Shown here in pieces: positions 1-64,000 of a stretch of DNA of 64,000 bases. The notes beneath the pieces are model-generated. The model was not told where the DNA came from. It worked only from the letters and a program-made list of their open reading frames with translations, and did no database searches. The stretch lies in assembly GCA_017625155.1 (NCBI GenBank), contig JAGALP010000006.1:1-64000 (forward strand), written 5' to 3'. The position numbers and the translations under genes are program-made. This DNA comes from Paludibacteraceae bacterium (GTDB taxonomy: Bacteria > Bacteroidota > Bacteroidia > Bacteroidales > Paludibacteraceae). Position 1 is the stretch's first letter. The number at the start of each line of letters is the position of its first letter.

Positions 1-1
1 A

Positions 2-208
2 AATCCTCAACTGATCCTTGCCGATGAGCCCACAGGAAACCTCGATTCGCGCAATGGTAAAGAGGTGATGGATCTGCTCTGCCAACTCAATGCAGAAGGC
101 ACCACCGTGGTGATGGTAACCCACTCGCAACGCGATGCCTCTGCGGCGCAACGCATCATCAATCTCTTCGATGGTGAAATCGTGAAAGATGTCAAGAACG
201 AATTGTAG
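2..208 (+). CDS. ABC transporter ATP-binding protein, C-terminal part
   Basis: This is the last 68 residues of an ABC ATPase whose start lies off the window. The Walker B segment [12 protein letters not shown] and the switch histidine region VVMVTHSQRD are both visible, and that combination is typical of the MacB/LolD group. It ends 12 bp before a two-domain FtsX-type permease, so the two probably form one exporter, with this protein hydrolysing ATP at the inner membrane. The substrate cannot be told. The subgroup is inferred from the partner, because Walker A and the signature motif are missing. Confidence 0.9.
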   Translation, partial: NPQLILADEPTGNLDSRNGKEVMDLLCQLNAEGTTVVMVTHSQRDASAAQRIINLFDGEIVKDVKNEL

Positions 209-220
209 AACTGAATACAC

Positions 221-2632
221 ATGAAATTTTCAAAGTTATTAAATATCCTGGGAATGACGGCGGCGTTTGCTGCGCTGTATATCATTCTCGTGCAGGTGCA
301 TTACGACCTGACCTATAACCGCGCTATCCCCGACTCCGAGCGCGTGTATCTGATGACATTGCCTTCATTTGGCGCAGGCGAAACGAAACAACAGTCGTTC
401 CTCGCTCGTCCATTTGCAGAGCATTTCTTGGAAGAGAACATCTATGTAGAAGCATACGGTGTTGCTCAATTGGATGATGTGAACAAAGTAAATGTCATCG
501 TGGGCGAAGGCACAGCAGCGAAAACGCATAGTGTAACCTTTGCTCAAATGACCTCGGGCGCACTGGAGACCTTTGGCATTCAACCTGTTATGGGTTCGTT
601 TGAGGAAATAGGAGAAGGTGGCTATGTGGCTATTAGCGAGACGGCTGCCGAGCGATTGGGCGTGGCAGTGGATAGTGTCCTGCAACTGGAGAGTTGGGGG
701 CAAACGAACTACTTTGTGGTGCGTGTAATATACAAAGATCTGCCCGTTGCCAGCGACCTAAAGAACATTGAAGTGATTCGTTGCAATCAACTGGAGGAGC
801 AAGACTTGAACTCCACCAGCAATTGGTCGTACCAGTATTTTGTTAAACTGCGTTCAACAGAGGACAAAGCACTCTGCGAGGAGGTGATTTCCAAAAAGTA
901 TGCGGAGATAATGGCGCAAGAACTGAAGCGCTATCGTGGTATGCAGCATAGCGACCCATCGTTCTACAAGCAGTTGGACAAGTTGGAGACGTTTATTGAT
1001 GATATTCATTGCACCTTGATGCCTATTCGTGATTTGTACTATGACGACACGCTGGAGTGGAGCGTAGGACAGGAACAAGGCAACAAGACTAGCACGATTA
1101 CGCTGATGATTGTGGCTGCGTTGATAGTGATTATTACGCTTATCAACTATGTGAACTTCTTCTTTGCGCAAGTGCCAATGCGTATTCGTGGGGTGAACAC
1201 GCGCAAGATTTTGGGCAGTTCGCGTGCAGCATTAGTGGGGCGTTTCTTGGCGGAATCGGCTGTGCTGGTGGCGATTGCATTGGTGTTGGCGGTAGTAGTG
1301 GTGCTGCTGTTCCGTTCATCGGAGTGGGCGCACTTTATCTCTTGCGACTTGGCGTTAAGTAAAAATATGGTTGTTGCGGTGCTCACCGTGGGCATTGCTT
1401 TGGTGATGACGCTCATGGCTGGTCTGTATCCTGCCATGTATGCCACCTCCTTCCCACCTGCGCTGGCGATTAAGGGTTCGTTTGGCATGTCGCAAAAAGG
1501 CAAGTCGCTGCGCTATGCGCTGATTGGTTTGCAGTTCGTGATTTCGATTGCATTCATCATCTGCGCGATATTCCTGAAGAAACAACACAGCTACATGATG
1601 AACTATGACATGGGCTTCAACAAGGAGTGTCTTATCACGGCGAACATTCCGCTGAATAGTTTGGATGAGCGCGATGCGTTTAGTAGTGAGTTGCTCAATA
1701 ACCCAAATATCAAGGAGGTAGCATGGTCGCAAGACCGAATGGTGGCAGATATGCGCATGACGTGGGGTCGTTGGCATCATGGCGAACAGATGATGATAAA
1801 CGTCATGCCTGTGTCGTGGAACTTCTTGCAAGTGATGGGCATAGAGGTAGTAGAAGGACGCGATTTCTTGCCTTCGGATGAAAAAGGCGACGGAGCAATC
1901 ATCCTCAATGAGTATGCCAAAAACAAGTACAACCTCAATCTGGAGGAAGTGGTAGAATGGAATGGTAAGCCCTTCCCTGCAACGGGTTTCTGCCGCGACT
2001 TCCACTTCAAGCCGTTACACGAGGAGAGTGATGCGTTTGCCTTCTATATCTACGATTCGGAGATACAAACGAGATACTTCACTACGCCACACCTCACAGT
2101 GCGCACCATTGAGAGTGCAGATATAAAGGCGGTGTTTGATGCCATCCGTGCAACCACCGACAAGATTCTGCCTGACTACGGCAGCGAGAAAGTGAAAATC
2201 AACTTCTTCGACGAGGAACTGGGTGAGAACTACCAAAAAGAGCAACAACTGACCACAACGATCTCGTTGTTCACGATGTTGGCGATTATTATTTCGCTGA
2301 TGGGTGTATTGGGATTGGTGATTTTCGAAACGCAGTACCGCCGCAAGGAGATTGGTATCCGCCGTGTGAACGGTGCCACCGTGCGTGAGATATTGGTGAT
2401 GTTCAACCGCAAGTTTATGATTATTGTGGGCATTTGTTTCATCATCGCTGCACCAATCAGTTACTTTATTACGGACTATTACTATAGCACTTTTGCGTAC
2501 CGTGCACCGATAGCCGTGTGGGTGTTTGTGGTAGCGTTGTTGGCTGTGCTCGTCATCACAACGCTGGTCGTCACCCTCGCCTCCCTCCGCACCGCCACCT
2601 CCAACCCCATCGAAGCACTGAGGACGGAGTAA
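221..2632 (+). CDS. FtsX/MacB-type ABC transporter permease
   Basis: A permease of 803 residues with one membrane segment near the N-terminus, a large extracytoplasmic region (about residues 35-285), three segments near 290-410, a fourth near 430-455 that starts a second half, another periplasmic region, and three C-terminal segments. The tail carries the FtsX motif YRRKEIGIRRVNGAT near residue 705. This eight-helix double-FtsX layout is the common Bacteroidota form and is about twice the length of classical MacB permeases. It follows the ATPase by 12 bp. Family knowledge suggests mechanotransmission (peptide, lipoprotein or antibiotic export) rather than classical pore transport; the cargo is unknown. 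The regulator pair at 4651-7256 would be its natural neighbour if the 2779-4555 insert were absent. Confidence 0.85.
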   Translation: MKFSKLLNILGMTAAFAALYIILVQVHYDLTYNRAIPDSERVYLMTLPSFGAGETKQQSFLARPFAEHFLEENIYVEAYGVAQLDDVNKVNVIVGEGTAAKTHSVTFAQMTSGALETFGIQPVMGSFEEIGEGGYVAISETAAERLGVAVDSVLQLESWGQTNYFVVRVIYKDLPVASDLKNIEVIRCNQLEEQDLNSTSNWSYQYFVKLRSTEDKALCEEVISKKYAEIMAQELKRYRGMQHSDPSFYKQLDKLETFIDDIHCTLMPIRDLYYDDTLEWSVGQEQGNKTSTITLMIVAALIVIITLINYVNFFFAQVPMRIRGVNTRKILGSSRAALVGRFLAESAVLVAIALVLAVVVVLLFRSSEWAHFISCDLALSKNMVVAVLTVGIALVMTLMAGLYPAMYATSFPPALAIKGSFGMSQKGKSLRYALIGLQFVISIAFIICAIFLKKQHSYMMNYDMGFNKECLITANIPLNSLDERDAFSSELLNNPNIKEVAWSQDRMVADMRMTWGRWHHGEQMMINVMPVSWNFLQVMGIEVVEGRDFLPSDEKGDGAIILNEYAKNKYNLNLEEVVEWNGKPFPATGFCRDFHFKPLHEESDAFAFYIYDSEIQTRYFTTPHLTVRTIESADIKAVFDAIRATTDKILPDYGSEKVKINFFDEELGENYQKEQQLTTTISLFTMLAIIISLMGVLGLVIFETQYRRKEIGIRRVNGATVREILVMFNRKFMIIVGICFIIAAPISYFITDYYYSTFAYRAPIAVWVFVVALLAVLVITTLVVTLASLRTATSNPIEALRTE

Positions 2633-2658
2633 GGGAGAGAAATAATTCCTCAATATCA

Positions 2659-2700
2659 ATCATTCTCTGCATAAAAGTGCGGAGAATGGTTGGGTTTTGT
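2659..2700 (+). terminator. Rho-independent terminator after the ABC permease
   Basis: The arms CATTCTC (2661-2667) and GAGAATG (2682-2688) form a stem followed by a GT-rich tail ending in GGGTTTTGT. It separates the exporter from the inserted AAA/nuclease pair. Confidence 0.6.
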
Positions 2701-2718
2701 ATAAAATTTGTAGAAATA

Positions 2719-2750
2719 TTTGCAAATCTCGCAAAATTATAGTAATTTTG
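2719..2750 (+). promoter_or_regulatory. Bacteroidota-type promoter for the AAA/nuclease pair
   Basis: TTTG at 2719-2722 and TAATTTTG at 2743-2750 are separated by 20 bp. The downstream start codon is at 2779, so the leader would be only about 20 nt. Confidence 0.75.
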
Positions 2751-2778
2751 CAGCGAAAATGGAAAGGAGTGTACTCAT

Positions 2779-4074
2779 ATGAAAGATGTAGAAGTTACAA
2801 TTAATAAGTTTAAAGCAGTTAATAAAGCAGATATACTGTTGAATGGTATAACTGTGTTGTCTGGTGTAAATAGTTCAGGAAAGAGTACTATTTCTAAATT
2901 ACTATACTATACTTTCAAATATGCCAATGAGTTTGAAACAATAGTAAAGGAAACTATTGAAGAAAAATTAGATGCTATTGACAGTTTTGCGTTTCGTTTA
3001 TCTTATGAAAGTAAGGGATTTGGTGATGAGTATGGAGAGTTAAAAAAACTATTCCATATATATAATAGTAATGATATTACTTTGGAACATAAGAAAGAAA
3101 CCTTGCTAAAATTACTGAATAAAAGTAAAGATTTGTTTAATACTGAACCAAAGGTTAAAGATAATCAAAATACATTTTCGAAGGATCGATACATTCAAAT
3201 AGTAAAAAATTTACTACACACAACGGAAGATAAATCTTTACATGATTATTTTGATGATATCATTAATCTAGTACAGAAAATTTTCGCAGAAGCAGATAAA
3301 CTACTTGAAAATAGAGACTATCTAATATTTAAGAATTTTTTGGAAGAAAAACTAGGGTGCTCTATAGATTCTTCCATACATGTTAATGAGTATGGGTACT
3401 CTTTTGTAGGGGATAATGTAAAAGCTATTCCAATAATGGAGTATATTCAACAAGTTATCTATATTGATACTCCTATGATTATAGGAGCGGTTAGTGCATT
3501 AGCAACTGATTATTGGGAAGATTTGGATTTACTCTTGCAAAAAAAGTCGATTCCAACATTCAAAAAGGCTTTTAGTGAAATGATGGAAAATATAATTCAT
3601 GGTGAAACTTCTTACGATGAGGACACTATGCACATGTATCGTTATCATCGTATGGATGGCAAAGTCTTTGATTTATTTGATAGTGCAACGGGTATAAAAT
3701 CATTCTCTATTCTTCAGATGTTGTTAAATAATGGTTCTATCAATAAAAACACATTGCTAATCATTGATGAACCAGAGGCTCATTTACATCCACAATGGAT
3801 TGTTGAATATGCTAGGCTTATTGTTCTTATGCATAAACATATTGGAACGAAGTTTTTCATTGCCTCTCATAGTACAGACTTTGTAAGTGCTATTAAATAC
3901 ATAGCGACCAAAGAAAGTTGTCTCGAATCCTTATCTTATTATTTAAGCGAAGAAGATAAAGATAATCCATATACCTATAATTATCGCTCTTTGAATACGG
4001 ATATAGAGCCTATTTTTGAGTCATTCAATAAATCATTTTCATTGATTGAAGAATATGGTGCAGACAATGCCTAA
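2779..4074 (+). CDS. AAA family ATPase (OLD/RecF-like), putative defence ATPase
   Basis: A protein of 431 residues with an early Walker A, GVNSSGKST at residues 29-37, a helical middle region, and a C-terminal Walker B LLIIDEPEAHLHP near residue 330 followed by FFIASHSTDFV. This is the split ABC-like head of the AAA_15/AAA_21 (OLD, RecF, PtuA-like) group, in which ATP binding controls a partner nuclease. The next gene overlaps its end and looks nuclease-like, so the two probably act as a pair. The gene is visibly richer in A+T than the exporter and sigma-54 regulator genes on either side and has its own promoter, which suggests horizontal insertion. An anti-phage role is inference. Confidence 0.8.
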   Translation: MKDVEVTINKFKAVNKADILLNGITVLSGVNSSGKSTISKLLYYTFKYANEFETIVKETIEEKLDAIDSFAFRLSYESKGFGDEYGELKKLFHIYNSNDITLEHKKETLLKLLNKSKDLFNTEPKVKDNQNTFSKDRYIQIVKNLLHTTEDKSLHDYFDDIINLVQKIFAEADKLLENRDYLIFKNFLEEKLGCSIDSSIHVNEYGYSFVGDNVKAIPIMEYIQQVIYIDTPMIIGAVSALATDYWEDLDLLLQKKSIPTFKKAFSEMMENIIHGETSYDEDTMHMYRYHRMDGKVFDLFDSATGIKSFSILQMLLNNGSINKNTLLIIDEPEAHLHPQWIVEYARLIVLMHKHIGTKFFIASHSTDFVSAIKYIATKESCLESLSYYLSEEDKDNPYTYNYRSLNTDIEPIFESFNKSFSLIEEYGADNA

Positions 4075-4555
4075 ATATCAGTTTGAGTTACCAGATATAT
4101 CTCTTGTTGTTGGTGCGGAAGCTGCAGATATACAAGGTATGCATACATTGTTGCAACAGGAAGGATGTCCTAATGGTGAAAACAAATTTACAGATGAGCC
4201 AAAGGCGATATACTTAGATGCTATTCAAACTCGTATAGCAAAACGTAATAAGGCTAATACAAATTCTTCAATGGATTTTGTATTGTGTGTCGTAAATCAT
4301 AAAGCAATGCTTGTAGATGCAAAATTCAATTCAAAATCTGTTGACAATCTTAAGAGACATGATATAGACCAGAAAATAGCTGCTTCTAGAGTTATCTTAT
4401 GTTTTGATAATTATTCTCTAATAAATAAATTTTACATACTTTTTAAGAACTCTGTTTTAAATGAATCACAAAAGAACAAACTTAAACGTCAGTTCTTACA
4501 GAGTCCAAACTATTCTTTTATGACTGCTACTGAGTTTTATGACTTATTCGAATAG
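4055..4555 (+). CDS. Putative PD-(D/E)xK nuclease partner of the AAA ATPase
   Basis: I do not recognise the family, but a short hydrophobic stretch links D74 to D88-A-K90 (MDFVLCVVNHKAMLVDAK). This has the spacing and strand pattern of the PD-(D/E)xK nuclease core. The 166-residue product starts inside the ATPase gene; ATG codons at 4055 and 4067 (and a TTG at 4046) are possible, all giving a short overlap and translational coupling. With the ATPase it resembles known ATPase-nuclease defence pairs such as Septu in layout, but the nuclease fold here is not HNH or TOPRIM. Nuclease activity is inferred from one motif only. Confidence 0.55.
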   Translation: MVQTMPKYQFELPDISLVVGAEAADIQGMHTLLQQEGCPNGENKFTDEPKAIYLDAIQTRIAKRNKANTNSSMDFVLCVVNHKAMLVDAKFNSKSVDNLKRHDIDQKIAASRVILCFDNYSLINKFYILFKNSVLNESQKNKLKRQFLQSPNYSFMTATEFYDLFE

Positions 4556-4650
4556 CATCTTGCAAAAAAACTCTATAAACGATAACGAACACCCTCATTA
4601 TTAAGCAGTCGTTGCTACTTAAGACCTATAGCAACTATCTCCTTTCCACT

Positions 4651-6051
4651 ATGAAATCCAAAGCCAAAATACTCGTTGTTGATGACAACAAAGGTATTCG
4701 CGCAGCGCTGGAGATGTTGCTGCCGCGGTTCTTTGCTGAGGTGGAGATGCTGTCTTCGCCTAAGTCATTGCTATCCACTATTCGCGAACTGCAACCCGAT
4801 GTGGTGCTGCTCGATATGAACTTCCAAACCGCTATCAACACGGGCAACGAAGGACTATACTGGCTCTCCGAAATCAAACAGTTTGCACCTAATATCGAAG
4901 TGGTACTCTTTACCGCCTACGGCGATATTCAACTCGCAGTAGAGGGTATGAAACGCGGAGCTTTCGATTTTATCGTCAAGCCTTGGGACAATAACAAACT
5001 CGTTGAGACTCTTACCCTTGCGTACCAACAGAAAATTAAACGCACAGGCAAGAAATCCCCTTCCCCATCGCCCATAACCAATAGCCAATCGCCCAAAATG
5101 CACTGGGGCTCCAGCCCTGCCATGACCACTATCCGCAAACAACTGGAGAAAGTGGCTACGACCGATGCCTCTATCCTCATCACGGGCGAGAATGGTACGG
5201 GTAAGGATGTACTTGCCAACGAGATCCACCGCCTCTCGGCGCGTGCCAACCGTCCGATGGTGTGCGTGGACGCAGGGGCTATTACCGAAACACTCTTCGA
5301 GAGCGAACTCTTCGGACATGTCAAAGGTGCTTTCACCGATGCACATGCCGACCATGTGGGTAAGTTCGAGCAAGCCAACGGCGGCACACTTTTCCTTGAT
5401 GAGATTGGCAATATCCCATTGCACTTGCAAGCCAAACTCTTGCGCGTGCTGCAAAACCGTGCTATCGTGCGTGTCGGTGATACCAAAGAGATACCCATTG
5501 ATATCCGTCTTATCTGCGCTACCAATCGCGACATTCCGCAAATGGTACAGGACGGCACTTTCCGTGAGGACTTGTACTACCGAATCAACACGATGCACCT
5601 GCAACTTCCACCGTTGCGCCAACGCCAAGACGAGATTCTGCCGCTGGCTGAACGTTTCATGCAAACCTATGCCGAACGCTACCACCGCAATGTGAATGCG
5701 TTGGCACCCGAAGCGCAACAAGCCCTGCTGGCACATACTTGGTCGGGCAATATCCGCGAACTCAACAACTGCATTGAAAAAGCCGTCATCCTCTCCGAAG
5801 GCGACACACTCACCCTTGCCGATTTGCAACTGCCGTTGCCATCCAACACCCCATATCCAATAGGCGGAACGCCGTCCAATAGCCAATATCCAACAGCCGA
5901 CAGCGAAGCTGTAGAGACTTTAGAAACCGTCGAAGAGCGTGCTATCCGCAACGCTATGGCACAACACGATGGCAACTTGTCTTTAGTCGCTAAAGCCCTC
6001 AACATCAGCCGTCCAACCCTCTACGCCAAACTGAAAAAGTACGGGATATAA
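4651..6051 (+). CDS. Sigma-54-dependent response regulator, NtrC family
   Basis: Three domains are seen. A receiver (residues 1-120) has acidic pocket DD at 11-12 and probable phospho-acceptor D55 in LLDMNF. A AAA+ sigma-54 activation domain (about 150-390) has Walker A GENGTGKD near 178 and the sigma-54 contact loop near residue 226, reading GAFTDA rather than GAFTGA. A Fis-type helix-turn-helix lies at the C-terminus (LSLVAKALNISRPTLYAKL). The start at ATG 4651 removes 13 unlikely residues encoded upstream and begins the receiver properly. The downstream histidine kinase follows by 2 bp and is the obvious cognate sensor. It probably activates sigma-54 promoters, possibly of the exporter upstream. 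Confidence 0.92.
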   Translation: MKSKAKILVVDDNKGIRAALEMLLPRFFAEVEMLSSPKSLLSTIRELQPDVVLLDMNFQTAINTGNEGLYWLSEIKQFAPNIEVVLFTAYGDIQLAVEGMKRGAFDFIVKPWDNNKLVETLTLAYQQKIKRTGKKSPSPSPITNSQSPKMHWGSSPAMTTIRKQLEKVATTDASILITGENGTGKDVLANEIHRLSARANRPMVCVDAGAITETLFESELFGHVKGAFTDAHADHVGKFEQANGGTLFLDEIGNIPLHLQAKLLRVLQNRAIVRVGDTKEIPIDIRLICATNRDIPQMVQDGTFREDLYYRINTMHLQLPPLRQRQDEILPLAERFMQTYAERYHRNVNALAPEAQQALLAHTWSGNIRELNNCIEKAVILSEGDTLTLADLQLPLPSNTPYPIGGTPSNSQYPTADSEAVETLETVEERAIRNAMAQHDGNLSLVAKALNISRPTLYAKLKKYGI

Positions 6052-6053
6052 TC

Positions 6054-7256
6054 ATGGATACACTTTTCATCATACTCACTTGCCTTGCCACTGCTATTGT
6101 GGTGGGAGTTGTTGTGGGGGTAGTGATGAAACAACGATTGCAAAAGAAAATCAATTACATGCTCGATGCGCTCGAAGATAAGGAACTCAACTTCCGATTC
6201 AACGAGCAAGGCATTCGAAATAGAAGCTTCAACAAAACACTCAACCGTCTGCGTGACCTTTTTGATAAGGAACGCCACGAAATCAGCGAACAAGAACGCT
6301 ATTTCGGACAGATGCTCGACCATGTGCAAACGGGTATCATCACCGTCACAGACAACAGAGTGACCTATCACAACAAAATAGCCCTCTCGCTCTTGGGTTT
6401 GCTGACCTTCAGTAATCTTCGCCAACTGGATAATATTCATCCATCGCTTGCAGAAGCGTTTCGACAAGTTTCTGCCAATAGCGAACAACGCGCTACTTTC
6501 TTTACTGAACGAGGCGAACGCACTATCATTCTCACAGCCACCGAAGCTGCGATTCATGGCAAAACGGTGAAGATCATTGCCTTTAACGATATTAGCAACG
6601 AGATTGCCGAAAACGAGGAGTTGGCATGGTCTCGCCTAATCCGTGTACTCACACACGAGATTATGAATACCATCACGCCTATCGCTTCGCTCAGCGAAAC
6701 ACTTTCCAAAGACCCTGCTTCGCCTGATTTGGTAATGGGCTTGCAGACGATTTCAACCTCTTCTAAGGACTTAATCAAATTCGTGAATACCTACCGCAGT
6801 CTGACACGAGTAGCAACGCCAGTTAGGAAACCATTTTACTTGCGCGAACTCATGGAACGTGTGGAGCAACTGACCAAACAGCAGATAGATGACGCAGGTG
6901 CCAACTATCAGTACACCGAACTGACCGATGATATTCTGCTATATGCGGACGAGGGACAAATCTCGCAGGTGGTAGTCAATCTCATTAGCAATGCCTTACA
7001 GGCAGAGGCAACCCAAATCACCATCACAGCCAAGATTGATGATGCCGATGCCGTCGTGATAGATGTCTGCAATAATGGTCATCCTATCAGTCCTGATAGT
7101 CAGGAGCAGATATTCATTCCATTCTTCACCACCAAACCCGAAGGCTCAGGTATCGGTTTGAGTCTCTCCCGCCAAATCATGCGCCTACACAATGGCAGCA
7201 TCCGCCTCGTTCGCAGCGACGAAAAGGGCACAATCTTTACTCTCATTTTTAGATAA
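6054..7256 (+). CDS. Sensor histidine kinase, NtrB/NtrY-like
   Basis: A 400-residue kinase with one N-terminal membrane helix (residues 4-26), a short coil, a PAS-like region (about 85-180), the H-box LTHEIMNTITPIASLSE (histidine near 200), the N-box NLISNALQA and the G-box GSGIGLSLSRQIM. The first helix suggests membrane attachment with essentially no periplasmic sensor, so it probably senses an internal or membrane signal through the PAS region. It follows the sigma-54 regulator by 2 bp in one operon, which supports the pairing. A strong terminator closes the unit. Confidence 0.9.
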   Translation: MDTLFIILTCLATAIVVGVVVGVVMKQRLQKKINYMLDALEDKELNFRFNEQGIRNRSFNKTLNRLRDLFDKERHEISEQERYFGQMLDHVQTGIITVTDNRVTYHNKIALSLLGLLTFSNLRQLDNIHPSLAEAFRQVSANSEQRATFFTERGERTIILTATEAAIHGKTVKIIAFNDISNEIAENEELAWSRLIRVLTHEIMNTITPIASLSETLSKDPASPDLVMGLQTISTSSKDLIKFVNTYRSLTRVATPVRKPFYLRELMERVEQLTKQQIDDAGANYQYTELTDDILLYADEGQISQVVVNLISNALQAEATQITITAKIDDADAVVIDVCNNGHPISPDSQEQIFIPFFTTKPEGSGIGLSLSRQIMRLHNGSIRLVRSDEKGTIFTLIFR

Positions 7257-7286
7257 AATCCGCTTCTTTTTGAATCATCCTATGAT

Positions 7287-7314
7287 TAGCACCCTCATAA
7301 GGTGCTATTTTTTA
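7287..7314 (+). terminator. Terminator after the two-component operon
   Basis: TAGCACC (7287-7293) pairs with GGTGCTA (7301-7307), followed directly by a run of six T. Confidence 0.8.
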
Positions 7315-7396
7315 TACCGCAAAAACAGCTAAAAACAGACAAAAACGGAATTTTTCGGAAAAATAAAAACAAAAATTAACTTTTCATATCAAAATA

Positions 7397-7428
7397 TTTG
7401 CATATATTGAAAAATATTCGTACTTTTG
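7397..7428 (+). promoter_or_regulatory. Promoter for the 7483-9036 gene group
   Basis: TTTG at 7397-7400 and TACTTTTG at 7421-7428 have the canonical 20-bp spacing. An A-rich leader of about 50 nt leads to the ATG at 7483. Confidence 0.8.
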
Positions 7429-7482
7429 CAGCGTAAATATTAAAAAGAAAATAAAAAGAAACGAAAAATAAATAAAAACAAA

Positions 7483-7884
7483 ATGATTGGAGAGATATTT
7501 AACGCTAAAGATTATAGCCTAAAACCAAAAGCTACAATTCAACAAACAGGTAAAACTGGTTTTAATGCAGATGCTATTAATCAACTCAAAATAGACGAAA
7601 ACAAAGCCGTTGTTCTCGCGCCAGACACACAAGATAAGAAAGTACTTTATATGGCTGTAGTTGAAGCAGATAATTGCGAACATGCTTTCCCTATTCGCAA
7701 ATCTGGAGCGTATTACTATATCAACACCAAGCAGCTCTATGACCATATGGAATTTGATTACACCAATAACACCATCATGTTTGATCTTGTCCGTTGCGAC
7801 AAGTACGATGATGTCATTGGGGGAGAATGTTATAAAATGATTGCACGCTCGCATACGCGAACGAGCGACGAAAACGAAGTGTAA
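7483..7884 (+). CDS. Unrecognised 133-residue protein
   Basis: No family is recognised. The product is soluble-looking with no signal peptide or membrane helix, has alternating short strands in the middle, and ends in a charged tail. It is the first gene after a clear promoter, and the next gene starts 3 bp after its stop, so translation is likely coupled. Four short unknown genes follow one another closely here, which implies a shared process. Single-gene function cannot be stated. Confidence 0.75.
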   Translation: MIGEIFNAKDYSLKPKATIQQTGKTGFNADAINQLKIDENKAVVLAPDTQDKKVLYMAVVEADNCEHAFPIRKSGAYYYINTKQLYDHMEFDYTNNTIMFDLVRCDKYDDVIGGECYKMIARSHTRTSDENEV

Positions 7885-7887
7885 ATA

Positions 7888-8277
7888 GTGCCTACCGAAG
7901 ACCTTAATTACATAGAATCACTACTCGAATTTTCCCAGCAGCAAGATGAACTAATAGCAGGGCATCAAAAGGAAATGTCACAAGTACTCGCCAACAAAGA
8001 GCACTTGCGAGTAGCTCTTGCACATGAACACAAAGGGAGGATGGCTGCTGAGGCAGAAATTATCGAACTAAAAAAACAAATAGCACTACTTCAAGCCGAA
8101 AACCAAGAACTCCGCAACCGTCCCAATATCGTTACGGACACTTACATCGAAACACAAAATGTTAAACGGCAGTGCAATTATTTGCCTCATTCACGTCGCA
8201 CCTCAAGATATAAACTCAATAATACAACCCAAACACAATTACAACTATGGAATCAACCCACCGTGTCATCCATGTAG
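7888..8277 (+). CDS. Coiled-coil protein, GTG start, unknown function
   Basis: This 129-residue product opens with GTG at 7888, 3 bp after the previous stop. Residues about 10-80 are rich in E, K, Q and A with heptad-like leucines (ELKKQIALLQAENQELR), indicating a coiled coil. The last 30 residues are polar and overlap the start of the following mini-gene by 31 bp, so the tail may be under little constraint. A scaffold or partner role for the neighbouring small proteins is inference. Confidence 0.65.
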   Translation: MPTEDLNYIESLLEFSQQQDELIAGHQKEMSQVLANKEHLRVALAHEHKGRMAAEAEIIELKKQIALLQAENQELRNRPNIVTDTYIETQNVKRQCNYLPHSRRTSRYKLNNTTQTQLQLWNQPTVSSM

Positions 8278-8375
8278 CAGGCGACTACATCGCTCAACAA
8301 AACATCGAAGTGCAAGTAAACAATGTCGCATCTGGAGCGATTGGTGCACAAATCATCAAAGAAAACAACAAATAA
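8247..8375 (+). CDS. 42-residue mini-paralogue of the next gene's N-terminus
   Basis: A short frame starting ATG at 8247. It shares a pattern with the beginning of the next protein: HVAGDYIAQQNIEVQVNNV here against NVAGDYVQSKHVDYEINNV there, then G-x-IG-x-QI in both. The match covers nearly the whole mini-protein, which supports it being translated or a recent partial duplication. It starts inside the previous gene and ends 13 bp before the next start. Its role is unknown. Confidence 0.5.
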   Translation: MESTHRVIHVAGDYIAQQNIEVQVNNVASGAIGAQIIKENNK

Positions 8376-8388
8376 TCTACACATAACT

Positions 8389-9036
8389 ATGGAAGAAGCA
8401 AAAACCATCATCAATGTAGCAGGCGACTACGTACAGTCCAAACATGTGGACTATGAAATTAATAATGTCGAAGCAGGAGGCATCGGCATTCAGATAGTCA
8501 ATAACTCCCAACCAACTATCAATACTCCACTAAGCAAACCTATTACTTCAAAAAAGTCCCCACATTTTCTTGAAACACCTACGTTCATTTATCGTTACTT
8601 CAACTCTGATCCTAATAGCAATCAGCGAATCCATCTCTTGTATCGCTATCTGTGCAAAGAATATAAGGAGACTAAAACGTATATAGACCCTAACACGCCA
8701 TCTGACCACTTTTATTCGCTCTTTACTGGAGAAAGAAATAATCATGTTATTCGATGGGCAGGAGATAAACAATATCTATCCTATTTGATAAAGCTACTGC
8801 AAAAACGCAAGATTATTGATATTCCGCAAGGAATGACCATTTGGACTATTACTCAAAATCATTTTTCGGACTATCACGGAAACTATTGCGCTGATTATCG
8901 CAGTCAGCACACACCGAGTGATGCACACAAAGCAGCTATTGAACGCTTCGTTGATATCCTCGACCCAACTGCTATGTCTACAACGGAACTAACTGAACTA
9001 TCCCGCAAACTCAGCGACTCATTCAGCGGTAAATAA
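8389..9036 (+). CDS. Unrecognised protein with VAGDY-type N-terminal strand module
   Basis: 215 residues from ATG 8389; a longer in-frame start at 8323 would add 22 residues lying in the preceding mini-gene and is less likely. The first 40 residues form a strand-rich module (VAGDYV, INNVEAGGIGIQIV), followed by a P/T/S linker to about residue 60. A helical C-terminal region of about 150 residues contains IHLLYRYLCKEY and YLSYLIKLLQKRKI. Similar G-D-Y/V strand modules precede effectors in some bacterial conflict proteins, but I cannot assign a family. It is the last gene of a four-gene group closed by a terminator. Confidence 0.7.
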   Translation: MEEAKTIINVAGDYVQSKHVDYEINNVEAGGIGIQIVNNSQPTINTPLSKPITSKKSPHFLETPTFIYRYFNSDPNSNQRIHLLYRYLCKEYKETKTYIDPNTPSDHFYSLFTGERNNHVIRWAGDKQYLSYLIKLLQKRKIIDIPQGMTIWTITQNHFSDYHGNYCADYRSQHTPSDAHKAAIERFVDILDPTAMSTTELTELSRKLSDSFSGK

Positions 9037-9063
9037 AAATATCAAATAATTTGCATTTTCTTT

Positions 9064-9103
9064 GGAATGTACTGAATAACAGTGCATTCCTTTTTCTTTT
9101 TTA
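9064..9103 (+). terminator. Terminator closing the 7483-9036 group
   Basis: GGAATG (9064-9069) pairs with CATTCC (9085-9090), followed by TTTTTCTTTTTT. Confidence 0.75.
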
Positions 9104-9246
9104 TATGTCTATTGGCTAAAAATAGGTATTTCTCTCTCATATTCTTCCAAAACGCTGAGTATTCAGCACCCCTTTAATAAGTGAAAGCGTTTCGCAAAAA
9201 GACGGACGCAGAAACATATTGTATAACTACTAAAACAATAAAGAAT

Positions 9247-9510
9247 ATGAAAGAAAAACATTTCGTCATCATCTCCATTCCCTGCCAAAGTGCAGAAGAG
9301 ATACAGAAAGCCAAAGAGGCAGTCCTCTATCACCTTGAAACCCTCAACCCAGAGTTCGAAACCAAGGGCACCACCCTCACAGTTAAGGTCGTCCCCATTG
9401 ACCCTCAACTCTTCCTTCCTGACGAGGCATGCGACATCATCCGCCAAACCCTCGCCCAATCGCTCACCTTCAATCATTGCTGGACATGCACACTTCAAAC
9501 TATTAACTAA
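9247..9510 (+). CDS. Unrecognised 87-residue protein
   Basis: A soluble, mixed strand/helix product with no signal peptide. The ATG at 9247 is preferred over an upstream GTG at 9181, because the added residues are polar, lie in an apparent leader and have no similarity to anything around. It stands 32 bp before the first of the small paralogue genes and shares their direction and base composition, so co-transcription is likely. No function can be proposed. Confidence 0.6.
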   Translation: MKEKHFVIISIPCQSAEEIQKAKEAVLYHLETLNPEFETKGTTLTVKVVPIDPQLFLPDEACDIIRQTLAQSLTFNHCWTCTLQTIN

Positions 9511-9542
9511 CCTTATTTATTAACTTTTTAAACTACAAGCTT

Positions 9543-9854
9543 ATGTCTAAAATCAAATTAGAAGCACCGTTCCGTCAATTCCGTGGCAAAATCTGCAAAC
9601 ACTCCGACATCATCTTCAAACAGATGTACGGCGAAACCTTCACCTCACAAATCTGCAACCCACGTACCAAACCTTACTCTCAAGCAGAGTTAGACCGTCA
9701 GGACTTGTTCCGTCAAGCAGCTGCTGCAACCAAGACTGCCTTGGCAAACCCAACCACTCGTGCTACCTACGAAGCAGAGTTCGAGGCACAAACCAAGTAC
9801 AAATCCCTCTATGGCTATGTCCTGGCAAAAGAGCATGCAAAACTCAAATCTTAA
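9543..9854 (+). CDS. Small paralogue family member 1 (~103 residues)
   Basis: This is one of at least three full-length members of a small family in this region. The shared pattern is an N-terminal P-(I/F)-x2-(I/F)-x-G-K-(I/F)-x-K, a tyrosine-containing strand, an S-x-x-E or S-A-A-Q turn, R-x-x-F, a helix with A-x-x-x-(L/M)-x-(D/N)-P, and a C-terminal KYKSLYGYV. The products are basic and soluble. Small basic proteins of this layout occur in Bacteroidales accessory regions, but I do not know the function; nucleic acid binding is only a guess from charge. Confidence 0.7.
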   Translation: MSKIKLEAPFRQFRGKICKHSDIIFKQMYGETFTSQICNPRTKPYSQAELDRQDLFRQAAAATKTALANPTTRATYEAEFEAQTKYKSLYGYVLAKEHAKLKS

Positions 9855-9968
9855 CCCCAATCATTAACCTTTAATCTCAATTATTAATCATTCACATTAC
9901 CGCCGTTATCATCAGCAGGTATCCAACAGCGATAGCGGTCGGTTTTGTGAACTAAAACACAAAACCTT

Positions 9969-10286
9969 ATGGCACAAGTTGTTTACGAAGACCCAATCCA
10001 TCACCTCTCGGGCAAAATCTCCAAAAAGTACCGCACTTGCTACAACTACCGCAAGCAGTCCGACCGCAAGTACACATCCGTACATGGCGACCGTACCACT
10101 CCAGTTTCCGCATCCGAACGCGCATGGCGTGACACATTTACTCAAATATGTGCTGCCACTCGCGACCGCATGATAGATCCAAACTACATCGCAATGGATC
10201 AAGTAGGTTTTATCAGACAAACCAAGTACAAAACATTCTATCAGTATGTCTGGAACCTCATGCGTGATGAAATAGAAGGCAAGTAA
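9969..10286 (+). CDS. Small paralogue family member 2 (105 residues)
   Basis: It aligns with the previous gene end to end: DPIHHLSGKISKK against APFRQFRGKICKH at the start, and FIRQTKYKTFYQYV against FEAQTKYKSLYGYV near the end. The middle has R-x-x-F and a DP turn as in its paralogue. It follows that gene by about 115 bp. The divergence between the two suggests an old duplication rather than assembly error. Function unknown. Confidence 0.7.
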   Translation: MAQVVYEDPIHHLSGKISKKYRTCYNYRKQSDRKYTSVHGDRTTPVSASERAWRDTFTQICAATRDRMIDPNYIAMDQVGFIRQTKYKTFYQYVWNLMRDEIEGK

Positions 10287-10368
10287 TCTGCACTCATCTC
10301 CCCTGCCGGCGAGGCAATACCTCGCCGCAGGCAACACCACTTCTCTAAACACTCAACTTTAAACTAAG

Positions 10369-10584
10369 ATGAAACCACTAACTGACACACAAAAACAACG
10401 CTTCGTCAAGGCAATCAAATACCTTGCATTGGCTATCGCTACATCTATTGCAATGGCTCTTGGACTCACCTCGTGTAATGTCACCCGTACCATCACAACT
10501 GAAAGCAAGTCCCTCACCCAAGGAGATACCGCAATCATCATCCAAGTCAAAACTATTGAATCCTACAACGCCAAAAAGAATTAA
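10369..10584 (+). CDS. Small membrane-anchored lipoprotein, smalltalk-like
   Basis: A 71-residue protein with a basic N-terminus, a hydrophobic helix (about residues 16-34) and a lipobox-like ALGLTSC ending at the cysteine, then a short polar tail. This matches the layout of the small 'smalltalk' proteins that accompany HU-like and amidase genes in Bacteroidales accessory islands, although those usually stop soon after the cysteine. It is probably inserted in, or lipid-anchored to, the envelope. Its presence next to unknown small paralogues fits such an island. Confidence 0.6.
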   Translation: MKPLTDTQKQRFVKAIKYLALAIATSIAMALGLTSCNVTRTITTESKSLTQGDTAIIIQVKTIESYNAKKN

Positions 10585-10665
10585 CTCCAAGCGGTCTGTT
10601 TATACAAGGGATTTTCTCCCCCATTACAAGGTGCTCGTTTCACTTGCAACTATATTTCACTGGAT

Positions 10666-10830
10666 AAAGGATTGTTTGAATTTCCCAGAAAAGGACTCTT
10701 TCTTGCCATTGGATAGACTGCATACACTTCGATGAGCTACTTCGTATCTCCTCTTTTGCATATACTCGCGTGAGCGTGTTCCTTCAGTATCAATTACTCT
10801 TTGTTGTCCCAAATGGTGCTGCTCCTGCTC
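10666..10830. repeat. Dispersed repeat copy 1 (partner at 26250-26412, inverted)
   Basis: Reading the + strand here against the - strand of 26250-26412 gives a long imperfect match. It includes AAAGGATTGTTTGAA, AAAAGGACTCTTTCTT, a GCATAT-x-CTCGCGT...GAGCG-x-GTTCCTT block, and TTGT...CCCAAATGG. The two copies are ~15.5 kb apart and in opposite orientation. The 26.3-kb copy carries an inserted hairpin. This could be the remnant of a mobile element. Confidence 0.6.
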
Positions 10831-10906
10831 TGGTATATTCTACGCGCCATTGAGCGTTCTCTTGAGCGTCCGCTCCGATCTCGGCTGCCTCCTCAGGGTA
10901 TTGCTT
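10790..10906 (-). pseudogene. Decayed minus-strand fragment related to the 11052-11267 reading frame
   Basis: On the minus strand the frame reads KQYPEEAAEIGADAQENAQWR and runs 39 codons to a TGA at 10790-10792. The plus-strand frame at 11052 contains KQYPEEAAELFAAAQENAKWR. Upstream the minus frame is closed by a stop, and an offset of two A residues would restore GTGGAT-AAG, so this is a frameshifted remnant. The two related fragments point toward opposite strands, producing a 25-bp perfect inverted repeat. Confidence 0.55.
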
Positions 10907-11178
10907 TTATCCACAGCAGCCTCACCCTTTTCAATTCTCCTCTCACCATATCGGCAAATTGATTTGCCTTCCTCGCCAAGCCCTTGCTGTATGATATGGT
11001 TCGAGGAGTTCTTGATGGGTTCGTATAAGGTAGTTCTATGTCCTCGTAGCGGTGAGGGCTACTTCGGACTCGCGCGGCGTACTTACTCCTTGCAATGTCT
11101 CCCAGACATTGCTGCGGTACGCCTTAATCGCTTCACATTTCGCTTCAGTGGCTAAGCAATACCCTGAGGAGGCAGCCG
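10882..11178. repeat. 25-bp perfect inverted repeat between two gene remnants
   Basis: The 25 bases at 10882-10906 are the exact reverse complement of 11154-11178, separated by 247 bp. The repeat lies inside the homologous parts of the two decayed frames, so it probably reflects inverted duplication of a coding segment rather than a transposon end. Confidence 0.75.
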
Positions 11179-11267
11179 AATTGTTTGCCGCAGCCCAAGA
11201 GAATGCTAAGTGGCGTTATCGCTCATATCTCCGCATGCTCAGCACTAACTGGACCAACGAGGAGTAA
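11052..11267 (+). pseudogene. Small reading frame, probable remnant of a paralogue
   Basis: A GTG-initiated frame of 71 codons whose C-terminal half (SVAKQYPEEAAELFAAAQENAKWRYRSYLRML) is related to the minus-strand fragment at 10790-10906. Its first ~25 residues have no counterpart. In a second frame the stretch from 11016 reads MGSYKVVL...YFGLARRTYS, which weakly recalls the start of Bacteroidales HU-like proteins. The region 10590-11050 otherwise contains no coherent gene. I read it as a decayed cluster end followed by a terminator. Confidence 0.4.
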
Positions 11268-11286
11268 TCCTTAAATTCCTTACAAT

Positions 11287-11320
11287 AAAAAGCCCTTCGC
11301 TCTTGCGAGGGGCTTTTTTA
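11287..11320 (+). terminator. Strong terminator
   Basis: AAAAAGCCC (11287-11295) pairs with GGGCTTTTT (11310-11318) and runs into a T tract. It closes the 9247-11267 stretch and could act in both directions. Confidence 0.8.
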
Positions 11321-11376
11321 TCCTCCCACACTCCCCCTGTCCTTCGCTATCATCTCGCTATTGCTTTCGCACTATT

Positions 11377-11409
11377 ATCGGAGGATAATCGGAGGATAAT
11401 CGCAGGATA
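11377..11409. repeat. 11-bp tandem repeat, 3 units
   Basis: Units ATCGGAGGATA, ATCGGAGGATA and ATCGCAGGATA lie head to tail in gene-free DNA. Similar 11-bp arrays, with different units, occur at 35408, 37204 and 40977. Confidence 0.85.
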
Positions 11410-11503
11410 ATGATAGTATTACCCTAAGAACTCCCTATGAACACCGTATCAATCTCCTATACATCATAAAGTTAAGCTCTAAACACTAAACTTCAAACAA
11501 AAA

Positions 11504-11535
11504 TTTGCATAATTCACAAATTTTCTGTACCTTTG
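11504..11535 (+). promoter_or_regulatory. Promoter for the gene at 11562
   Basis: TTTG at 11504-11507 and TACCTTTG at 11528-11535, 20 bp apart. Confidence 0.8.
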
Positions 11536-11561
11536 CCTCGCTATTTAATCATCGACGAAAT

Positions 11562-11903
11562 ATGGCTCGTATCAATCTCATCCACCCCATTGACTCCATT
11601 AGTGGAGCTTTCGTTAAACGCGAGCGCGTGTATTACCGCACGCGTAACGGTCGCACGCATGCTTATAAGGTGGTCCATCCTTATAAAGGCGAAGCTTCAG
11701 CTGCTCAGTCAGCAGGTCGCCAAAGCTTTGGCGACTGTGTCCGCCAGGCCTCAGCTATTCTGCACGATGCCGAGCAACGTGCAGAATGGCAAACACGCTA
11801 CGATGCGTATCGTAAGAAGGTCGAGCGTTACCCCAACTCCTACCCTCATCCTTGTGGCTCGTTATACGCTTTCATCATCTCCACCCTCCGCCAGCAAGAC
11901 TAA
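11562..11903 (+). CDS. Small paralogue family member 3 (113 residues)
   Basis: Starts at ATG 11562, just downstream of its own promoter; the frame extends upstream only through the promoter itself. It shares the family outline of 9543 and 9969: HPIDSISGAFVKRERVYYRTRNG at the start, AAQSAGRQSFGDCVRQA in the middle, D-A-E-Q-R-A-E-W, and GSLYAFI near the end. It is the most basic of the three. Having its own promoter suggests independent expression. Function unknown. Confidence 0.75.
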   Translation: MARINLIHPIDSISGAFVKRERVYYRTRNGRTHAYKVVHPYKGEASAAQSAGRQSFGDCVRQASAILHDAEQRAEWQTRYDAYRKKVERYPNSYPHPCGSLYAFIISTLRQQD

Positions 11904-12042
11904 TTCACAGAGATTTCTCGTACTATAGGTTTAGTTATCATCGGTTGGCAGAATAAAGAAAAAACTCGTGTGCTTTTGAATGATTATTTTCGCTAACTAA
12001 TCCTTGTTATTAAACCTTAAATATAAACTTTCAACAAGAATG

Positions 12043-12074
12043 TTTGGCTAATTCAAAATAATTCCGTATCTTTG
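12043..12074 (+). promoter_or_regulatory. Promoter for the PHP-domain gene
   Basis: TTTG at 12043-12046 and TATCTTTG at 12067-12074, 20 bp apart; the ATG follows at 12106. Confidence 0.8.
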
Positions 12075-12105
12075 CAGTCATAAGTTTATTAATCAAACAA
12101 AAACC

Positions 12106-14244
12106 ATGAAAGAAATCAAAAATTATAAAGCTGATTTACATATCCATACTCCTGCATCAAAGTGCTATAAGGGCAATAAAACAGAAGATGAATATTTACA
12201 AATAATCACATCCGCTACTAAGAAAGGGTTGGATGTTATTGCTATTACCGATCATAATTCGATTGAGGGCTATAAAACTCTAATTAAATACAAAGAGAAA
12301 ATATTGAATGATATTGATACACTAACAAAATTAACAGATTCAAACGAAGCATTAGCTCAAGTTGCTAAATATAAATCAATAATGGACTCTTTTAATAAAC
12401 TTCTTATTTTGCCTGGAGTAGAATTTGAAGTTAATAATGGAATACATTTATTAGTCCTATTTAATCCAAAAACAAATCTCGTTGATATTGAAACGTTCTT
12501 GCGCGATGGTGGCTATGACGAAGAGTCTTTCGGACATGAAGATGGTATTTTGTCTAATTGGTCAATTTTTGATTTGTACAAAGAGACATGTAGATATGAT
12601 TGTATAGTTTTAGATGCCCATACTGATTCTAATAAAGGAATATTCAATACACTTTCATCTGGGAATACAAGAGCCTATGCGTTTTCTAATGCTGCACTGA
12701 GGGGTGTTTGTTATAAAAATGAGAAACAAAGAGGAAATATTCAGAAACTACTTAATTCTGATGCAAAATATTCTCGACACATTCCATTAGCGTTTTTAAA
12801 ATCATCTGATGCTCATTGCATTGGCGATATAGGAATTGAATTTACCTATTTGCGCTTAATGGATCTAACTTGGGAGAGTTTCAAGAATGCATTCGAGAAC
12901 CCGACCGAATCAGTGTCTACTACTTCTCCCACGATTCTAGATACTATTAAAAGAATAACAAATGCAGGCCCATGTTTTTGTATAACAGATTATAATACTG
13001 AAACTAACAAAAGATTATTTCTAGAAGTGATATGTGGATTGGCGAATTCTGGAGGCGGATTTATATTGTTAGGGATGGAAAATACGGATGTAATATCAGG
13101 AATATGCGGTGATAAAAACATTAACTTGTTCTATGAAAATTTTAATCTTTTTTGGGAACGAGAAGTTTTGTTTCATATATTTAGGTTGGTATATGCTAGT
13201 TATAATGTATATCTATTAAAAGAGAATAAATATATTGTAAGTGTTAGAATAAATCGTCATGATGATCTATTGGATATAGACAAAGAGGGTATTATTTATT
13301 ATGAAGAAAAAGGTAGTATAATCAAATTGGATGCAATTAAAATTCAAAACATTCTATCCCAAAAGTCTTCCAATAAATGTTATGAACAAATTAATAATGA
13401 ATTGTCAATTATTAAAAAAAGTACAGCTGCAATAGAGACATATTTTAAATCCCTTCCTATTATTAACACTTATGAAGAACATGCAACTTATTTAAGATCT
13501 ATAATTACATCATATGAACATTTAGAGCCTGTCAAATTAACTCTTTTATTAGAGCACCAACTGGAACAGAGATATAAGGCTAATCCCAATGGAGCAAATA
13601 GAGGTAACATTTTATATCTTGAAAAAATGCAGAAGCCTAGACTTCAAGAAGCATATTTAAGAATTTCATTACCCGAATTTAGGTTAAATAATTTGCCGAC
13701 AACAAAAACAGATAAGGAATACTTGTATCTTATTCCTGGAGGGGCACTATATTATTCAAAAAAGAATATCCATTATATTTCACCGAACAAGATACCTGCT
13801 TATCGATTCTGCGTAAAAAAGGAATATCCTATAAAGTTTTTATGTGCATTCCTAAAATCGTCGTATTTCCTATGGTTCCTAAAAAACAAATTTAATACTA
13901 TTGATTTATGCAATACAAGTGTATTTAATAGCATTACAATACCAAAATTGCATTTGAAAAATCTACAAGAAAAATCTATTATAGATGATATTGAAATGGC
14001 TTTTGATCAAATCTTAGACTTAGAACAAAAATTTTTAGCACTAAAACCTTCCACAAATAGCGATTATCTTTCTCAAATAAATAGCCATAATGATGAGACA
14101 AAGAAATATTTTGCAGAAATTGATAGACATATCTATAAACTATTAAAATTGCAAAAAGATGAAATACAGATTATAGAAGAAAATTTGCGAGCAAATTATA
14201 TTTATGTTGCCAGTAGTATAGGGGTAGAATTAGACGATGAATAA
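12106..14244 (+). CDS. PHP-domain protein with AlbA-like and TRD-like regions, putative defence protein
   Basis: A 712-residue, AT-rich gene of three parts. The first is a PHP phosphoesterase domain with DLHIHTPAS at residues 10-18 (metal-binding H-x-H) and AITDHNS near 47, plus VLDAHTD near 170. The second is an AlbA_2/Schlafen-like region at about 290-430 (LEVICGLANSGGGFILLGMEN). The third is a C-terminal region at about 530-700 (IKFLCAFLKSSYFLWFLKNKF, then an IIDDIE...LDLEQKFLAL helix and LLKLQKDEIQIIEEN). That layout resembles the target-recognition half of type II/BREX methyltransferases and HsdS subunits. PHP domains cut phosphoesters, and a TRD-like end implies DNA recognition. It is a lone gene with its own promoter beside other defence genes. 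Nuclease function is inference. Confidence 0.7.
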   Translation: MKEIKNYKADLHIHTPASKCYKGNKTEDEYLQIITSATKKGLDVIAITDHNSIEGYKTLIKYKEKILNDIDTLTKLTDSNEALAQVAKYKSIMDSFNKLLILPGVEFEVNNGIHLLVLFNPKTNLVDIETFLRDGGYDEESFGHEDGILSNWSIFDLYKETCRYDCIVLDAHTDSNKGIFNTLSSGNTRAYAFSNAALRGVCYKNEKQRGNIQKLLNSDAKYSRHIPLAFLKSSDAHCIGDIGIEFTYLRLMDLTWESFKNAFENPTESVSTTSPTILDTIKRITNAGPCFCITDYNTETNKRLFLEVICGLANSGGGFILLGMENTDVISGICGDKNINLFYENFNLFWEREVLFHIFRLVYASYNVYLLKENKYIVSVRINRHDDLLDIDKEGIIYYEEKGSIIKLDAIKIQNILSQKSSNKCYEQINNELSIIKKSTAAIETYFKSLPIINTYEEHATYLRSIITSYEHLEPVKLTLLLEHQLEQRYKANPNGANRGNILYLEKMQKPRLQEAYLRISLPEFRLNNLPTTKTDKEYLYLIPGGALYYSKKNIHYISPNKIPAYRFCVKKEYPIKFLCAFLKSSYFLWFLKNKFNTIDLCNTSVFNSITIPKLHLKNLQEKSIIDDIEMAFDQILDLEQKFLALKPSTNSDYLSQINSHNDETKKYFAEIDRHIYKLLKLQKDEIQIIEENLRANYIYVASSIGVELDDE

Positions 14245-14285
14245 TATGCTCACCGATAGGACAGATGTATTTTATAACACTTTTA

Positions 14286-14317
14286 TTTGCTATTCTTAAA
14301 AAAATATAGTATCTTTG
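14286..14317 (+). promoter_or_regulatory. Promoter for the MORN/trypsin gene
   Basis: TTTG at 14286-14289 and TATCTTTG at 14310-14317, 20 bp apart. The start codon lies about 305 nt downstream, leaving an unusually long leader. Confidence 0.75.
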
Positions 14318-14411
14318 CAACCGAAATAACAAAATAACATTTTCAGCCTATGGTAAACCAGCATCGTAAAGGCGATGCATGACATATTTTATTTAAGCGT
14401 TTAGATTGTGC

Positions 14412-14536
14412 TTGGGTATCTAAAAACTGGACACTTTTAGGAACTCACCGAGAACAAAGCTAGGACGCTCGCGCTACGCGTGAGCTTTTGTTCAGTAATT
14501 TGGTGAGTGAGGCGAGTCCAGTGCCGAGATACCCAA
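14412..14536 (+). other. Large imperfect hairpin in the leader of the 14630 gene
   Basis: Nested arms pair in order: TTGGGTATCT (14412-14421) with AGATACCCAA (14527-14536); ACTGGAC (14426-14432) with GTCCAGT (14516-14522); CTCACC (14444-14449) with GGTGAG (14502-14507); GAACAAAGCT (14452-14461) with AGCTTTTGTTC (14483-14493). About 125 nt folds into one long rod. It could be a structured 5' leader or a miniature inverted-repeat element. The rest of 14245-14629 holds a promoter and a small hairpin (GCATCG/CGATGC, 14361-14378), with no further gene seen. Confidence 0.6.
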
Positions 14537-14629
14537 AGAACGACAAAGTTCACGTTTTTTATTGTGTCAAATTTCAAATATAATACTAACTATCAAAGGT
14601 TGCACCCGACACGAATTAGGGTTAAAAGT

Positions 14630-16903
14630 ATGAGAAAAATACTATTACTAATTGCACTTGCAATGTCATTATTGCTAAGTGCACGAACATTGGAGGAGAA
14701 ATGGATTCTTTGCTCCAATGTTAACTGTCAAATTCTTGATTCTTATTACGAAGACGGTGTGTCTTTTACATGGGATGGCGAAATCCTAAACAACAAAGCA
14801 CATGGTCATGGTACAGCGGTCCGCTACATTAACAACGAATTACATTCTACTTTTGTAGGTAACTATGAAAATGGTATTCGAGTTGGTAAAGGAAAATTGT
14901 CATGGTCTAATGGTAGAGAACTTGAGTGCGAGTTTACAAATAATCAAGCCACTGGACAGGGCAAACAGATAGACCCGAATGGCGATATATATACGGGACA
15001 ATTTATCAATTATATTCCTCATGGAAATGGTAAGTTAGAGAAAGCCAATGGTGTGATATCGGAAGGTTCATTTGTATTAGGCGAAATTTATACAGGAAAG
15101 AGTACAAGTATCACGGGAACAGTAACATATTACTACAGAGGATCCATAAGTCAAACACAACAATTTGACAAAACATCTACTTACAATCCTATTATAGGTC
15201 AAACTATTACAGAGTTTTTTAATGCCGAATGGCAACGCTGTGAAGCGAAAGATGCACTATATTATCGTCGTATAAAATATAAAGCACCTAATATTCCAGA
15301 TGGGGAAGTAAAAGATTATTATATAGACGGTCAACTGCAATCTGTATTTACTCCTATTTATATTGATCATGGAGATAGCGAAAAGGATTTCTTTGAAGGT
15401 AAGTTTGTATCATATTACAAAAATGGCAACAAACAGAAGGAGCATGATTATTACAATAGTCGTACCGACGGTAAAGCTATACAATATTACGAAAATGGAC
15501 AAGTAGAAATTATTTCAGATTTTCTTAATGGAGTTTTACACGGTGAGTATTATGAATACTACAAAACAGGCAAACTACATAGATATTATCTATTTGAAAA
15601 CGGAGAGATGGTGGACGGAAAATATGTTGAATTAGATGAAAATGGTACAGGCTACATTGTTTATAATGAATTTTTTGGAGATCATCCAGAGTCTTGGGTA
15701 ATGGATGGAGGGGATCATGTTTCATCTTTCAATAACTATGGTATGAGTGTTACCCTTGATAATCGTGCTGTCAAATCAATGGTTAAAAGGAGTTGTTATA
15801 TTCCTTTTGACCAATCACAAAACTACATGATAGCAACGACTATGAAAGCTGCCGAAGGCACTAAAAACGCCCAATATGGATTATTGTTTGGCTTTCAAGA
15901 CTGGGATAATTATTATTGCTTTTTTATTTCTAACGATGGAAAGTTTGCTGTTTATGGGGAGTATGAAGGTGTAGGACAGTGGCTTCGCAATTGGTCATAT
16001 ACAAATGTGATACACACGAATAGGGAAAATGTGCTAAAAGTTTACAGAATAGAAGATCGTTTTACATTTACTATTAACGGTTCAACTGTCGCACAAACTC
16101 TCGCTAAAACCTTACGAGGAAATGAATATGGACTGATTACATTGACACCTGGTACATATTCAATACACTCGCTGTCTGTTAATGAGTTTGCCCAACTCGC
16201 TCGTCCACAAGATGCTTATCCTACAGCAAATATCCCATCTGGCAAGCAAACAACTCAACCTGCAAATCAAACTACCGACTGGCTTTGGTCAGGTTCAGGA
16301 TTTTTTATAAGTGAAAAGGGATATATTGCTACTAACTATCATGTTGTTGATGGGGCAAAACAGATGCAGGTAACTTATAAGCAAAATGGGCAAACAAAAA
16401 CTTACAAAGCGGAGGTTGTTGTTTCTGACCCTACTAATGATTTAGCCATTATTAAAATTGTTGATAATTCATTTGTTGAGTTGCCAAAAATTCCATACAT
16501 TTTTACAGCAAAAACGGAAGATGTGGGAACTAGTGTATTTGCATTGGGGTATCCAAAGACTCAAAAATTAGGCGAAGAAATTAAATTTACAGATGGAACA
16601 ATTAGCGCAAAAACTGGCGCACAAGGAGATATTCGTTTATATCAAATTTCAGTTCCGATTACACATGGTAATAGTGGAGGTCCTTTATTTGATAATCAAG
16701 GTAATCTAATTGGTATTACTTCTTCTGGTTGGGATAATGAAGATAATATCAACTATGCAATAAAGTCAATTTATCTTAAAAATTTGATAGAAGTAATGCC
16801 AGAAGCAATCACATTACCGAGTAATACAAGTATTATAAATAAACCTTTAGTTGAAAAGATTAAGATTTTATCTGATTTTGTACCATTTATTGAAGCGAAA
16901 TAA
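14630..16903 (+). CDS. Secreted MORN-repeat and trypsin-like (HtrA-type) protease
   Basis: A protein of 757 residues from ATG 14630, chosen because it begins a clear signal peptide (MRKILLLIALAMSLLLSA). MORN-type G-x-Y/F-x-N-G repeats fill roughly residues 45-330, including toxin-MORN style YYENGQVE and KLHRYY. A concanavalin-like beta region follows (about 340-530). The trypsin-like domain at about 555-730 carries the triad TNYHVV (H), NDLAI (D) and GNSGGP (S). HtrA proteins act in the periplasm on unfolded proteins; there is no PDZ domain here, and the MORN part may bind a surface or lipid. Followed by a lipoprotein gene after 58 bp. Confidence 0.8.
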   Translation: MRKILLLIALAMSLLLSARTLEEKWILCSNVNCQILDSYYEDGVSFTWDGEILNNKAHGHGTAVRYINNELHSTFVGNYENGIRVGKGKLSWSNGRELECEFTNNQATGQGKQIDPNGDIYTGQFINYIPHGNGKLEKANGVISEGSFVLGEIYTGKSTSITGTVTYYYRGSISQTQQFDKTSTYNPIIGQTITEFFNAEWQRCEAKDALYYRRIKYKAPNIPDGEVKDYYIDGQLQSVFTPIYIDHGDSEKDFFEGKFVSYYKNGNKQKEHDYYNSRTDGKAIQYYENGQVEIISDFLNGVLHGEYYEYYKTGKLHRYYLFENGEMVDGKYVELDENGTGYIVYNEFFGDHPESWVMDGGDHVSSFNNYGMSVTLDNRAVKSMVKRSCYIPFDQSQNYMIATTMKAAEGTKNAQYGLLFGFQDWDNYYCFFISNDGKFAVYGEYEGVGQWLRNWSYTNVIHTNRENVLKVYRIEDRFTFTINGSTVAQTLAKTLRGNEYGLITLTPGTYSIHSLSVNEFAQLARPQDAYPTANIPSGKQTTQPANQTTDWLWSGSGFFISEKGYIATNYHVVDGAKQMQVTYKQNGQTKTYKAEVVVSDPTNDLAIIKIVDNSFVELPKIPYIFTAKTEDVGTSVFALGYPKTQKLGEEIKFTDGTISAKTGAQGDIRLYQISVPITHGNSGGPLFDNQGNLIGITSSGWDNEDNINYAIKSIYLKNLIEVMPEAITLPSNTSIINKPLVEKIKILSDFVPFIEAK

Positions 16904-16961
16904 ATCCTTTTAAGAGGATGATATAAATCCGAATTATTAACATTTAAAACAAAAAAACAAA

Positions 16962-17564
16962 ATGAAAACAACAAAAATTTTACTTCTCATGCTGGTCGGT
17001 GTAGTGATGACCTCATGTTGGACAGTTCGTTCTGTTACAGTTACTGACATCCCAGAACAGTATGTTGGTAACAAGTACGATGCTTTGGTAGGAATGTCTA
17101 AAGCACAAGTGTTAGCAGAGATGTCAGTTCCTGATCGAACAATGGATGACGGATTAGGAGGAGAAGTCCTTATCTATGAGAAAAAAGAGCAAGTTTCTAA
17201 AACTACAGGTTATTCTGCTGCCTCTGCAACAACTAAGCCGGTAACAAATTATTGGACAGGGCAAACATCTTTGCAAAGTTCAGGATACAATAGCATGAAC
17301 TCTTCAACGGTTACACAGGAGAATAAAGAATACGTTAATGTGTTTATTGATGCAAATAGCACATGTTACAAAGTTGATGCTAATATTGGCGATATATATG
17401 AACCTGCTGTTACACATCAAGAATGTTATAAAGCACCTAATCCTGGTTTATTATGGATGTTAATACCACCTATAACGATGATAGGTTGGATTCCTGCTAT
17501 TTGGTATCTAGCTCAAAATGCAAAAGTCAATCGTGGAGATGCAAAATTAGTCCCATGTGATTAA
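16962..17564 (+). CDS. Lipoprotein with a BamE-like segment
   Basis: The first 20 residues end in VVMTSC, a lipobox. The segment KYDALVGMSKAQVLAEMSVPDRTMDDG...VLIYE has the 'short helix, strand-turn-strand' look of BamE/SmpA-type modules. A second hydrophobic stretch (GLLWMLIPPITMIGWIPAIWYLA) lies near the C-terminus. It lies 58 bp after the secreted protease in the same direction with an A-rich leader, so the two may be co-expressed envelope proteins. BamE relationship is weak, from one motif. Confidence 0.65.
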   Translation: MKTTKILLLMLVGVVMTSCWTVRSVTVTDIPEQYVGNKYDALVGMSKAQVLAEMSVPDRTMDDGLGGEVLIYEKKEQVSKTTGYSAASATTKPVTNYWTGQTSLQSSGYNSMNSSTVTQENKEYVNVFIDANSTCYKVDANIGDIYEPAVTHQECYKAPNPGLLWMLIPPITMIGWIPAIWYLAQNAKVNRGDAKLVPCD

Positions 17565-17621
17565 TCCTAAAAACACTTTCGCTTACATGCAAATTTAGCA
17601 CTTTAATTCATTTCTAAAACC

Positions 17622-17656
17622 AAATAGAGTGTGCCTTATTATGACACACTCTATTT
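17622..17656. terminator. Bidirectional terminator between convergent genes
   Basis: AAATAGAGTGTG (17622-17633) and CACACTCTATTT (17645-17656) form a perfect 12-bp stem, with T-rich sequence on the + side and A-rich on the other. It serves both the lipoprotein and the HEPN gene. Confidence 0.8.
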
Positions 17657-17669
17657 GTTATTCCATTGT

Positions 17670-18725
17670 TTAAGGTAAAATATTGTTGTTAACTAGTTCA
17701 AATATTAACATTGATAATAATTTATTCAATTTCTCAAATTCAAGATCAATATTGTCTTTTGTTAATTTAAATGTTCTATTTAAAATTTCTCCATGAAAAA
17801 ATTTATTTCGAAGGAAATAGGCATATTTTATACATAGTAATGTGACTAATTCTATATCAGAAGATGTGTTTTTATTGCTATTAAGATGATTTTGTATATC
17901 ACTCCATTTACCCAATGATTTAATATTATCTTCACGACATACAAGTTTTTCTTGGAATAATTCTATTATTCTTTTATCTGAATATCTGTAAATAAAATCG
18001 ACAAGTGCTTGTGTGTGTTTGTGTGTAGGATAATCATTTAGAATTAATTTTTGCCACCTAAAAGAATGAAATAATTCTTGTGTTGTATAAGAATTTGTTA
18101 TCTCTATTGTTTGTGAAAAATGATTTGCGTGCGCAATTATGAGTTTTCGCATTTCGCATAAATTTGTATTTTCACTACTTTGCTTACCACAATAAACATA
18201 CAAGCGATTAAATGCTCTCCATAGATTTTCAAAACCAACATACAAATCATCAGTAATTTGTGCTTTTAACCAATAGGATAATGCAATCCTAATACATTCA
18301 CCTTTTTCGGATTCATCTGTAATTTCCGGTATGATTTCTTTCTTCAAATATAAATTATTCTGTATTGGGATGCTAATTTGTAATGGTTGCTGAAAAGTAG
18401 CACTTTCTAATAAGGGAGTTTTATTTTTGCCCTCAATGTAATTAATTTGAATACTTTTAATTTGAGAATAAATGCTGCTTACGGAATAATATGCAATTAT
18501 TGATTTAATAATCTGAGTATTAATACTATTTTGAGGATTCGATAGTATGGATTTATACTTCCTTGAACGTTTTAATTTCAATACAATGCTTGATGGAGCA
18601 AAGATGAATCTGTCTTGATTCCCTTTACTTTTTTTATAGTCCACCATTAATTGGAATTTCTCTGTCAAAAGAGGATTTTTTTCTTTGAATTGAATACGGA
18701 CTTCGTAATTGTAGTTGATCGCCAT
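17670..18725 (-). CDS. HEPN-domain protein, putative defence ribonuclease
   Basis: A 351-residue AT-rich gene with no signal peptide. A helical C-terminal half carries FENLWRAFNRLYVYC near residue 170 and AYFLRNKFFHGEIL near 310. The latter contains R-N-x3-H, the catalytic pattern of HEPN ribonucleases. The N-terminal ~140 residues are strand-rich and unrecognised, possibly a sensing part. The layout recalls large single-gene HEPN defence proteins such as ApeA, but I cannot claim that family. It has its own promoter and sits upstream of the CBASS region on the opposite strand. Confidence 0.6.
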   Translation of the reverse strand: MAINYNYEVRIQFKEKNPLLTEKFQLMVDYKKSKGNQDRFIFAPSSIVLKLKRSRKYKSILSNPQNSINTQIIKSIIAYYSVSSIYSQIKSIQINYIEGKNKTPLLESATFQQPLQISIPIQNNLYLKKEIIPEITDESEKGECIRIALSYWLKAQITDDLYVGFENLWRAFNRLYVYCGKQSSENTNLCEMRKLIIAHANHFSQTIEITNSYTTQELFHSFRWQKLILNDYPTHKHTQALVDFIYRYSDKRIIELFQEKLVCREDNIKSLGKWSDIQNHLNSNKNTSSDIELVTLLCIKYAYFLRNKFFHGEILNRTFKLTKDNIDLEFEKLNKLLSMLIFELVNNNILP

Positions 18726-18895
18726 AATTGAAAACTAATTTATATTATCAGAATAACTATTATCTACTTATCAATCCTCTCAGCCACTGCAATCACCTCC
18801 TTCGACTCGCTTCACCCGCATGAACTTAGTCCACACATTGACCATTCTGCATGCTTGACTGAATATATGTGCTATCGAAATTCTCATTCCGCCGA

Positions 18896-18927
18896 CAAAG
18901 GTACTACATTTTTCCGACATGTGCAAA
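18896..18927 (-). promoter_or_regulatory. Minus-strand promoter for the HEPN gene
   Basis: On the minus strand TTTG (complement of 18924-18927) and TACCTTTG (complement of 18896-18903) are 20 bp apart. The leader to the start at 18725 is about 165 nt. Confidence 0.75.
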
Positions 18928-19016
18928 CAAATCTACCATAACTCTATCCATTGCATTCGAAAGAGATCCAATTATGTTGTTTACTTAAGGCAAATTTTTC
19001 GACAAAGGAGATTAAC

Positions 19017-19121
19017 ATGCTCACTCGTCAAAGCCTTCAAACTATTTACCAGCGTAAGACTCAAATCCGTCAAAAACTCTCCATCCCCGAAGCCGACGAC
19101 ATCCTCCACCACCTTGCGTAA
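19017..19121 (+). CDS. Possible 34-residue peptide gene
   Basis: ATG at 19017 opens a 34-codon frame (MLTRQSLQTIYQRKT... ending ILHHLA) preceded by AAAGGAGAT, a rare Shine-Dalgarno-like site in this window. Whether it is translated is uncertain, since no promoter is seen on this strand nearby. The surrounding 18928-19432 stretch has no other gene, only the minus-strand promoter at 19252-19283. Confidence 0.25.
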   Translation: MLTRQSLQTIYQRKTQIRQKLSIPEADDILHHLA

Positions 19122-19251
19122 ATCTTCGCACTTTTTTGAAGAACTTTCCACACAAACACCTTAACATATCCTATGGCGTGCATCGCATGCCTATTTATTC
19201 CTATTTGTATTCCATTTATTCTTAAACCTCCTTTTTTTGCAAAAAGACTTA

Positions 19252-19283
19252 CAAAGATACAATAATTTTTCGAGATAAGCAAA
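19252..19283 (-). promoter_or_regulatory. Minus-strand promoter with no obvious gene
   Basis: TTTG (complement of 19280-19283) and TATCTTTG (complement of 19252-19259) are exactly 20 bp apart. Downstream on the minus strand there is an AAGGAGG motif but only very short frames, so the product may be an RNA or a peptide. Confidence 0.55.
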
Positions 19284-19432
19284 TAATGTTTTGATTTTGC
19301 AAGTAAAATGAATTGATTTTGCGTTGCTTTCTGCGTTTGCCTCCGCATTTCCGTCTAAATCGGAATATTTATTTGCCTATGTCAAAAAAAAGTTGTAACT
19401 TGTGTACAGAGACGATGATATAGAAAATAATA

Positions 19433-19455
19433 GCAGCAACGGGTCCCGTTGCTGC
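19433..19455. terminator. Perfect hairpin downstream of the GIY-YIG-like gene
   Basis: GCAGCAACGG and CCGTTGCTGC flank a 3-base loop. On the minus strand it is followed by TATTATTTTC, a weak T tract, suggesting a terminator for the 19494-19745 gene. Confidence 0.55.
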
Positions 19456-19493
19456 CTAAATAGTACCCATTAAGGATATTCGGGTGCTAATCA

Positions 19494-19745
19494 TTACTTC
19501 CCAGTGTCATTTTGGTTGTACTTTGGACGCTCTCCGTGATGATTTTGCTTATAGGTGTCTATGCGCTGCTCTTCCCATCTCTCTGCCGTAGCACGAGATA
19601 CTTTAGGACCAACAGTGACCATTCTGGTGAAATCTTTGTCCGCAGTATGCTCTTGCGCACGCCTGTCGGGATTATTGGTTATACCAACATAAACAACTTT
19701 GTTCCCATCTCTTAATTCGTACCTTGTTGTGTCTCTTTCTGCCAT
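19494..19745 (-). CDS. Small GIY-YIG-like domain protein
   Basis: About 83 residues containing KVVYVGITNNPDRRAQEH, the second strand, turn and catalytic arginine region of the GIY-YIG nuclease fold, then E-R-W-E-E-Q supplying a possible catalytic glutamate. The first GIY triplet is replaced by YEL, so activity is uncertain. The start is set at the internal methionine giving MAERDTTRYEL; three extra residues are possible. It is freestanding between the HEPN gene and the RloA-like gene. Standalone mini GIY-YIG proteins occur in mobile elements and as repair-related UvrC/SLX1-like proteins. Confidence 0.65.
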   Translation of the reverse strand: MAERDTTRYELRDGNKVVYVGITNNPDRRAQEHTADKDFTRMVTVGPKVSRATAERWEEQRIDTYKQNHHGERPKYNQNDTGK

Positions 19746-19951
19746 ACCATACACCTCCTCTCATGGCATTTTATGTGTTAGACTAATACCTTCTTTTCTA
19801 CAGGTTCGGGTTCTATCCTGGTCGACTGACATCGTATATAGCACAAAAACCATGCCGTACAAAAAGAAACTGCCAATTTGTCATGTTTAAATTAATAATC
19901 GGCGTAAAAACTGCCAAAAATAGCAATAAAATACAAAAATAATAGATTTTA

Positions 19952-19983
19952 TTTGCGTATATAAAATATTTTTCTTACCTTTG
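19952..19983 (+). promoter_or_regulatory. Promoter for the RloAB-CBASS gene cluster
   Basis: TTTG at 19952-19955 and TACCTTTG at 19976-19983, 20 bp apart, 50 bp before the start at 20034. No comparable promoter is seen inside the following six genes. The 19755-19951 stretch holds nothing else I can identify. Confidence 0.8.
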
Positions 19984-20033
19984 CAGTCGATTTTTATTAC
20001 ACAATATAGGTAACAATATAAAAGTTTCATTCT

Positions 20034-21302
20034 ATGATTGAAGAGTTAATTGCAAAAAATCTTTTGTCGTTTCGTGATGAAATGTGTTTGAGTTTCGAAG
20101 CGACCAATGATACAATGGGAGAAGATCAATTAGTAATGACCATGCCAGATGGTAAACGATTGCTACGCTTTGGTATGATTTATGGCGCAAATGCATCGGG
20201 AAAATCAAATGTGTTGTTCATATTGAATAGTCTTAAAAGATTTTGGAATTTTGTTCAGAAAGACATCGATGCAGCCACTGGTTGGGTGCCATTCCGTTTT
20301 GACGTAGAAACGCCAAGCTTACCTACTGAATTAACTCTTCGTTTTTATGTAAAGGGTATACGTTATTGGTATTTCCTTCGACTTACGGAACGTCAAGTTA
20401 TTGAAGAGAAACTATCCTATTATTCTTCAAATCGTCCTACGATGCTCTTTCATCGTATTATGGAAGATGATCGACTTCTGCTAAATGTTAATCCTTCTGT
20501 GAATAAGTTAGACGATACTGAGTTAAAGCAATTACAAATCAATTGCTTCGACAATATGTCGTTCTTTGCTGCTCGTAGTCAAGTAAATATCCCCTTACGT
20601 TATATTGATGATGCGCGCGAATGGATGCGCGTGCAAGTTCTTGATACGGTTGATCCTGATTTGCGTATGTTTGATTATGCAAAATCTAAGATCGAAACGA
20701 CACCAGAATTACTTCCTTATTTGCTTGAAAAATTACACTCATCTGATTTTAATATAACAGGTTTGCAAACTGAACGTCAAGCTTCAGATATCCCTGTCGA
20801 GATGATTAAAATGATTAATGAAGCCTCGGATATCTCCGATGAGATGAAGCGTAACTTACTAACGGATTTACAAGCAAAATTTGAACATACTGTTTACAAT
20901 AGCCGTGGAAAAGAGAAGTACGTATTGGAAGATGGATGGGAATCGCGTGGTACAAGAAGAATGATTGGTATTGAATCTGTTATATTTCGTGCAAATCAAA
21001 TAAAAGCACTACTGCCAATTGATGAGATAGAATCATCCCTGCATCCAGCGTTAATAGAACGCGTGTTATATGATTTTCTTAAGACAGGAGGAGAAAGTCA
21101 GTTGCTAATTACGACGCATTATGATTATCTCCTAGATTTAGTTAATGATTTAATCCGAAAAGATTGTGTTTGGTTTGCAGAGAAAGGTCTGGATGGGGCA
21201 TCTACATTATACTCTTTGGCAGAGTTCGCTGGCTTAAACAAATTGAGTTCGCTTCAACGAGCATATCGCGGAGGGCGATTTGGCGCAACACCTAATATAT
21301 AA
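20034..21302 (+). CDS. AAA_15-type ATPase, RloA-like
   Basis: 422 residues. N-terminal LLSFRDEMCLSFEA is a RecF/SMC-type strand, followed by Walker A GANASGKSN near residue 52 and the split head's Walker B LLPIDEIESSLHP near 325, then LLITTHYDYLLD. This is the 'ATP/GTP-binding protein' half of RloAB-type pairs; related ATPases form cages with TOPRIM effectors in the PARIS system. It is followed 4 bp later by an RloB-like gene. A role in detecting phage proteins is established for PARIS but only inferred here. Confidence 0.85.
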   Translation: MIEELIAKNLLSFRDEMCLSFEATNDTMGEDQLVMTMPDGKRLLRFGMIYGANASGKSNVLFILNSLKRFWNFVQKDIDAATGWVPFRFDVETPSLPTELTLRFYVKGIRYWYFLRLTERQVIEEKLSYYSSNRPTMLFHRIMEDDRLLLNVNPSVNKLDDTELKQLQINCFDNMSFFAARSQVNIPLRYIDDAREWMRVQVLDTVDPDLRMFDYAKSKIETTPELLPYLLEKLHSSDFNITGLQTERQASDIPVEMIKMINEASDISDEMKRNLLTDLQAKFEHTVYNSRGKEKYVLEDGWESRGTRRMIGIESVIFRANQIKALLPIDEIESSLHPALIERVLYDFLKTGGESQLLITTHYDYLLDLVNDLIRKDCVWFAEKGLDGASTLYSLAEFAGLNKLSSLQRAYRGGRFGATPNI

Positions 21303-21306
21303 TTGT

Positions 21307-21897
21307 ATGGCACGTAAAAAAGAGATACGAAAGTTACGAGAACCTATACCAACTATAATCGGTGCTGGTATAACAGAGAAATGGTATTTTCGCCATCTAA
21401 AAGATTATGCACATTTAAAACTAGATATCAAACCTAAATATTTTGGGTCTGATACTGCATATGATATGCAAAAATTTGTAGAGGGCGTATTAGCCATGGG
21501 AGGGAAAGCTATTTGTATATTTGACATGGATACCACGCAATGGGACGATATAGAAAAGGATCGCAAAACTCAATTTATTGCTGCGTATCAGAAGAATCCG
21601 AATGTTATATTATGTGGTAGCATGCCAAGTATAGAATATTGGTTTTTACTCCATTTTGAAAAATCAAATCGTTATTTTGGCACTTCAGACAAGGTGATAG
21701 AAGCATTAGAACATTATATGCCTTTTGAAAAAAAGGAAAAGTTTTTATCGAAACCACAATGGATTCTTCCTTTGCTAAGTAAAAATAGAACCGAACAAGC
21801 AATGATTAATGCAGATGAGCTAGGAACTACAGGAGCTTCCTATACTGAGATCCCTAAAGTGCTGCGATTTTTAAATATAAATAACATACGGAAATAA
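21307..21897 (+). CDS. RloB-like TOPRIM-fold protein
   Basis: 196 residues from ATG 21307; a start at 21280 would add nine residues inside the ATPase gene. The motifs are PTIIGAGITEKWYF (TOPRIM-like first strand), AICIFDMDTT (D-x-D metal site) and SMPSIEYWFLLHF (the RloB family hallmark). In relatives the first motif is usually G-E-G-x-T-E; here the glutamate is replaced by alanine, so nuclease activity may be altered. It partners the upstream ATPase. The next gene, the CBASS patatin, begins 17 bp after the stop. Confidence 0.8.
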   Translation: MARKKEIRKLREPIPTIIGAGITEKWYFRHLKDYAHLKLDIKPKYFGSDTAYDMQKFVEGVLAMGGKAICIFDMDTTQWDDIEKDRKTQFIAAYQKNPNVILCGSMPSIEYWFLLHFEKSNRYFGTSDKVIEALEHYMPFEKKEKFLSKPQWILPLLSKNRTEQAMINADELGTTGASYTEIPKVLRFLNINNIRK

Positions 21898-21914
21898 AAA
21901 CTAAAATTATATAT

Positions 21915-22895
21915 ATGTCGGGGAAACGTTTTAAAATATTATGTATTGATGGAGGTGGCATAAAAGGATTGTATTCGGCAGAGGTGTTGAATACATTGGA
22001 ACATACTTATGGCCCACTCTCCGATTACTTTGACATGCTCTGTGGAACTTCTACAGGAGGAATTATTGCTTTAGGTATATCAGCAAAGATTCCTATGCAA
22101 GATATAGTTAAGTTTTACGAATCTAAAGGAGCCGCCATATTCAGCCAATGGAAAAAAATTTGGCCTCTCAAAGATTTGTTATTAGTACTAAAACAATCTC
22201 TTATTTGTAGTAAATATTCTAATCGTTCATTAAAGAAAGCGTTAGTTGAAGTGTTTGGAGAAAGGAAAATTGCAGAAAGTAATAATCTTTTATGCATACC
22301 TTCATATAATATCACATGTGCACAAACGCGTGTTTTTAAAAAAGATTATAATCAGTTTAATCAAGACGATCAAAAGACATATGTAGATGTAGCATTGGCA
22401 ACTTCTGCTGCACCTACGTATTTGCCTGTACATACTATTAATAATGTTGATTATATTGATGGAGGGCTTTGGGCTAATGATCCAACTCAAGTAGCAATCT
22501 CTGAATATTTATATTTGTTCTCAGATGAGTATGAAGGAGTCGATATTTTATCTATTAGTAGCTGCGAAAAAAGTTCAGCAGAAACACTATGTTGTAAAAA
22601 TCGGTCTTTCTTCGCATGGTCGCAGACATTATTTGATATATATAATAATGGTCAAAATCAGTCTTCCCGTTTTTTTGTTGAGAAGTTGAAAAATCATTTA
22701 AAATTTGATTTAAATATAGTCAGAATACAAAATACTCCATTATCACCCCAACAAGCGAAAATTATTGCTATGGATAATGCATCTAAGCATGCGCTTAAAT
22801 GCTTATCTGGAATCGGAAAAACGGTTGGCGCAAATTATAAAGATAAACCTGAAGTAAAAAAATTTTTTGAAACAAAAAAAACTTTTAATTTTTAA
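21915..22895 (+). CDS. capV: Patatin-like phospholipase, CBASS effector
   Basis: The 326-residue product shows all patatin marks: the oxyanion loop DGGGIKG near residue 12, the nucleophile elbow GTSTGG near 44, and the dyad aspartate in YIDGGLWANDP near 185. In CapV-type CBASS this phospholipase binds a cyclic dinucleotide made by the neighbouring CD-NTase and degrades the inner membrane, killing the infected cell. The gene order patatin, CD-NTase, Cap2, Cap3 is that of the Vibrio cholerae CBASS. The activating nucleotide here is not known. Confidence 0.92.
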   Translation: MSGKRFKILCIDGGGIKGLYSAEVLNTLEHTYGPLSDYFDMLCGTSTGGIIALGISAKIPMQDIVKFYESKGAAIFSQWKKIWPLKDLLLVLKQSLICSKYSNRSLKKALVEVFGERKIAESNNLLCIPSYNITCAQTRVFKKDYNQFNQDDQKTYVDVALATSAAPTYLPVHTINNVDYIDGGLWANDPTQVAISEYLYLFSDEYEGVDILSISSCEKSSAETLCCKNRSFFAWSQTLFDIYNNGQNQSSRFFVEKLKNHLKFDLNIVRIQNTPLSPQQAKIIAMDNASKHALKCLSGIGKTVGANYKDKPEVKKFFETKKTFNF

Positions 22896-22900
22896 TTATT

Positions 22901-23872
22901 ATGGCAAACAACCATGAACAATTTATTGCTTTCAACGATAAGATAACTGCTGAGGGCATTCGCGAGACTTTGAAGTCAAATCGAGAAGTTCTACGCAATA
23001 AAATCCGCAACTACTATAAAGAAAACTATCCTTATGATATTCAACCTTGTTTTCATCAGCAGGGATCTTATGCAATGCATACGCTATTAAATCCTATTAT
23101 TAGGGAAGATGGATCAAGACCCTATGACATGGATGATGGTATTTATTTTGTAGGAAACGTGCAAAATCAGTTATCAATACAAGAATACCATAGTCGTATA
23201 CTTAAAGCAGTGGAAGGTCATACAAACAAAGATCCGGAAGATAACGATCCTTGTGTAACAGTACATTATGCTGATGGTCATCATATTGACTTACCGATAT
23301 ATTTTATAGGGGAAGACGATGAGCATCCTCAATTAGCGCATAAAAGTCAAGGGTGGATTGACTCTGATCCTAGAGAATTTTATAAATGGTTCAATGGCAT
23401 AAAAGAAAATTATCAATTACGCCGATTAGTACGCTATTTGAAGGCATGGGCTGATTATGAGGAATATACCAATGGTACAAAAATGCCATCAGGATGCATC
23501 ATGACCATTTTGGCAACCCAATATTATGTTCGAAATGAGCGTGACGATATAGCATTTAAAGATTTATTAGTTGCTATACACGTTGCACTTAACGATAAAT
23601 TTGAATGTCTACGACCAACTTTCCCTATAAATGAAGATTTATTTGCGGGCATAAAATGGGCTCTTCGTAAAGATTCCTTCATGAAGGCATTGGAAGATTT
23701 TAAAGATGATGCTGTTCGGGCTATTAATTCTAAAAATCCTCATGATGCTTGTTTAAAATGGCAGCTGCATTTTGGAAATCGTTTTTGTTGTTCATCAGTT
23801 TCTAATAAGGATGAGGATGCTCTTGAGCAGGCGTCTGCGGGACCGAAATTGAACACAAGTCGTTATGCATAA
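22901..23872 (+). CDS. cdnA: CD-NTase, CBASS cyclic nucleotide synthase
   Basis: 323 residues with the OAS-like nucleotidyltransferase core: GSYAMHT at residues 55-61, metal aspartates in YDMDDGIYF (76-79), and the third acidic residue in HIDLPIYF near 131. It makes a cyclic oligonucleotide from NTPs on phage infection. The C-terminus ends NTSRYA, a flexible tail of the kind that Cap2 conjugates to targets. It starts 5 bp after the patatin gene and overlaps Cap2 by 8 bp. The clade letter in the symbol is generic; the product nucleotide is unknown. Confidence 0.92.
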   Translation: MANNHEQFIAFNDKITAEGIRETLKSNREVLRNKIRNYYKENYPYDIQPCFHQQGSYAMHTLLNPIIREDGSRPYDMDDGIYFVGNVQNQLSIQEYHSRILKAVEGHTNKDPEDNDPCVTVHYADGHHIDLPIYFIGEDDEHPQLAHKSQGWIDSDPREFYKWFNGIKENYQLRRLVRYLKAWADYEEYTNGTKMPSGCIMTILATQYYVRNERDDIAFKDLLVAIHVALNDKFECLRPTFPINEDLFAGIKWALRKDSFMKALEDFKDDAVRAINSKNPHDACLKWQLHFGNRFCCSSVSNKDEDALEQASAGPKLNTSRYA

Positions 23873-25571
23873 TGTAATAGACATATTGCAAGATTGCCTC
23901 ATAAGATTACAACAAACGGAAAATGTTGTTCAGGTTGAAGCAAGAAAAATACTGCCTAATCTACATATCGCAACAAAATACATAGATTGTTGGGAGATTA
24001 AACCTATTATAACGGTTCAAAGTATTGCGAAGCGCATAACGTTGTATATGTGCTTTGATTCTTCTTTTCCATATTCCTGGCCAGATATATATTTCCTAGA
24101 TAAACAATTTGATTATTTAACTCATATTGGGTATGATGATCGTAAATTATGTCTATTCCCAGATGAAGCAATGGTCAATCCTCAAAAACCAATGGAAATG
24201 ATTGATTGTACGTTAAAATGTGCATGTAGATTATTACAGGAAAATATTGACGGAGAATTAAATGATGACTTCAAACAGGAAATATTAAGTTATTGGAGAT
24301 ATACATATGATAAAGAATCATACATTGGAACCGGATATTTATTAAGTCGTTCAACTCTTTCTGAAGGTGTACAATTGAAGGCACGGCTAACAAACAATGC
24401 TTTATTCATCTATGACGAAACCGACTCAGTAGCTAATCGTATACTGAAAAATTGTTGCGAAGAATCTGAAAGAACAACATATGATGTTATGTTTGTATCG
24501 GAATATAAATTGCCAGATAGACCTCCATATCATATTACTCCTACTAAAGTGAAACAGAACGCATTAGGTTCTTTTGAAAATATTAAACGATTCATCGCAA
24601 AACACAAAAATACATATTCATATCTTTTATTTTCAATCCCAGACACCACTTCATTTGGAGCGGTGTGTATACCTCCGACTCCAACTAGATTGAAAGGATT
24701 TCGCCCAGGAATGGTTTCTCCAATGCAATATTTATTTACGATGAACAAATCAGATTGTTTGAAACGCTACACTATACGTCCATATGATATAGAGCGTATT
24801 AGCGAAAGAACTTCTGGATGTGTTGCCACAAAACGTAATTATTGGATTGGAGGACTTGGAAGCGTTGGATCTAATTTGATTTATTATTTAAATAGCGAAC
24901 AAGATGTGTCATTTGTTTTGGTAGACAATGACTTACTGACAGTAGATAATGTCGGAAGGCATTTTTTGGGTTTTCCTAGTATTGGAAAATGGAAGGCGGA
25001 GGAACTAAAAAAATATATCTGTAGTCTGCGTCCGGAAAGGAATGTTCTAGCTTGTCAAGCACCCATTGAGCAGATTCTCTTCTCTAACAAGATAACATCA
25101 AATATTCCTGATGCATTATTTTTATGTACTGGTAATACTAATGCCGAACGGTATATTTTGGAGAAATTGAAGGATTCTATTCCAGAATACCCAATTTTTA
25201 TTCTATGGCTTGAGCCGTATGCCATTGCAGGTCACATGGTATATATAAACCCCAATTATGGTATTCCTTCGGATTTTTTAGCCACATCATACCCTTATAA
25301 TCTAATAGCAGAATCTGAATATAATTCAGAAGATAAATCGTTTACAAAACGAGAATCTGGATGTGCAAATACATATACAAATTATGGAGGATCAGATGTG
25401 GTTTCATTTTTGTCTTCAATATATCCGATTATACAACAAATATTGCAAGAACCAACAAAGTCAACTTTTTATAGGTGGATAGGAAATATAAATATTGCAA
25501 AAGAAAAGGGGATTCTTCTCTCTACACAAGACCAATTAAAAAAAGGCGAGATACAGTTATTCCGTATATAG
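23865..25571 (+). CDS. cap2: Cap2, E2-E1 ubiquitin-transfer-like CBASS ancillary protein
   Basis: 568 residues. An N-terminal E2-like domain (about 1-160) has its probable acceptor cysteine in RKLCLFPDE. A linker follows, then a ThiF/E1 adenylation domain with nucleotide loop WIGGLGSVGSN near 326, VDNDLLTVDNVGRH, and a catalytic cysteine in ESGCANTYTN near 503. Cap2 joins the CD-NTase C-terminus to cellular targets and primes it for signalling. ATG 23865 overlaps the CD-NTase stop by 8 bp. Presence of both E1 and E2 parts makes this a type II-A CBASS. Confidence 0.92.
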   Translation: MHNVIDILQDCLIRLQQTENVVQVEARKILPNLHIATKYIDCWEIKPIITVQSIAKRITLYMCFDSSFPYSWPDIYFLDKQFDYLTHIGYDDRKLCLFPDEAMVNPQKPMEMIDCTLKCACRLLQENIDGELNDDFKQEILSYWRYTYDKESYIGTGYLLSRSTLSEGVQLKARLTNNALFIYDETDSVANRILKNCCEESERTTYDVMFVSEYKLPDRPPYHITPTKVKQNALGSFENIKRFIAKHKNTYSYLLFSIPDTTSFGAVCIPPTPTRLKGFRPGMVSPMQYLFTMNKSDCLKRYTIRPYDIERISERTSGCVATKRNYWIGGLGSVGSNLIYYLNSEQDVSFVLVDNDLLTVDNVGRHFLGFPSIGKWKAEELKKYICSLRPERNVLACQAPIEQILFSNKITSNIPDALFLCTGNTNAERYILEKLKDSIPEYPIFILWLEPYAIAGHMVYINPNYGIPSDFLATSYPYNLIAESEYNSEDKSFTKRESGCANTYTNYGGSDVVSFLSSIYPIIQQILQEPTKSTFYRWIGNINIAKEKGILLSTQDQLKKGEIQLFRI

Positions 25572-25999
25572 AAATTTCGCAGGACATATTGGATGCTTTA
25601 AGTGAATATAAGCAAATAGAAGGTCCCGAAAAAGCTGGAGTGCTTAGTGGAGTTGTACTAGGGAATAACCGCTATAGAATTAAGAAAGTTTCTCCCTCGA
25701 TGACAATAGAGGGGGCTACGCGAAATAGTTGTGAACGTGATGCTAAATTGGCCAATGCATTTATTCAAGAACAATATGAGCAATCTGGGCATACTAGTAT
25801 ATATATGGGAGAATGGCATACGCATCCTGAATCTAATCCTACACCATCAGGAGCAGATGTTTCTTCTGTGATAAAGATTGCATATCTGCCAGACAATGAT
25901 TTACCATTCGTTATTTTGTGTATCGTGGGGCTAGAGAGTATTTATTGGGGATGTGTTATAAATGGAAAGATACAAAAAATAAGTGTGAATATGATATAG
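25475..25999 (+). CDS. cap3: Cap3, JAB/MPN isopeptidase of CBASS
   Basis: A JAMM metalloprotease with E-W-H-T-H-P then S-N-P-T-P-S-G-A-D, the full H-x-H-x7-S-x2-D zinc motif, and a glutamate upstream in GPEKAGVLSG. Cap3 reverses Cap2 conjugation and so tunes CBASS. The only ATG start, 25475, overlaps Cap2 by 97 bp; the natural domain begins near the VIPYIEISQDILD stretch around 25555, so a non-ATG internal start is possible. The last gene of the cluster; a terminator follows. Confidence 0.88.
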   Translation: MDRKYKYCKRKGDSSLYTRPIKKRRDTVIPYIEISQDILDALSEYKQIEGPEKAGVLSGVVLGNNRYRIKKVSPSMTIEGATRNSCERDAKLANAFIQEQYEQSGHTSIYMGEWHTHPESNPTPSGADVSSVIKIAYLPDNDLPFVILCIVGLESIYWGCVINGKIQKISVNMI

Positions 26000-26142
26000 A
26001 TTTATTTTGCTACAATGAATTGTATTCATTCTTTTTTCTTCCCAATACGGTGTTCGCTCCGCTCACGACTTTATTTTATCAAGATTATTTGAAAAGAAAT
26101 CTGCGGACTGCATATCGGAGAGGATAGAGAGTATACACTTAG

Positions 26143-26176
26143 AGAAGCTACCTATTAGGTAACTTCTTTCTTTTTT
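26143..26176 (+). terminator. Terminator after the CBASS cluster
   Basis: AGAAGCTACC (26143-26152) pairs with GGTAACTTCT (26158-26167) with one mismatch, followed by TTCTTTTTT. Confidence 0.8.
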
Positions 26177-26249
26177 GCATATCCTCGTGCGCATGGTCGC
26201 GTGTGTCCCTAATAGAGAATTATTCCTCGTTACTCCTTTTTGTCGCATG

Positions 26250-26412
26250 CGTAGGTATCTCCTGCGCCATTGGGACAAGGAATAATCTTCAAGGAACGCG
26301 CTCATACGCGAGAATATGCAAAATAGCCATCCTAACGGGTGGCTATTTTCGTGTATACTGGCTCTCCTCTGGAAAGAAAGAGTCCTTTTCGGAGAATTTC
26401 AAACAATCCTTT
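26250..26412. repeat. Dispersed repeat copy 2 (partner at 10666-10830, inverted)
   Basis: The minus strand here matches the plus strand of the copy at 10.7 kb over about 160 bp with small gaps. A minus-strand frame ending near 26063 (SQWRRRYLRMRQKG) recalls the AKWRYRSYLRML end of the 11052 remnant. I see no intact gene in 26000-26780. Confidence 0.6.
26320..26349. terminator. Hairpin inside dispersed repeat copy 2
   Basis: AAAATAGCCA (26320-26329) and TGGCTATTTT (26340-26349) form a perfect 10-bp stem with A and T runs at its ends, a bidirectional terminator-like structure absent from copy 1. Confidence 0.6.
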
Positions 26413-26420
26413 ACACAGTC

Positions 26421-26477
26421 CGCTCACTCCGTTCGCGTGGGGGAGATTTCACGGTTCGCTCACTCCGTTCGCGTGGT
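26421..26477. repeat. 20-bp direct repeat pair
   Basis: The same 20 bases, CGCTCACTCC followed by GTTCGCGTGG, occur at 26421-26440 and 26458-26477, a 37-bp period. No gene is associated. Confidence 0.75.
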
Positions 26478-26750
26478 TGAGCATGTTTCGACTACCAAGA
26501 CAACTCACAGCACATCCATACTGCGCCATGCCGATATTCGCAAAAATCGCATACGCATCAAAGTCCTAATTCCACAACTATATCCAGACGCACCAAAAAG
26601 CTATTGGGAGATTTATCTTATCAAGTTAAGATATAATAAATAGCAACCATATATCCATAATGCCAGTAGTATTATCCTCTCTCTCGCGCGTCACTACTGA
26701 ATAGTATAGCAGATAGATATTTATCTTTTTACGAATAATTGTTCGCTTTT

Positions 26751-26782
26751 CTTGCATATATACATTTTTTTTTGTAATTTTG
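26751..26782 (+). promoter_or_regulatory. Promoter for the tilS-aroE gene
   Basis: CTTG at 26751-26754 and TAATTTTG at 26775-26782, 20 bp apart. The TTG inside the second box cannot be the translation start, which helps to fix the start at 26810. Confidence 0.7.
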
Positions 26783-26809
26783 CAGGCTAAAACAAAAGAA
26801 AAAAATGTA

Positions 26810-28393
26810 GTGCTACGCAGAGTTAGGAAATACATACGGGATAATGGGTTGCTAAATGATGGCGATCGAGTGTTGGTGTGCGTTAGTGGGGGGGCGGATA
26901 GTGTAACACTATTGGACGTGTTGCAGCGTGCAGGATATGATTGTGTGGTGGCGCATTGCAACTTCCATCTTCGTGGTGAAGAGAGCAATCGAGATGAGCA
27001 GTTTGTGCGTCAGTTAGTGACAGATATACCATTGCATATACAGCATTTTGACACTCAATCATATGCTCAAACCAATCGACAAAGTATTGAATTAGCAGCG
27101 CGTGAATTGCGATATCGTTGGTTTGCTGCATTAGCAGAGCAGGAGGGGTGTAAGGCAATAGCGGTGGCACATCATCAGAATGATCAAGCGGAGACTGTTG
27201 TGATGAATCTGAAGCGTGGTTGCGGCATACGTGGCTTATGTGGTATGCGTGCCAAGAGTAAGAATGCGTATATAGATAACGACATACCTATTATTCGACC
27301 ACTATTATGTACGACACGCGATTACATAGTTCATTATTTGAAAGATATTCGTCACTTGCAATGGGTGGAAGATTCTACTAATAGCGATACGGATTTTAAA
27401 CGCAATGCCGTGCGCGAAGAACTAAAAAACTATACCAAATCGGAAATTGAGCATATTGCCTCTACGGCAGAGCATATGCAAGGGTATGTGGATTGGTTAG
27501 AAAATGAAGATACGCAGGCTGCTGGCAAGGTGAAATTGTATGAAGAGTTAAAGGAATATGGTTTTACTGAAATAGGCAAAATGTATGATGCGCAGCAGAG
27601 TGGAGTAGGAGGAAAAACTTTTTATTCGGCAGATTATAAAGCTGTACTAAAACGCGGTAAATATATTGTGGAACGTTTAGACAAAAAGCGATATGGTATA
27701 ATAGGTAATCCTCTAGGGCATTCCTATTCAGAGCAATATTTCACGGCGAAGTTTGCAGAAGAAGGAGTGAAAGCATCTTATCAAGCATTTCAATTGATGA
27801 TGATAGAAGATGCAAAGTCTTTAATCAGAGATTTAAATGGGTTTAACGTGACTTATCCCTTCAAAGAAACCATTATACACTATCTAAAAGAATTGGACGG
27901 AACGGCACAAGCTATTGGTGCGGTAAATGTAGTGCATCAAGGTAAGGGATACAATACGGATTGGCTGGGTTTTAGAGATAGCATTACTCCTCTTTTGACA
28001 GAACGAGACCAACGTGCGTTGTTGTTAGGGACGGGTGGCGTAAGCAAAGCTATCGCTTATGCTCTTCAGCAGATGGGAATTAAATTTACATTTGTTAGCC
28101 GTACACCACATGCAGGCGAGTTGGGGTATCACCAATTGACAGAAGAGGTAATGTCTGCCCATACTATCGTGGTAAATTGTACCCCACTCGGAATGCATCC
28201 GCATGAAAGTGAAATGCCAGATATACCTTATTGTTATTTGGGTAAAGAACATTTATTATTTGATTGCATCTACAACCCTGAGATAACACGCTTCTTAAGT
28301 ATGGGGCAAGCACAAGGATGTAGAATAAAGAACGGATTGGAAATGTTACACATTCAGGCTGATTACGCTTGGAAAATATGGAATATGATATGA
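26810..28393 (+). CDS. tilS-aroE: TilS-AroE fusion: tRNA-Ile lysidine synthetase plus shikimate dehydrogenase
   Basis: One frame of 528 residues encodes two enzymes. Residues 1-290 are TilS: PP-loop SGGADSVTLLD, HCNFHLRGEES, AHHQNDQAETV, and WVEDSTN...FKRNAVR. TilS makes lysidine at position 34 of an isoleucine tRNA; its usual C-terminal domain is absent. Residues about 291-528 are a complete AroE (shikimate pathway, NADPH-dependent): GNPLGHSYS, NVTYPFKE, NTDWLGF, GTGGVSKA, NCTPLGMHP and NGLEMLHIQ. The GTG at 26810 is preferred because the upstream frame runs into the promoter. The next gene overlaps by ATGA. Confidence 0.9.
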   Translation: MLRRVRKYIRDNGLLNDGDRVLVCVSGGADSVTLLDVLQRAGYDCVVAHCNFHLRGEESNRDEQFVRQLVTDIPLHIQHFDTQSYAQTNRQSIELAARELRYRWFAALAEQEGCKAIAVAHHQNDQAETVVMNLKRGCGIRGLCGMRAKSKNAYIDNDIPIIRPLLCTTRDYIVHYLKDIRHLQWVEDSTNSDTDFKRNAVREELKNYTKSEIEHIASTAEHMQGYVDWLENEDTQAAGKVKLYEELKEYGFTEIGKMYDAQQSGVGGKTFYSADYKAVLKRGKYIVERLDKKRYGIIGNPLGHSYSEQYFTAKFAEEGVKASYQAFQLMMIEDAKSLIRDLNGFNVTYPFKETIIHYLKELDGTAQAIGAVNVVHQGKGYNTDWLGFRDSITPLLTERDQRALLLGTGGVSKAIAYALQQMGIKFTFVSRTPHAGELGYHQLTEEVMSAHTIVVNCTPLGMHPHESEMPDIPYCYLGKEHLLFDCIYNPEITRFLSMGQAQGCRIKNGLEMLHIQADYAWKIWNMI

Positions 28394-29433
28394 AGAAAAT
28401 GACAATGATATTGGCTACTTGGCTAATGCTGACGAGCCATGTGCAAGCACAAATGGTGCAAGAAAACGAAGCGGCAATAGTTTACTACATGCCTAAGACA
28501 GAATTGGTTATCACATTGGAGTATGATGTAATTAAGCGCACACCCGGAGCATTCTATCAATATGCAGAGCGTTATTTGGGAACGAAGGAGGTGGTGATAG
28601 AGTCTTCTGTGAGCTACAATCTGCAACAAATGAAAGTAGATATGCTCACTTCTGCGGACACCGAACGTGCATACAAGGTAACGCCGCAAAAAGGTGTTAA
28701 CACGCAATTGCTGGCATTGAGCGAAGATGGCAGATTGTTGGGATATAATATAGGACTAGATACTCTCTCTGATTCAAAACCCAATATTCAAAACTCAACA
28801 TGCAAAACTCAACATTCTACATCTTTAATGCCACTTTTAGAAGAACATTTTATGGCAACATCAATAGCTAAGATGGCGGAAGGTGCTGCTAAGATGATTT
28901 ATCGGATTCGTGAAACACGCTTGAATATATTGGCTGGAGATGTAGAGCATGTGCCTGCTGATGGTGAGGCGATGAGATTGGTGTTGAACGAACTGAATCA
29001 GCAAGAGCAAGAACTCGTAGAACTTTTTGTGGGAAAAACCAGCATTGAACATGGTACACACACTTTCGTATATACTCCTCAAGAGAATGTGGAGAGAGAA
29101 GTAGTCTGCCGTTTGTCGCAACACAACGGAGTAGTAAGCAAGGATGATTTAAGCGGAGAACCTATTTACTTGACTTTGGAGGCTTCTAAACAGGGTTTAG
29201 ACCATATGGTTGAGCCCAATAGCAAAGCCCCTATGCTGTCGCAGATTTACTACAATCTGCCTGGCTCTGCAAAACTAACAATTGAATACAAAAACAAGAA
29301 TTGGGTTAGTGCTGCCTATCAAATAGCACAATATGGAGTGGCAATACCATTGGCACAGGATTTATTTATTGGCAAACAAGCACCGATTATCCATATTAAT
29401 CCACAAACAGGTAATATCTTATCCATTCAATGA
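28390..29433 (+). CDS. DUF4831 family exported protein
   Basis: 347 residues with a signal peptide (MKKMTMILATWLMLTSHVQAQ) and the DUF4831 look: an early YYMPKTELVITLEYD strand, the ERYLGTKEVV segment, and the IYYNLPGSAKLTIEY end. These are Bacteroidota periplasmic or outer membrane proteins of unknown role. ATG 28390 overlaps the TilS-AroE stop as ATGA, which supports this start over one 21 bp upstream. The following gene again begins at an ATGA overlap, so all three are one operon. Confidence 0.8.
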   Translation: MKKMTMILATWLMLTSHVQAQMVQENEAAIVYYMPKTELVITLEYDVIKRTPGAFYQYAERYLGTKEVVIESSVSYNLQQMKVDMLTSADTERAYKVTPQKGVNTQLLALSEDGRLLGYNIGLDTLSDSKPNIQNSTCKTQHSTSLMPLLEEHFMATSIAKMAEGAAKMIYRIRETRLNILAGDVEHVPADGEAMRLVLNELNQQEQELVELFVGKTSIEHGTHTFVYTPQENVEREVVCRLSQHNGVVSKDDLSGEPIYLTLEASKQGLDHMVEPNSKAPMLSQIYYNLPGSAKLTIEYKNKNWVSAAYQIAQYGVAIPLAQDLFIGKQAPIIHINPQTGNILSIQ

Positions 29434-30341
29434 TGAAGCACTTTTTATGTATATTAGCGTGTCTTGCGATTAGTTTTTCGCTGACAGCGCAGGAGTTGAA
29501 GTGTACGATTACAATCAATTCTGACCAAGTGCAAGGCTCCAACAAATCGTTATTTACCACACTCCAACAGAGCATGGAAGAGTTTGTGAATACGCAACGT
29601 TGGACCAATATGACCTTTCAAGAGAAGGAGCGCATAGAATGTAGCATGATGTTGGTGGTTAAGAGTGTACAAGATAATATGTTTGTGTGTGAGATGTCAT
29701 GTCAAAGTCGTCGCCCAGTATATGGAACCACTTACACGACGCCCACTCTCAACATCAAAGATAATAATTTTGTCTTCACTTATCAAGAGTATGATCAACT
29801 GGATTTTCAGCAAAGTACATTTACTTCTAACTTGACCGCTTTGATGGCATACTATTGCTACCTAATTATAGGACATGATATGGATTCATTTGCTAAATTG
29901 GGCGGCACACCCTATTTCCAAGTGTGTGAGAATATTGTTACTTCGGCGCAATCAGCATCGCTTGATAATGCAGAGATGGCAGGTTGGAAGGCCTTTGAGA
30001 GCAATCGCAATCGCTATGCACTGGTGAATAATTTGATGGATGAGGCATTTAAGAAATATCGCAATTACTACTACGATTATCATCGTCATGGTTTGGATGA
30101 GATGGTGAATAATGTGGCCAATGGTCGTGCTCGTATTGCCAAAGATATTAAAGTGCTCAAAGAGGCATATAATGCTAGACCTGCTACATATTTGGTCGGC
30201 ACATTCTTAGATGCGAAAGCCGATGAACTGGTCAATATCTTTCAAGGAGGAACTACAGAAGAAAAGAAAGCGGTCTATGAATTGCTGATGGATATTGATC
30301 CTACACGACAAAGCAATTACGAAAATATCAATAGAAACTAA
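29430..30341 (+). CDS. Exported protein of unknown function
   Basis: 303 residues with a signal peptide (MKHFLCILACLAISFSLTAQ). The mature part begins with strands (ELKCTITINSDQVQGSN) and continues as helices rich in N, Y and F. I do not recognise the family, though secreted proteins of this type with an LKCxVxINxxxxxG start are frequent in Bacteroidales gliding/porin clusters. It overlaps DUF4831 by ATGA and is the last gene before the rimP promoter. Confidence 0.7.
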   Translation: MMKHFLCILACLAISFSLTAQELKCTITINSDQVQGSNKSLFTTLQQSMEEFVNTQRWTNMTFQEKERIECSMMLVVKSVQDNMFVCEMSCQSRRPVYGTTYTTPTLNIKDNNFVFTYQEYDQLDFQQSTFTSNLTALMAYYCYLIIGHDMDSFAKLGGTPYFQVCENIVTSAQSASLDNAEMAGWKAFESNRNRYALVNNLMDEAFKKYRNYYYDYHRHGLDEMVNNVANGRARIAKDIKVLKEAYNARPATYLVGTFLDAKADELVNIFQGGTTEEKKAVYELLMDIDPTRQSNYENINRN

Positions 30342-30357
30342 TTTTTTTTAGAAAATA

Positions 30358-30389
30358 TTTGCACAGGTCAAAAAAATGTAGTACCTTTG
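30358..30389 (+). promoter_or_regulatory. Promoter of the rimP-nusA-infB operon
   Basis: TTTG at 30358-30361 and TACCTTTG at 30382-30389, 20 bp apart. Transcription should start near 30396, about 50 nt before rimP. Confidence 0.85.
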
Positions 30390-30402
30390 CAGCGGAAATG
30401 AA

Positions 30403-30433
30403 CGAGGGGACCCGAAAAGGTTCCCTCGATTTT
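30403..30433 (+). promoter_or_regulatory. Attenuator-like hairpin in the rimP leader
   Basis: CGAGGGGACC (30403-30412) pairs with GGTTCCCTCG (30419-30428) with one wobble, followed by ATTTTATG. The stem is strong enough to act as a terminator or block ribosomes. A six-residue frame (MKIGLW) starts at 30434 and overlaps the rimP ATG at 30448. Confidence 0.6.
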
Positions 30434-30447
30434 ATGAAAATAGGACT

Positions 30448-30915
30448 ATGGTAGATAAACAATACATACAAACGCTCGTGAAAGAGCAACTGCAAGGTAC
30501 TGGCTATGAACTCATAACGTTGAAGGTTAGTGCACAAAATGAGATTCTTGTAGAAGTGGATAAGCTGGAAGGTGTGGACGTCGATTTTTGTGCTACGCTT
30601 AATCATTTCCTTGTAGAGCAATTAGATGCGCAAGGAATTGAGGATTATGCTTTGGAGGTGGGCAGCGTAAGTTTGACTGCTCCATTTGTAACCAAAATGC
30701 AGTATATGAAGCACCTTGGTCATGATGTGGAGGTCCTAGCATCAGATGGCAAGAAATACCGTGGCGCATTAGTCAGCGTAGATGAAGATACATTTTCTAT
30801 TGACACCGAAGTGATGGTGGCGGTAGAGGGCAAGAAACGTAAGCAAAAAGAGGTGCAAACTCTCACATTTGCGTACAATGAAGTGAAATACACCAAATAC
30901 GATTTGAAATTTTAG
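30448..30915 (+). CDS. rimP: Ribosome maturation factor RimP
   Basis: 155 residues in the conserved position ahead of nusA and infB. The two-domain RimP fold is visible: an N-terminal alpha/beta half with LVEVDKLEGVDVDFCATLNHFL, the linker YALEVGSVSLTAPF (usually VSSPGL/PL in relatives), and a C-terminal SH3-like barrel (KYRGALVSVDEDTFSI). It assists 30S subunit maturation. The gene starts after a hairpin-containing leader and is separated from nusA by a 130-bp repeat element. Confidence 0.93.
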   Translation: MVDKQYIQTLVKEQLQGTGYELITLKVSAQNEILVEVDKLEGVDVDFCATLNHFLVEQLDAQGIEDYALEVGSVSLTAPFVTKMQYMKHLGHDVEVLASDGKKYRGALVSVDEDTFSIDTEVMVAVEGKKRKQKEVQTLTFAYNEVKYTKYDLKF

Positions 30916-30941
30916 AATAATAACAATAAACATTTAAATTA

Positions 30942-31071
30942 CCTCCGACGGCAAGGAGGAGTCTCCCTCGAAAACATCCGAGAAGCTCGTGGCTTCGAGG
31001 ATAGAGTGGAGGCATCGAGCGCCCTAACGACGACGTGGTCGTCGGTCAATGCGCGAGATTGCCGAACACGA
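30942..31071 (+). repeat. 130-bp perfect direct repeat, copy A, before nusA
   Basis: Identical over all 130 bases to 32355-32484. Contained hairpins are CCTCC/GGAGG at the start, CCTCGAA (30966-30972) with TTCGAGG (30994-31000), and CGACGAC (31028-31034) with GTCGTCG (31038-31044), the last ending 4 bp before an ATG at 31049. The repeat ends 1 bp before the nusA ATG at 31073. Confidence 0.95.
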
Positions 31072-31072
31072 A

Positions 31073-32332
31073 ATGGCAACAAAACAAACTAAACAACCTA
31101 TCAATTTGATAGACAGTTTTTCTGATTTTAAGGAATTTAAGAACATTGATCGTCAGACATTAATCAATGTTCTGGAAGATTCTTTCCGCAATGTGATTAC
31201 CAAAATGTATGGTTCTGATGCGAACTATGATGTGATTATCAACCCTGACAAAGGCGATTTGGAAATTTATCGCAATCGCTTGGTAATGGAAGATGATGAT
31301 GTGGCAAACGAAAATACACAAATTGGTATTTCTGAGGCATTAAAACTTGATGATGAGGCTGAAATAGGCGAAGAAGTGACCGACAAAGTGGAGTTTGAGT
31401 CTTTTGGTCGTCGTATGATTCTAAACCTCCGTCAAACGTTGGCTAGTCGTATCCTTGACCTCCAAAAGGAGAATCTTTATCTCCGCTACAGCGAGATGTT
31501 GGGTCAAGTAGTAAGTGGCGAATTGTATCAAGTGTGGAAGAAAGAGATGCTATTGCTTGATGACGAAGGCAACGAACTCTATTTGCCAAAGCAAAACCAA
31601 ATCCCAACCGATTTCTATCGCAAGGGTGACACCGTTCGCGCTGTCGTAGTACAAGTGGACAACAAGAATCAAAATCCTAAGATTATCCTTTCACGTACTT
31701 CGCCATTGTTCTTGCAACGTCTTTTCGAGCAAGAGGTACCAGAGGTTCACGATGGATTGATTGCCATCAAAAATATTGCTCGTATTCCAGGTGAGCGTGC
31801 GAAAGTGGCAGTTGAGTCATTTGATGACCGTATTGATCCTGTAGGCGCGTGCGTAGGTATCAAAGGTGCGCGTATTCATGGTATCGTGCGCGAACTTCGC
31901 AATGAGAATATCGACGTGATCCACTATACCTCGAATATCAATCTTTATATCCAACGTGCATTGGCACCAGCTAAGATTTCCTCTATGACTGTTAACGAAG
32001 AGGAGAAGAAAGTAGATGTATATTTGCAACCAGACGAAGTGTCTTTGGCTATCGGTAAAGGCGGTTACAACATCAAGTTGGCAAGTATGCTGACTGGCTA
32101 CCAAATCGATGTGTATCGTGAAATGGATGATGCTGATAGTGAAGATATCTATTTGGATGAGTTTAACGATGAGATTGATCAATGGGTGCTCGACGCATTC
32201 AAGGCGATTGGTTTAGATACCGCTAAGGCTGTCTTGGGTGTAGATAAAGCTGAACTCATCAAGCGTGTTGATCTCGAGGAAGAAACCATCGATGAGGTAA
32301 TCGCTATCCTCGCAGCAGAATTTGAAGACTAA
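31073..32332 (+). CDS. nusA: Transcription termination/antitermination factor NusA
   Basis: 419 residues from ATG 31073. The N-terminal domain (IDSFSDFKEFKNIDRQTLINVLEDSF), an S1 domain near 130-200, then KH1 (DPVGACVGIKGARIHGIVREL) and KH2 (EVSLAIGKGGYNIKLASML) are seen; a C-terminal acidic helical repeat follows. NusA binds RNA polymerase and controls pausing. An in-frame ATG 24 nt upstream (31049), inside the repeat, would add MREIAEHE, and infB shows almost the same extension. Which start is used is open. It is the second gene of the operon. Confidence 0.93.
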   Translation: MATKQTKQPINLIDSFSDFKEFKNIDRQTLINVLEDSFRNVITKMYGSDANYDVIINPDKGDLEIYRNRLVMEDDDVANENTQIGISEALKLDDEAEIGEEVTDKVEFESFGRRMILNLRQTLASRILDLQKENLYLRYSEMLGQVVSGELYQVWKKEMLLLDDEGNELYLPKQNQIPTDFYRKGDTVRAVVVQVDNKNQNPKIILSRTSPLFLQRLFEQEVPEVHDGLIAIKNIARIPGERAKVAVESFDDRIDPVGACVGIKGARIHGIVRELRNENIDVIHYTSNINLYIQRALAPAKISSMTVNEEEKKVDVYLQPDEVSLAIGKGGYNIKLASMLTGYQIDVYREMDDADSEDIYLDEFNDEIDQWVLDAFKAIGLDTAKAVLGVDKAELIKRVDLEEETIDEVIAILAAEFED

Positions 32333-32354
32333 ATAGAATATAAATAATAAACCC

Positions 32355-32484
32355 CCTCCGACGGCAAGGAGGAGTCTCCCTCGAAAACATCCGAGAAGCT
32401 CGTGGCTTCGAGGATAGAGTGGAGGCATCGAGCGCCCTAACGACGACGTGGTCGTCGGTCAATGCGCGAGATTGCCGAACACGA
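32355..32484 (+). repeat. 130-bp perfect direct repeat, copy B, before infB
   Basis: Base-for-base the same as 30942-31071, including the three hairpins and the in-frame ATG (here 32462) in its last 23 bases. Sequence identity ends 1 bp before the infB ATG at 32486, where copy A has A and copy B has T. Confidence 0.95.
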
Positions 32485-32485
32485 T

Positions 32486-35269
32486 ATGGCTATTAAACTT
32501 ATCAAAGCTTGTAAAGAATTAAACATCGGCATGTCCACCGCCGTGGAATTCTGTAAAAAGCAGGGTAAGGAAATCGCTACGGACCCGAATACCCGTATCG
32601 ATGACGACTTGTACCTACTGCTTGCTAAAGAATTTAACAAGGACATGGCCTTGAAATTAGAAGCAGAGCGTCAAGCACAAGAACGTCAAGAGCGCGAGAT
32701 TCCTAAATCTGTGGCTGTAGAAGAACCTAAAAAGCCAGAGCATATTCCTACCGAGGTGCCTAAGCCCAAGGTAGTTGGCTCTATTGACCTTGATGCTGAT
32801 AAAAAGCGCAAGGCAGAGGAGGAAGCTGCTCGCAAAGCCGCTGAAGAGGCAAAAAAAGCGGAGGAGGCACGCATCGCTGCTCAGAAAGAAGCTGCCGCTA
32901 AGGCAAAAGCCGAAGCGGACGCCAAAGCAAAAGCAGAAGCCGAGGCCAAGAAAGCTGCTCAAGCCGCTCAGGCAGCTAAAGCCAAAGAAGAAGTAGAGGA
33001 ACCTGTGCAAGAAGAAAAAGAGGAAGAAGAAATCTTCCGCTTGGGTAAACCTGTGCTCAAAAATGCACCTAAGGTGTTGGGTAAGATTGATCTAAGCAGT
33101 ATCAATCAGGCTACTCATCCTACCAAGAAAACCAAAGAGGAGAAACGCAAAGAGCGTGAGGCACGCGAGCAACAACGCAAAGCCAACAAACCTGCTACCA
33201 ACAACAATGGTGGCAAATCAGGCAATGCGGCTGATGCACCTAAAGATGGAGGCGAGAAACGCAAACGCGAACGCATCAAACAAAACAAGGTGGACGTAAA
33301 TGATGCGCGCAATCAAAAACCTCAAAAGAAGAACAACAAAGCCAAGGGCTTCAAAGTGGAGGTCGATGACGAGGAGGTACAACGCCAAATCAAGGAGACT
33401 ATCCAACGTCTCCAAGGCAACAAAGGTAAGAGTACTACCAGCAAGCACAAACGCGAGCGTCGCGAGTTAGAGCGCGAGAAGATGGCGCAAGAGCGCGCTG
33501 CGGAGCAAGAGCAAAGCAAGGTGCTCAAACTCACCGAGTTTGTGACCGCCAACGACCTCGCTGTGATGATGAACGTGCCTGTGACCAAGGTCATCGGTAC
33601 CTGTATGATGCTCGGCGTGATGGTAAGTATCAACCAACGTCTCGACGCTGAAACTATCAACCTCGTAGCCGAGGAGTTTGGCTTCTCTACCGAGTTCGTT
33701 TCTGCCGAAGTGGTTGAGGAAATCAATGCCGATGAGGTAATCAACGAAGAGGATATCACCGAACGCTGCCCAATCGTAACCGTCATGGGTCACGTGGACC
33801 ACGGTAAGACATCGCTTCTCGACCATATCCGTAATGCCAACGTGATTGCAGGCGAGGCAGGTGGTATCACCCAACACATTGGTGCGTACAACGTGAAGCT
33901 GAAGAATGGTCAGCACATCACTTTCCTCGATACTCCTGGTCACGAGGCGTTTACCGCTATGCGTGCCCGTGGTGCGAAAGTCACGGATATCGCGATTATC
34001 ATTGTGGCTGCTGACGATGCGGTCATGCCACAGACTATCGAGGCCATCAACCACGCGCAAGCAGCTGGTGTGCCAATGATCTTCGCTATCAACAAGTGCG
34101 ATAAACCAAGTGCTAACCCAGATAAAATTAAGGAGCAACTCTCCAATATGAATATCCTCGTAGAGGATTGGGGTGGCTCTTACCAATGCCAACATATCTC
34201 TGCTAAGAAGGGTGAAGGCGTGTTCGAACTCCTCGAGAAAGTGCTTCTCGAAGCCGAGATGCTCGAACTCAAAGCCAATCCAAACCGCCGTGCCAAGGGC
34301 TCTATCATCGAGTCTTCGCTCGACAAAGGTCGTGGTTATGTGGCTACTGTGCTTGTGCAAGATGGTACCCTCCATCATGGCGATATTGTCCTCGCAGGTA
34401 TCTATCATGGTAAGATCAAAGCCATGTTCAACGAGCGCGGACAACGTATCCAACAAGCCCTTCCTGGCGAGCCATGTTTGATTCTTGGTCTCAATGGCGC
34501 ACCACAAGCGGGTGATGAATTTAACGTGATGGCTACCGAGCAAGAGGCACGCGATATTGCTAACAAACGCGAACAATTGCAACGCGAGATGTCGCTCCGC
34601 ACTAAGAAACACGTTGGTTTGGATGAGATTGGTCGTCGTCTGGCTATTGGTGACTTCAAAGAGCTCAATATCATCGTCAAGGGTGACGTGGACGGCTCTG
34701 TAGAGGCACTCAAAGACTCGCTCATCAAACTCTCTACCGAGAATATCCAAGTCAATGTTATCCACGGTGCTGTGGGTGCAATCTCCGACTCCGATGTCCT
34801 TCTCGCTGCTGCGTCAGATGCGATTATCGTCGGCTTTAATGTCCGTCCTACGAGCACAGCGCGTAAGATGGCAGAGGGCGAAGAAGTGGACATCCGCATC
34901 TATTCTATCATCTACGATGCTATCGAAGAGATCAAGTCGGCTATGGCAGGTATGCTTTCTCCAGATATCAAGGAGGAGGTTACTGCTACGCTTGAGGTAT
35001 TGCAAACTTTCCGTATCTCCAAGGTGGGTACTATCGCAGGTTGTATCGTGCGTGAGGGTAAAGCCAAACGTGCTAATAAATGCCGCGTAATCCGTGACGG
35101 TATCGTTATCCATACTGGCGAACTCTCTTCGCTCAAGCATGGTAAGGATGATATCAAGGAGGCTGGTCTCAATATGGAATGTGGTTTGAGCATCAAGAGT
35201 TACAACGATATTGTAGAAGGCGACCTCATCGAAACCTTCGAGCAAATCGAGGTAGCTAAGACTTTGTAA
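32486..35269 (+). CDS. infB: Translation initiation factor IF-2
   Basis: 927 residues from ATG 32486. It has a short IF2N-type start ([25 protein letters not shown]), a long K/A/E-rich linker to about residue 330, a second IF2N-like segment, then the G domain with [24 protein letters not shown] and NKCDKP, and domains II-IV. It brings initiator tRNA to the 30S subunit using GTP. The long charged linker is normal for Bacteroidota. An upstream ATG at 32462 would add MREIAEHD from the repeat. A terminator closes the operon. Confidence 0.95.
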
Positions 35270-35313
35270 AAATAATCTAGCATTACTAGCCAATCTAGAA
35301 TAACTAGTAATAA

Positions 35314-35349
35314 TCCATCGCATCTCATTCGAGGTGCGATGGATGTTTT
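35314..35349 (+). terminator. Terminator of the rimP-nusA-infB operon
   Basis: TCCATCGCA (35314-35322) pairs with TGCGATGGA (35335-35343), followed by TGTTTTA. Confidence 0.75.
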
Positions 35350-35407
35350 ATGTGCTGTTTGTTAAGATTATCTTCCTTTGTTCCTTCTCTATCTTTTCCG
35401 TGTTAAT

Positions 35408-35440
35408 AACCAAGGACGAACCAAGGACGAACCAAGGATG
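35408..35440. repeat. 11-bp tandem repeat, 3 units
   Basis: AACCAAGGACG, AACCAAGGACG and AACCAAGGATG, head to tail, then a partial AACC. It has the same period and copy number as the array at 11377. Confidence 0.85.
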
Positions 35441-35469
35441 AACCTACCAACTCTCAAACTCTGACTAAA

Positions 35470-35572
35470 CCTGAAAAAGGTTGACTCGATTACTGAGTTA
35501 TGATCTTAAAAAACGTAAACTTTTGACTCGTTTCCTAAAAAGGTTGACTACGATTCTAAAAAGGTTTACTAG
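35470..35572. repeat. IS-end-like short repeats, left side
   Basis: Three direct copies of a CCTRAAAAAGGTTGACT-like unit begin near 35470, 35534 and 35553, the last reading TCTAAAAAGGTTTACT and probably being the IS left end. A degenerate copy lies around 35505. The matching group on the other side of the element is at 37286-37362. Confidence 0.7.
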
Positions 35573-35584
35573 TGAAAGACTCTG

Positions 35585-35616
35585 CAAAGATACAACAAAA
35601 AAATGATATACGCAAA
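35585..35616 (-). promoter_or_regulatory. Outward-facing promoter at the left IS end
   Basis: On the minus strand TTTG (35613-35616) and TATCTTTG (35585-35592), 20 bp apart, would read out of the element toward the 3' end of infB. Confidence 0.5.
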
Positions 35617-35672
35617 AATCGTTTAGATTGGCGCTATTTTTTCATTAAACCTATTCCTCTAACTTTTGAAAA

Positions 35673-36494
35673 TTATAGTTTTCTGTAGTATAGTTGTGCA
35701 GGTGTCTTCATGCCCAAACTTAAATGTGGACGCAATGTATTATAGGTGTGTACTGCATGGTCTACTAGTGGTATTGCTTCTTGCCAATTCCGTGGCGTTG
35801 GCAATGGATCTAGAAACTCATTCTTAATAATACCATTAACTCGCTCAGCCACAGCATTATCCGTAGGGTTACTATCTTCTGTCATACTGATACGGATATG
35901 ATGTTCTTTGAGTTGTGTGATATATCCATCACAACAATATTGTACACCTCTATCCGAATGATGTATAGTGCCACATAGATTACCACCTCCTGCATGTACA
36001 ATCGCCTGATTAAGAGCGGATAGCGTATGTTTTGCCTCCATTGTTGGAGACAGTACATAACCAATTATCATACGAGAAAAAGCATCTGTCACAAGATGTA
36101 GATAACAGAATTTGTCATCTATTGTATAGATATATGTGATGTCACTTACCCATACTTGATTAACATTCTTGATAACAAGTTCTTTAACCAAGTCTGGATA
36201 CTTAAAGTACACATGATTAGAGTTGGTTGTATGATGTGATTTGCGAGGAGGGATAATTAGTTTGTGTTGGTGTAGCAGCCCTAGAAACTTATCTCGCCCC
36301 ATTCCTAATGTTCCGCCTAATACTGAACGAACGAGACAATATAGCTTTAGACCGCCTATCATAGGCATCTCCGAGCGATAATATCTGACAAGCGAAAGAA
36401 TCTCTTTCTCTACTTCTAATTCACTGAATGACTTGCGTTTATGTTTATAATAAGCCTGTTTAGACTTGCCAAACAGTCCGCAGAGAGTTTCCAT
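35673..36494 (-). CDS. IS3-family transposase OrfB, DDE integrase domain
   Basis: 273 residues from its own ATG. An HTH_21-like helical start (ETLCGLFGKSKQAYYKHKRK) leads to the rve integrase core: WVSDITYIYTIDDKF (first D), HHSDRGVQY (second D) and AVAERVNGIIKNEFL (catalytic E). The C-terminus LYYRKL is complete. OrfB alone is normally not the active enzyme; a -1 frameshift joins it to OrfA. The open frame continues upstream of the ATG, in phase with that frameshift. Confidence 0.92.
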   Translation of the reverse strand: METLCGLFGKSKQAYYKHKRKSFSELEVEKEILSLVRYYRSEMPMIGGLKLYCLVRSVLGGTLGMGRDKFLGLLHQHKLIIPPRKSHHTTNSNHVYFKYPDLVKELVIKNVNQVWVSDITYIYTIDDKFCYLHLVTDAFSRMIIGYVLSPTMEAKHTLSALNQAIVHAGGGNLCGTIHHSDRGVQYCCDGYITQLKEHHIRISMTEDSNPTDNAVAERVNGIIKNEFLDPLPTPRNWQEAIPLVDHAVHTYNTLRPHLSLGMKTPAQLYYRKL

Positions 36495-36526
36495 TGTTTC
36501 GTATGGAAACTCTGCGGACAGGCGTT

Positions 36527-36883
36527 CTACTGTTTGGCACCATCTTTTTTTAACAGGTCTATGCCATCTTCTTCTTTAACAATCTCAAGAAGACGCTCAT
36601 AACCAGCAGCGCGGAGTTTATGATACTCCACCTCGCGTAAGAGACGCTCGTTCTCTAAACGAAGATTCTCCAGAGCTTGATCTTTTGCATCCATGTGAAT
36701 TGATTTTCTGCGCAAAGGTACGCCTTTTTTTCCATTTGAGCAAGATATAAGCCAATCTGAAAGGGTTGTTTGGTGAATTTTCCATTTCTTTGCACATTCA
36801 CCTTGACTCATACCTGATGCAAAATAGTCTTCAACAACTTGTTGTTTGAATGACTGAGAGTAATAATTTACTGTTCGCTTCAT
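36527..36883 (-). CDS. IS3-family transposase OrfA, HTH and leucine zipper
   Basis: 118 residues. YSQSFKQQVVEDYFASGMSQGECAKKWKIHQTTLSDWL is the DNA-binding helix-turn-helix that recognises the IS ends. ALENLRLENERLLREVEYHKLRA is the zipper needed for assembly with OrfAB. The frame stops at 36527-36529, shortly after a run of seven A in the mRNA sense. Only the short -1 frameshift is needed to read on into OrfB. Confidence 0.9.
   Translation of the reverse strand: MKRTVNYYSQSFKQQVVEDYFASGMSQGECAKKWKIHQTTLSDWLISCSNGKKGVPLRRKSIHMDAKDQALENLRLENERLLREVEYHKLRAAGYERLLEIVKEEDGIDLLKKDGAKQ
36545..36551 (-). other. A7 slippery site for -1 frameshifting
   Basis: The minus strand reads TTA AAA AAA GAT in the OrfA frame. 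Slipping back one base gives an open frame (RWCQTVERLSAEFPYET) leading straight into OrfB's ATG, the standard IS3 fusion mechanism. Confidence 0.8.
36713..36744 (-). promoter_or_regulatory. Promoter-like site inside OrfA
   Basis: CTTG (complement of 36741-36744) and TACCTTTG (complement of 36713-36720) on the minus strand, 20 bp apart. It could drive OrfB-only transcripts, or be coincidence in coding DNA. Confidence 0.45.
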
Positions 36884-36949
36884 AAAACTTGAATCTTAAT
36901 AATTGATACTTTTTGTTCATTTTATGAGTAAACCTATTTCAGTATAAGA

Positions 36950-37241
36950 CACTCAAAAAAGTACTTTTGTTAAGTGAAGAAGTGCCTTGAATGGCACTTC
37001 GAGTATTGCGCCCGAGAAGTCCCCACTTTGAGGATTAAGCGCAATACATAGAATGGCGCGACCCTTGCGGTCACGCAGCCGTACGGCTATAGGGTAGTGC
37101 CGTACAGGGTAGGCACGACCGCCTAATGCGTGATGTTTGGTGTGCTTACCTGTAAAATGCTTTTTCTTAAGATTTTACATCTCTTATACCTTGCCTTATT
37201 CCACCGAGAGAACTCCGAGAGACGACCGAGAGATGACCGAC
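36950..37241. other. Gene-free stretch with several hairpins and an 11-bp repeat
   Basis: Hairpins: GAAGTGCC/GGCACTTC near 36977-36998, TATTGCGC/GCGCAATA near 37005-37050, and GTACGGC/GCCGTAC near 37080-37105. At 37204-37236 three 11-bp units (CCGAGAGAACT, CCGAGAGACGA, CCGAGAGATGA) follow head to tail. No coding frame is convincing. Confidence 0.6.
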
Positions 37242-37285
37242 TAAACTCCCCAACACAAAAAGTACGTTTTATTAATATCGCCTCC

Positions 37286-37362
37286 TAAAAAAGTTGACTC
37301 ATTTCCTAAAAAAAGTTGACTGCTTTCCTGAAAAGGTTGACTACCTTCCTAAAATTGTTGCC
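37286..37362. repeat. IS-end-like short repeats, right side
   Basis: Four direct copies of the CCTRAAAAAGTTGACT-like unit begin near 37286, 37305, 37327 and 37348, spaced about 20 bp. A single further copy lies at about 48198-48215, far from any IS. Confidence 0.7.
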
Positions 37363-37402
37363 ACTCCCCGAAACAAAAAATCGCTACCAAAAGGCGATTT
37401 TA

Positions 37403-37434
37403 TTTGCTCAATTCAAAAAAATGTATTACCTTTG
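37403..37434 (+). promoter_or_regulatory. Promoter of the candidate RNA / exported-protein operon
   Basis: TTTG at 37403-37406 and TACCTTTG at 37427-37434, 20 bp apart; no coding start follows until 37846. Confidence 0.8.
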
Positions 37435-37436
37435 CA

Positions 37437-37780
37437 CCGTGAACCTGCGCCAGGGGATGTCTGACATCATTGGCGGAGGGTAGCAGACATAGTAAAAAGG
37501 CGTTTATTGACGCTCTGTTCTGACGAATCGAAATCTCGCAAATTTCCATTAGTCTCGGAACTTAGCAACGGTAGATGTCCTACGGGATATAGATTATCCC
37601 TCTTGTGCTTGTTATGGTACATCTTTTGCGTATATATGTATGCGCACACGCGTACCTTGACTATGTAGCACGGAGAATGTTTATATTCGGCGTGGGCTTC
37701 GCGTTGTTGTTCTAGACTAATAGGCAATGCGAGAGCCTCGATTCGTGGAACGACAGCAGTCGGAATCCACGTTTTTTGTA
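37437..37780 (+). ncRNA. Candidate ~340-nt noncoding RNA or terminated leader
   Basis: A promoter at 37403-37434 and a terminator at 37744-37778 bracket about 340 nt without a good reading frame. The 5' end folds as CGCCA-GATGT/ACATC-TGGCG. It lacks the tmRNA ends and the RNase P GAGGAAAGU box, so it is not identified. It could be a free RNA or a regulated leader of the operon starting at 37846. Confidence 0.5.
37744..37778 (+). terminator. Rho-independent terminator before the 37846 gene
   Basis: CGTGGA (37744-37749) pairs with TCCACG (37766-37771), with inner GAC/GTC, followed by TTTTTT. It lies 68 bp upstream of the next start codon. Confidence 0.75.
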
Positions 37781-37845
37781 TGCCTATGTATGTAATGCAC
37801 AAAGAATATAAACAACTAATTATTAACCCATAAAACAACAATCGT

Positions 37846-38517
37846 ATGAAAAAAGTACTATTTCTTGCGATGGCAATGCTGGTAGCATGCTCCGCAAGTT
37901 TTGCACAAGATGCAAAGGAAATCATGAATGAACGCAAAGCAGTTCAAAAAATGGCAAAACAAGAACTCGCAGCTAAAGTGGACAAGGCAACCAAAAAAGA
38001 AGCGAAACGCCTTGCCAAAGAAGGTTGGGTAGTAAGTCCAGGTGCATTACCATTGGAAAAACAATTACAACGCTCATATGAAATGGAATATCAATATGAC
38101 GATTTAGGTTTTCCTAAATACATTATGGCTAATGCACAATCTATTGCAGAGCATTATGATGCAGCAAAAACTGCTGCTACTTCATTAGCAATTACCAACC
38201 TTGCGGGACAAATCCAAACTGAAGTAAGCGCATTGATAGAGAATACTGTTGCTAATTCGCAACTTTCAGCAGAACAAGCTGCAAGTATTTCTGAAACAGT
38301 GATGTCAAGTAAGAATCTAATTAGCCAATCTATTGGTCGCACAATTGCAGTAGTAGAATGCTATCGCGTTTTGAAGAACAAAAACCGCGAAGTAATGGTG
38401 CGTATTGCTTATAATGGAGAAATGGCAAAAGAAGCAGCTAAGAAAGCTGTTCGTGAAGAATTGGTAAAGAAAGGCGAAAACTTGCACGAACAATTAGATA
38501 AAGTACTTGGTTTCTAA
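37846..38517 (+). CDS. LPP20-like exported protein
   Basis: 223 residues with a signal peptide (MKKVLFLAMAMLVACSASFAQ). Mature helices are rich in K and A at first, then ANAQSIAEHYDAAKTAATSLAITNLAGQIQTEV and a C-terminal strand pair (VVECYRVLKNKNREVMVRIAYNG), which together recall the LPP20/FlgO-type fold. Probably periplasmic or outer membrane associated. The next gene overlaps by one base (TAATG), and a caspase-like gene follows, so the three form an operon. Confidence 0.65.
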   Translation: MKKVLFLAMAMLVACSASFAQDAKEIMNERKAVQKMAKQELAAKVDKATKKEAKRLAKEGWVVSPGALPLEKQLQRSYEMEYQYDDLGFPKYIMANAQSIAEHYDAAKTAATSLAITNLAGQIQTEVSALIENTVANSQLSAEQAASISETVMSSKNLISQSIGRTIAVVECYRVLKNKNREVMVRIAYNGEMAKEAAKKAVREELVKKGENLHEQLDKVLGF

Positions 38518-39359
38518 TGAAATACATAATAAATCTAATATTAGTCTTTTTATTTGCAGCAACCATTCACGCACAACGCGTTGCAACTGTTTGTGGTGAG
38601 TATCGCTATACCGTACCCGGCGAGATTCCATTGAACCGCGCCAAACAAATAGCCATTGATAAAGCTCGTAACGAAGCTATTGCTAATGAATTTGGGCAGG
38701 TAGTATCACAATCTACCACGACAACCATTCACACCTCGGACAGCAAATCCCAAGTTCAGTCGGATAGTTATGCTTCCACCGAATCAAAAGCCATTTGGTT
38801 GAGCGATACGAAAGAGCCCGAAGTTAGCATTGCATACGAAAACGATGTAATGGTGATAACCGCTTCGGTATGTGGCAAGGCACGTGAGTTGAAAACCGCA
38901 GAGGTGGAATTGAAAATGCAGGTTCTCAACAATGGTTTCGAATCAGACCAATTTAGGAATAATGATAAAGTTTCTATTTTGTTCAAGTCGCCTATTAATG
39001 GCTATGTGGCTATCTTCTTTCGCGATGATAATGCAGGCATGATATATTGCATGATGCCCTACGAGAATGAAGATGGCACAGCGCGAGAGGTAAAAAGTAA
39101 TAAAGAATATACGTATCTTTCGACTGCCGACCCAATCTATCCCTATCAAGAAGAAACGATTTTGGTAACGGACAAGAGTGTAGAATTTGATACATTTATT
39201 CTTGTCTTTTCTAAAAAAGACTTTTCAATGCCTTCCTCAGAAGCAGGAGAGTTTGTTCCCGAACTTTCCGTAGAAGACTTCCAGAGATGGTTGCGCAAAA
39301 ATCGCATCAATGACGAAACGATGCAAACAATGGAAAAATCAATTCAAATACACAAATAA
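38517..39359 (+). CDS. DUF4384-containing exported protein
   Basis: 280 residues with a signal peptide (MKYIINLILVFLFAATIHAQ). Residues about 30-110 have an LPP20-like helix with KQIAIDKARNEAIANEFG, then a DUF4384-type domain (DKVSILFKSPINGYVAIFFRDDNAGMIYCMMPYENED). DUF4384 modules accompany caspase-like and signalling proteins in bacteria. A 1-bp overlap with the previous gene and 13 bp to the caspase gene indicate co-translation. Function is unknown. Confidence 0.7.
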   Translation: MKYIINLILVFLFAATIHAQRVATVCGEYRYTVPGEIPLNRAKQIAIDKARNEAIANEFGQVVSQSTTTTIHTSDSKSQVQSDSYASTESKAIWLSDTKEPEVSIAYENDVMVITASVCGKARELKTAEVELKMQVLNNGFESDQFRNNDKVSILFKSPINGYVAIFFRDDNAGMIYCMMPYENEDGTAREVKSNKEYTYLSTADPIYPYQEETILVTDKSVEFDTFILVFSKKDFSMPSSEAGEFVPELSVEDFQRWLRKNRINDETMQTMEKSIQIHK

Positions 39360-39372
39360 AAAATAAATGATT

Positions 39373-40719
39373 ATGAAAAAGAGAATTACTTTACTATCAA
39401 TGCTTGTCTTGATGGCTATTTCAAATGCATTAGCAAATGAAACTGCTAAAATTGTTCTTCTACGCCCTTATGATTTTGGAGCTGCTATGGGAGCTGTTTA
39501 TGGAGGTAAAAAATACTATAGTTTCCACCACTACATTGACTTTGATGGTCAATTATTTGGAAATGTTGCAACCATGCAGTATTACGAAATTATTGTAGAA
39601 CCAGGTAACCATACCATCGTAGGATATGTTGGATTACAAAGTCCAGAAGACGCAAAAAATGAAGGACAGAAATATTCGCTTGTGATAGGAGCTCAAGCAG
39701 GTAAAACATATTATGCTTGTATTGATGAGAAGAAAATGTCAATACAACTAATTGATGAGAAAAAGTGGCAAAAAGAATTAAAGAAAAATTATCCTGTTCA
39801 ATGGGTTGCGAAATTAGAATTGAAAGGAGATGTTTTTTATGCCGCAGATGGAACACCTGTGGGAGAAAATGCTCCTAAAGCAAAAATTGAAAATAATGTA
39901 CAAATCGCAGATAATGCTACAGCACCAAAAGAGATTATTCAATCAGATGTAGATCAAAACATTCCTCAAAGTAGCAAGAAATCAGAAGATACATATGCTT
40001 TGATTATTGCTAACGAGGAGTATCAATTTGTGGATGATGTGAATTTTGCAGCACACGATGGTGAAATATTCAAAGAGTATTGTATCAAGACTTTAGGTAT
40101 TCCTGAGCGTCAGATTCGTTATTGCGCCAATGCTTCATATGGTGTAATTTCAGGCGGCGTAGATTGGCTGAAATATGCACTTAATAATTTTGAAGGATGC
40201 AAAGCGATTGTATATTACTGTGGTCATGGTATTCCAGATGAGAAAACAGGTGATGCATATATCATTCCTGTAGATGGAAAGGGAACAAACACCACTACCT
40301 GCTACAGTTTGAATACGCTTTATACCACTTTGGCAAACACCAAAGCATCAAACATCACTTACTTTATGGATGCTTGTTTTACTGGTGCAAACAAAGAGGG
40401 TAGTATGCTTGTGGCTGCTCGTGGTGTAGCTCGTGAAGCAAAGAAAGAAGTCTTGGCTGGTAAAGCTGTAGTATTCTCTGCTTCAAGTGGCGATGAGACT
40501 GCGATGACCTATCCTGAAAAAGGACACGGATTATTTACTTATTTCTTGCTGAAGAAATTACAAGAGACACAAGGTAATGTATCTTATTCTGATTTGGCGG
40601 ATTATATCAATAAGAATGTGAAAAAAGAAGCGTTCTTAATCAACGAGAAGCCCCAAACTCCTGTAGTTGCAACAAGTACTGCAGCAAGTAGCACTTGGAA
40701 AAATATGACATTGAAATAA
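39373..40719 (+). CDS. Secreted caspase-like (C14) cysteine protease
   Basis: 448 residues from ATG 39373, beginning a signal peptide. A DUF2846-like domain (about 25-140: LLRPYDFGAAMGAVYGGKK...YEIIVEPGNHTIVGYVG) precedes the caspase domain (about 195-440), with YALIIANEEYQ, catalytic histidine in YYCGHGIP near 281 and cysteine in FMDACFTG near 333. Bacterial caspase homologues cleave after basic or acidic residues and often act in stress or self-killing; here export argues for an envelope role. Last gene of the operon, followed by a terminator. Confidence 0.88.
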   Translation: MKKRITLLSMLVLMAISNALANETAKIVLLRPYDFGAAMGAVYGGKKYYSFHHYIDFDGQLFGNVATMQYYEIIVEPGNHTIVGYVGLQSPEDAKNEGQKYSLVIGAQAGKTYYACIDEKKMSIQLIDEKKWQKELKKNYPVQWVAKLELKGDVFYAADGTPVGENAPKAKIENNVQIADNATAPKEIIQSDVDQNIPQSSKKSEDTYALIIANEEYQFVDDVNFAAHDGEIFKEYCIKTLGIPERQIRYCANASYGVISGGVDWLKYALNNFEGCKAIVYYCGHGIPDEKTGDAYIIPVDGKGTNTTTCYSLNTLYTTLANTKASNITYFMDACFTGANKEGSMLVAARGVAREAKKEVLAGKAVVFSASSGDETAMTYPEKGHGLFTYFLLKKLQETQGNVSYSDLADYINKNVKKEAFLINEKPQTPVVATSTAASSTWKNMTLK

Positions 40720-40744
40720 ATGTTTCTTTAGATACCATTACACT

Positions 40745-40780
40745 CTCACTCCGCAGTTTACTTGCGGGGTGAGTTTTTAT
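40745..40780 (+). terminator. Terminator after the caspase operon
   Basis: CTCACTCCGC (40745-40754) pairs with GCGGGGTGAG (40764-40773), then TTTTTAT. Confidence 0.8.
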
Positions 40781-40911
40781 ATTATAATCCCTCTTGCTCG
40801 TATCAGTGCAAGTATTCAAGCAGTCCTTCGGTAAAGGTTCGGTATCCCTTCGGAAAACTGTAAGGTGAAAAGTGAAAACACAAAAGCCACAGATAGGACA
40901 CAAATAGGCGA

Positions 40912-41046
40912 TAGATGTGCTACAGTGATTGCGAAGTGGTCACCTAGCCCGCAGTCAACTTGAGAGTAACCTAAAAGCCACCGAAAGCCCAGAGATCTCC
41001 CAGAGATGTGCTATGGTGCTCCCGAAACCTGCAGTCAACTTATGGT
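40912..41046. repeat. Imperfect duplicated block with 11-bp units
   Basis: AGATGTGCTA...GCAGTCAACTT occurs at about 40913-40961 and again at 41002-41043. Between them are the 11-bp units CCCAGAGATCT (40988-40998) and CCCAGAGATGT (40999-41009). The 40781-41083 stretch has no gene I can support. Confidence 0.6.
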
Positions 41047-41083
41047 TCCTTCGGCACAATCTTAGGCACGCGAAAACTTATTT

Positions 41084-41133
41084 CAAAAAAAACTCACGCG
41101 GGATAGTCAGTAAACACTAGACTTCCCGCGTGT
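41084..41133 (-). terminator. Terminator of the gltX operon
   Basis: On the minus strand CACGCGGGA and TCCCGCGTG (41124-41132 with 41095-41103) form a perfect 9-bp stem, followed by eight T. Confidence 0.8.
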
Positions 41134-41140
41134 AGTTATA

Positions 41141-41170
41141 GTATAGGGTTGTATAGGATTGTGTAGTGTT
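41141..41170. repeat. 10-bp degenerate tandem repeat before the gltX stop
   Basis: GTATAGGGTT, GTATAGGATT and GTGTAGTGTT, just past the gltX stop. A close relative, TGTAGAATTG, is repeated at 58581. Confidence 0.7.
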
Positions 41171-41173
41171 GTA

Positions 41174-42748
41174 TTATCCTAGTCTTTCCAGTGCAGTTCT
41201 TACACGGCGGAGGGTTTCCTCTTTGCCCAATACATCGGTGATATTCCAAATATGTGGACCACGAGCAGCACCTACCAAGCAGATACGGAAAGCATTCATC
41301 ACAATACCTACGCCATACTCCTTCTCAGCAATCCATGGCATAATCAGATTGTCCAAGCCCTCAGCAGACCAATCATCGTGCGCCTCAAGTAAAGCAAGCA
41401 TCTCGGTCATATGCTTTGGAGAGTCCTCTTTCCAGCGTTTCTTAAGTGACTTCTCGTCGTACTCCTCAGGAGCCACGAAGAAGAAGTTGACTTGCTCCCA
41501 GAGTTCGGAAACGAAGTTTACGCGGTCCTTCGTCAAACCGATCACTTGAGCAATCTTGCTTTTTAGATCGCTGCGCTGTAGATCGGCGCAAGCGCCTGTA
41601 GATGGTAGATCGCTTTGCTGTAGATGTTTCAAGAGGTATGGCATAAACTGCTCAGCAAGCTCCTCGTTGCTGCGGAGTTGGAGGTATTGGTGGTTGAACC
41701 ATTTGCCTTTCTCGTAGTCGAATTTCGCACCTGACTTGCTCACGCGCTCAAGAGAGAACTGCTCAATGAGCTCTTGCATGGTGTACATCTCTTGGTCGCC
41801 TGTAGCATGCCAGCCAAGAAGAGCCAAGAAGTTGATCACAGCCTCTGGATAATAGCCCTCTTCGCGGTAACCCGATGATACAGAGCCATCTTTTTGGTTG
41901 TGGAACTCGAGTGGGAAAACAGGGAAACCGAGTCGGTCGCCATCGCGTTTGGAGAGTTTGCCATTGCCGTCAGGTTTGAGAAGCAAAGGCAAGTGTGCAA
42001 ACTCAGGCATGGTATCTTCCCAACCAAATGCCTGGTAGAGCAGCACGTGGAGTGGGGCAGAAGGCAACCATTCTTCGCCACGGATAACATGGCTGATCTC
42101 CATCAAATGGTCATCCACGATGTTAGCGAGGTGGTAAGTAGGCAGGTCGTCTGCGGATTTATAGAGCACCTTATCATCAAGGATATTGGAGTTGATAACC
42201 ACTTCGCCACGGATAAGGTCGTGGACATGTACATCAATGTTTGGCTCTACCTTGAAGCGAACGACATACTTCTCTCCATTGGCGATGCGTGCATCTACTT
42301 CCTCTTTGCTGAGTGTCAAAGAGTTAACCATTTGTTCACGAGTGCGGGCATCGTATTGGAAATTGGCAATCTCAGCGCGCTTTGCCTCCAATTGTTCTGG
42401 AGTATCAAACGCAATATAGGCATTGCCCGAAGCGAGGAGCTGATCGACATACTTGTGATAAATCTCGCGGCGCTCGCTTTGGCGGTATGGACCATGATCG
42501 CCCTTGCCGTTAGGCGCATCTTGGCAGATACCTTCGTCAATCTCGATGCCGAGCCATGCGAGGGACTCGGTGATATATTCTTCGGCTCCAGGGACGAAGC
42601 GTGTGGAGTCGGTGTCTTCAATACGAAGCAACATGTCGCCACCATGTTGGCGAGCGAAAAGGTAGTTAAACAAGGCAGTACGCACACCGCCGATATGCAA
42701 CGCGCCAGTTGGACTAGGCGCAAAACGAACACGAACTTTTCTTTCCAT
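41174..42748 (-). CDS. gltX: Glutamyl-tRNA synthetase
   Basis: 524 residues, a class I aminoacyl-tRNA synthetase. [25 protein letters not shown] holds the HIGH motif and [15 protein letters not shown] the KMSKS motif. The C-terminal anticodon-binding domain is helical and complete. It joins glutamate to its tRNA in the cytoplasm. The gene starts 3 bp after the AI-2E/CotH frame, so it appears to be transcribed from the promoter at 45819-45850, an unusual arrangement for a housekeeping enzyme. Confidence 0.95.
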
Positions 42749-42751
42749 TTC

Positions 42752-45700
42752 TTATTGTATCAATTTTATTTCAGTTTTTCCATTATCTCGTATGATATAC
42801 ATTCCTGATTGCAATTGTGGTATTTCTTTGCCATTATATATCATTCTTCCCATGATGTCCCATATGGCTATTGCCGATTGGCTATAGGTGATTGGTGATT
42901 GAATGTCAGTAGGGACATATGTATAGCCCAATCGCTTATCCATCCATTCAACACGTTTGGTGATATATTCTTTGAGGTACTCAACCTCTGCTGCAAAACT
43001 ACCACGAGCCACTGGATTCATGTGCTCTTGTCGGTTGAGGATATCCCAACGCATAAACGTGAGTGTTTGCGAGCGGTCAATCTCTGTGGCTATACTATCT
43101 ATCCATACGCATAGGCTGGTAGCATCAATGCCATTGTGGCGAGCTTCACCCCATATCTCACGAAGTTCTGGGATAGTTTGAGCATCTTGCAATACTATAC
43201 GGCGCACAAATTGCCCCATACTACCAGCCACTGAACCGCCATCAAAGCATACAAACTCTGTCTTGTTATTCAGCGGATAGGTGCGATAGTCGTTGTCAAA
43301 AGCGATATCAAAATCCCATACGGGGCCCGTGTAAGCTTTCTTTTCTCCGCGCTTTTTATATTGATATACGCTCCAATAGGTGTCGGTGTTGCCTGACAAT
43401 TCGCCAATCAAGAAGTGGCGCAAAAATGTCTCTGCATCCAATATTGATCGCCAGCCATAGTCTTTGTTATCAAAATACGAAGCATATACTATCGCTTCCA
43501 TCTCATCGAAGAAATTCTTTAAATACGTTGATTGCTCAGGTTTGATATCATCTTCATCGGGTGACTTAATTGTCACAGGGATATTATTTTTGGATGTGAA
43601 CCAACTTATTTCTTGATTAGCATAGGCGTCAATCTCCCATAAGTAGCCACCCGTTAGTGCTTCGCCAGATATATCAGAAGTTTCCATCTCATCGATATTT
43701 ACACGGTTTTTGTTGACCTCTATTTGGTCACATAGTTGGTAACAACCTTTGTATTCACCGTTGAGTATCACATCCACAGATCTTCCATAAGGAGTGTATG
43801 GCATACCCATTACTTCACTAATATGGAATGCCAGCAAGTTACGCATCAATGTTTTATCACCATAATTGCTGATAAGTGTCCATTTTTTGGCTTTGGCAGC
43901 TGCGTCTAATGGCTGTTGCTTGCTTTCGAACTTAATGCGATAAGGCTTTTTAGCAAAGTTCAGTGAAGCATTGCCACGTAGGCGTATTGTAGCTGTATCC
44001 ATCACGTAAGTGTTGTCGGTGTCGATGATACGCACATAACTAGGGATATTGTGTTCCTTATCGTATGGCTCCTCAGCATTTACAGTGTTCATTATCACTA
44101 CTGGTATTCCGCTTGGCAAATAAAACTCGCTTTCATCGCCTTCGCCCGCATGACCATAGAACGCTAGTTCGGCAATATTGCATCGTTTGTCATGAGGACC
44201 TACATAGCGCACATAGCGAAAACCTTTGCTTACCATAATATCTGCATAGTGCATCTCGCCTATCACTCCCTTCTGGTCTATCAAATAGAGTGGCACTGCG
44301 TCCAGAAAGTCGCTTCGGTTAGCACCTTCTATCATACCCAACACTACGCGTTCTGGTCCTACTCCGTCGTTGCGAGGTGACCAACCCACGCGGGTAATCA
44401 CATGCGATGTACCCAAATCCAAACCAACCCATGTATAGGAGCGGTCGAAAGAAGCATAATAGGTGTTGAGATCGCCATCGAAAGCATTGGCAGGTTGATT
44501 GACGGTGGTGCTGATAGAACCATTACTATAATCTACAGCAGGTGAACCTATAGGGGTGCCCTGCAACAAGGAATCACTTGCCCATAAGGTGGTACTAAAG
44601 ATGATAGCAGTTAGCGTAAGCAAATGTTTTTTCATAATATTATTTTTTATTAGTGTCCATATTTTGCATTTCCGCACGGGAGTTGGTGGTAAGGGCTGTT
44701 CTGGAATATGTAGCACAAATCGCTTGTAATAGGATACGAGTAGGGTGGTCAATGGCAATGCAATAATCATTCCCACGAAACCGAGCAACGAACCCCATAT
44801 GGATAGACTAAGCAGAATCCATGCAGGGCCCATGCCTGTGACATTGCCCATGATGGTAGGGACAAGTACCATATTCTCTACTATTTGCACGAAAACAAAC
44901 ACCGCTGCGATACAGAGTAGTACCACCCACAAAGGACGAGCAGTTTCTGCAGCCTGAATCAGGCCGAGTAATACCGCAGGAAAAGCACCCAATATTTGCA
45001 TGTATGGTACCAAGTTCAGTACACCAATCATAATACCCAAACCAATGCCCATTGGCAGACCGATGACCTGAAAACCAATAGCGAAAAGTATGCCGTTGAT
45101 GGCAGCTACAAGGGCTTGCCCGCGGAAATAAGCATTCATATTGCGGTCAAGGTCACGCATCAGCATTACAATGCTATCGCGGAAGCGTTCTGGGAGGTAT
45201 TTATGCCAATTAGTAGAAATCTTTTCATAATCAATCAGCAGAAAAATGATGTACATCAAGCATACAAACACTACCGCTAAACTCAAAATGGCATTCACAC
45301 CATTACTAATCCAATCACCCAAAACAGGGATGACTTTCTTGATGCCTTGTTGCACTTCTTCAGATTGCAGAAGTGTCTTGATATCCAAACTCTGGATAAT
45401 CTCTTCAATACGTGCATTGACGCGAGGCGAGAAATACGCATTGCCGTCCCATTGGGTGAGATAAGTCTTGACACTATGCGAAAGAGAAGTGGCTTGACGA
45501 CTGATAGCAGGTACCACGGCTGCTACTGCACCAGTGAGCAGTCCTATCACCAGCAGAATAGTTACCACGACCGACAATACGCGATTCTTCAGTCGGCACT
45601 TATGCTGAAAGAAATGCACGATAGGCGCCAACATATATGCCACCACGAAACTAATCAAAAATGGCAACAACACACCACTCAGCCGACGAATGAGTGCATA

Positions 45701-45790
45701 TAATGCTATCAACACAACGACGGTTATTATGCAGCGAACAATCGTTGCACGATTAAATGTCGTTTTGGTATTTTTCATTTCTTCTGCCAT
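42752..45790 (-). CDS. AI-2E-family exporter fused in frame to a CotH-kinase surface protein
   Basis: One frame of 1012 residues covers two unrelated proteins. Residues 1-385 are an AI-2E/PerM-type membrane protein with about eight helices and VLLPFLISFVVAYMLAPIV, LVPYMQILGAFPAVLL and LPLTTLLVSYY. Residue 386 is the ATG (44635) of a signal peptide (MKKHLLTLTAIIFSTTLWAS). A discoidin-like domain follows (GLDLGTSHVITRVGWSP), then a CotH kinase domain (VRIIDTDN...IRLRGNASLNFAKKPYRIK, QLCDQIEVNKNRV, PVWDFDIAFDND) and a type IX sorting-like tail ending YIIRDNGKTEIKLIQ. Start ATG 45790 is used because an upstream one lies in the promoter. A lost stop codon or frameshift may explain the fusion. Confidence 0.8.
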   Translation of the reverse strand: MAEEMKNTKTTFNRATIVRCIITVVVLIALYALIRRLSGVLLPFLISFVVAYMLAPIVHFFQHKCRLKNRVLSVVVTILLVIGLLTGAVAAVVPAISRQATSLSHSVKTYLTQWDGNAYFSPRVNARIEEIIQSLDIKTLLQSEEVQQGIKKVIPVLGDWISNGVNAILSLAVVFVCLMYIIFLLIDYEKISTNWHKYLPERFRDSIVMLMRDLDRNMNAYFRGQALVAAINGILFAIGFQVIGLPMGIGLGIMIGVLNLVPYMQILGAFPAVLLGLIQAAETARPLWVVLLCIAAVFVFVQIVENMVLVPTIMGNVTGMGPAWILLSLSIWGSLLGFVGMIIALPLTTLLVSYYKRFVLHIPEQPLPPTPVRKCKIWTLIKNNIMKKHLLTLTAIIFSTTLWASDSLLQGTPIGSPAVDYSNGSISTTVNQPANAFDGDLNTYYASFDRSYTWVGLDLGTSHVITRVGWSPRNDGVGPERVVLGMIEGANRSDFLDAVPLYLIDQKGVIGEMHYADIMVSKGFRYVRYVGPHDKRCNIAELAFYGHAGEGDESEFYLPSGIPVVIMNTVNAEEPYDKEHNIPSYVRIIDTDNTYVMDTATIRLRGNASLNFAKKPYRIKFESKQQPLDAAAKAKKWTLISNYGDKTLMRNLLAFHISEVMGMPYTPYGRSVDVILNGEYKGCYQLCDQIEVNKNRVNIDEMETSDISGEALTGGYLWEIDAYANQEISWFTSKNNIPVTIKSPDEDDIKPEQSTYLKNFFDEMEAIVYASYFDNKDYGWRSILDAETFLRHFLIGELSGNTDTYWSVYQYKKRGEKKAYTGPVWDFDIAFDNDYRTYPLNNKTEFVCFDGGSVAGSMGQFVRRIVLQDAQTIPELREIWGEARHNGIDATSLCVWIDSIATEIDRSQTLTFMRWDILNRQEHMNPVARGSFAAEVEYLKEYITKRVEWMDKRLGYTYVPTDIQSPITYSQSAIAIWDIMGRMIYNGKEIPQLQSGMYIIRDNGKTEIKLIQ

Positions 45791-45818
45791 AATACTCCAT
45801 CGTACATAAAATAGCGTG

Positions 45819-45850
45819 CAAAGGTACAATAAAATTTACGAATCTGCAAG
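45819..45850 (-). promoter_or_regulatory. Promoter of the AI-2E/CotH-gltX operon
   Basis: Minus-strand CTTG (45847-45850) and TACCTTTG (45819-45826), 20 bp apart. Confidence 0.8.
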
Positions 45851-45885
45851 TTATTTTTCATAAAAGTGATTTTTCGTTTGATTCA

Positions 45886-45917
45886 TTTGTATATGTACAA
45901 AAAAAATAGTACCTTTG
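45886..45917 (+). promoter_or_regulatory. Promoter for the nitroreductase gene
   Basis: TTTG at 45886-45889 and TACCTTTG at 45910-45917, 20 bp apart. Confidence 0.8.
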
Positions 45918-45943
45918 TAGCGAATTTATTATTTTGACTAATT

Positions 45944-46453
45944 ATGCGTGATTTTCAGAGTTTGTGCCAAATACGGCGCTCGTATAGAAAATATACCAAC
46001 CAACCAGTAGAGCAGGAGAAATTGGACTATATTATCCGTTGTGCGCTCATGTCGCCTGCAGGCAAGAGAATGAACCCATGGCACTTCGTGGTAATCAAAA
46101 ATGAGGAAATTCTGCGCCAATTAGCAGGTTGCCGCACCTACGGCAGTGGTATGTTTGATACCGCCATGGCGGGCATCGTGGTGGCTGCGGACACCAGCGT
46201 GATTGATACATGGCAATGCGATGCGGCTATCGCTGCACAGAATATTTGGCTCGCTGCTGCGGACCAAGGATTGGGTGCTTGTTGGTGCCATGTGTATCAA
46301 AGAGAAGGCGCGGAGGACTTGGTGCGCAAGTTGACGGGACTGCCAGAGAACTATACCGTACTATGCGTGATGTCCCTCGGCTACAAGAACGAAGAGCGCA
46401 AACCTTTCGACTTCGAGAAATTACAATACGAGAAAGTCAGTCAGATCAATTAA
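45944..46453 (+). CDS. Nitroreductase family protein
   Basis: 169 residues with the FMN-binding nitroreductase outline: RRSYRKYTNQPVEQEKLDYIIRCALMSPAGKRMNPWHFVVI at the start and GLGACWCHVYQREG near residue 110, then VMSLGYKNEERKPFD. It probably reduces quinones, nitro compounds or a flavin substrate with NAD(P)H in the cytoplasm. Single gene with its own promoter, followed after 12 bp by a small lipoprotein. Substrate unknown. Confidence 0.88.
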   Translation: MRDFQSLCQIRRSYRKYTNQPVEQEKLDYIIRCALMSPAGKRMNPWHFVVIKNEEILRQLAGCRTYGSGMFDTAMAGIVVAADTSVIDTWQCDAAIAAQNIWLAAADQGLGACWCHVYQREGAEDLVRKLTGLPENYTVLCVMSLGYKNEERKPFDFEKLQYEKVSQIN

Positions 46454-46465
46454 AATTATAAAAAT

Positions 46466-46993
46466 ATGAAAAACTGTTATTATCTATGTATGTTATTCTT
46501 AGTGACATTCGTGTGCACTAATTGTGAACCAAATAATCCTCATGTAGATTACAAAGAGGGAGAGGTAAATCAAATAATATTGTCAGTAGAAGATAAGGAA
46601 ACTCTAGATATAATATTTCAACATGTAGAATCTACAAAAGCTAATGATTTGTTAAATGATGCAGAGGCTAAATGTGTATCTTTTATAGTTCGCTCCAAGA
46701 CAGATTTGCAGCAATTAGCACCCAAAGGAGTTAATGTTCCTGATTTAGATTTTGAAAACTATAGCCTTGTGTGGTGTGTTTATGAATCACCATATTTGAC
46801 GGCAAAAGTAACTAGTTATCGCATGTTTATGCAGAAAGACGGAGTGGCTCAATTAAATGTAGATTATAAATGTACTTCTATTGCGGCTGCATTTGGTGAA
46901 AATTGCCATTATGCGTTGTTCGATGTACCTAGTGCCGCAATAAAATACATCAATGTTGATTGTGTGCAAGAATCACGCAATTCGAATAACTAA
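46466..46993 (+). CDS. Small lipoprotein of unknown function
   Basis: 175 residues. The N-terminus MKNCYYLCMLFLVTFVCTNC ends in a lipobox-like TNC, and EPNNPHVDYKEG follows, predicting a lipid-anchored envelope protein. The rest alternates short strands and is without familiar motifs. It starts 12 bp after the nitroreductase, perhaps co-transcribed, but is lower in G+C. Confidence 0.7.
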   Translation: MKNCYYLCMLFLVTFVCTNCEPNNPHVDYKEGEVNQIILSVEDKETLDIIFQHVESTKANDLLNDAEAKCVSFIVRSKTDLQQLAPKGVNVPDLDFENYSLVWCVYESPYLTAKVTSYRMFMQKDGVAQLNVDYKCTSIAAAFGENCHYALFDVPSAAIKYINVDCVQESRNSNN

Positions 46994-47018
46994 GAATGAT
47001 ATTATATTTTAGATACAA

Positions 47019-48104
47019 ATGAAACCAACAATAGCAATTACAGCAGGCGATATCAATGGAGTAGGGTATGAGATTATCCTCAAATCGTTGGTGAATCCAC
47101 ACATCTGCGAGATTTGTCGCCCTATCGTGTATGGCAACGCCAAAGTAGCACGCCAACATATGCAAACCCTCGATGAGGAGTACCGTAATATCCAATGGAA
47201 TATCATCCAAGACCCCAAACAGGCGAAAGATGGTAGACTGAACCTCATTACTTGTTACCCCGATGACACACCTGTGCAATTAGGTGTATCCACACCCGAA
47301 GCAGGAAAAGCATCGCTCAAGAGCTTGCAACGCGCATGCCAAGACCTCAAGAACGGCCTGGTACACGCCATCGTGACGGCACCTATCAACAAGGATAACA
47401 TCCAATCGGATGAGTTCCGCTATTCAGGACACACCGAGTACTTGACACAGCTATTTGGCGAAGGCAAAGATAGTCTGATGATGATGATTAGCGACCGCAT
47501 GCGTGTGGCATTGGTATGCAACCATACACCTATCGCCAAAGTGGCAGAGACCATCACAGAGGAGCGTATCCTCAGCAAACTGGCTGTGCTCAACGACACC
47601 CTGAAGATGGACTTCACTTGCCGCAAACCACGCATCGCTGTGTTGGCACTCAACCCACACGCAGGCGATAACGGACTGATTGGCGAGGAAGAGACCAATA
47701 TCATTCGCCCTGCTATCGCCAAGGCGCAGGAACAAGGTATCTGGGCTTTTGGTCCTTATTCGGCTGACGGTTTCTTTGGCGCAGGACAATACAACCACTT
47801 CGATGCCGTGTTGGCCATGTACCACGATCAGGGGTTAGCGCCATTCAAGGCATTGGATATGAGTGGCGTGAACTTCACTGCGGGACTGCCTGTAGTGCGC
47901 ACCTCGCCCGACCATGGAACAGCATACAGTTTGGCAGGCAAGAACGAAGCCGATGCAACCAGCATCCTGCACGCTATCTATGCCGCCATAGATGTTCTGC
48001 GCCAGCGTGAGGAGAACGAGAAACTGCTCGCCAACCAACTCGTAGTGGAAATCAAAGAAGTGAAGAAAGAGTACAAAGTAGAGAAATTCGTTCCGCAGGA
48101 TTGA
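47019..48104 (+). CDS. pdxA: 4-hydroxythreonine-4-phosphate dehydrogenase
   Basis: 361 residues of the PdxA family, which oxidises 4-phosphohydroxy-L-threonine with NAD in pyridoxal phosphate synthesis. Visible marks: ITAGDINGVGYEIILKSL at the start, TAPINKDNIQSDEFRYSGHTEYL, ALNPHAGDNGLIG, and the metal-binding YHDQGLAPFKALDMSGVNF. The C-terminal tail after residue ~335 is K/E rich. Complete, followed by a strong terminator. Confidence 0.95.
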   Translation: MKPTIAITAGDINGVGYEIILKSLVNPHICEICRPIVYGNAKVARQHMQTLDEEYRNIQWNIIQDPKQAKDGRLNLITCYPDDTPVQLGVSTPEAGKASLKSLQRACQDLKNGLVHAIVTAPINKDNIQSDEFRYSGHTEYLTQLFGEGKDSLMMMISDRMRVALVCNHTPIAKVAETITEERILSKLAVLNDTLKMDFTCRKPRIAVLALNPHAGDNGLIGEEETNIIRPAIAKAQEQGIWAFGPYSADGFFGAGQYNHFDAVLAMYHDQGLAPFKALDMSGVNFTAGLPVVRTSPDHGTAYSLAGKNEADATSILHAIYAAIDVLRQREENEKLLANQLVVEIKEVKKEYKVEKFVPQD

Positions 48105-48140
48105 TACCAAACTTCTATTCGAACCTTCTCTCCAACAGAT

Positions 48141-48180
48141 ATTCGCCATTTGTGTTTTATGCACAAGTGGCGAATTTTGT
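48141..48180 (+). terminator. Terminator after pdxA
   Basis: ATTCGCCA (48141-48148) pairs with TGGCGAAT (48168-48175), extended by TTGTG/CACAA, then TTTGT. Confidence 0.8.
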
Positions 48181-48279
48181 ATTACTCATAGTTTGACCAA
48201 AATTGAAAAAGGTTGACTAATCAGTTTCTAACAAAAATCGTCTTATTCTCCTAAAACTTTTCTACTCAAAATTAAAATA

Positions 48280-48311
48280 TTTGCATATCTCAAAAAAATA
48301 TAGTACCTTTG
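48280..48311 (+). promoter_or_regulatory. Promoter for the M16 peptidase gene
   Basis: TTTG at 48280-48283 and TACCTTTG at 48304-48311, 20 bp apart. Confidence 0.8.
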
Positions 48312-48352
48312 TGCGCTAAAACGAAAACACAATATTAAACACACCAAGTTAT

Positions 48353-51250
48353 ATGAAAAGAGTATTAGTCAGTTTGATTTGTGTCTGCCTCACATTTGCG
48401 GCATGGGCACAGAATGATGATTTTGTTCAATACCAATTGGACAATGGTTTGACCGTTTACTTGTGGGAAGACCATGACCAACCCGATGTGCAGGGTTGGA
48501 CTGTCACCCGCGCGGGTTCCATTGATGAGCCTGCTGATGCTACTGGTCTGGCACACTACCTCGAGCACATGCTCTTCAAAGGTACCGACCGCATTGGCGC
48601 ACTTGATTGGGCAAAAGAAAAACCTCTCTATGAGCAAATCATCGCGCTCTACGATACACTGGCACTCACCACCGATGACCAAGCGCGCGAGGCAGTACAA
48701 CTGCGTATCAACGAAGTGTCGCGTGAAGCTGCGCAATATGCTGCTACGGATGAATTCTCCAACCTGATTCAGGGTATTGGTGGCGAAGGATTGAACGCGT
48801 TTACCAGTTATGATGTGACCTGCTACATGAACTCGTTCCCTTCTTATCAGATGGAGCGTTGGCTCACTCTTTACGCAGACCGCTTGACCAATCCTGTGTT
48901 CCGTAGCTTCCAAGCCGAACTAGAGAATGTGTTCGAGGAATACAATATGTACCTTGACGATAACTCCACCCACGTGCGCAACTTTATTTTCGGCAAACTA
49001 TACGAGGGACATGCCTACGCACGCAACATCATCGGCTATCCAGAGGATTTGAAGAATCCTAAACTGCGCAAGCTCATAGACTTCTACAATACATGGTATG
49101 TGCCTAACAATATGGCACTCATCTTGGTGGGCGATTTCGAGATTGAGACTACCAAACCATTGATTGAAAAGACCTTTGGCAAACTGCAATCGCGCCCTCT
49201 GCCTGAGCGCACAAAGTATCCTACTACCACTTTCACACAAGATGAGCGATATACCGCCAAACTGGGCTATATGCCTGAGTTGAATATCGCATACAACGGT
49301 GTGGCTGTGGGCGATAAAGATGAACTGACATTGAATTTTGTAGCTAATCTGCTCTCCAACTCCATGCAGATTGGTTTGCTTGACCAACTGACATTGGACA
49401 ACAAACTGATGTATGCCGTAGCAGCCAACGACACACGCCGTGACCAAGGTCGCTTCCTTGTGGTGGCAGTGCCATACATGGATGCTCAAACCCAAACCTA
49501 TACTTCGCTCAAAGAAACGGAGGAATTGGTTATGAAAGAGGTGCAGAAACTGGTGGATGGCGATATTGACCCTGAGTTGGTGGAGATGGTGCGCCAGAAC
49601 TTCTACCAAGAGTTTGACCGCACAATGGAGTATCCTCAGATGAAAGTATCGCTGCTCTACAACGCTTTTACTTATCAACAATCGGTAGAGGAGATCCTGC
49701 GCGAGAAAGAGTTGGTGGCTGCTATCACAATAGATGACCTCAAGCGCGTAGCAAAGCAGTATTTAGGTGCCCCAAAGAAGGTGTTTGAAATAGAGGAGGG
49801 TACACCTAAAAAAGACAAACTGCCTAAACCAAAAATCAAATCACTGGAGTCGCCAAAGGGCGAGTCGGAGTATTGCCAATACTTAGATGCTATTCCTGCG
49901 GGCAAACTGACACCTACTTTCATTGACTTCTCTGACATTGACCAAGACCGCTTCTACGAGGGTGTGAGTGTATATTGCACACCAAACACTAAGAACCATA
50001 TCTTCTCACTTCGCTTGAAATATGGTGTGGGCACATACGAGTTGCCACTATTGGAGTATGCTGCATCGCTAATGAATATGTCGGGTATCAAGGGTACACC
50101 AGGCATCAAGCCAGCAGAGTTCCGCGCTAACCTCGCTAAGTTGGGCGGCAAATGCAGTTACTCAGTATCGGACGGATACTTCTATGTAGATATTGAAGGC
50201 AACGAGGAAAACTTAGAGAAGATTGTGGAGATGGTCAATCTGCACATGATGTTCCCTAACTTCGAATCCGAAAACGACATGCTAATCAACAATATCAAGG
50301 GTCAAGCATATTCTTCGCGCAAAGTAGAGGAACGCAACACCGATATTGTGGCTGATGCAGCTTTCGACTATGTACGTTATGGCGAAAACTCTCCATACGT
50401 CAAGCGTCCAGCATTGATGGAAGAGGTGCTGCAAATGACTCCTTCGCAACTCGAAGGTGTGTTGCACCAAGTGCAAAACTACGAGTTGGAGATTCACTAC
50501 GCAGGTGCGTTGCCAGCGTTGGATGTGAAGAATATCCTCTATACCAAACTTTCACTCAACCAGCATGTACGCCCAACCAAATCGCCTGTGGAGCGTCCTG
50601 TTGTGCCTATCACAGAGAATAAGATATACTTCCTCCCTGATGCAAGTATGCAACAAGCCAAAGTGTATTTCCTCATTGATGGCGAACCATACAACGTGAA
50701 GGAAGCAGTAAACTATATGGCATTCAACGAGTACTTTGGTGGCGGTTTCTCTGGTCTGGTAATGAACGAGATACGCGAAAAACGCTCTATGGCATACACC
50801 GCATATGGCTATTTCTCACGCGCTCCAAAGCAAGGACAACTGACCAAGTTCACGGGCTATGTGGGTACACAATCCGACAAGGTAGCTGATGCGATAGACG
50901 TGTATATGAGCCTCTTGGATTCTATGCCACAATATCCAGAAACGATGGAGAATATCCGCACCGTCTTACGTCAGTCGGTATTATCCAACAAGCCTACTTT
51001 CCGCGGCAAGAGCCAGCGTCTGACAGCCAATATGCTCTTGGGCTACAAGGTGGACCCTGCCATGCTGCAAGTGCGTGATATTCAACGCTTGACTTTTGAT
51101 AATGTGCTATCTTTCTATGAGCAACGAGTAAAAGGTAAACCTATCACTATTCTCATCATGGGTGACCCTAAACTCATTGACCAAAAGCAAATCAAAGCCA
51201 AGTATGGCAAGATTACCAAACTCTCTAAATCACGATTGTTCAGTTATTAA
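48353..51250 (+). CDS. M16 family zinc metallopeptidase (insulinase type), exported
   Basis: 965 residues with a signal peptide (MKRVLVSLICVCLTFAAWAQ). The inverted zinc motif is H-Y-L-E-H in GLAHYLEHMLFKG near residue 67, with the third ligand expected in the ENVFEEYNMYLDD region. Two M16 halves are joined by the linker EIEEGTPKKDKLPKPKIKSLESP near 485, the second half lacking the zinc motif, as in pitrilysin. It degrades peptides in the periplasm. Era begins 4 bp after it. Confidence 0.92.
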   Translation: MKRVLVSLICVCLTFAAWAQNDDFVQYQLDNGLTVYLWEDHDQPDVQGWTVTRAGSIDEPADATGLAHYLEHMLFKGTDRIGALDWAKEKPLYEQIIALYDTLALTTDDQAREAVQLRINEVSREAAQYAATDEFSNLIQGIGGEGLNAFTSYDVTCYMNSFPSYQMERWLTLYADRLTNPVFRSFQAELENVFEEYNMYLDDNSTHVRNFIFGKLYEGHAYARNIIGYPEDLKNPKLRKLIDFYNTWYVPNNMALILVGDFEIETTKPLIEKTFGKLQSRPLPERTKYPTTTFTQDERYTAKLGYMPELNIAYNGVAVGDKDELTLNFVANLLSNSMQIGLLDQLTLDNKLMYAVAANDTRRDQGRFLVVAVPYMDAQTQTYTSLKETEELVMKEVQKLVDGDIDPELVEMVRQNFYQEFDRTMEYPQMKVSLLYNAFTYQQSVEEILREKELVAAITIDDLKRVAKQYLGAPKKVFEIEEGTPKKDKLPKPKIKSLESPKGESEYCQYLDAIPAGKLTPTFIDFSDIDQDRFYEGVSVYCTPNTKNHIFSLRLKYGVGTYELPLLEYAASLMNMSGIKGTPGIKPAEFRANLAKLGGKCSYSVSDGYFYVDIEGNEENLEKIVEMVNLHMMFPNFESENDMLINNIKGQAYSSRKVEERNTDIVADAAFDYVRYGENSPYVKRPALMEEVLQMTPSQLEGVLHQVQNYELEIHYAGALPALDVKNILYTKLSLNQHVRPTKSPVERPVVPITENKIYFLPDASMQQAKVYFLIDGEPYNVKEAVNYMAFNEYFGGGFSGLVMNEIREKRSMAYTAYGYFSRAPKQGQLTKFTGYVGTQSDKVADAIDVYMSLLDSMPQYPETMENIRTVLRQSVLSNKPTFRGKSQRLTANMLLGYKVDPAMLQVRDIQRLTFDNVLSFYEQRVKGKPITILIMGDPKLIDQKQIKAKYGKITKLSKSRLFSY

Positions 51251-51254
51251 GTAA

Positions 51255-52157
51255 ATGCATAAATCAGGTTTTGTAAATATAGTAGGTAATCCCAATGTGG
51301 GTAAGTCCACGCTGATGAATGTATTGGTGGGTGAGCGTCTTTCGATTATCACCTCCAAGGCACAAACCACTCGCCACCGTATCATGGGTATAGTCAATGG
51401 CGATGACTTCCAAATGGTATATAGCGACACGCCAGGTGTGCTGCAACCCAATTACAAGCTCCAAGAGCAGATGCTGGAGTTCTCACGCTCGGCGTTGGTG
51501 GATGCGGATGTATTGCTCTATGTGACAGACGTACAAGACAACCCCGACAAGAATGCCGACTTCCTCGACAAAGTGAAGCGCATCAAAGCGAAGGTGTTCT
51601 TGATTATCAACAAGATAGACCTTACTACGCAAGAGACATTAGAGCAACTGGTGGAGTACTGGCATCGCGTGTTGCCCGAGGCAACGGTATTCCCTATCTC
51701 CGCACAGCAGAAGTTTGGCACCGACCAACTCTTTGCCGCTATCCGTGAGGCGTTGCCTGAATGTCCGCCATTCTTCCCAAAAGACCAATTGACCGACAAG
51801 TCATCGCGTTTTTTTGTGGACGAGATGATCCGCGAGAAGATTCTCTTGAACTACGATAAGGAGATTCCTTATAGCGTAGAGGTAGAGGTAGAGTCGTTTT
51901 TGGACGAGGAACCCGATGAGCAACACCCTGAGGGAATGATTCGCATAGGTGCTGTGATTTATGTGGAGCGCGACAGTCAGAAGGGTATCATTATTGGTAA
52001 AGGTGGCAAAGCATTGAAGCGTGTAGGCACACAAGCCCGCCGTGAGATAGAGGCGTTCTTTGGCAAGCCTGTATTCCTGCAACTCTTTGTGAAAGTGGAT
52101 AAAGACTGGCGTAGTTCGCAAACACGCTTGCGCCACTACGGTTACGACTTGAATTAA
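51255..52157 (+). CDS. era: GTPase Era
   Basis: 300 residues. The G domain has GNPNVGKSTLMN (G1), SDTPGVLQ (G3) and NKID (G4), and the C-terminal KH domain carries GKGGKALKRVGTQARREIEAFF. Era binds the 3' end of 16S rRNA and helps 30S assembly. It starts 4 bp after the M16 peptidase, so they are probably co-transcribed. Confidence 0.95.
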   Translation: MHKSGFVNIVGNPNVGKSTLMNVLVGERLSIITSKAQTTRHRIMGIVNGDDFQMVYSDTPGVLQPNYKLQEQMLEFSRSALVDADVLLYVTDVQDNPDKNADFLDKVKRIKAKVFLIINKIDLTTQETLEQLVEYWHRVLPEATVFPISAQQKFGTDQLFAAIREALPECPPFFPKDQLTDKSSRFFVDEMIREKILLNYDKEIPYSVEVEVESFLDEEPDEQHPEGMIRIGAVIYVERDSQKGIIIGKGGKALKRVGTQARREIEAFFGKPVFLQLFVKVDKDWRSSQTRLRHYGYDLN

Positions 52158-52204
52158 ATAAGGGTGAGGGTAAATGAAATATATTCAAAAAAAAGTATAT
52201 TTTT

Positions 52205-52236
52205 CTTGCATATATAAAAAAAAAGTGTTACCTTTG
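52205..52236 (+). promoter_or_regulatory. Promoter for the 52305 gene
   Basis: CTTG at 52205-52208 and TACCTTTG at 52229-52236, 20 bp apart. Confidence 0.8.
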
Positions 52237-52304
52237 CGCTCGAAATACAAATAAAGAAAACAAATTTCAATTAAATATTATTAACTATCTAAAAATTAGT
52301 TACT

Positions 52305-52547
52305 ATGATTCGCACAACATTCAACCAATTGAGAGAAGTGAAGGATAGCCTTCCAAAGGGTAGTTCAGCTGTAATAGCTGAGGAGTTAGGTATTGCAGCT
52401 GATGATGTAAGAGCATTCTTTAATGGAACAGCAACTGCTGGTTATCATATTGAGCAAGGTCCTGATGGAGGTATTGTAGTATTGGAAGATACAAAAATAT
52501 TGGATGTCGCTCTTCGTCTTGCTTGGGCTACTAAACATGCTCTGTAA
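52305..52547 (+). CDS. Unrecognised 80-residue protein
   Basis: A small soluble product with a helical first half (NQLREVKDSLPKGSSAVIAEELGIAADDVRAFF), which looks like a helix-turn-helix start, and a strand-turn-strand then helix end. The family is not recognised. It has its own promoter and a 52-base A-rich leader, suggesting strong expression. The porin-like gene follows after 21 bp. Confidence 0.65.
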   Translation: MIRTTFNQLREVKDSLPKGSSAVIAEELGIAADDVRAFFNGTATAGYHIEQGPDGGIVVLEDTKILDVALRLAWATKHAL

Positions 52548-52568
52548 AAGGTGCGCTTTTGTATAGAA

Positions 52569-53435
52569 ATGAATAAAAAAATCTTAGTTTTGGCACTAGC
52601 GCTGATAGGCGTTGGTGCTTTTTCGTATCAAGCGAAAGCGGAAGAGGCTTCAAAAGGTCTTTCGTTGGAAGTCGGGGCTGATGTAGTAAGTAGCTATTTG
52701 TGGCGTGGACAACATTTAGGAGGACTATCGGTGCAGCCCTCTGTAACGTTAGATTGGAATGGCTTGTATGTTTGTGGTTGGGCCAATATCGGTGCTGACA
52801 ACTGGAAATTTCAAGAATTCAATCCTGAATTGGACATTACTATTGGTTATGATAACTATGGATTTATGTTAGATCTGACTCATCTTTATTATTTCTATGG
52901 TGATAAGTATTTCAAAGGTTTGACTGATGCTAATAACCTATGGGGTAGTTCTACAATGGAGTTGCACGCTGGTATCAATATCGGTGAATGGGCGGAGAAA
53001 TGTCCTCTGACCATTGATTGGTACACTACCATACTGGGTTATGATCCGATATTTAATAGTGAGGGCGAGATAGAGACAAACGTAAATGGTAATGCTAAAC
53101 GTGCATATTCTACCTATATTCAGGTTGGCTATGATATATTCCTACCACTGGATATTGTGTTGGGCTTGAAGGTGGGCTTCACTCCATGGAAGGGTATGTA
53201 TACCAATTATGAAGAGGTCTGGACTAATGGACGTACCGTTGGTTTCAACAATTTGCAATTGAGAGCTGAGCGTGAATTTGAACTGGGCAAGTTGTATATT
53301 AATGTGTGGGGCGAAGCTATGTTCAATTGCTATGGTGTAACGCGAGATAATATTATCCTGCCTGTAGGCGAAGCTGTAGATCAAAAACTCAATGGTTGCA
53401 TAGGTGTAGGCATTTATTTTTGCGATGAATGGTAA
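52569..53435 (+). CDS. TorF/Gcw_chp-like outer membrane porin
   Basis: 288 residues from ATG 52569, beginning a signal peptide (MNKKILVLALALIGVGAFSYQAKA). The mature start LEVGADVVSSYLWRGQHLGGLSVQPSVTLDW is the signature of the TorF/Gcw_chp beta-barrel group, and the rest alternates aromatic strands to a final CIGVGIYFCDEW. Probably an outer membrane barrel. Function is not known from the family. Confidence 0.75.
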   Translation: MNKKILVLALALIGVGAFSYQAKAEEASKGLSLEVGADVVSSYLWRGQHLGGLSVQPSVTLDWNGLYVCGWANIGADNWKFQEFNPELDITIGYDNYGFMLDLTHLYYFYGDKYFKGLTDANNLWGSSTMELHAGINIGEWAEKCPLTIDWYTTILGYDPIFNSEGEIETNVNGNAKRAYSTYIQVGYDIFLPLDIVLGLKVGFTPWKGMYTNYEEVWTNGRTVGFNNLQLRAEREFELGKLYINVWGEAMFNCYGVTRDNIILPVGEAVDQKLNGCIGVGIYFCDEW

Positions 53436-53477
53436 GCCATTTACAAACAATATCCTATATAGTTGATTATTACTACT

Positions 53478-54491
53478 ATGAAGAAATGGATCGCTTTGGG
53501 ATTAGCAATAATAGCAGCAGTTTTGCTGCTATTATTGCCTAACGAACCCAATAAACAATATTTTCATCACCAAGGTAATATCTTTGGTACTTATTATAAT
53601 ATCCGCTACGAGGGTAGTGAGGATTATCATCAGCTTATCATGCAACGTTTGAAAGAGTTTGATGCTTCGCTGAGTATGTTCAATCCTCAATCTGTAATTA
53701 GCCATGTTAATAGCAATGCCAACCTGCGAGTAGATTCGCTTTTTGAGAGAATGTATCATGAGGCTTATGCTGTTAGTCAGTTGTCCAATGGGGCTTTTGA
53801 TATAACTGTGGCACCGCTGGTACATGCATGGGGATTTGGTAAAAAGAATCAAGAGCCAAAAATGAAGAGCCATGAAATCAATATAGATAGCATCAAATCA
53901 TTGGTAGGTTATGATAAGATTTCGCTTATTGATCATCATATCGTAAAGCAAGATTCTCGTATCACATTAGATGCCAGTGCTATAGCTAAAGGTTATGCAT
54001 GTGATGTGATAGCAGAGTTACTACGCGAAAATGGATGTGAAAATCTATTGGTGGATATTGGCGGAGAGGTTGTTTTGCAAGGAGTTAATGATAAAGCACG
54101 TCCTTGGCGTGTGGGTATATCTCGCCCGACTATAGATGCTATGGGAGTGGAAAATGAATTGCAAGAGATCATTGAGAGCCAACAACTATGTATGGCAACT
54201 TCGGGTAATTATTTGCAATACTATTTCGTAGATGGTGAACGTCGTAGTCATACCATCGATCCTCGCTCTGGATACCCTGTTCATCATTCGCTATTAAGTG
54301 CCACGGTCGTTGCTAGCAGCGGTATGCGTGCAGATGCTTTAGCTACAGCCTGTATGGTCTTGGGCGAACAAGAAGCACTGAAGTTGATTCAGCAAACAGA
54401 AGACGCTGCATGCTATCTAATCATAGCAGCAGGTGATTCTATACGGATAAGTTTATCAGATAATTGGAATTATTGTAGTTTGCCTCTGTAG
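53478..54491 (+). CDS. apbE: FAD:protein FMN transferase
   Basis: 337 residues from ATG 53478. An N-terminal membrane helix (WIALGLAIIAAVLLLLL) anchors it to face the periplasm. The ApbE marks are AVSQLSNGAFDITVAPLVHAWGFG, LDASAIAKGYACDVIAELL, LLVDIGGEV, SHTIDPRSGYPV and MRADALATACMVLG. It attaches FMN covalently to threonines of flavoproteins such as the Rnf/Nqr complexes, and in some species moves flavin for Fe-S maintenance. Its 3' end overlaps the convergent M23 gene by 22 bp. Confidence 0.92.
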   Translation: MKKWIALGLAIIAAVLLLLLPNEPNKQYFHHQGNIFGTYYNIRYEGSEDYHQLIMQRLKEFDASLSMFNPQSVISHVNSNANLRVDSLFERMYHEAYAVSQLSNGAFDITVAPLVHAWGFGKKNQEPKMKSHEINIDSIKSLVGYDKISLIDHHIVKQDSRITLDASAIAKGYACDVIAELLRENGCENLLVDIGGEVVLQGVNDKARPWRVGISRPTIDAMGVENELQEIIESQQLCMATSGNYLQYYFVDGERRSHTIDPRSGYPVHHSLLSATVVASSGMRADALATACMVLGEQEALKLIQQTEDAACYLIIAAGDSIRISLSDNWNYCSLPL

Positions 54492-55669
54492 TCGGCCACT
54501 ACTGTAGCAAATGTATCTCTATATTGAGCGGGTATTGGCTCAGCAGGAGGAGATTGCATCTTCAGAGGATCAATAGGAGAACCATTCTTCCATACTCGGA
54601 AATCCAAGTGAGGACCTGTGCTGGCGCCAGAACTACCTACATATCCGATTACTTCTCCTTGGCGAACGTGCTTTCCTACAGCTAACCCTTTGGCATATTT
54701 CGAAAGATGCAGATAGGCAGTTGTGTAGGTAGAGTTATGGCGAATCTTTATAGTATGTCCGCCGCCACCCTTATATTGTTTCATAGTCACGACACCATCT
54801 CCAATGCTTACTACTGGGGTACCAGCAGGTGCTGCGTAATCCACACCAGTATGTGGCCTAACAACCTTATAAATAGGATGCTTGCGTGCATATGTGAATT
54901 TTGAAGATATACGTTTGTAGTTCAAAGGAGCCTTCAGAAATGCTTTACGCAAGCTATTGCCTTCTGCATCGAAATAGTTGTGTATTTGACCTTCTTCAAA
55001 CCAAAATGCTTCTTGCCATATGCGAGCATGATAGAAATTAGCCGCATAGATACGCCCAATACCAATACGCACACTATCTACATATTGCTCGTCGTAGTAC
55101 ACACGAATGGAGTCGCCCTTTTGCAAACCAAAGAAATCAATGGTCCATGCATAGATATCGCTTAATTCCAGTGCTAATTCTGCGGGTAGATCATTGCTAA
55201 CCATAGCATTCCATAGGCTTGATTCAATCACTACTTCTGCCGAACGAGGTTGATGCGTAATGGGCTTTTCAAAGCGTTCTACGTGCATAGAATCAGTCAA
55301 ATGCAATACAACTGCTTCTCGGATGCTGGGTTTATAAATATAATAGCATAATTGTTCTACTCCCGCTGTATCTTTCTGGAAGAAAGCATAATATGTTTTA
55401 CCAGGACGAATGCTACGTACATCAAATTCGGTGCGTGGCATAAGCGTTATGCCATTGATTTGTTGGCGAGTGGCTCCTAAACGATTGAGCATGCCTCCAA
55501 GTGTTTCACCGTCCTTTACTACGCAAGTATCAATACGAAACGAATCAATGGGTAGTCCATATTCGTAACGAACAACAGGCTCTTGAGTTCGTTGCCCATT
55601 GGTGTTGGTTTTAGCGCATGATGCAAAGATTACTGCTAATACGCCTAATATATATATATACTTCTTCAA
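54470..55669 (-). CDS. M23 family peptidoglycan endopeptidase, lipoprotein
   Basis: 399 residues with a lipobox (AVIFASC). An OapA/LysM-like N-terminal part (DGETLGGMLNRLGATRQQIN...) precedes the M23 domain, with HTGVDYAAPAGTPVVSIGDGVV (metal H and D), TTAYLHLSKYA and GPHLDFRVW. Such enzymes cut peptide cross-links in the cell wall and are needed for growth or division. It sits third in a minus-strand group with the glycosyltransferase and the beta-lactamase-fold gene, and overlaps apbE tail to tail. Confidence 0.9.
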   Translation of the reverse strand: MKKYIYILGVLAVIFASCAKTNTNGQRTQEPVVRYEYGLPIDSFRIDTCVVKDGETLGGMLNRLGATRQQINGITLMPRTEFDVRSIRPGKTYYAFFQKDTAGVEQLCYYIYKPSIREAVVLHLTDSMHVERFEKPITHQPRSAEVVIESSLWNAMVSNDLPAELALELSDIYAWTIDFFGLQKGDSIRVYYDEQYVDSVRIGIGRIYAANFYHARIWQEAFWFEEGQIHNYFDAEGNSLRKAFLKAPLNYKRISSKFTYARKHPIYKVVRPHTGVDYAAPAGTPVVSIGDGVVTMKQYKGGGGHTIKIRHNSTYTTAYLHLSKYAKGLAVGKHVRQGEVIGYVGSSGASTGPHLDFRVWKNGSPIDPLKMQSPPAEPIPAQYRDTFATVVADYRGKLQ

Positions 55670-55696
55670 TCCTTTAGGTACTAAACTTGAAAAATA

Positions 55697-56437
55697 TTAT
55701 GCATTCTTTTTAGGGTATTTGCGTACCCATGAATTCAATTTGAGCTTTATTACACCGAGCAATGCTTCAGAGAAAATACCTCCAGACATCTTGCTGGTAC
55801 CTAAGACACGGTTGACAAAGATGATAGGTACTTCTTGAATCTTAAAGCCGCATTTGTATGAGGTAAATTTCATTTCGATTTGGAATGCATATCCTTTGAA
55901 ACGAATTTTGTCTAACTCGATAGTTTCCAATACCTCACGACGATAGCATACGAACCCCGCAGTGGTATCATGTACTTGCATGCCCAATACAAAACGTACG
56001 TATTTACTAGCAAAATAGGACATCAATACGCGTCCCATTGGCCAGTTTACCACGTTCACACCACTCACGTAACGGCTGCCAATCGCCACATCTGCCCCTT
56101 GGTTGGCACATGCATCGTAGAGTTTGAGCAAGTCGTTTGGGTTGTGCGAGAAGTCTGCGTCCATCTCGAAGATATAATCGTATTGGTGCTCAATTGCCCA
56201 CTTGAAACCAGCGATATAAGCTGTACCTAAACCGAGTTTACCTGCGCGCTCTACTAAATGCAACTTGCCTGCAAATGTGTTTGCCATCAAATCTTTGACG
56301 ATAGCTGCTGTGCCGTCAGGTGAACCATCATCAATAACCAAGACGTGATATTCTATAGGCAACTCCATCACAGCAGTGATGATAGCTTCGATATTTTCCT
56401 TCTCGTTGTAAGTAGGGATGATTACTAGATTTTTCAT
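55697..56437 (-). CDS. Family 2 glycosyltransferase, dolichol-phosphate-mannose-synthase type
   Basis: 246 residues. VIIPTYNEKENIEAIITAVM starts the GT-A fold, VIDDGSPDGTAAIV gives the nucleotide-binding part, and FEMDADFSHNP the metal D-x-D. The hydrophobic WPMGRVLMSYFASKYVRFVLGM near residue 140 is typical of polyprenol-phosphate mannose synthases. It would move a sugar from a nucleotide to a lipid carrier at the inner membrane. It ends 27 bp before the M23 gene and starts 6 bp after the upstream gene. Confidence 0.9.
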   Translation of the reverse strand: MKNLVIIPTYNEKENIEAIITAVMELPIEYHVLVIDDGSPDGTAAIVKDLMANTFAGKLHLVERAGKLGLGTAYIAGFKWAIEHQYDYIFEMDADFSHNPNDLLKLYDACANQGADVAIGSRYVSGVNVVNWPMGRVLMSYFASKYVRFVLGMQVHDTTAGFVCYRREVLETIELDKIRFKGYAFQIEMKFTSYKCGFKIQEVPIIFVNRVLGTSKMSGGIFSEALLGVIKLKLNSWVRKYPKKNA

Positions 56438-56443
56438 ATTTTG

Positions 56444-57271
56444 TTAGCGTATAATATTCTCGTTAAGTGTATAAACAATACTTGCTTTGGTGCGTTCTAA
56501 TGGTGTCACAAACAAATCTTCACCAGGCATAATACCTTCTTCCAGCAGTATGTCTTTGATGGTATTGAGTGCTACATCTGGCTCGTTGTTCTCATTGCTC
56601 AAGTGGCAAAGAAAGACATTGCGCATTTCAGCGTGCCAATTTTTAGCCAATAGTTGTCCGCAAGTTACATTACTCTGATGTCCTTTTGGTGATAGAATAC
56701 GTTCTTTTAAATAGGTAGGATACGGACCGTTAAGCAATAACTGCTCATCATGATTAGCTTCTATGACGATGTGATTAGCGGTCGCTAAATACATTTCCAT
56801 AGTAGCATTAGGCTGTCCGCAGTCCGTTGCAATTAAAAAACGTTGTCCCAGATAATCAATCACATATCCCACACATTCGGTAGAGTCATGTGAGATACCA
56901 AAGGTGTTAATCTTCATTCCGTTTAACTCCCATTCTACACCTTTTTCGAAATAACGCTGCGATGTGCGTAGTTTCTCACGCACACCATAATTGCGATCAA
57001 TGCCGTCATGAATGGCGCGGGTGGAGTAGATGGGTAGGTGAACACGCTCTCCTAATGTACCTACGGCACGGATATGGTCGGCATGGTCATGCGTAATCAG
57101 TACACCCATAATGTTAGCATAATCCAACCCCATCTCACGTAGATTCTTCTGAATCGTGCGTGCCGAAATACCAGCGTCAATCAAGATACCCCATTGATGG
57201 GTACCAAGATAGTAGCAGTTGCCACTACTTCCACTGGCAAAACTTCTGAATATGAGTTGGTTATCTGTCAT
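56444..57271 (-). CDS. Metallo-beta-lactamase-fold hydrolase (YycJ/WalJ-like)
   Basis: 275 residues with the metal-binding THDHADHIRAVG (H-x-H-x-D-H) near residue 60 and later histidines in ISHDSTECVG and LCHLSNENN. The length and SSGNCYYLG start resemble the YycJ/WalJ group, single-domain phosphodiesterase-like proteins implicated in DNA or cell wall coordination in other bacteria. Leads the minus-strand operon with the glycosyltransferase and M23 peptidase. Its substrate is not evident. Confidence 0.85.
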   Translation of the reverse strand: MTDNQLIFRSFASGSSGNCYYLGTHQWGILIDAGISARTIQKNLREMGLDYANIMGVLITHDHADHIRAVGTLGERVHLPIYSTRAIHDGIDRNYGVREKLRTSQRYFEKGVEWELNGMKINTFGISHDSTECVGYVIDYLGQRFLIATDCGQPNATMEMYLATANHIVIEANHDEQLLLNGPYPTYLKERILSPKGHQSNVTCGQLLAKNWHAEMRNVFLCHLSNENNEPDVALNTIKDILLEEGIMPGEDLFVTPLERTKASIVYTLNENIIR

Positions 57272-57310
57272 TTATGAAATGATTATTCCAAATTACACCA
57301 ATTTGACCTG

Positions 57311-57342
57311 CAAAGGTACAAAAAAAAAAGTATATATGCAAG
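57311..57342 (-). promoter_or_regulatory. Promoter of the beta-lactamase-fold/glycosyltransferase/M23 operon
   Basis: Minus-strand CTTG (57339-57342) and TACCTTTG (57311-57318), 20 bp apart. Confidence 0.8.
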
Positions 57343-57367
57343 AAAAATGTATTTATTGCGATAAAAA

Positions 57368-57399
57368 TTTGGTAACAATAAAAAAATATTGTACTTTTG
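57368..57399 (+). promoter_or_regulatory. Promoter for the 57426 histidine kinase
   Basis: TTTG at 57368-57371 and TACTTTTG at 57392-57399, 20 bp apart; divergent from the previous promoter. Confidence 0.8.
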
Positions 57400-57425
57400 C
57401 AAACAAATTATATAATTCACTTCAT

Positions 57426-58595
57426 ATGAAACGACTAAATTCTAACATACTGAGCATTGGAATTACCCTACTACTGGCAATCGTAGTGGTAGTTAGTTCG
57501 TTGGTTACCAGTCACATCGTAGAGCAGTTTGAACAGGAAGAGCAAAAGAAAATCGAACTCTGGGCAGAAGCTACACGTCAGTTTATTCTCGCAGACGAGA
57601 ATGAGAATATTGACCTCCTCCTCCAAGTAATGGAAGGTAACACCACTATCCCCGTGTATATGGTAGATACCAACTATAACCTACTCCTTTCGCGTAACGT
57701 GCCAGAACCCAAGCGCAATGTAGAACGCTTCTATATCAAGAAAATCAATGAACTACGCGCCACACAAGAACCGATCGAAGTACGCATCTCCGATAGCGTG
57801 ATGCAATATATCTACTACGAGCAGTCTTCCACGTTGCAATGGCTATCCTATTTCCCTTATATTCAATTGGTTGTTATGCTCGCATTGGCAGGATTGGCTG
57901 CAATAGCCCTGCTTATGGTACAACGCAGTGAGAAGAATAGTCTGTGGGTGGGACTCTCCAAAGAAACAGCCCACCAACTCGGCACGCCTATCTCCTCGCT
58001 CAATGCGTGGAACGAACTACTAAAAGCCACCTACCCAAACGACCCTCTACTCCCTCAAATGGACGAAGATATTCGCCGCTTGCAGATGATAGCAGAGCGT
58101 TTTTCTAAGATCGGCTCACAACCTACATTGGAGCAACATGAGGTACTACCCGTGATACAATCTGCAATGGACTATATGCGCGCACGGACATCCAATAAAA
58201 TAGAGTATAGGTTAGAGATTAAAGATGAAAGATTAAAGGTAAAAGCTATGTTGTGCGCACCGCTATTTGAATGGGTGATAGAAAATCTATGCAAGAATGC
58301 CATAGATGCCATGGATGGGAAAGGAAGCATCACTATTGAGGTGAAAACGGAAAACGGAAAGGGGAAAGCGGAAAACCTATATATTGATATAACCGATACG
58401 GGTAAGGGAATAGACCGTAGGAACTTTAAGCGAATCTTCCAACCAGGTTACACAAGCAAGAAACGCGGATGGGGATTGGGATTGAGTTTAGGCAAGCGTA
58501 TCATCGAAGATTACCATCGAGGCAAACTCTTCGTGAAGCAGTCGCAATTGGGTGTCGGTACGACTTTCCGCATTGTGTTGTGTAGAATTGTGTAG
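57426..58595 (+). CDS. Membrane sensor histidine kinase
   Basis: 389 residues from ATG 57426, chosen because it begins the first membrane helix 26 bp after the promoter box. Helix 1 is at about 8-30 and helix 2 at about 140-162, enclosing a ~110-residue periplasmic sensor. Then come the H-box SKETAHQLGTPISSLNAW, N-box VIENLCKNAIDAM, G1 DTGKGID and G2 GWGLGLSLGKRI. No response regulator lies beside it, so it is an orphan kinase. Its last 108 bases overlap the 3' end of ispE, and the stop codon lies in a 10-bp tandem repeat. Confidence 0.88.
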   Translation: MKRLNSNILSIGITLLLAIVVVVSSLVTSHIVEQFEQEEQKKIELWAEATRQFILADENENIDLLLQVMEGNTTIPVYMVDTNYNLLLSRNVPEPKRNVERFYIKKINELRATQEPIEVRISDSVMQYIYYEQSSTLQWLSYFPYIQLVVMLALAGLAAIALLMVQRSEKNSLWVGLSKETAHQLGTPISSLNAWNELLKATYPNDPLLPQMDEDIRRLQMIAERFSKIGSQPTLEQHEVLPVIQSAMDYMRARTSNKIEYRLEIKDERLKVKAMLCAPLFEWVIENLCKNAIDAMDGKGSITIEVKTENGKGKAENLYIDITDTGKGIDRRNFKRIFQPGYTSKKRGWGLGLSLGKRIIEDYHRGKLFVKQSQLGVGTTFRIVLCRIV

Positions 58596-59405
58596 AGTTG
58601 TGTAGAATTGTGTAGAATTGTGTAGAATTGTGGAGGATGGTGTAGGAAACAGCCCAAACACGGTTGAGCCAGAACCAGACATTGCAGCATATACGGCGCC
58701 TGCATCAAGCAGGCGTTGTTTTATTTCGGCTATTTCGGAATGAATAGGAAAGACGGTTTGCTCAAAGTCATTGATGAGCAACGGACACATTCTGTCGAAA
58801 GATAATCCCTCGCTCAATGCAATCTTGATTTGCCCTTCCACTTCTGGGTGGCGCACTATTTTTCCATATGCTTCTTTGGTAGAGACAGCACAATGGGGCT
58901 TAATCATCACAAGGCGCAAACCACTCAAATCCAATGATATAGGTATTAGTTTATCGCCAATACCTTCCGCATAGCATGGAGTGTTATAAATAAAGAATGG
59001 ACAGTCGGCACCCAGTGGGCGCACTTCCTCAGCCAATTGCTCTTTGGTCAGTCCAAGGTGGAATATCTCATTGAGCGCAATAGCCATATGCGCCGCATCG
59101 CTGCTGCCACCACCCAAACCTGCACCAAAAGGAATATTCTTCTTGAAAGTGATTTTGACATTGCCTATCTGCGGAAAATGCGCCTGCATACGCTTGTACA
59201 CTTTAACAATAAGGTTATCCGTAGGTAAGCAATCGATGGCTAAACCGTCCTGCAGAAAAGCAAACTTCTCTGCTTTCTCCACCTCCAACTCATCGTGCAA
59301 GCCATAGACAGGATAGAAGATAGTCTCTAAATCGTGATAACCATCTTCGCGCTTGCGCACTACGCGCAGACCGATATTAATCTTGCAGTTGGGATAGAAT
59401 TTCAT
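58488..59405 (-). CDS. ispE: 4-diphosphocytidyl-2-C-methyl-D-erythritol kinase
   Basis: 305 residues of the GHMP kinase family in the MEP isoprenoid route. MKFYPNCKINIGLRVVRKREDGYHDLETIFYPV is the substrate end, IPFGAGLGGGSSDAAHMA the ATP loop, and AAMSGSGSTVFGLF the third motif. After residue ~262 the chain is a low-complexity tail (STILHNSTQFYTTLHNSTQ) encoded by 10-bp repeats and running over the histidine kinase gene. Relatives usually end near 265-290 residues, so the tail looks added. Confidence 0.93.
   Translation of the reverse strand: MKFYPNCKINIGLRVVRKREDGYHDLETIFYPVYGLHDELEVEKAEKFAFLQDGLAIDCLPTDNLIVKVYKRMQAHFPQIGNVKITFKKNIPFGAGLGGGSSDAAHMAIALNEIFHLGLTKEQLAEEVRPLGADCPFFIYNTPCYAEGIGDKLIPISLDLSGLRLVMIKPHCAVSTKEAYGKIVRHPEVEGQIKIALSEGLSFDRMCPLLINDFEQTVFPIHSEIAEIKQRLLDAGAVYAAMSGSGSTVFGLFPTPSSTILHNSTQFYTTLHNSTQHNAESRTDTQLRLLHEEFASMVIFDDTLA
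58581..58640. repeat. 10-bp tandem repeat across the histidine kinase and ispE ends
   Basis: Five TGTAGAATTG-type units (58581-58630, one with G for A), then a degenerate sixth. The period is not a multiple of three, so each gain or loss changes both overlapping reading frames. Confidence 0.85.
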
Positions 59406-60262
59406 TATACAGTGTCCATGAAAGACTTTTGTACCTTATTAAATACAATAATACCGATAGCCAACAACACTACCATGAATCCAAAGCTGTAGCCCAGCAT
59501 CCACCACTCGTGGTTACCTACGCCCAACATGCCGTACTTGAAAAACTCTACGATACCCGTCAAAGGGTTGAGCTGCATGACAAGGCGCAGTTTCTCGTTG
59601 GTGATCGTAGAAAGCGGATAAATGACAGGGGTGGCGTACATCCATAGGCTGACAAAGAAACTCAATAAGAGTTGCAGGTCGCGGTACTTGGTAGTCATAC
59701 TAGAGAACAGAATTCCAAATCCCAATGCTAATCCTGCTAACATAGCTACGAGGATTGGTAACAATAATGCATATAGATTAGGTTGAATATTAGCATCGGT
59801 AAAAATCGCGTAATAAAGATATACTACAAGGAATAGTGCAAACTGGATACCAAAACGAACAAGATTGCTAATCACATCGCTTAGTGGCGTTACCAAACGA
59901 GGGAAATACACCTTGCCGAAAATACCCGCATTGCTAACGAAGGTATTAGATGTCTTGGTTAGACAATCTGCGAAATATTGCCAAAAACTAATACCTGCTA
60001 AGTAGAAAAGTGGTTGTGGTAAGCCATCTGTTGATATTTTTGCAATTCCTCCGAAGACAACCATATACATAACAGTTGTCATAAGAGGCTGAATAACAAA
60101 CCAGAGTGGTCCAAGAATAGTTTGCTTGTATTGCGTAATGATATTACGCTTTACAAATAACATCATCAAATCGCGATAACGCCAGATTTCTTTGAAATCT
60201 ACGGACAAAAGACTATCTTTCGGACGGATTTCGGTCGTCCAACCTTGTTCCATTTCAGCCAT
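59405..60262 (-). CDS. ABC-2 type polysaccharide export permease, Wzm-like
   Basis: 285 residues with six membrane helices and the ABC-2 marks RNIITQYKQTILGPLWFVIQPLMTTVMYMVVFG, YLAGISFWQYFADCL and YFPRLVTPLSDVISNLV. Wzm permeases move lipid-linked O-antigen or teichoic-type chains across the inner membrane together with a Wzt ATPase, which is not in this window. It shares one base with the ispE start (TAATG) and is transcribed first, from the divergent promoter at 60282-60313. Confidence 0.88.
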   Translation of the reverse strand: MAEMEQGWTTEIRPKDSLLSVDFKEIWRYRDLMMLFVKRNIITQYKQTILGPLWFVIQPLMTTVMYMVVFGGIAKISTDGLPQPLFYLAGISFWQYFADCLTKTSNTFVSNAGIFGKVYFPRLVTPLSDVISNLVRFGIQFALFLVVYLYYAIFTDANIQPNLYALLLPILVAMLAGLALGFGILFSSMTTKYRDLQLLLSFFVSLWMYATPVIYPLSTITNEKLRLVMQLNPLTGIVEFFKYGMLGVGNHEWWMLGYSFGFMVVLLAIGIIVFNKVQKSFMDTV

Positions 60263-60281
60263 AATTTACAGAATTTGGGTG

Positions 60282-60329
60282 CAAAGGTACACTTTTTTTT
60301 GCAAATATGCAAATTTATTTGTACCTTTG
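60282..60329. promoter_or_regulatory. Two overlapping divergent promoters
   Basis: Plus: TTTG 60298-60301 and TACCTTTG 60322-60329. Minus: TTTG (60310-60313) and TACCTTTG (60282-60289). Both have 20-bp spacing and their -33 boxes interleave, so only one RNA polymerase can bind at a time. Confidence 0.8.
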
Positions 60330-60377
60330 CAGCGTATTTTATGAACCCCGCTCGAAAGGGCGTAACTTTTTAAGATT

Positions 60378-61862
60378 ATGGCAAATGAAAAACAACAGTT
60401 CGTGGACGAACTAAAGGAACTACTACAAAAGAATGTAGCGGAAGTGAAAGAGCAAGTAGAAGCGTTGAAAACGCAATTCTACCGTCAGTATCATCAAGAG
60501 TTAGAGGCACAAAAGAAAGCCGCATTAGAAGCTGCTGAGGCAGCAGGCGAAGTGTTGGAGAATTGGTTGCCATCCTTTGATGAATTGGAGCAAGAGTTCC
60601 GTGAATTGTTGAATCAATACAAACAACGTCGCGCTGAATTGCAGAAGCAAATCGAAGAAGAACAATCGCAAAATCTTCTACGCAAGGAGAATATCCTTGC
60701 ACAAATGAAGGAAATGGCAGATGCAGAAACAGCGGACGTCATGGATAACCTCAAAAAAATGCGAGAACTGCAAGCTGAGTGGAAAACCATAGGAGCAGTA
60801 CCTGCACAAAAAGCACAAGAAATTTGGAAAAACTACCAACAATACCAAGAGCGCTTCTATGACCTCGTGAAAATCAATATTGAACTGCGAGACCTCGACT
60901 TCAAGAAGAACCTCGAAATGAAAACACTACTCTGCGAGGCTGCGGAGAAACTGCAAGAGAACCCCAATATCGTAGAAGCCAACCGAGCATTGCAACAACT
61001 TCACGACGAGTGGGCAGAGATAGGACCTGTAGCACGAGAACTCAGAGAAGAACTCTGGAATCGATTCAAACAAGCAAGTAGTGTAATCAACAAAAAGCAC
61101 CAAGCATACTTCGACGAACTGCACGCCAAAGAAAACGAAAACTTGGAGAAGAAACAAGCACTCATTGAGCAGCTGAAGGAGGTAGATGTCAATAAATTGA
61201 AGTCAAATAAGCAATGGGATGAGGCTACTGAGAAGCTGCAAGCTATCCAACAAGAATGGCGTACCATTGGCTTTGCTCCTAAAAAACAAAACCAAACTAT
61301 CTACAACGAATACCGCGAACTCTGCGAGGCTTTCTTCAAAGCCAAAACCGCTTACTACAAAGCTATGCGCGATGAACTCAGCGAGAACCTCAAGAAAAAA
61401 CGCGAACTCGTAGAAGCTGCAGAAACACTCAAAGACAGCATAGAATGGACTGAAACTACCAACCGACTCATCGAACTACAAGCCGAGTGGAAGAAAGTAG
61501 GACCTATCGCACGCAAATACTCCGACGACCTTTGGAAGAAATTCACGGCTGCTTGCGATACCTTCTTCGAAGCGAAACGTGAGGCAACCAAAGAACTGCG
61601 TGAGCAGTATGCTCAAAAACGCGCGGAAGCTAAAGAGCGTTGGAACAAGAAAATGGATCAAATGAACGACCGTCAGAAACTAATCCGCATGTACGAAAAC
61701 CTCGTACAAGAGATTAAGACGGCAGAAAACAATATCCTCTTCTTTACGGGCAAATCTAAGACCGCTAACAAACTGGTGGATGACATGCGCAAGAAGATCG
61801 ATACACTCAAGAGCCAACTCACTGACCTAGAGAACAAAATCAACCAAATGGACGCAGAATGA
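60378..61862 (+). CDS. DUF349-repeat coiled-coil protein
   Basis: 494 residues, almost all helical. Repeated LQAEWKTIGAVPAQKAQEIWKNYQ-type units near residues 130, 205, 290 and 365 (each with W-x-x-I/V-G-x-x-P) are DUF349 repeats. The N-terminal ~90 residues are a coiled coil. No catalytic site is seen. DUF349 proteins are cytoplasmic and of unsettled role. The ftsE gene overlaps by ATGA, which suggests linked expression. Confidence 0.88.
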   Translation: MANEKQQFVDELKELLQKNVAEVKEQVEALKTQFYRQYHQELEAQKKAALEAAEAAGEVLENWLPSFDELEQEFRELLNQYKQRRAELQKQIEEEQSQNLLRKENILAQMKEMADAETADVMDNLKKMRELQAEWKTIGAVPAQKAQEIWKNYQQYQERFYDLVKINIELRDLDFKKNLEMKTLLCEAAEKLQENPNIVEANRALQQLHDEWAEIGPVARELREELWNRFKQASSVINKKHQAYFDELHAKENENLEKKQALIEQLKEVDVNKLKSNKQWDEATEKLQAIQQEWRTIGFAPKKQNQTIYNEYRELCEAFFKAKTAYYKAMRDELSENLKKKRELVEAAETLKDSIEWTETTNRLIELQAEWKKVGPIARKYSDDLWKKFTAACDTFFEAKREATKELREQYAQKRAEAKERWNKKMDQMNDRQKLIRMYENLVQEIKTAENNILFFTGKSKTANKLVDDMRKKIDTLKSQLTDLENKINQMDAE

Positions 61863-62524
61863 GCCAACTCATCACATACAAGGATGTAGAGATTTGCCAA
61901 GATGAGCAGATTGTGCTCAAGGATGTCAACCTGACAATAGCATCGGGCGAGATGGTCTATCTCTTGGGCAGAGTAGGTTCGGGTAAGTCGAGCTTCATGA
62001 AAACTATCTATGGCGAACTACCCGTAGAAGGTACCGAAGCAACGGCACTGGACTATGACCTGCTCAAACTTCGCAGACGCGACATACCATACCTGCGTCG
62101 CAAAGTGGGAGTGGTGTTCCAAGATTTCCAACTCCTAGTAGATCGCAACGTGGAGGACAACCTCATGTTTGTGCTCAAAGCCACTGGATGGAAAGACAAA
62201 CAGGCAATGAAGAACAATATCTACGACGTGCTCAAGCAAGTAGGAATGGCAGAGAAAGCATATAAGATGCCTTACCAACTATCTGGCGGCGAACAACAGC
62301 GTGTGGTGATTGCACGTGCATTGCTCAATGCACCAGGACTCATCCTAGCCGATGAACCTACGGGAAACCTTGACCCAGAGACAGGCAAAGGTATCATGGA
62401 GCTGCTCTATAGTATCAGCCAAGCAGGTATGACGGTCATCATGTCAACCCATAATCATGCATGGCCAGAGCAATATTCAGGACGCAAACTGCAATTCGCC
62501 GACGGCAAGATTAGCGAAATATAA
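61859..62524 (+). CDS. ftsE: Cell division ATP-binding protein FtsE
   Basis: 221 residues with Walker [10 protein letters not shown] near residue 38, Q-loop VVFQDFQLL, signature LSGGEQQRV and Walker [13 protein letters not shown], plus the switch histidine in MSTHNH. FtsEX controls peptidoglycan hydrolysis at the septum; FtsX is normally next but is not adjacent here. ATG 61859 overlaps the DUF349 stop. A strong terminator follows, so no ftsX is co-transcribed. Confidence 0.88.
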
Positions 62525-62545
62525 TCGAATAGCATACCAAAAGAA

Positions 62546-62575
62546 ATGGACACCCAACAGAGTGTCCATTTTTTG
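62546..62575 (+). terminator. Terminator after ftsE
   Basis: ATGGACAC (62546-62553) and GTGTCCAT (62562-62569), then TTTTTTG. Confidence 0.85.
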
Positions 62576-62577
62576 TA

Positions 62578-63327
62578 TTAGTAATCAAACTTGTACGTCA
62601 GCAAGACCACATGCTTGTGTGTGTATGCATGTGTGAGAGCAATAGCACCGCTATCCAAGACATCCAATTCGCGGCTATAGACGTAGTTGTAGCGATATGC
62701 CAGATTGAGGGTGTTCTTCTTATCCACTTTCCATTGCAAACCTATTTCAGGGCGCAACTCGTTGATATACTGACCATAGTATTTAGCATTCAAGGTGTTG
62801 AACACCTCCATCTTTGCTACGATACTCAATGGTTGATTGGGTATAGCATATACCGCTTGTAGGCGTGAACGCAAGGTATAATCCACTCGGTTCTTCTCGC
62901 GCAAATCTATCTCATCCGCACGAGCATCCAACATTAGTCGTTCGCGCAACGATAGTTTCCATTGATCGAGTGTCACTTGACCCGTAGCATCCACATTCAC
63001 ACGGTGGCGAAGAAACTTATTGGGGTCGTCCCAACCTTGATTACCATACAACTTGAGCACATAGCCAGCACTCAGCGAAAGGTACTCAATGGGCGTATAT
63101 GCCAACGAGATAGTGGTATGCGAACGGTGAGCAGGTATGCTACGAATCTCTTCTTCCAGAGTGAGCTTTAGCCCGTAATCAAACGACTTGACAAACGACG
63201 CAATCACATGTACCTCAGCTGTTTGCTTGCTAGTGGTGTCAGTTGACGCTATTTCTTGCGCACAAATCCAATATGGAAATAGTAGCAAACCAACTAGGGA
63301 TAGTATCTTCTTGAATTCAAAATTCAT
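62578..63327 (-). CDS. DUF2490 outer membrane protein
   Basis: 249 residues with a signal peptide (about 1-25) and the DUF2490 beta-barrel pattern: SFDYGLKLTLEEEIR, LSLSAGYVLKLYG, FLRHRVNVDATGQV, LSLRERLMLDAR, RSRLQAVYAIP and a terminal HVVLLTYKFDY with the aromatic last residue needed for barrel insertion. Function of the family is unknown. It follows sufE by 3 bp on the minus strand. Confidence 0.85.
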   Translation of the reverse strand: MNFEFKKILSLVGLLLFPYWICAQEIASTDTTSKQTAEVHVIASFVKSFDYGLKLTLEEEIRSIPAHRSHTTISLAYTPIEYLSLSAGYVLKLYGNQGWDDPNKFLRHRVNVDATGQVTLDQWKLSLRERLMLDARADEIDLREKNRVDYTLRSRLQAVYAIPNQPLSIVAKMEVFNTLNAKYYGQYINELRPEIGLQWKVDKKNTLNLAYRYNYVYSRELDVLDSGAIALTHAYTHKHVVLLTYKFDY

Positions 63328-63330
63328 AAT

Positions 63331-63747
63331 TCAAAATTGGCTAAACGTGAGTGCAAACAGTCGCATTTGTTTGAGCATGGCATTGAGTCCGTTGCTACGT
63401 GTAGGGGAGAGGTGTTCGCGGAGGTTGATTTCGTCGATGAAATACAAATCTGCATCCACAATCTCTTTGGGTGTATGTCCACTTAATACACGAATCAACA
63501 GTGCTACAATACCTTTCACCAAGATAGCATCCGAATCACCTCGATAAACTACTTTGCCGTCTTGCATTTCGGCAGTGAACCACACCTTAGACTGACAGCC
63601 GTCAATCAAGTTCTGTTCGGTCTTTGCGCTTTCTGGGAATGGCTCTAAACCATTGCCATAATCAATAAGCAAACTATAGCGGTCCATCCAGTCGTCGAAA
63701 CTGCTGAACTCTTCTATTATTTCATCTTGTATGAGATTAATTTCCAT
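63331..63747 (-). CDS. sufE: SufE family Fe-S/sulfur-transfer protein
   Basis: 138 residues with the active-site cysteine in LIDGCQSKVWF near residue 52 and the later VALLIRVLSGHTPKEIVDADLYFIDEINLREHLSPTRSNGLNAM. SufE takes persulfide sulfur from the SufS desulfurase for iron-sulfur cluster building. The start overlaps the end of the shikimate kinase gene by 31 bp. No sufS is present in this window. Confidence 0.93.
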   Translation of the reverse strand: MEINLIQDEIIEEFSSFDDWMDRYSLLIDYGNGLEPFPESAKTEQNLIDGCQSKVWFTAEMQDGKVVYRGDSDAILVKGIVALLIRVLSGHTPKEIVDADLYFIDEINLREHLSPTRSNGLNAMLKQMRLFALTFSQF

Positions 63748-64000
63748 AAGTGTTCTGCTATATTTTTGTCATCTTCTTCTGCGATGTCCTTTACGGGGGC
63801 TTCAATCACATAATCCGCTTTCATGTAGAACGGTTCGCGTGCTTCGAGTTGCGGAGTGATAAAAGCCAGTAGTTCTTCTTCGGTGCGCCCTTGCAAGATA
63901 GGACGTTGGCTTAGGTCAGTTAGCATCAGGCGTTGAGCGAGGTGCTTAGGTTTCCATTTTAGATAAATGCTAGTACCCAATTCTGCTAGACATTCCATAT
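63717..64000 (-). CDS. aroK: Shikimate kinase, C-terminal part
   Basis: The last ~94 residues of a shikimate kinase that begins beyond the right edge. CLAELGTSIYLKWKPKHLAQRLMLTDLSQRPILQG is the lid and substrate-binding end typical of AroK, with R and P of RPIL; Walker A is outside. It phosphorylates shikimate in aromatic amino acid synthesis, using the product of the AroE part of the 26810 fusion. Overlaps sufE by 31 bp. Confidence 0.85.
   Translation of the reverse strand, partial: MECLAELGTSIYLKWKPKHLAQRLMLTDLSQRPILQGRTEEELLAFITPQLEAREPFYMKADYVIEAPVKDIAEEDDKNIAEHLWKLISYKMK

Follow-up and report, generated by a model that had tools for sequence, protein, structure and literature searches.

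A pseudoknotted repeat before nusA and infB belongs to a dispersed family in rumen Paludibacteraceae and may be a mobile element adopted as a gene leader

The 130-base repeat that precedes both nusA and infB in the window (the whole stretch of 64,000 nt analysed herein) is best explained, with a probability of about 0.58, as a short non-autonomous mobile repeat with an RNA structure, those copies that precede an AUG having been taken over as leaders. According to this explanation, a repeat of ~90-200 nt, whose own strand folds as RNA, would be moved by a factor acting in trans and would insert precisely into the DNA, leaving no evident target duplication and setting its 3' end against the edge of a neighbouring feature. 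A copy landing directly before a start codon would become the new leader of the gene, and the pseudoknot between the loop of its first hairpin and the tail upstream of the AUG would be kept by selection, most likely by setting the access of the ribosome to the start codon and hence controlling translation.

Sequence comparison within the window bore out the perfect repeat claimed by a preceding sequence-only reading, in that 130 of 130 bases were identical between 30942-31071 and 32355-32484, and the 3' end of each copy stopped 1 base short of an ATG (31073 for nusA and 32486 for infB). The ATG that had been noticed inside both copies was also found, at 31049 and 32462, in the same frame as nusA and infB, respectively. 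The common N-terminus MREIAEH, which appears in both frames because the spacer is 1 base in both copies, was not supported: in element-free relatives, both NusA and IF2 start from the downstream ATG, and the copy before rseP has a spacer of 0, so that its inner ATG is out of frame. The names nusA, infB, rseP and those of the other genes, except for the Pfam-matched ones, were assigned by resemblance and are presumptive. The bases separating the preceding stop codon from the repeat were A+T-rich and unlike each other at the two sites. The 151 nt around the infB copy gave a predicted folding energy of -56.8 kcal/mol (z -3.7), and none of 200 shuffles was equally stable. The features are listed below, with scores from R1, a covariance model built from 14 sequences; a second model, R2, was built from 117 matches, and the E-values of both are rough.

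30942..31071, + strand: element copy 1, before nusA, identical to copy 2; R1 match of 160.7 bits at 30937-31071
32355..32484, + strand: element copy 2, before infB, identical to copy 1; R1 match of 160.2 bits at 32350-32484
30942..30959, + strand: first hairpin H1 of copy 1 (30942-30946 with 30955-30959); helix 1 of the covariation test, 5 of 5 pairs with double changes
30949..30954, + strand: loop letters of H1 in copy 1, the 5' side of the pseudoknot, from loop/tail co-variation
31059..31064, + strand: tail TTGCCG of copy 1, the 3' side of the pseudoknot, 8 bases upstream of the nusA ATG, from its letters and pairing
30961..31013, + strand: helix P2 of copy 1 (30961-30966 with 31008-31013), around a hairpin whose GA/GA inner loop is symmetrical; helices 3-5 of the covariation test
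31014..31059, + strand: helix P3 of copy 1 with a GA/GA inner loop, and the P4 hairpin (31028-31034 with 31038-31044); helices 6-8 of the covariation test
32355..32372, + strand: first hairpin H1 of copy 2, loop letters 32362-32367, lettered as in copy 1
32472..32477, + strand: tail TTGCCG of copy 2, 8 bases upstream of the infB ATG, lettered as in copy 1
31073..32332, + strand: nusA open reading frame with the downstream ATG as start, where element-free relatives start
32486..35269, + strand: infB open reading frame with the downstream ATG as start, where element-free relatives start

The nusA/infB pair is not special among the copies of its family. The genome that the window comes from (1.6 Mb in 38 contigs, 62% complete) yielded 4 copies by DNA search, all ending at a start codon, namely those of nusA, infB, rseP (95%) and a small-protein gene (85%), and the covariance models found 9 (R1) and 10 (R2) copies in this incomplete genome. 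With six other species, which held 13-35 copies each by covariance model, the seven genomes ranged from 10 to 35 copies per genome. In the genus of rumen Paludibacteraceae, the search of relatives with a covariance model that the earlier reading had proposed found the family in 77 of 101 genomes (R1), and the DNA search was positive in 19. Using R2, 12 of 150 genomes (3 of 33 genera) were positive in a family-wide sample and 2 of 247, both of this genus, in an order-wide sample (1 of 173 genera). An exact-pattern search of a named collection returned 10 records, all Paludibacteraceae or Bacteroidales MAGs, and the titles naming a source gave rumen, cecum or colon. Phage and plasmid records held no match to the family, and the exact pattern had 0 matches in IMG/VR. 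The Rfam 15 covariance models gave 0 matches at or above the gathering score across the whole window, and the two matches at E <=10 over 30800-32600 were both below that score and outside the repeat copies. Searches of open-access literature turned up no account of such an element for this bacterial group.

A recent duplication or an assembly artefact confined to the window's genome would suit the identity of the two copies in so incomplete and fragmented an assembly, but it is hardly credible, since many independent assemblies hold copies with different flanks and two of them, G054 and G071, carry the element at both nusA and infB; a misassembly, which had been named as what would undo the observation, is already contradicted by these relatives.

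Covariation among the copies argues that the fold is real. In an alignment of 117 matches (A4; 116 distinct rows), which was fitted to R1 and hence leans towards the proposed structure, this structure paired in 91% of cells with double-sided changes in 37 of 39 pairs, and the covariation score was 0.55 versus 0.17 for shuffles and <=0.10 for slid versions. Another 111 matches, some of them shared with the first set, showed 88% pairing and a covariation score of 0.70 versus 0.19; their number of double-change pairs was not above that of shuffles, 174 of 500 reaching the same count. Since G.U outnumbered A.C at paired positions (277 versus 81), the folded molecule appears, on balance, to be the element's own strand as RNA. 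The G.U and A.C counts by class were 69 and 19 at start codons, 48 and 22 at tRNA/tmRNA, 23 and 0 antisense to stop codons, 38 and 7 antisense to promoters, and 90 and 25 for other copies, with a weak excess at sense promoters (8 and 7) and antisense tRNA (2 and 1).

Where a copy precedes an ATG, the tail ending just upstream of the AUG pairs with the loop of its first hairpin, and the letters of both vary among subtypes yet stay complementary (CGGCAA/TTGCCG, TCGCCA/TGGCGA, CGGAAT/ATTCCG, CTGGCT/AGCCAG, GTGGCT/AGCCAC and CGCGAGCTA/TAGTTCGCG). The own pairing of the copies beat all permutations (0 of 2000 as good; 37 distinct combinations among 54 copies), 3 of the 54 (L177, L308 and L326) having been added by hand after their pairing was seen, and the automatic choice of hairpin being wrong in several rows (e.g. 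L051, L081 and L061), which lowered the observed mean. In a looser automatic test, hairpin and pseudoknot together scored at least 5 in 42 of 47 start-codon copies versus 21 of 165 others, and one of these 21 (L052) sits 5 nt upstream of an ATG; lowering the threshold to 4 gave 43 of 47 versus 66 of 165. Leaders in Bacteroidota are usually A+T-rich and independent of a Shine-Dalgarno site, and a G+C-rich pseudoknot directly before the AUG was therefore unexpected. Conserved structure upstream of genes together with compensatory changes, as in leader RNAs, was found in this family. The suggestion of a control element used twice in one operon survives in part: the element is structured, reused, kept in its fold and probably a leader, but it is not particular to nusA and infB, as it is also found at many unrelated genes, tRNAs and tmRNA.

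The downstream genes are diverse. In the first set, 41 start-codon copies precede nusA, infB, rseP and deoxynucleoside-kinase-like, pnp-like, ftsY-like, tdh-like and HAD-like genes, and those named by Pfam encode V-type ATPase subunit D, DUF3467 and a phosphorylase (PNP_UDP_1). No shared pathway was apparent, which disfavours a single-ligand riboswitch. More broadly, an ordinary class of cis-regulatory RNA, riboswitch-like or a protein-binding leader, could have spread by leader duplication or recombination, leaving the other copies as degenerate relatives. The pseudoknot directly before the AUG in nearly all start-codon copies would be expected of such a class, as would the infB, rseP, kinase-like and HAD-like slots being filled in several species; we nevertheless regard it as unlikely, given the lack of an evident common pathway downstream and the copies located before tRNA/tmRNA, inside coding regions, or on the strand opposite a stop codon, a tRNA 3' end or a promoter.

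A small-protein family lies downstream of 16 of the 41 start-codon copies. It was rejected as the element's partner gene, being present in 60 of 61 genomes in up to 37 copies, with an R2 element anywhere in 8 of 30 loci. One predicted structure had a mean pLDDT of 76, and the members scanned had no Pfam match above the cut-off. Two members of this multi-copy family, about 100-130 aa long, lie in the window at 9543-9845 and 9969-10274.

A match to infB was obtained in 78 genomes, and in the 30 best of these, which were fetched, the element occupied the infB slot in 6 loci. Four of them (G000, G058, G061 and G071) have an element of type A, G039 has one of type B, and the element of G054 is of a third, longer type, whose middle differs while its first hairpin and tail are unchanged. 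The script located nusA in 28 of these loci and found its slot occupied in 3; in a few rows it had chosen the wrong ATG. G000 and G058 have the same infB copy, base for base, despite an identity of only 89% over the first 305 bases of infB, and G061, 99% identical to G000 over the same bases, is without the nusA copy. On these grounds, the perfect identity of the two copies agrees with leader segments having recently been exchanged or homogenised. Across 40 start-codon copies, the nearest occupants of the same slot in related species showed identities of 0.87-1.00 and distant ones 0.58-0.76. The copy in the HAD-like slot of G014, by comparison, was 0.96 identical to infB copies and 0.67-0.76 to the same slot elsewhere. 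The evidence for concerted evolution across these 40 copies is mixed, some slots following descent and others, such as the HAD-like one of G014, holding another subtype.

The 3' ends of the copies lie flush with the edges of neighbouring features. After reduction of 228 matches to 212 distinct copies, which are not independent because related species share sites, 97 of 212 ended flush with a functional edge, versus a mean of 3.4 and a maximum of 13 when the junction was moved by 9-60 nt, the edge windows having been chosen after the position lists had been seen. Flush copies numbered 31 at start codons (control mean 2.2), 31 at the 5' end of a tRNA or tmRNA (control 0, with none at any shift of 9-60 nt), 9 at the 3' end of a tRNA or tmRNA on the other strand (control 0), and 6 at a stop codon on the other strand (control 0.8). 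At the -7 box, whose consensus is TAnnTTTG, 15 were flush in antisense (control 0.24) and 5 in sense (control 0.15). The other 115 copies had no labelled edge; 15 of these read ATG at -1 to 2 nt, missed by the simple gene caller, and many of the remainder adjoin no visible feature.

If the element RNA were processed, or cleaved itself, exactly at its 3' end, so that mature tRNA 5' ends and leaderless mRNAs were released, the position would be functional, and the 31 tRNA or tmRNA copies as well as the compact pseudoknotted fold would be accounted for. We consider this improbable, since other copies are just as flush in antisense at stop codons, tRNA 3' ends and promoters, where the product would be useless, and the Rfam ribozymes are not resembled. 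A more specific proposal is a mobile RNA of a new kind, which would insert itself exactly at functional edges (start codons, mature tRNA/tmRNA 5' ends, tRNA 3' ends and stop codons). Its route could be, for example, reverse transcription in which end-to-end template switching joins the element RNA to cellular RNAs, and it would supply recipient genes with a ready-made pseudoknotted translation-initiation module; this we put forward as a doubtful possibility.

Mobility in the wider sense of the preferred explanation is indicated by filled and empty sites and by in-frame copies in argS and dapB, both of which encode conserved proteins; the presence of three element types in the infB slot of related species also speaks for the preferred explanation. 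A total of 208 flank-joined queries yielded 181 spanning hits, tandem and repeated loci included, and at least three clear filled/empty pairs were obtained in which both flanks align, the element lies at the ATG, and evident target duplication is absent among the matches listed: nusA (filled in G000, empty in G061), the MALIKN gene (filled in G000, empty in G025) and a phosphorylase gene (filled in G026, empty in G035). DapB of G026 aligns with a solved relative up to residue 91 and again from 130, with an in-frame model match at 92-136; for ArgS of G084, the alignment breaks at 311 and resumes at 373, with an in-frame match at 325-368. In the ArgS frame of L105, the insert encoded by the element contains the peptide PTANGAPSKSG, which is found a second time further along. 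Antisense elements at gene 3' ends (the L060 1610-2677 region and the L056 ORF ending at 951) appear to supply C-terminal residues, e.g. SRSAIGSL and QRSAIGSH.

The search for a mobiliser covered the domains Y1_Tnp and RVT_1, and both were rejected as patchy and missing from several copy-rich genomes. Y1_Tnp did not track the copies, being present in 29 of 101 genomes and absent from the copy-rich G014, G038, G039, G077, G081 and G098, and RVT_1 was present in 24 of 101; G014, G039, G077, G081 and G098 had neither. That no transposase or reverse transcriptase with either of these domains follows the copies counts against mobility, as do the 115 copies without a labelled edge, and mobility explains neither the exact edge placement nor the long-kept structure at the same sites (e.g. 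antisense behind guaA in G025, G054 and G477). A slow drift of the 3' edge through repeated replacement was rejected, being opposed by the empty nusA and MALIKN sites, which keep an A+T-rich leader. Integron attC sites and self-cleaving ribozymes, weighed as candidates, were also set aside. Two ORFs on the - strand of the window (35673-36883) resemble an IS3-type transposase pair.

Among known systems, REP elements, which are associated with RAYT (Y1) transposases, are dispersed structured repeats around genes like those described here, but a Y1 transposase does not accompany the present repeats. Pseudoknotted translational leaders, such as riboswitches and ribosomal-protein leaders, share the pseudoknot just before the AUG and the compensatory changes; the present family differs in its lack of a common gene function, its many non-leader copies and the absence of an Rfam match. 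Rickettsia palindromic elements (RPE), as described in the available excerpts of PMC2229807 and PMC10969869, are short repeats of strong predicted fold found between genes and in frame within unrelated genes. By these descriptions, the family resembles RPE in length, fold strength and the occurrence of both intergenic and in-frame copies, the in-frame insertion into unrelated protein genes being seen here in ArgS and DapB. The element differs in occurring in another bacterial group, and in its co-varying loop-tail pseudoknot and edge-flush 3' ends, neither of which figures in those excerpts. MITEs and other small non-autonomous repeats, as far as the excerpt of PMC10969869 goes, are short and multi-copy, have no gene of their own and give stem-loop transcripts, and the element is likewise short, multi-copy and without its own gene. 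As regards the terminal inverted repeats of MITEs, its loop and tail are complementary; of the target duplication, none is evident at the filled/empty sites among the matches listed; and for the parent transposase, Y1_Tnp and RVT_1 were the domains searched.

If this explanation is correct, the family would represent an undescribed kind of structured RNA that is both a dispersed repeat and a kept gene leader. It would make testable the origin of new leaders from mobile DNA, as well as how start codons and tRNA ends can receive a short repeat with near-nucleotide precision in the absence of any known enzyme.

Some individual loci showed further arrangements. At L029 (1469-1733), a variant element occurs as two tandem copies directly upstream of tRNA-Glu. 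At L019, L030, L084, L089 and L090 of G098, promoter-like repeats (TACCTTTGCA or similar) flank the copies on both sides, as if promoter and element had been duplicated together. The 110 bases upstream of the ATG of a MALIKN-like gene at L302 (G025) include an ordinary leader, located at that ATG, and a shortened antisense element that starts at the promoter.
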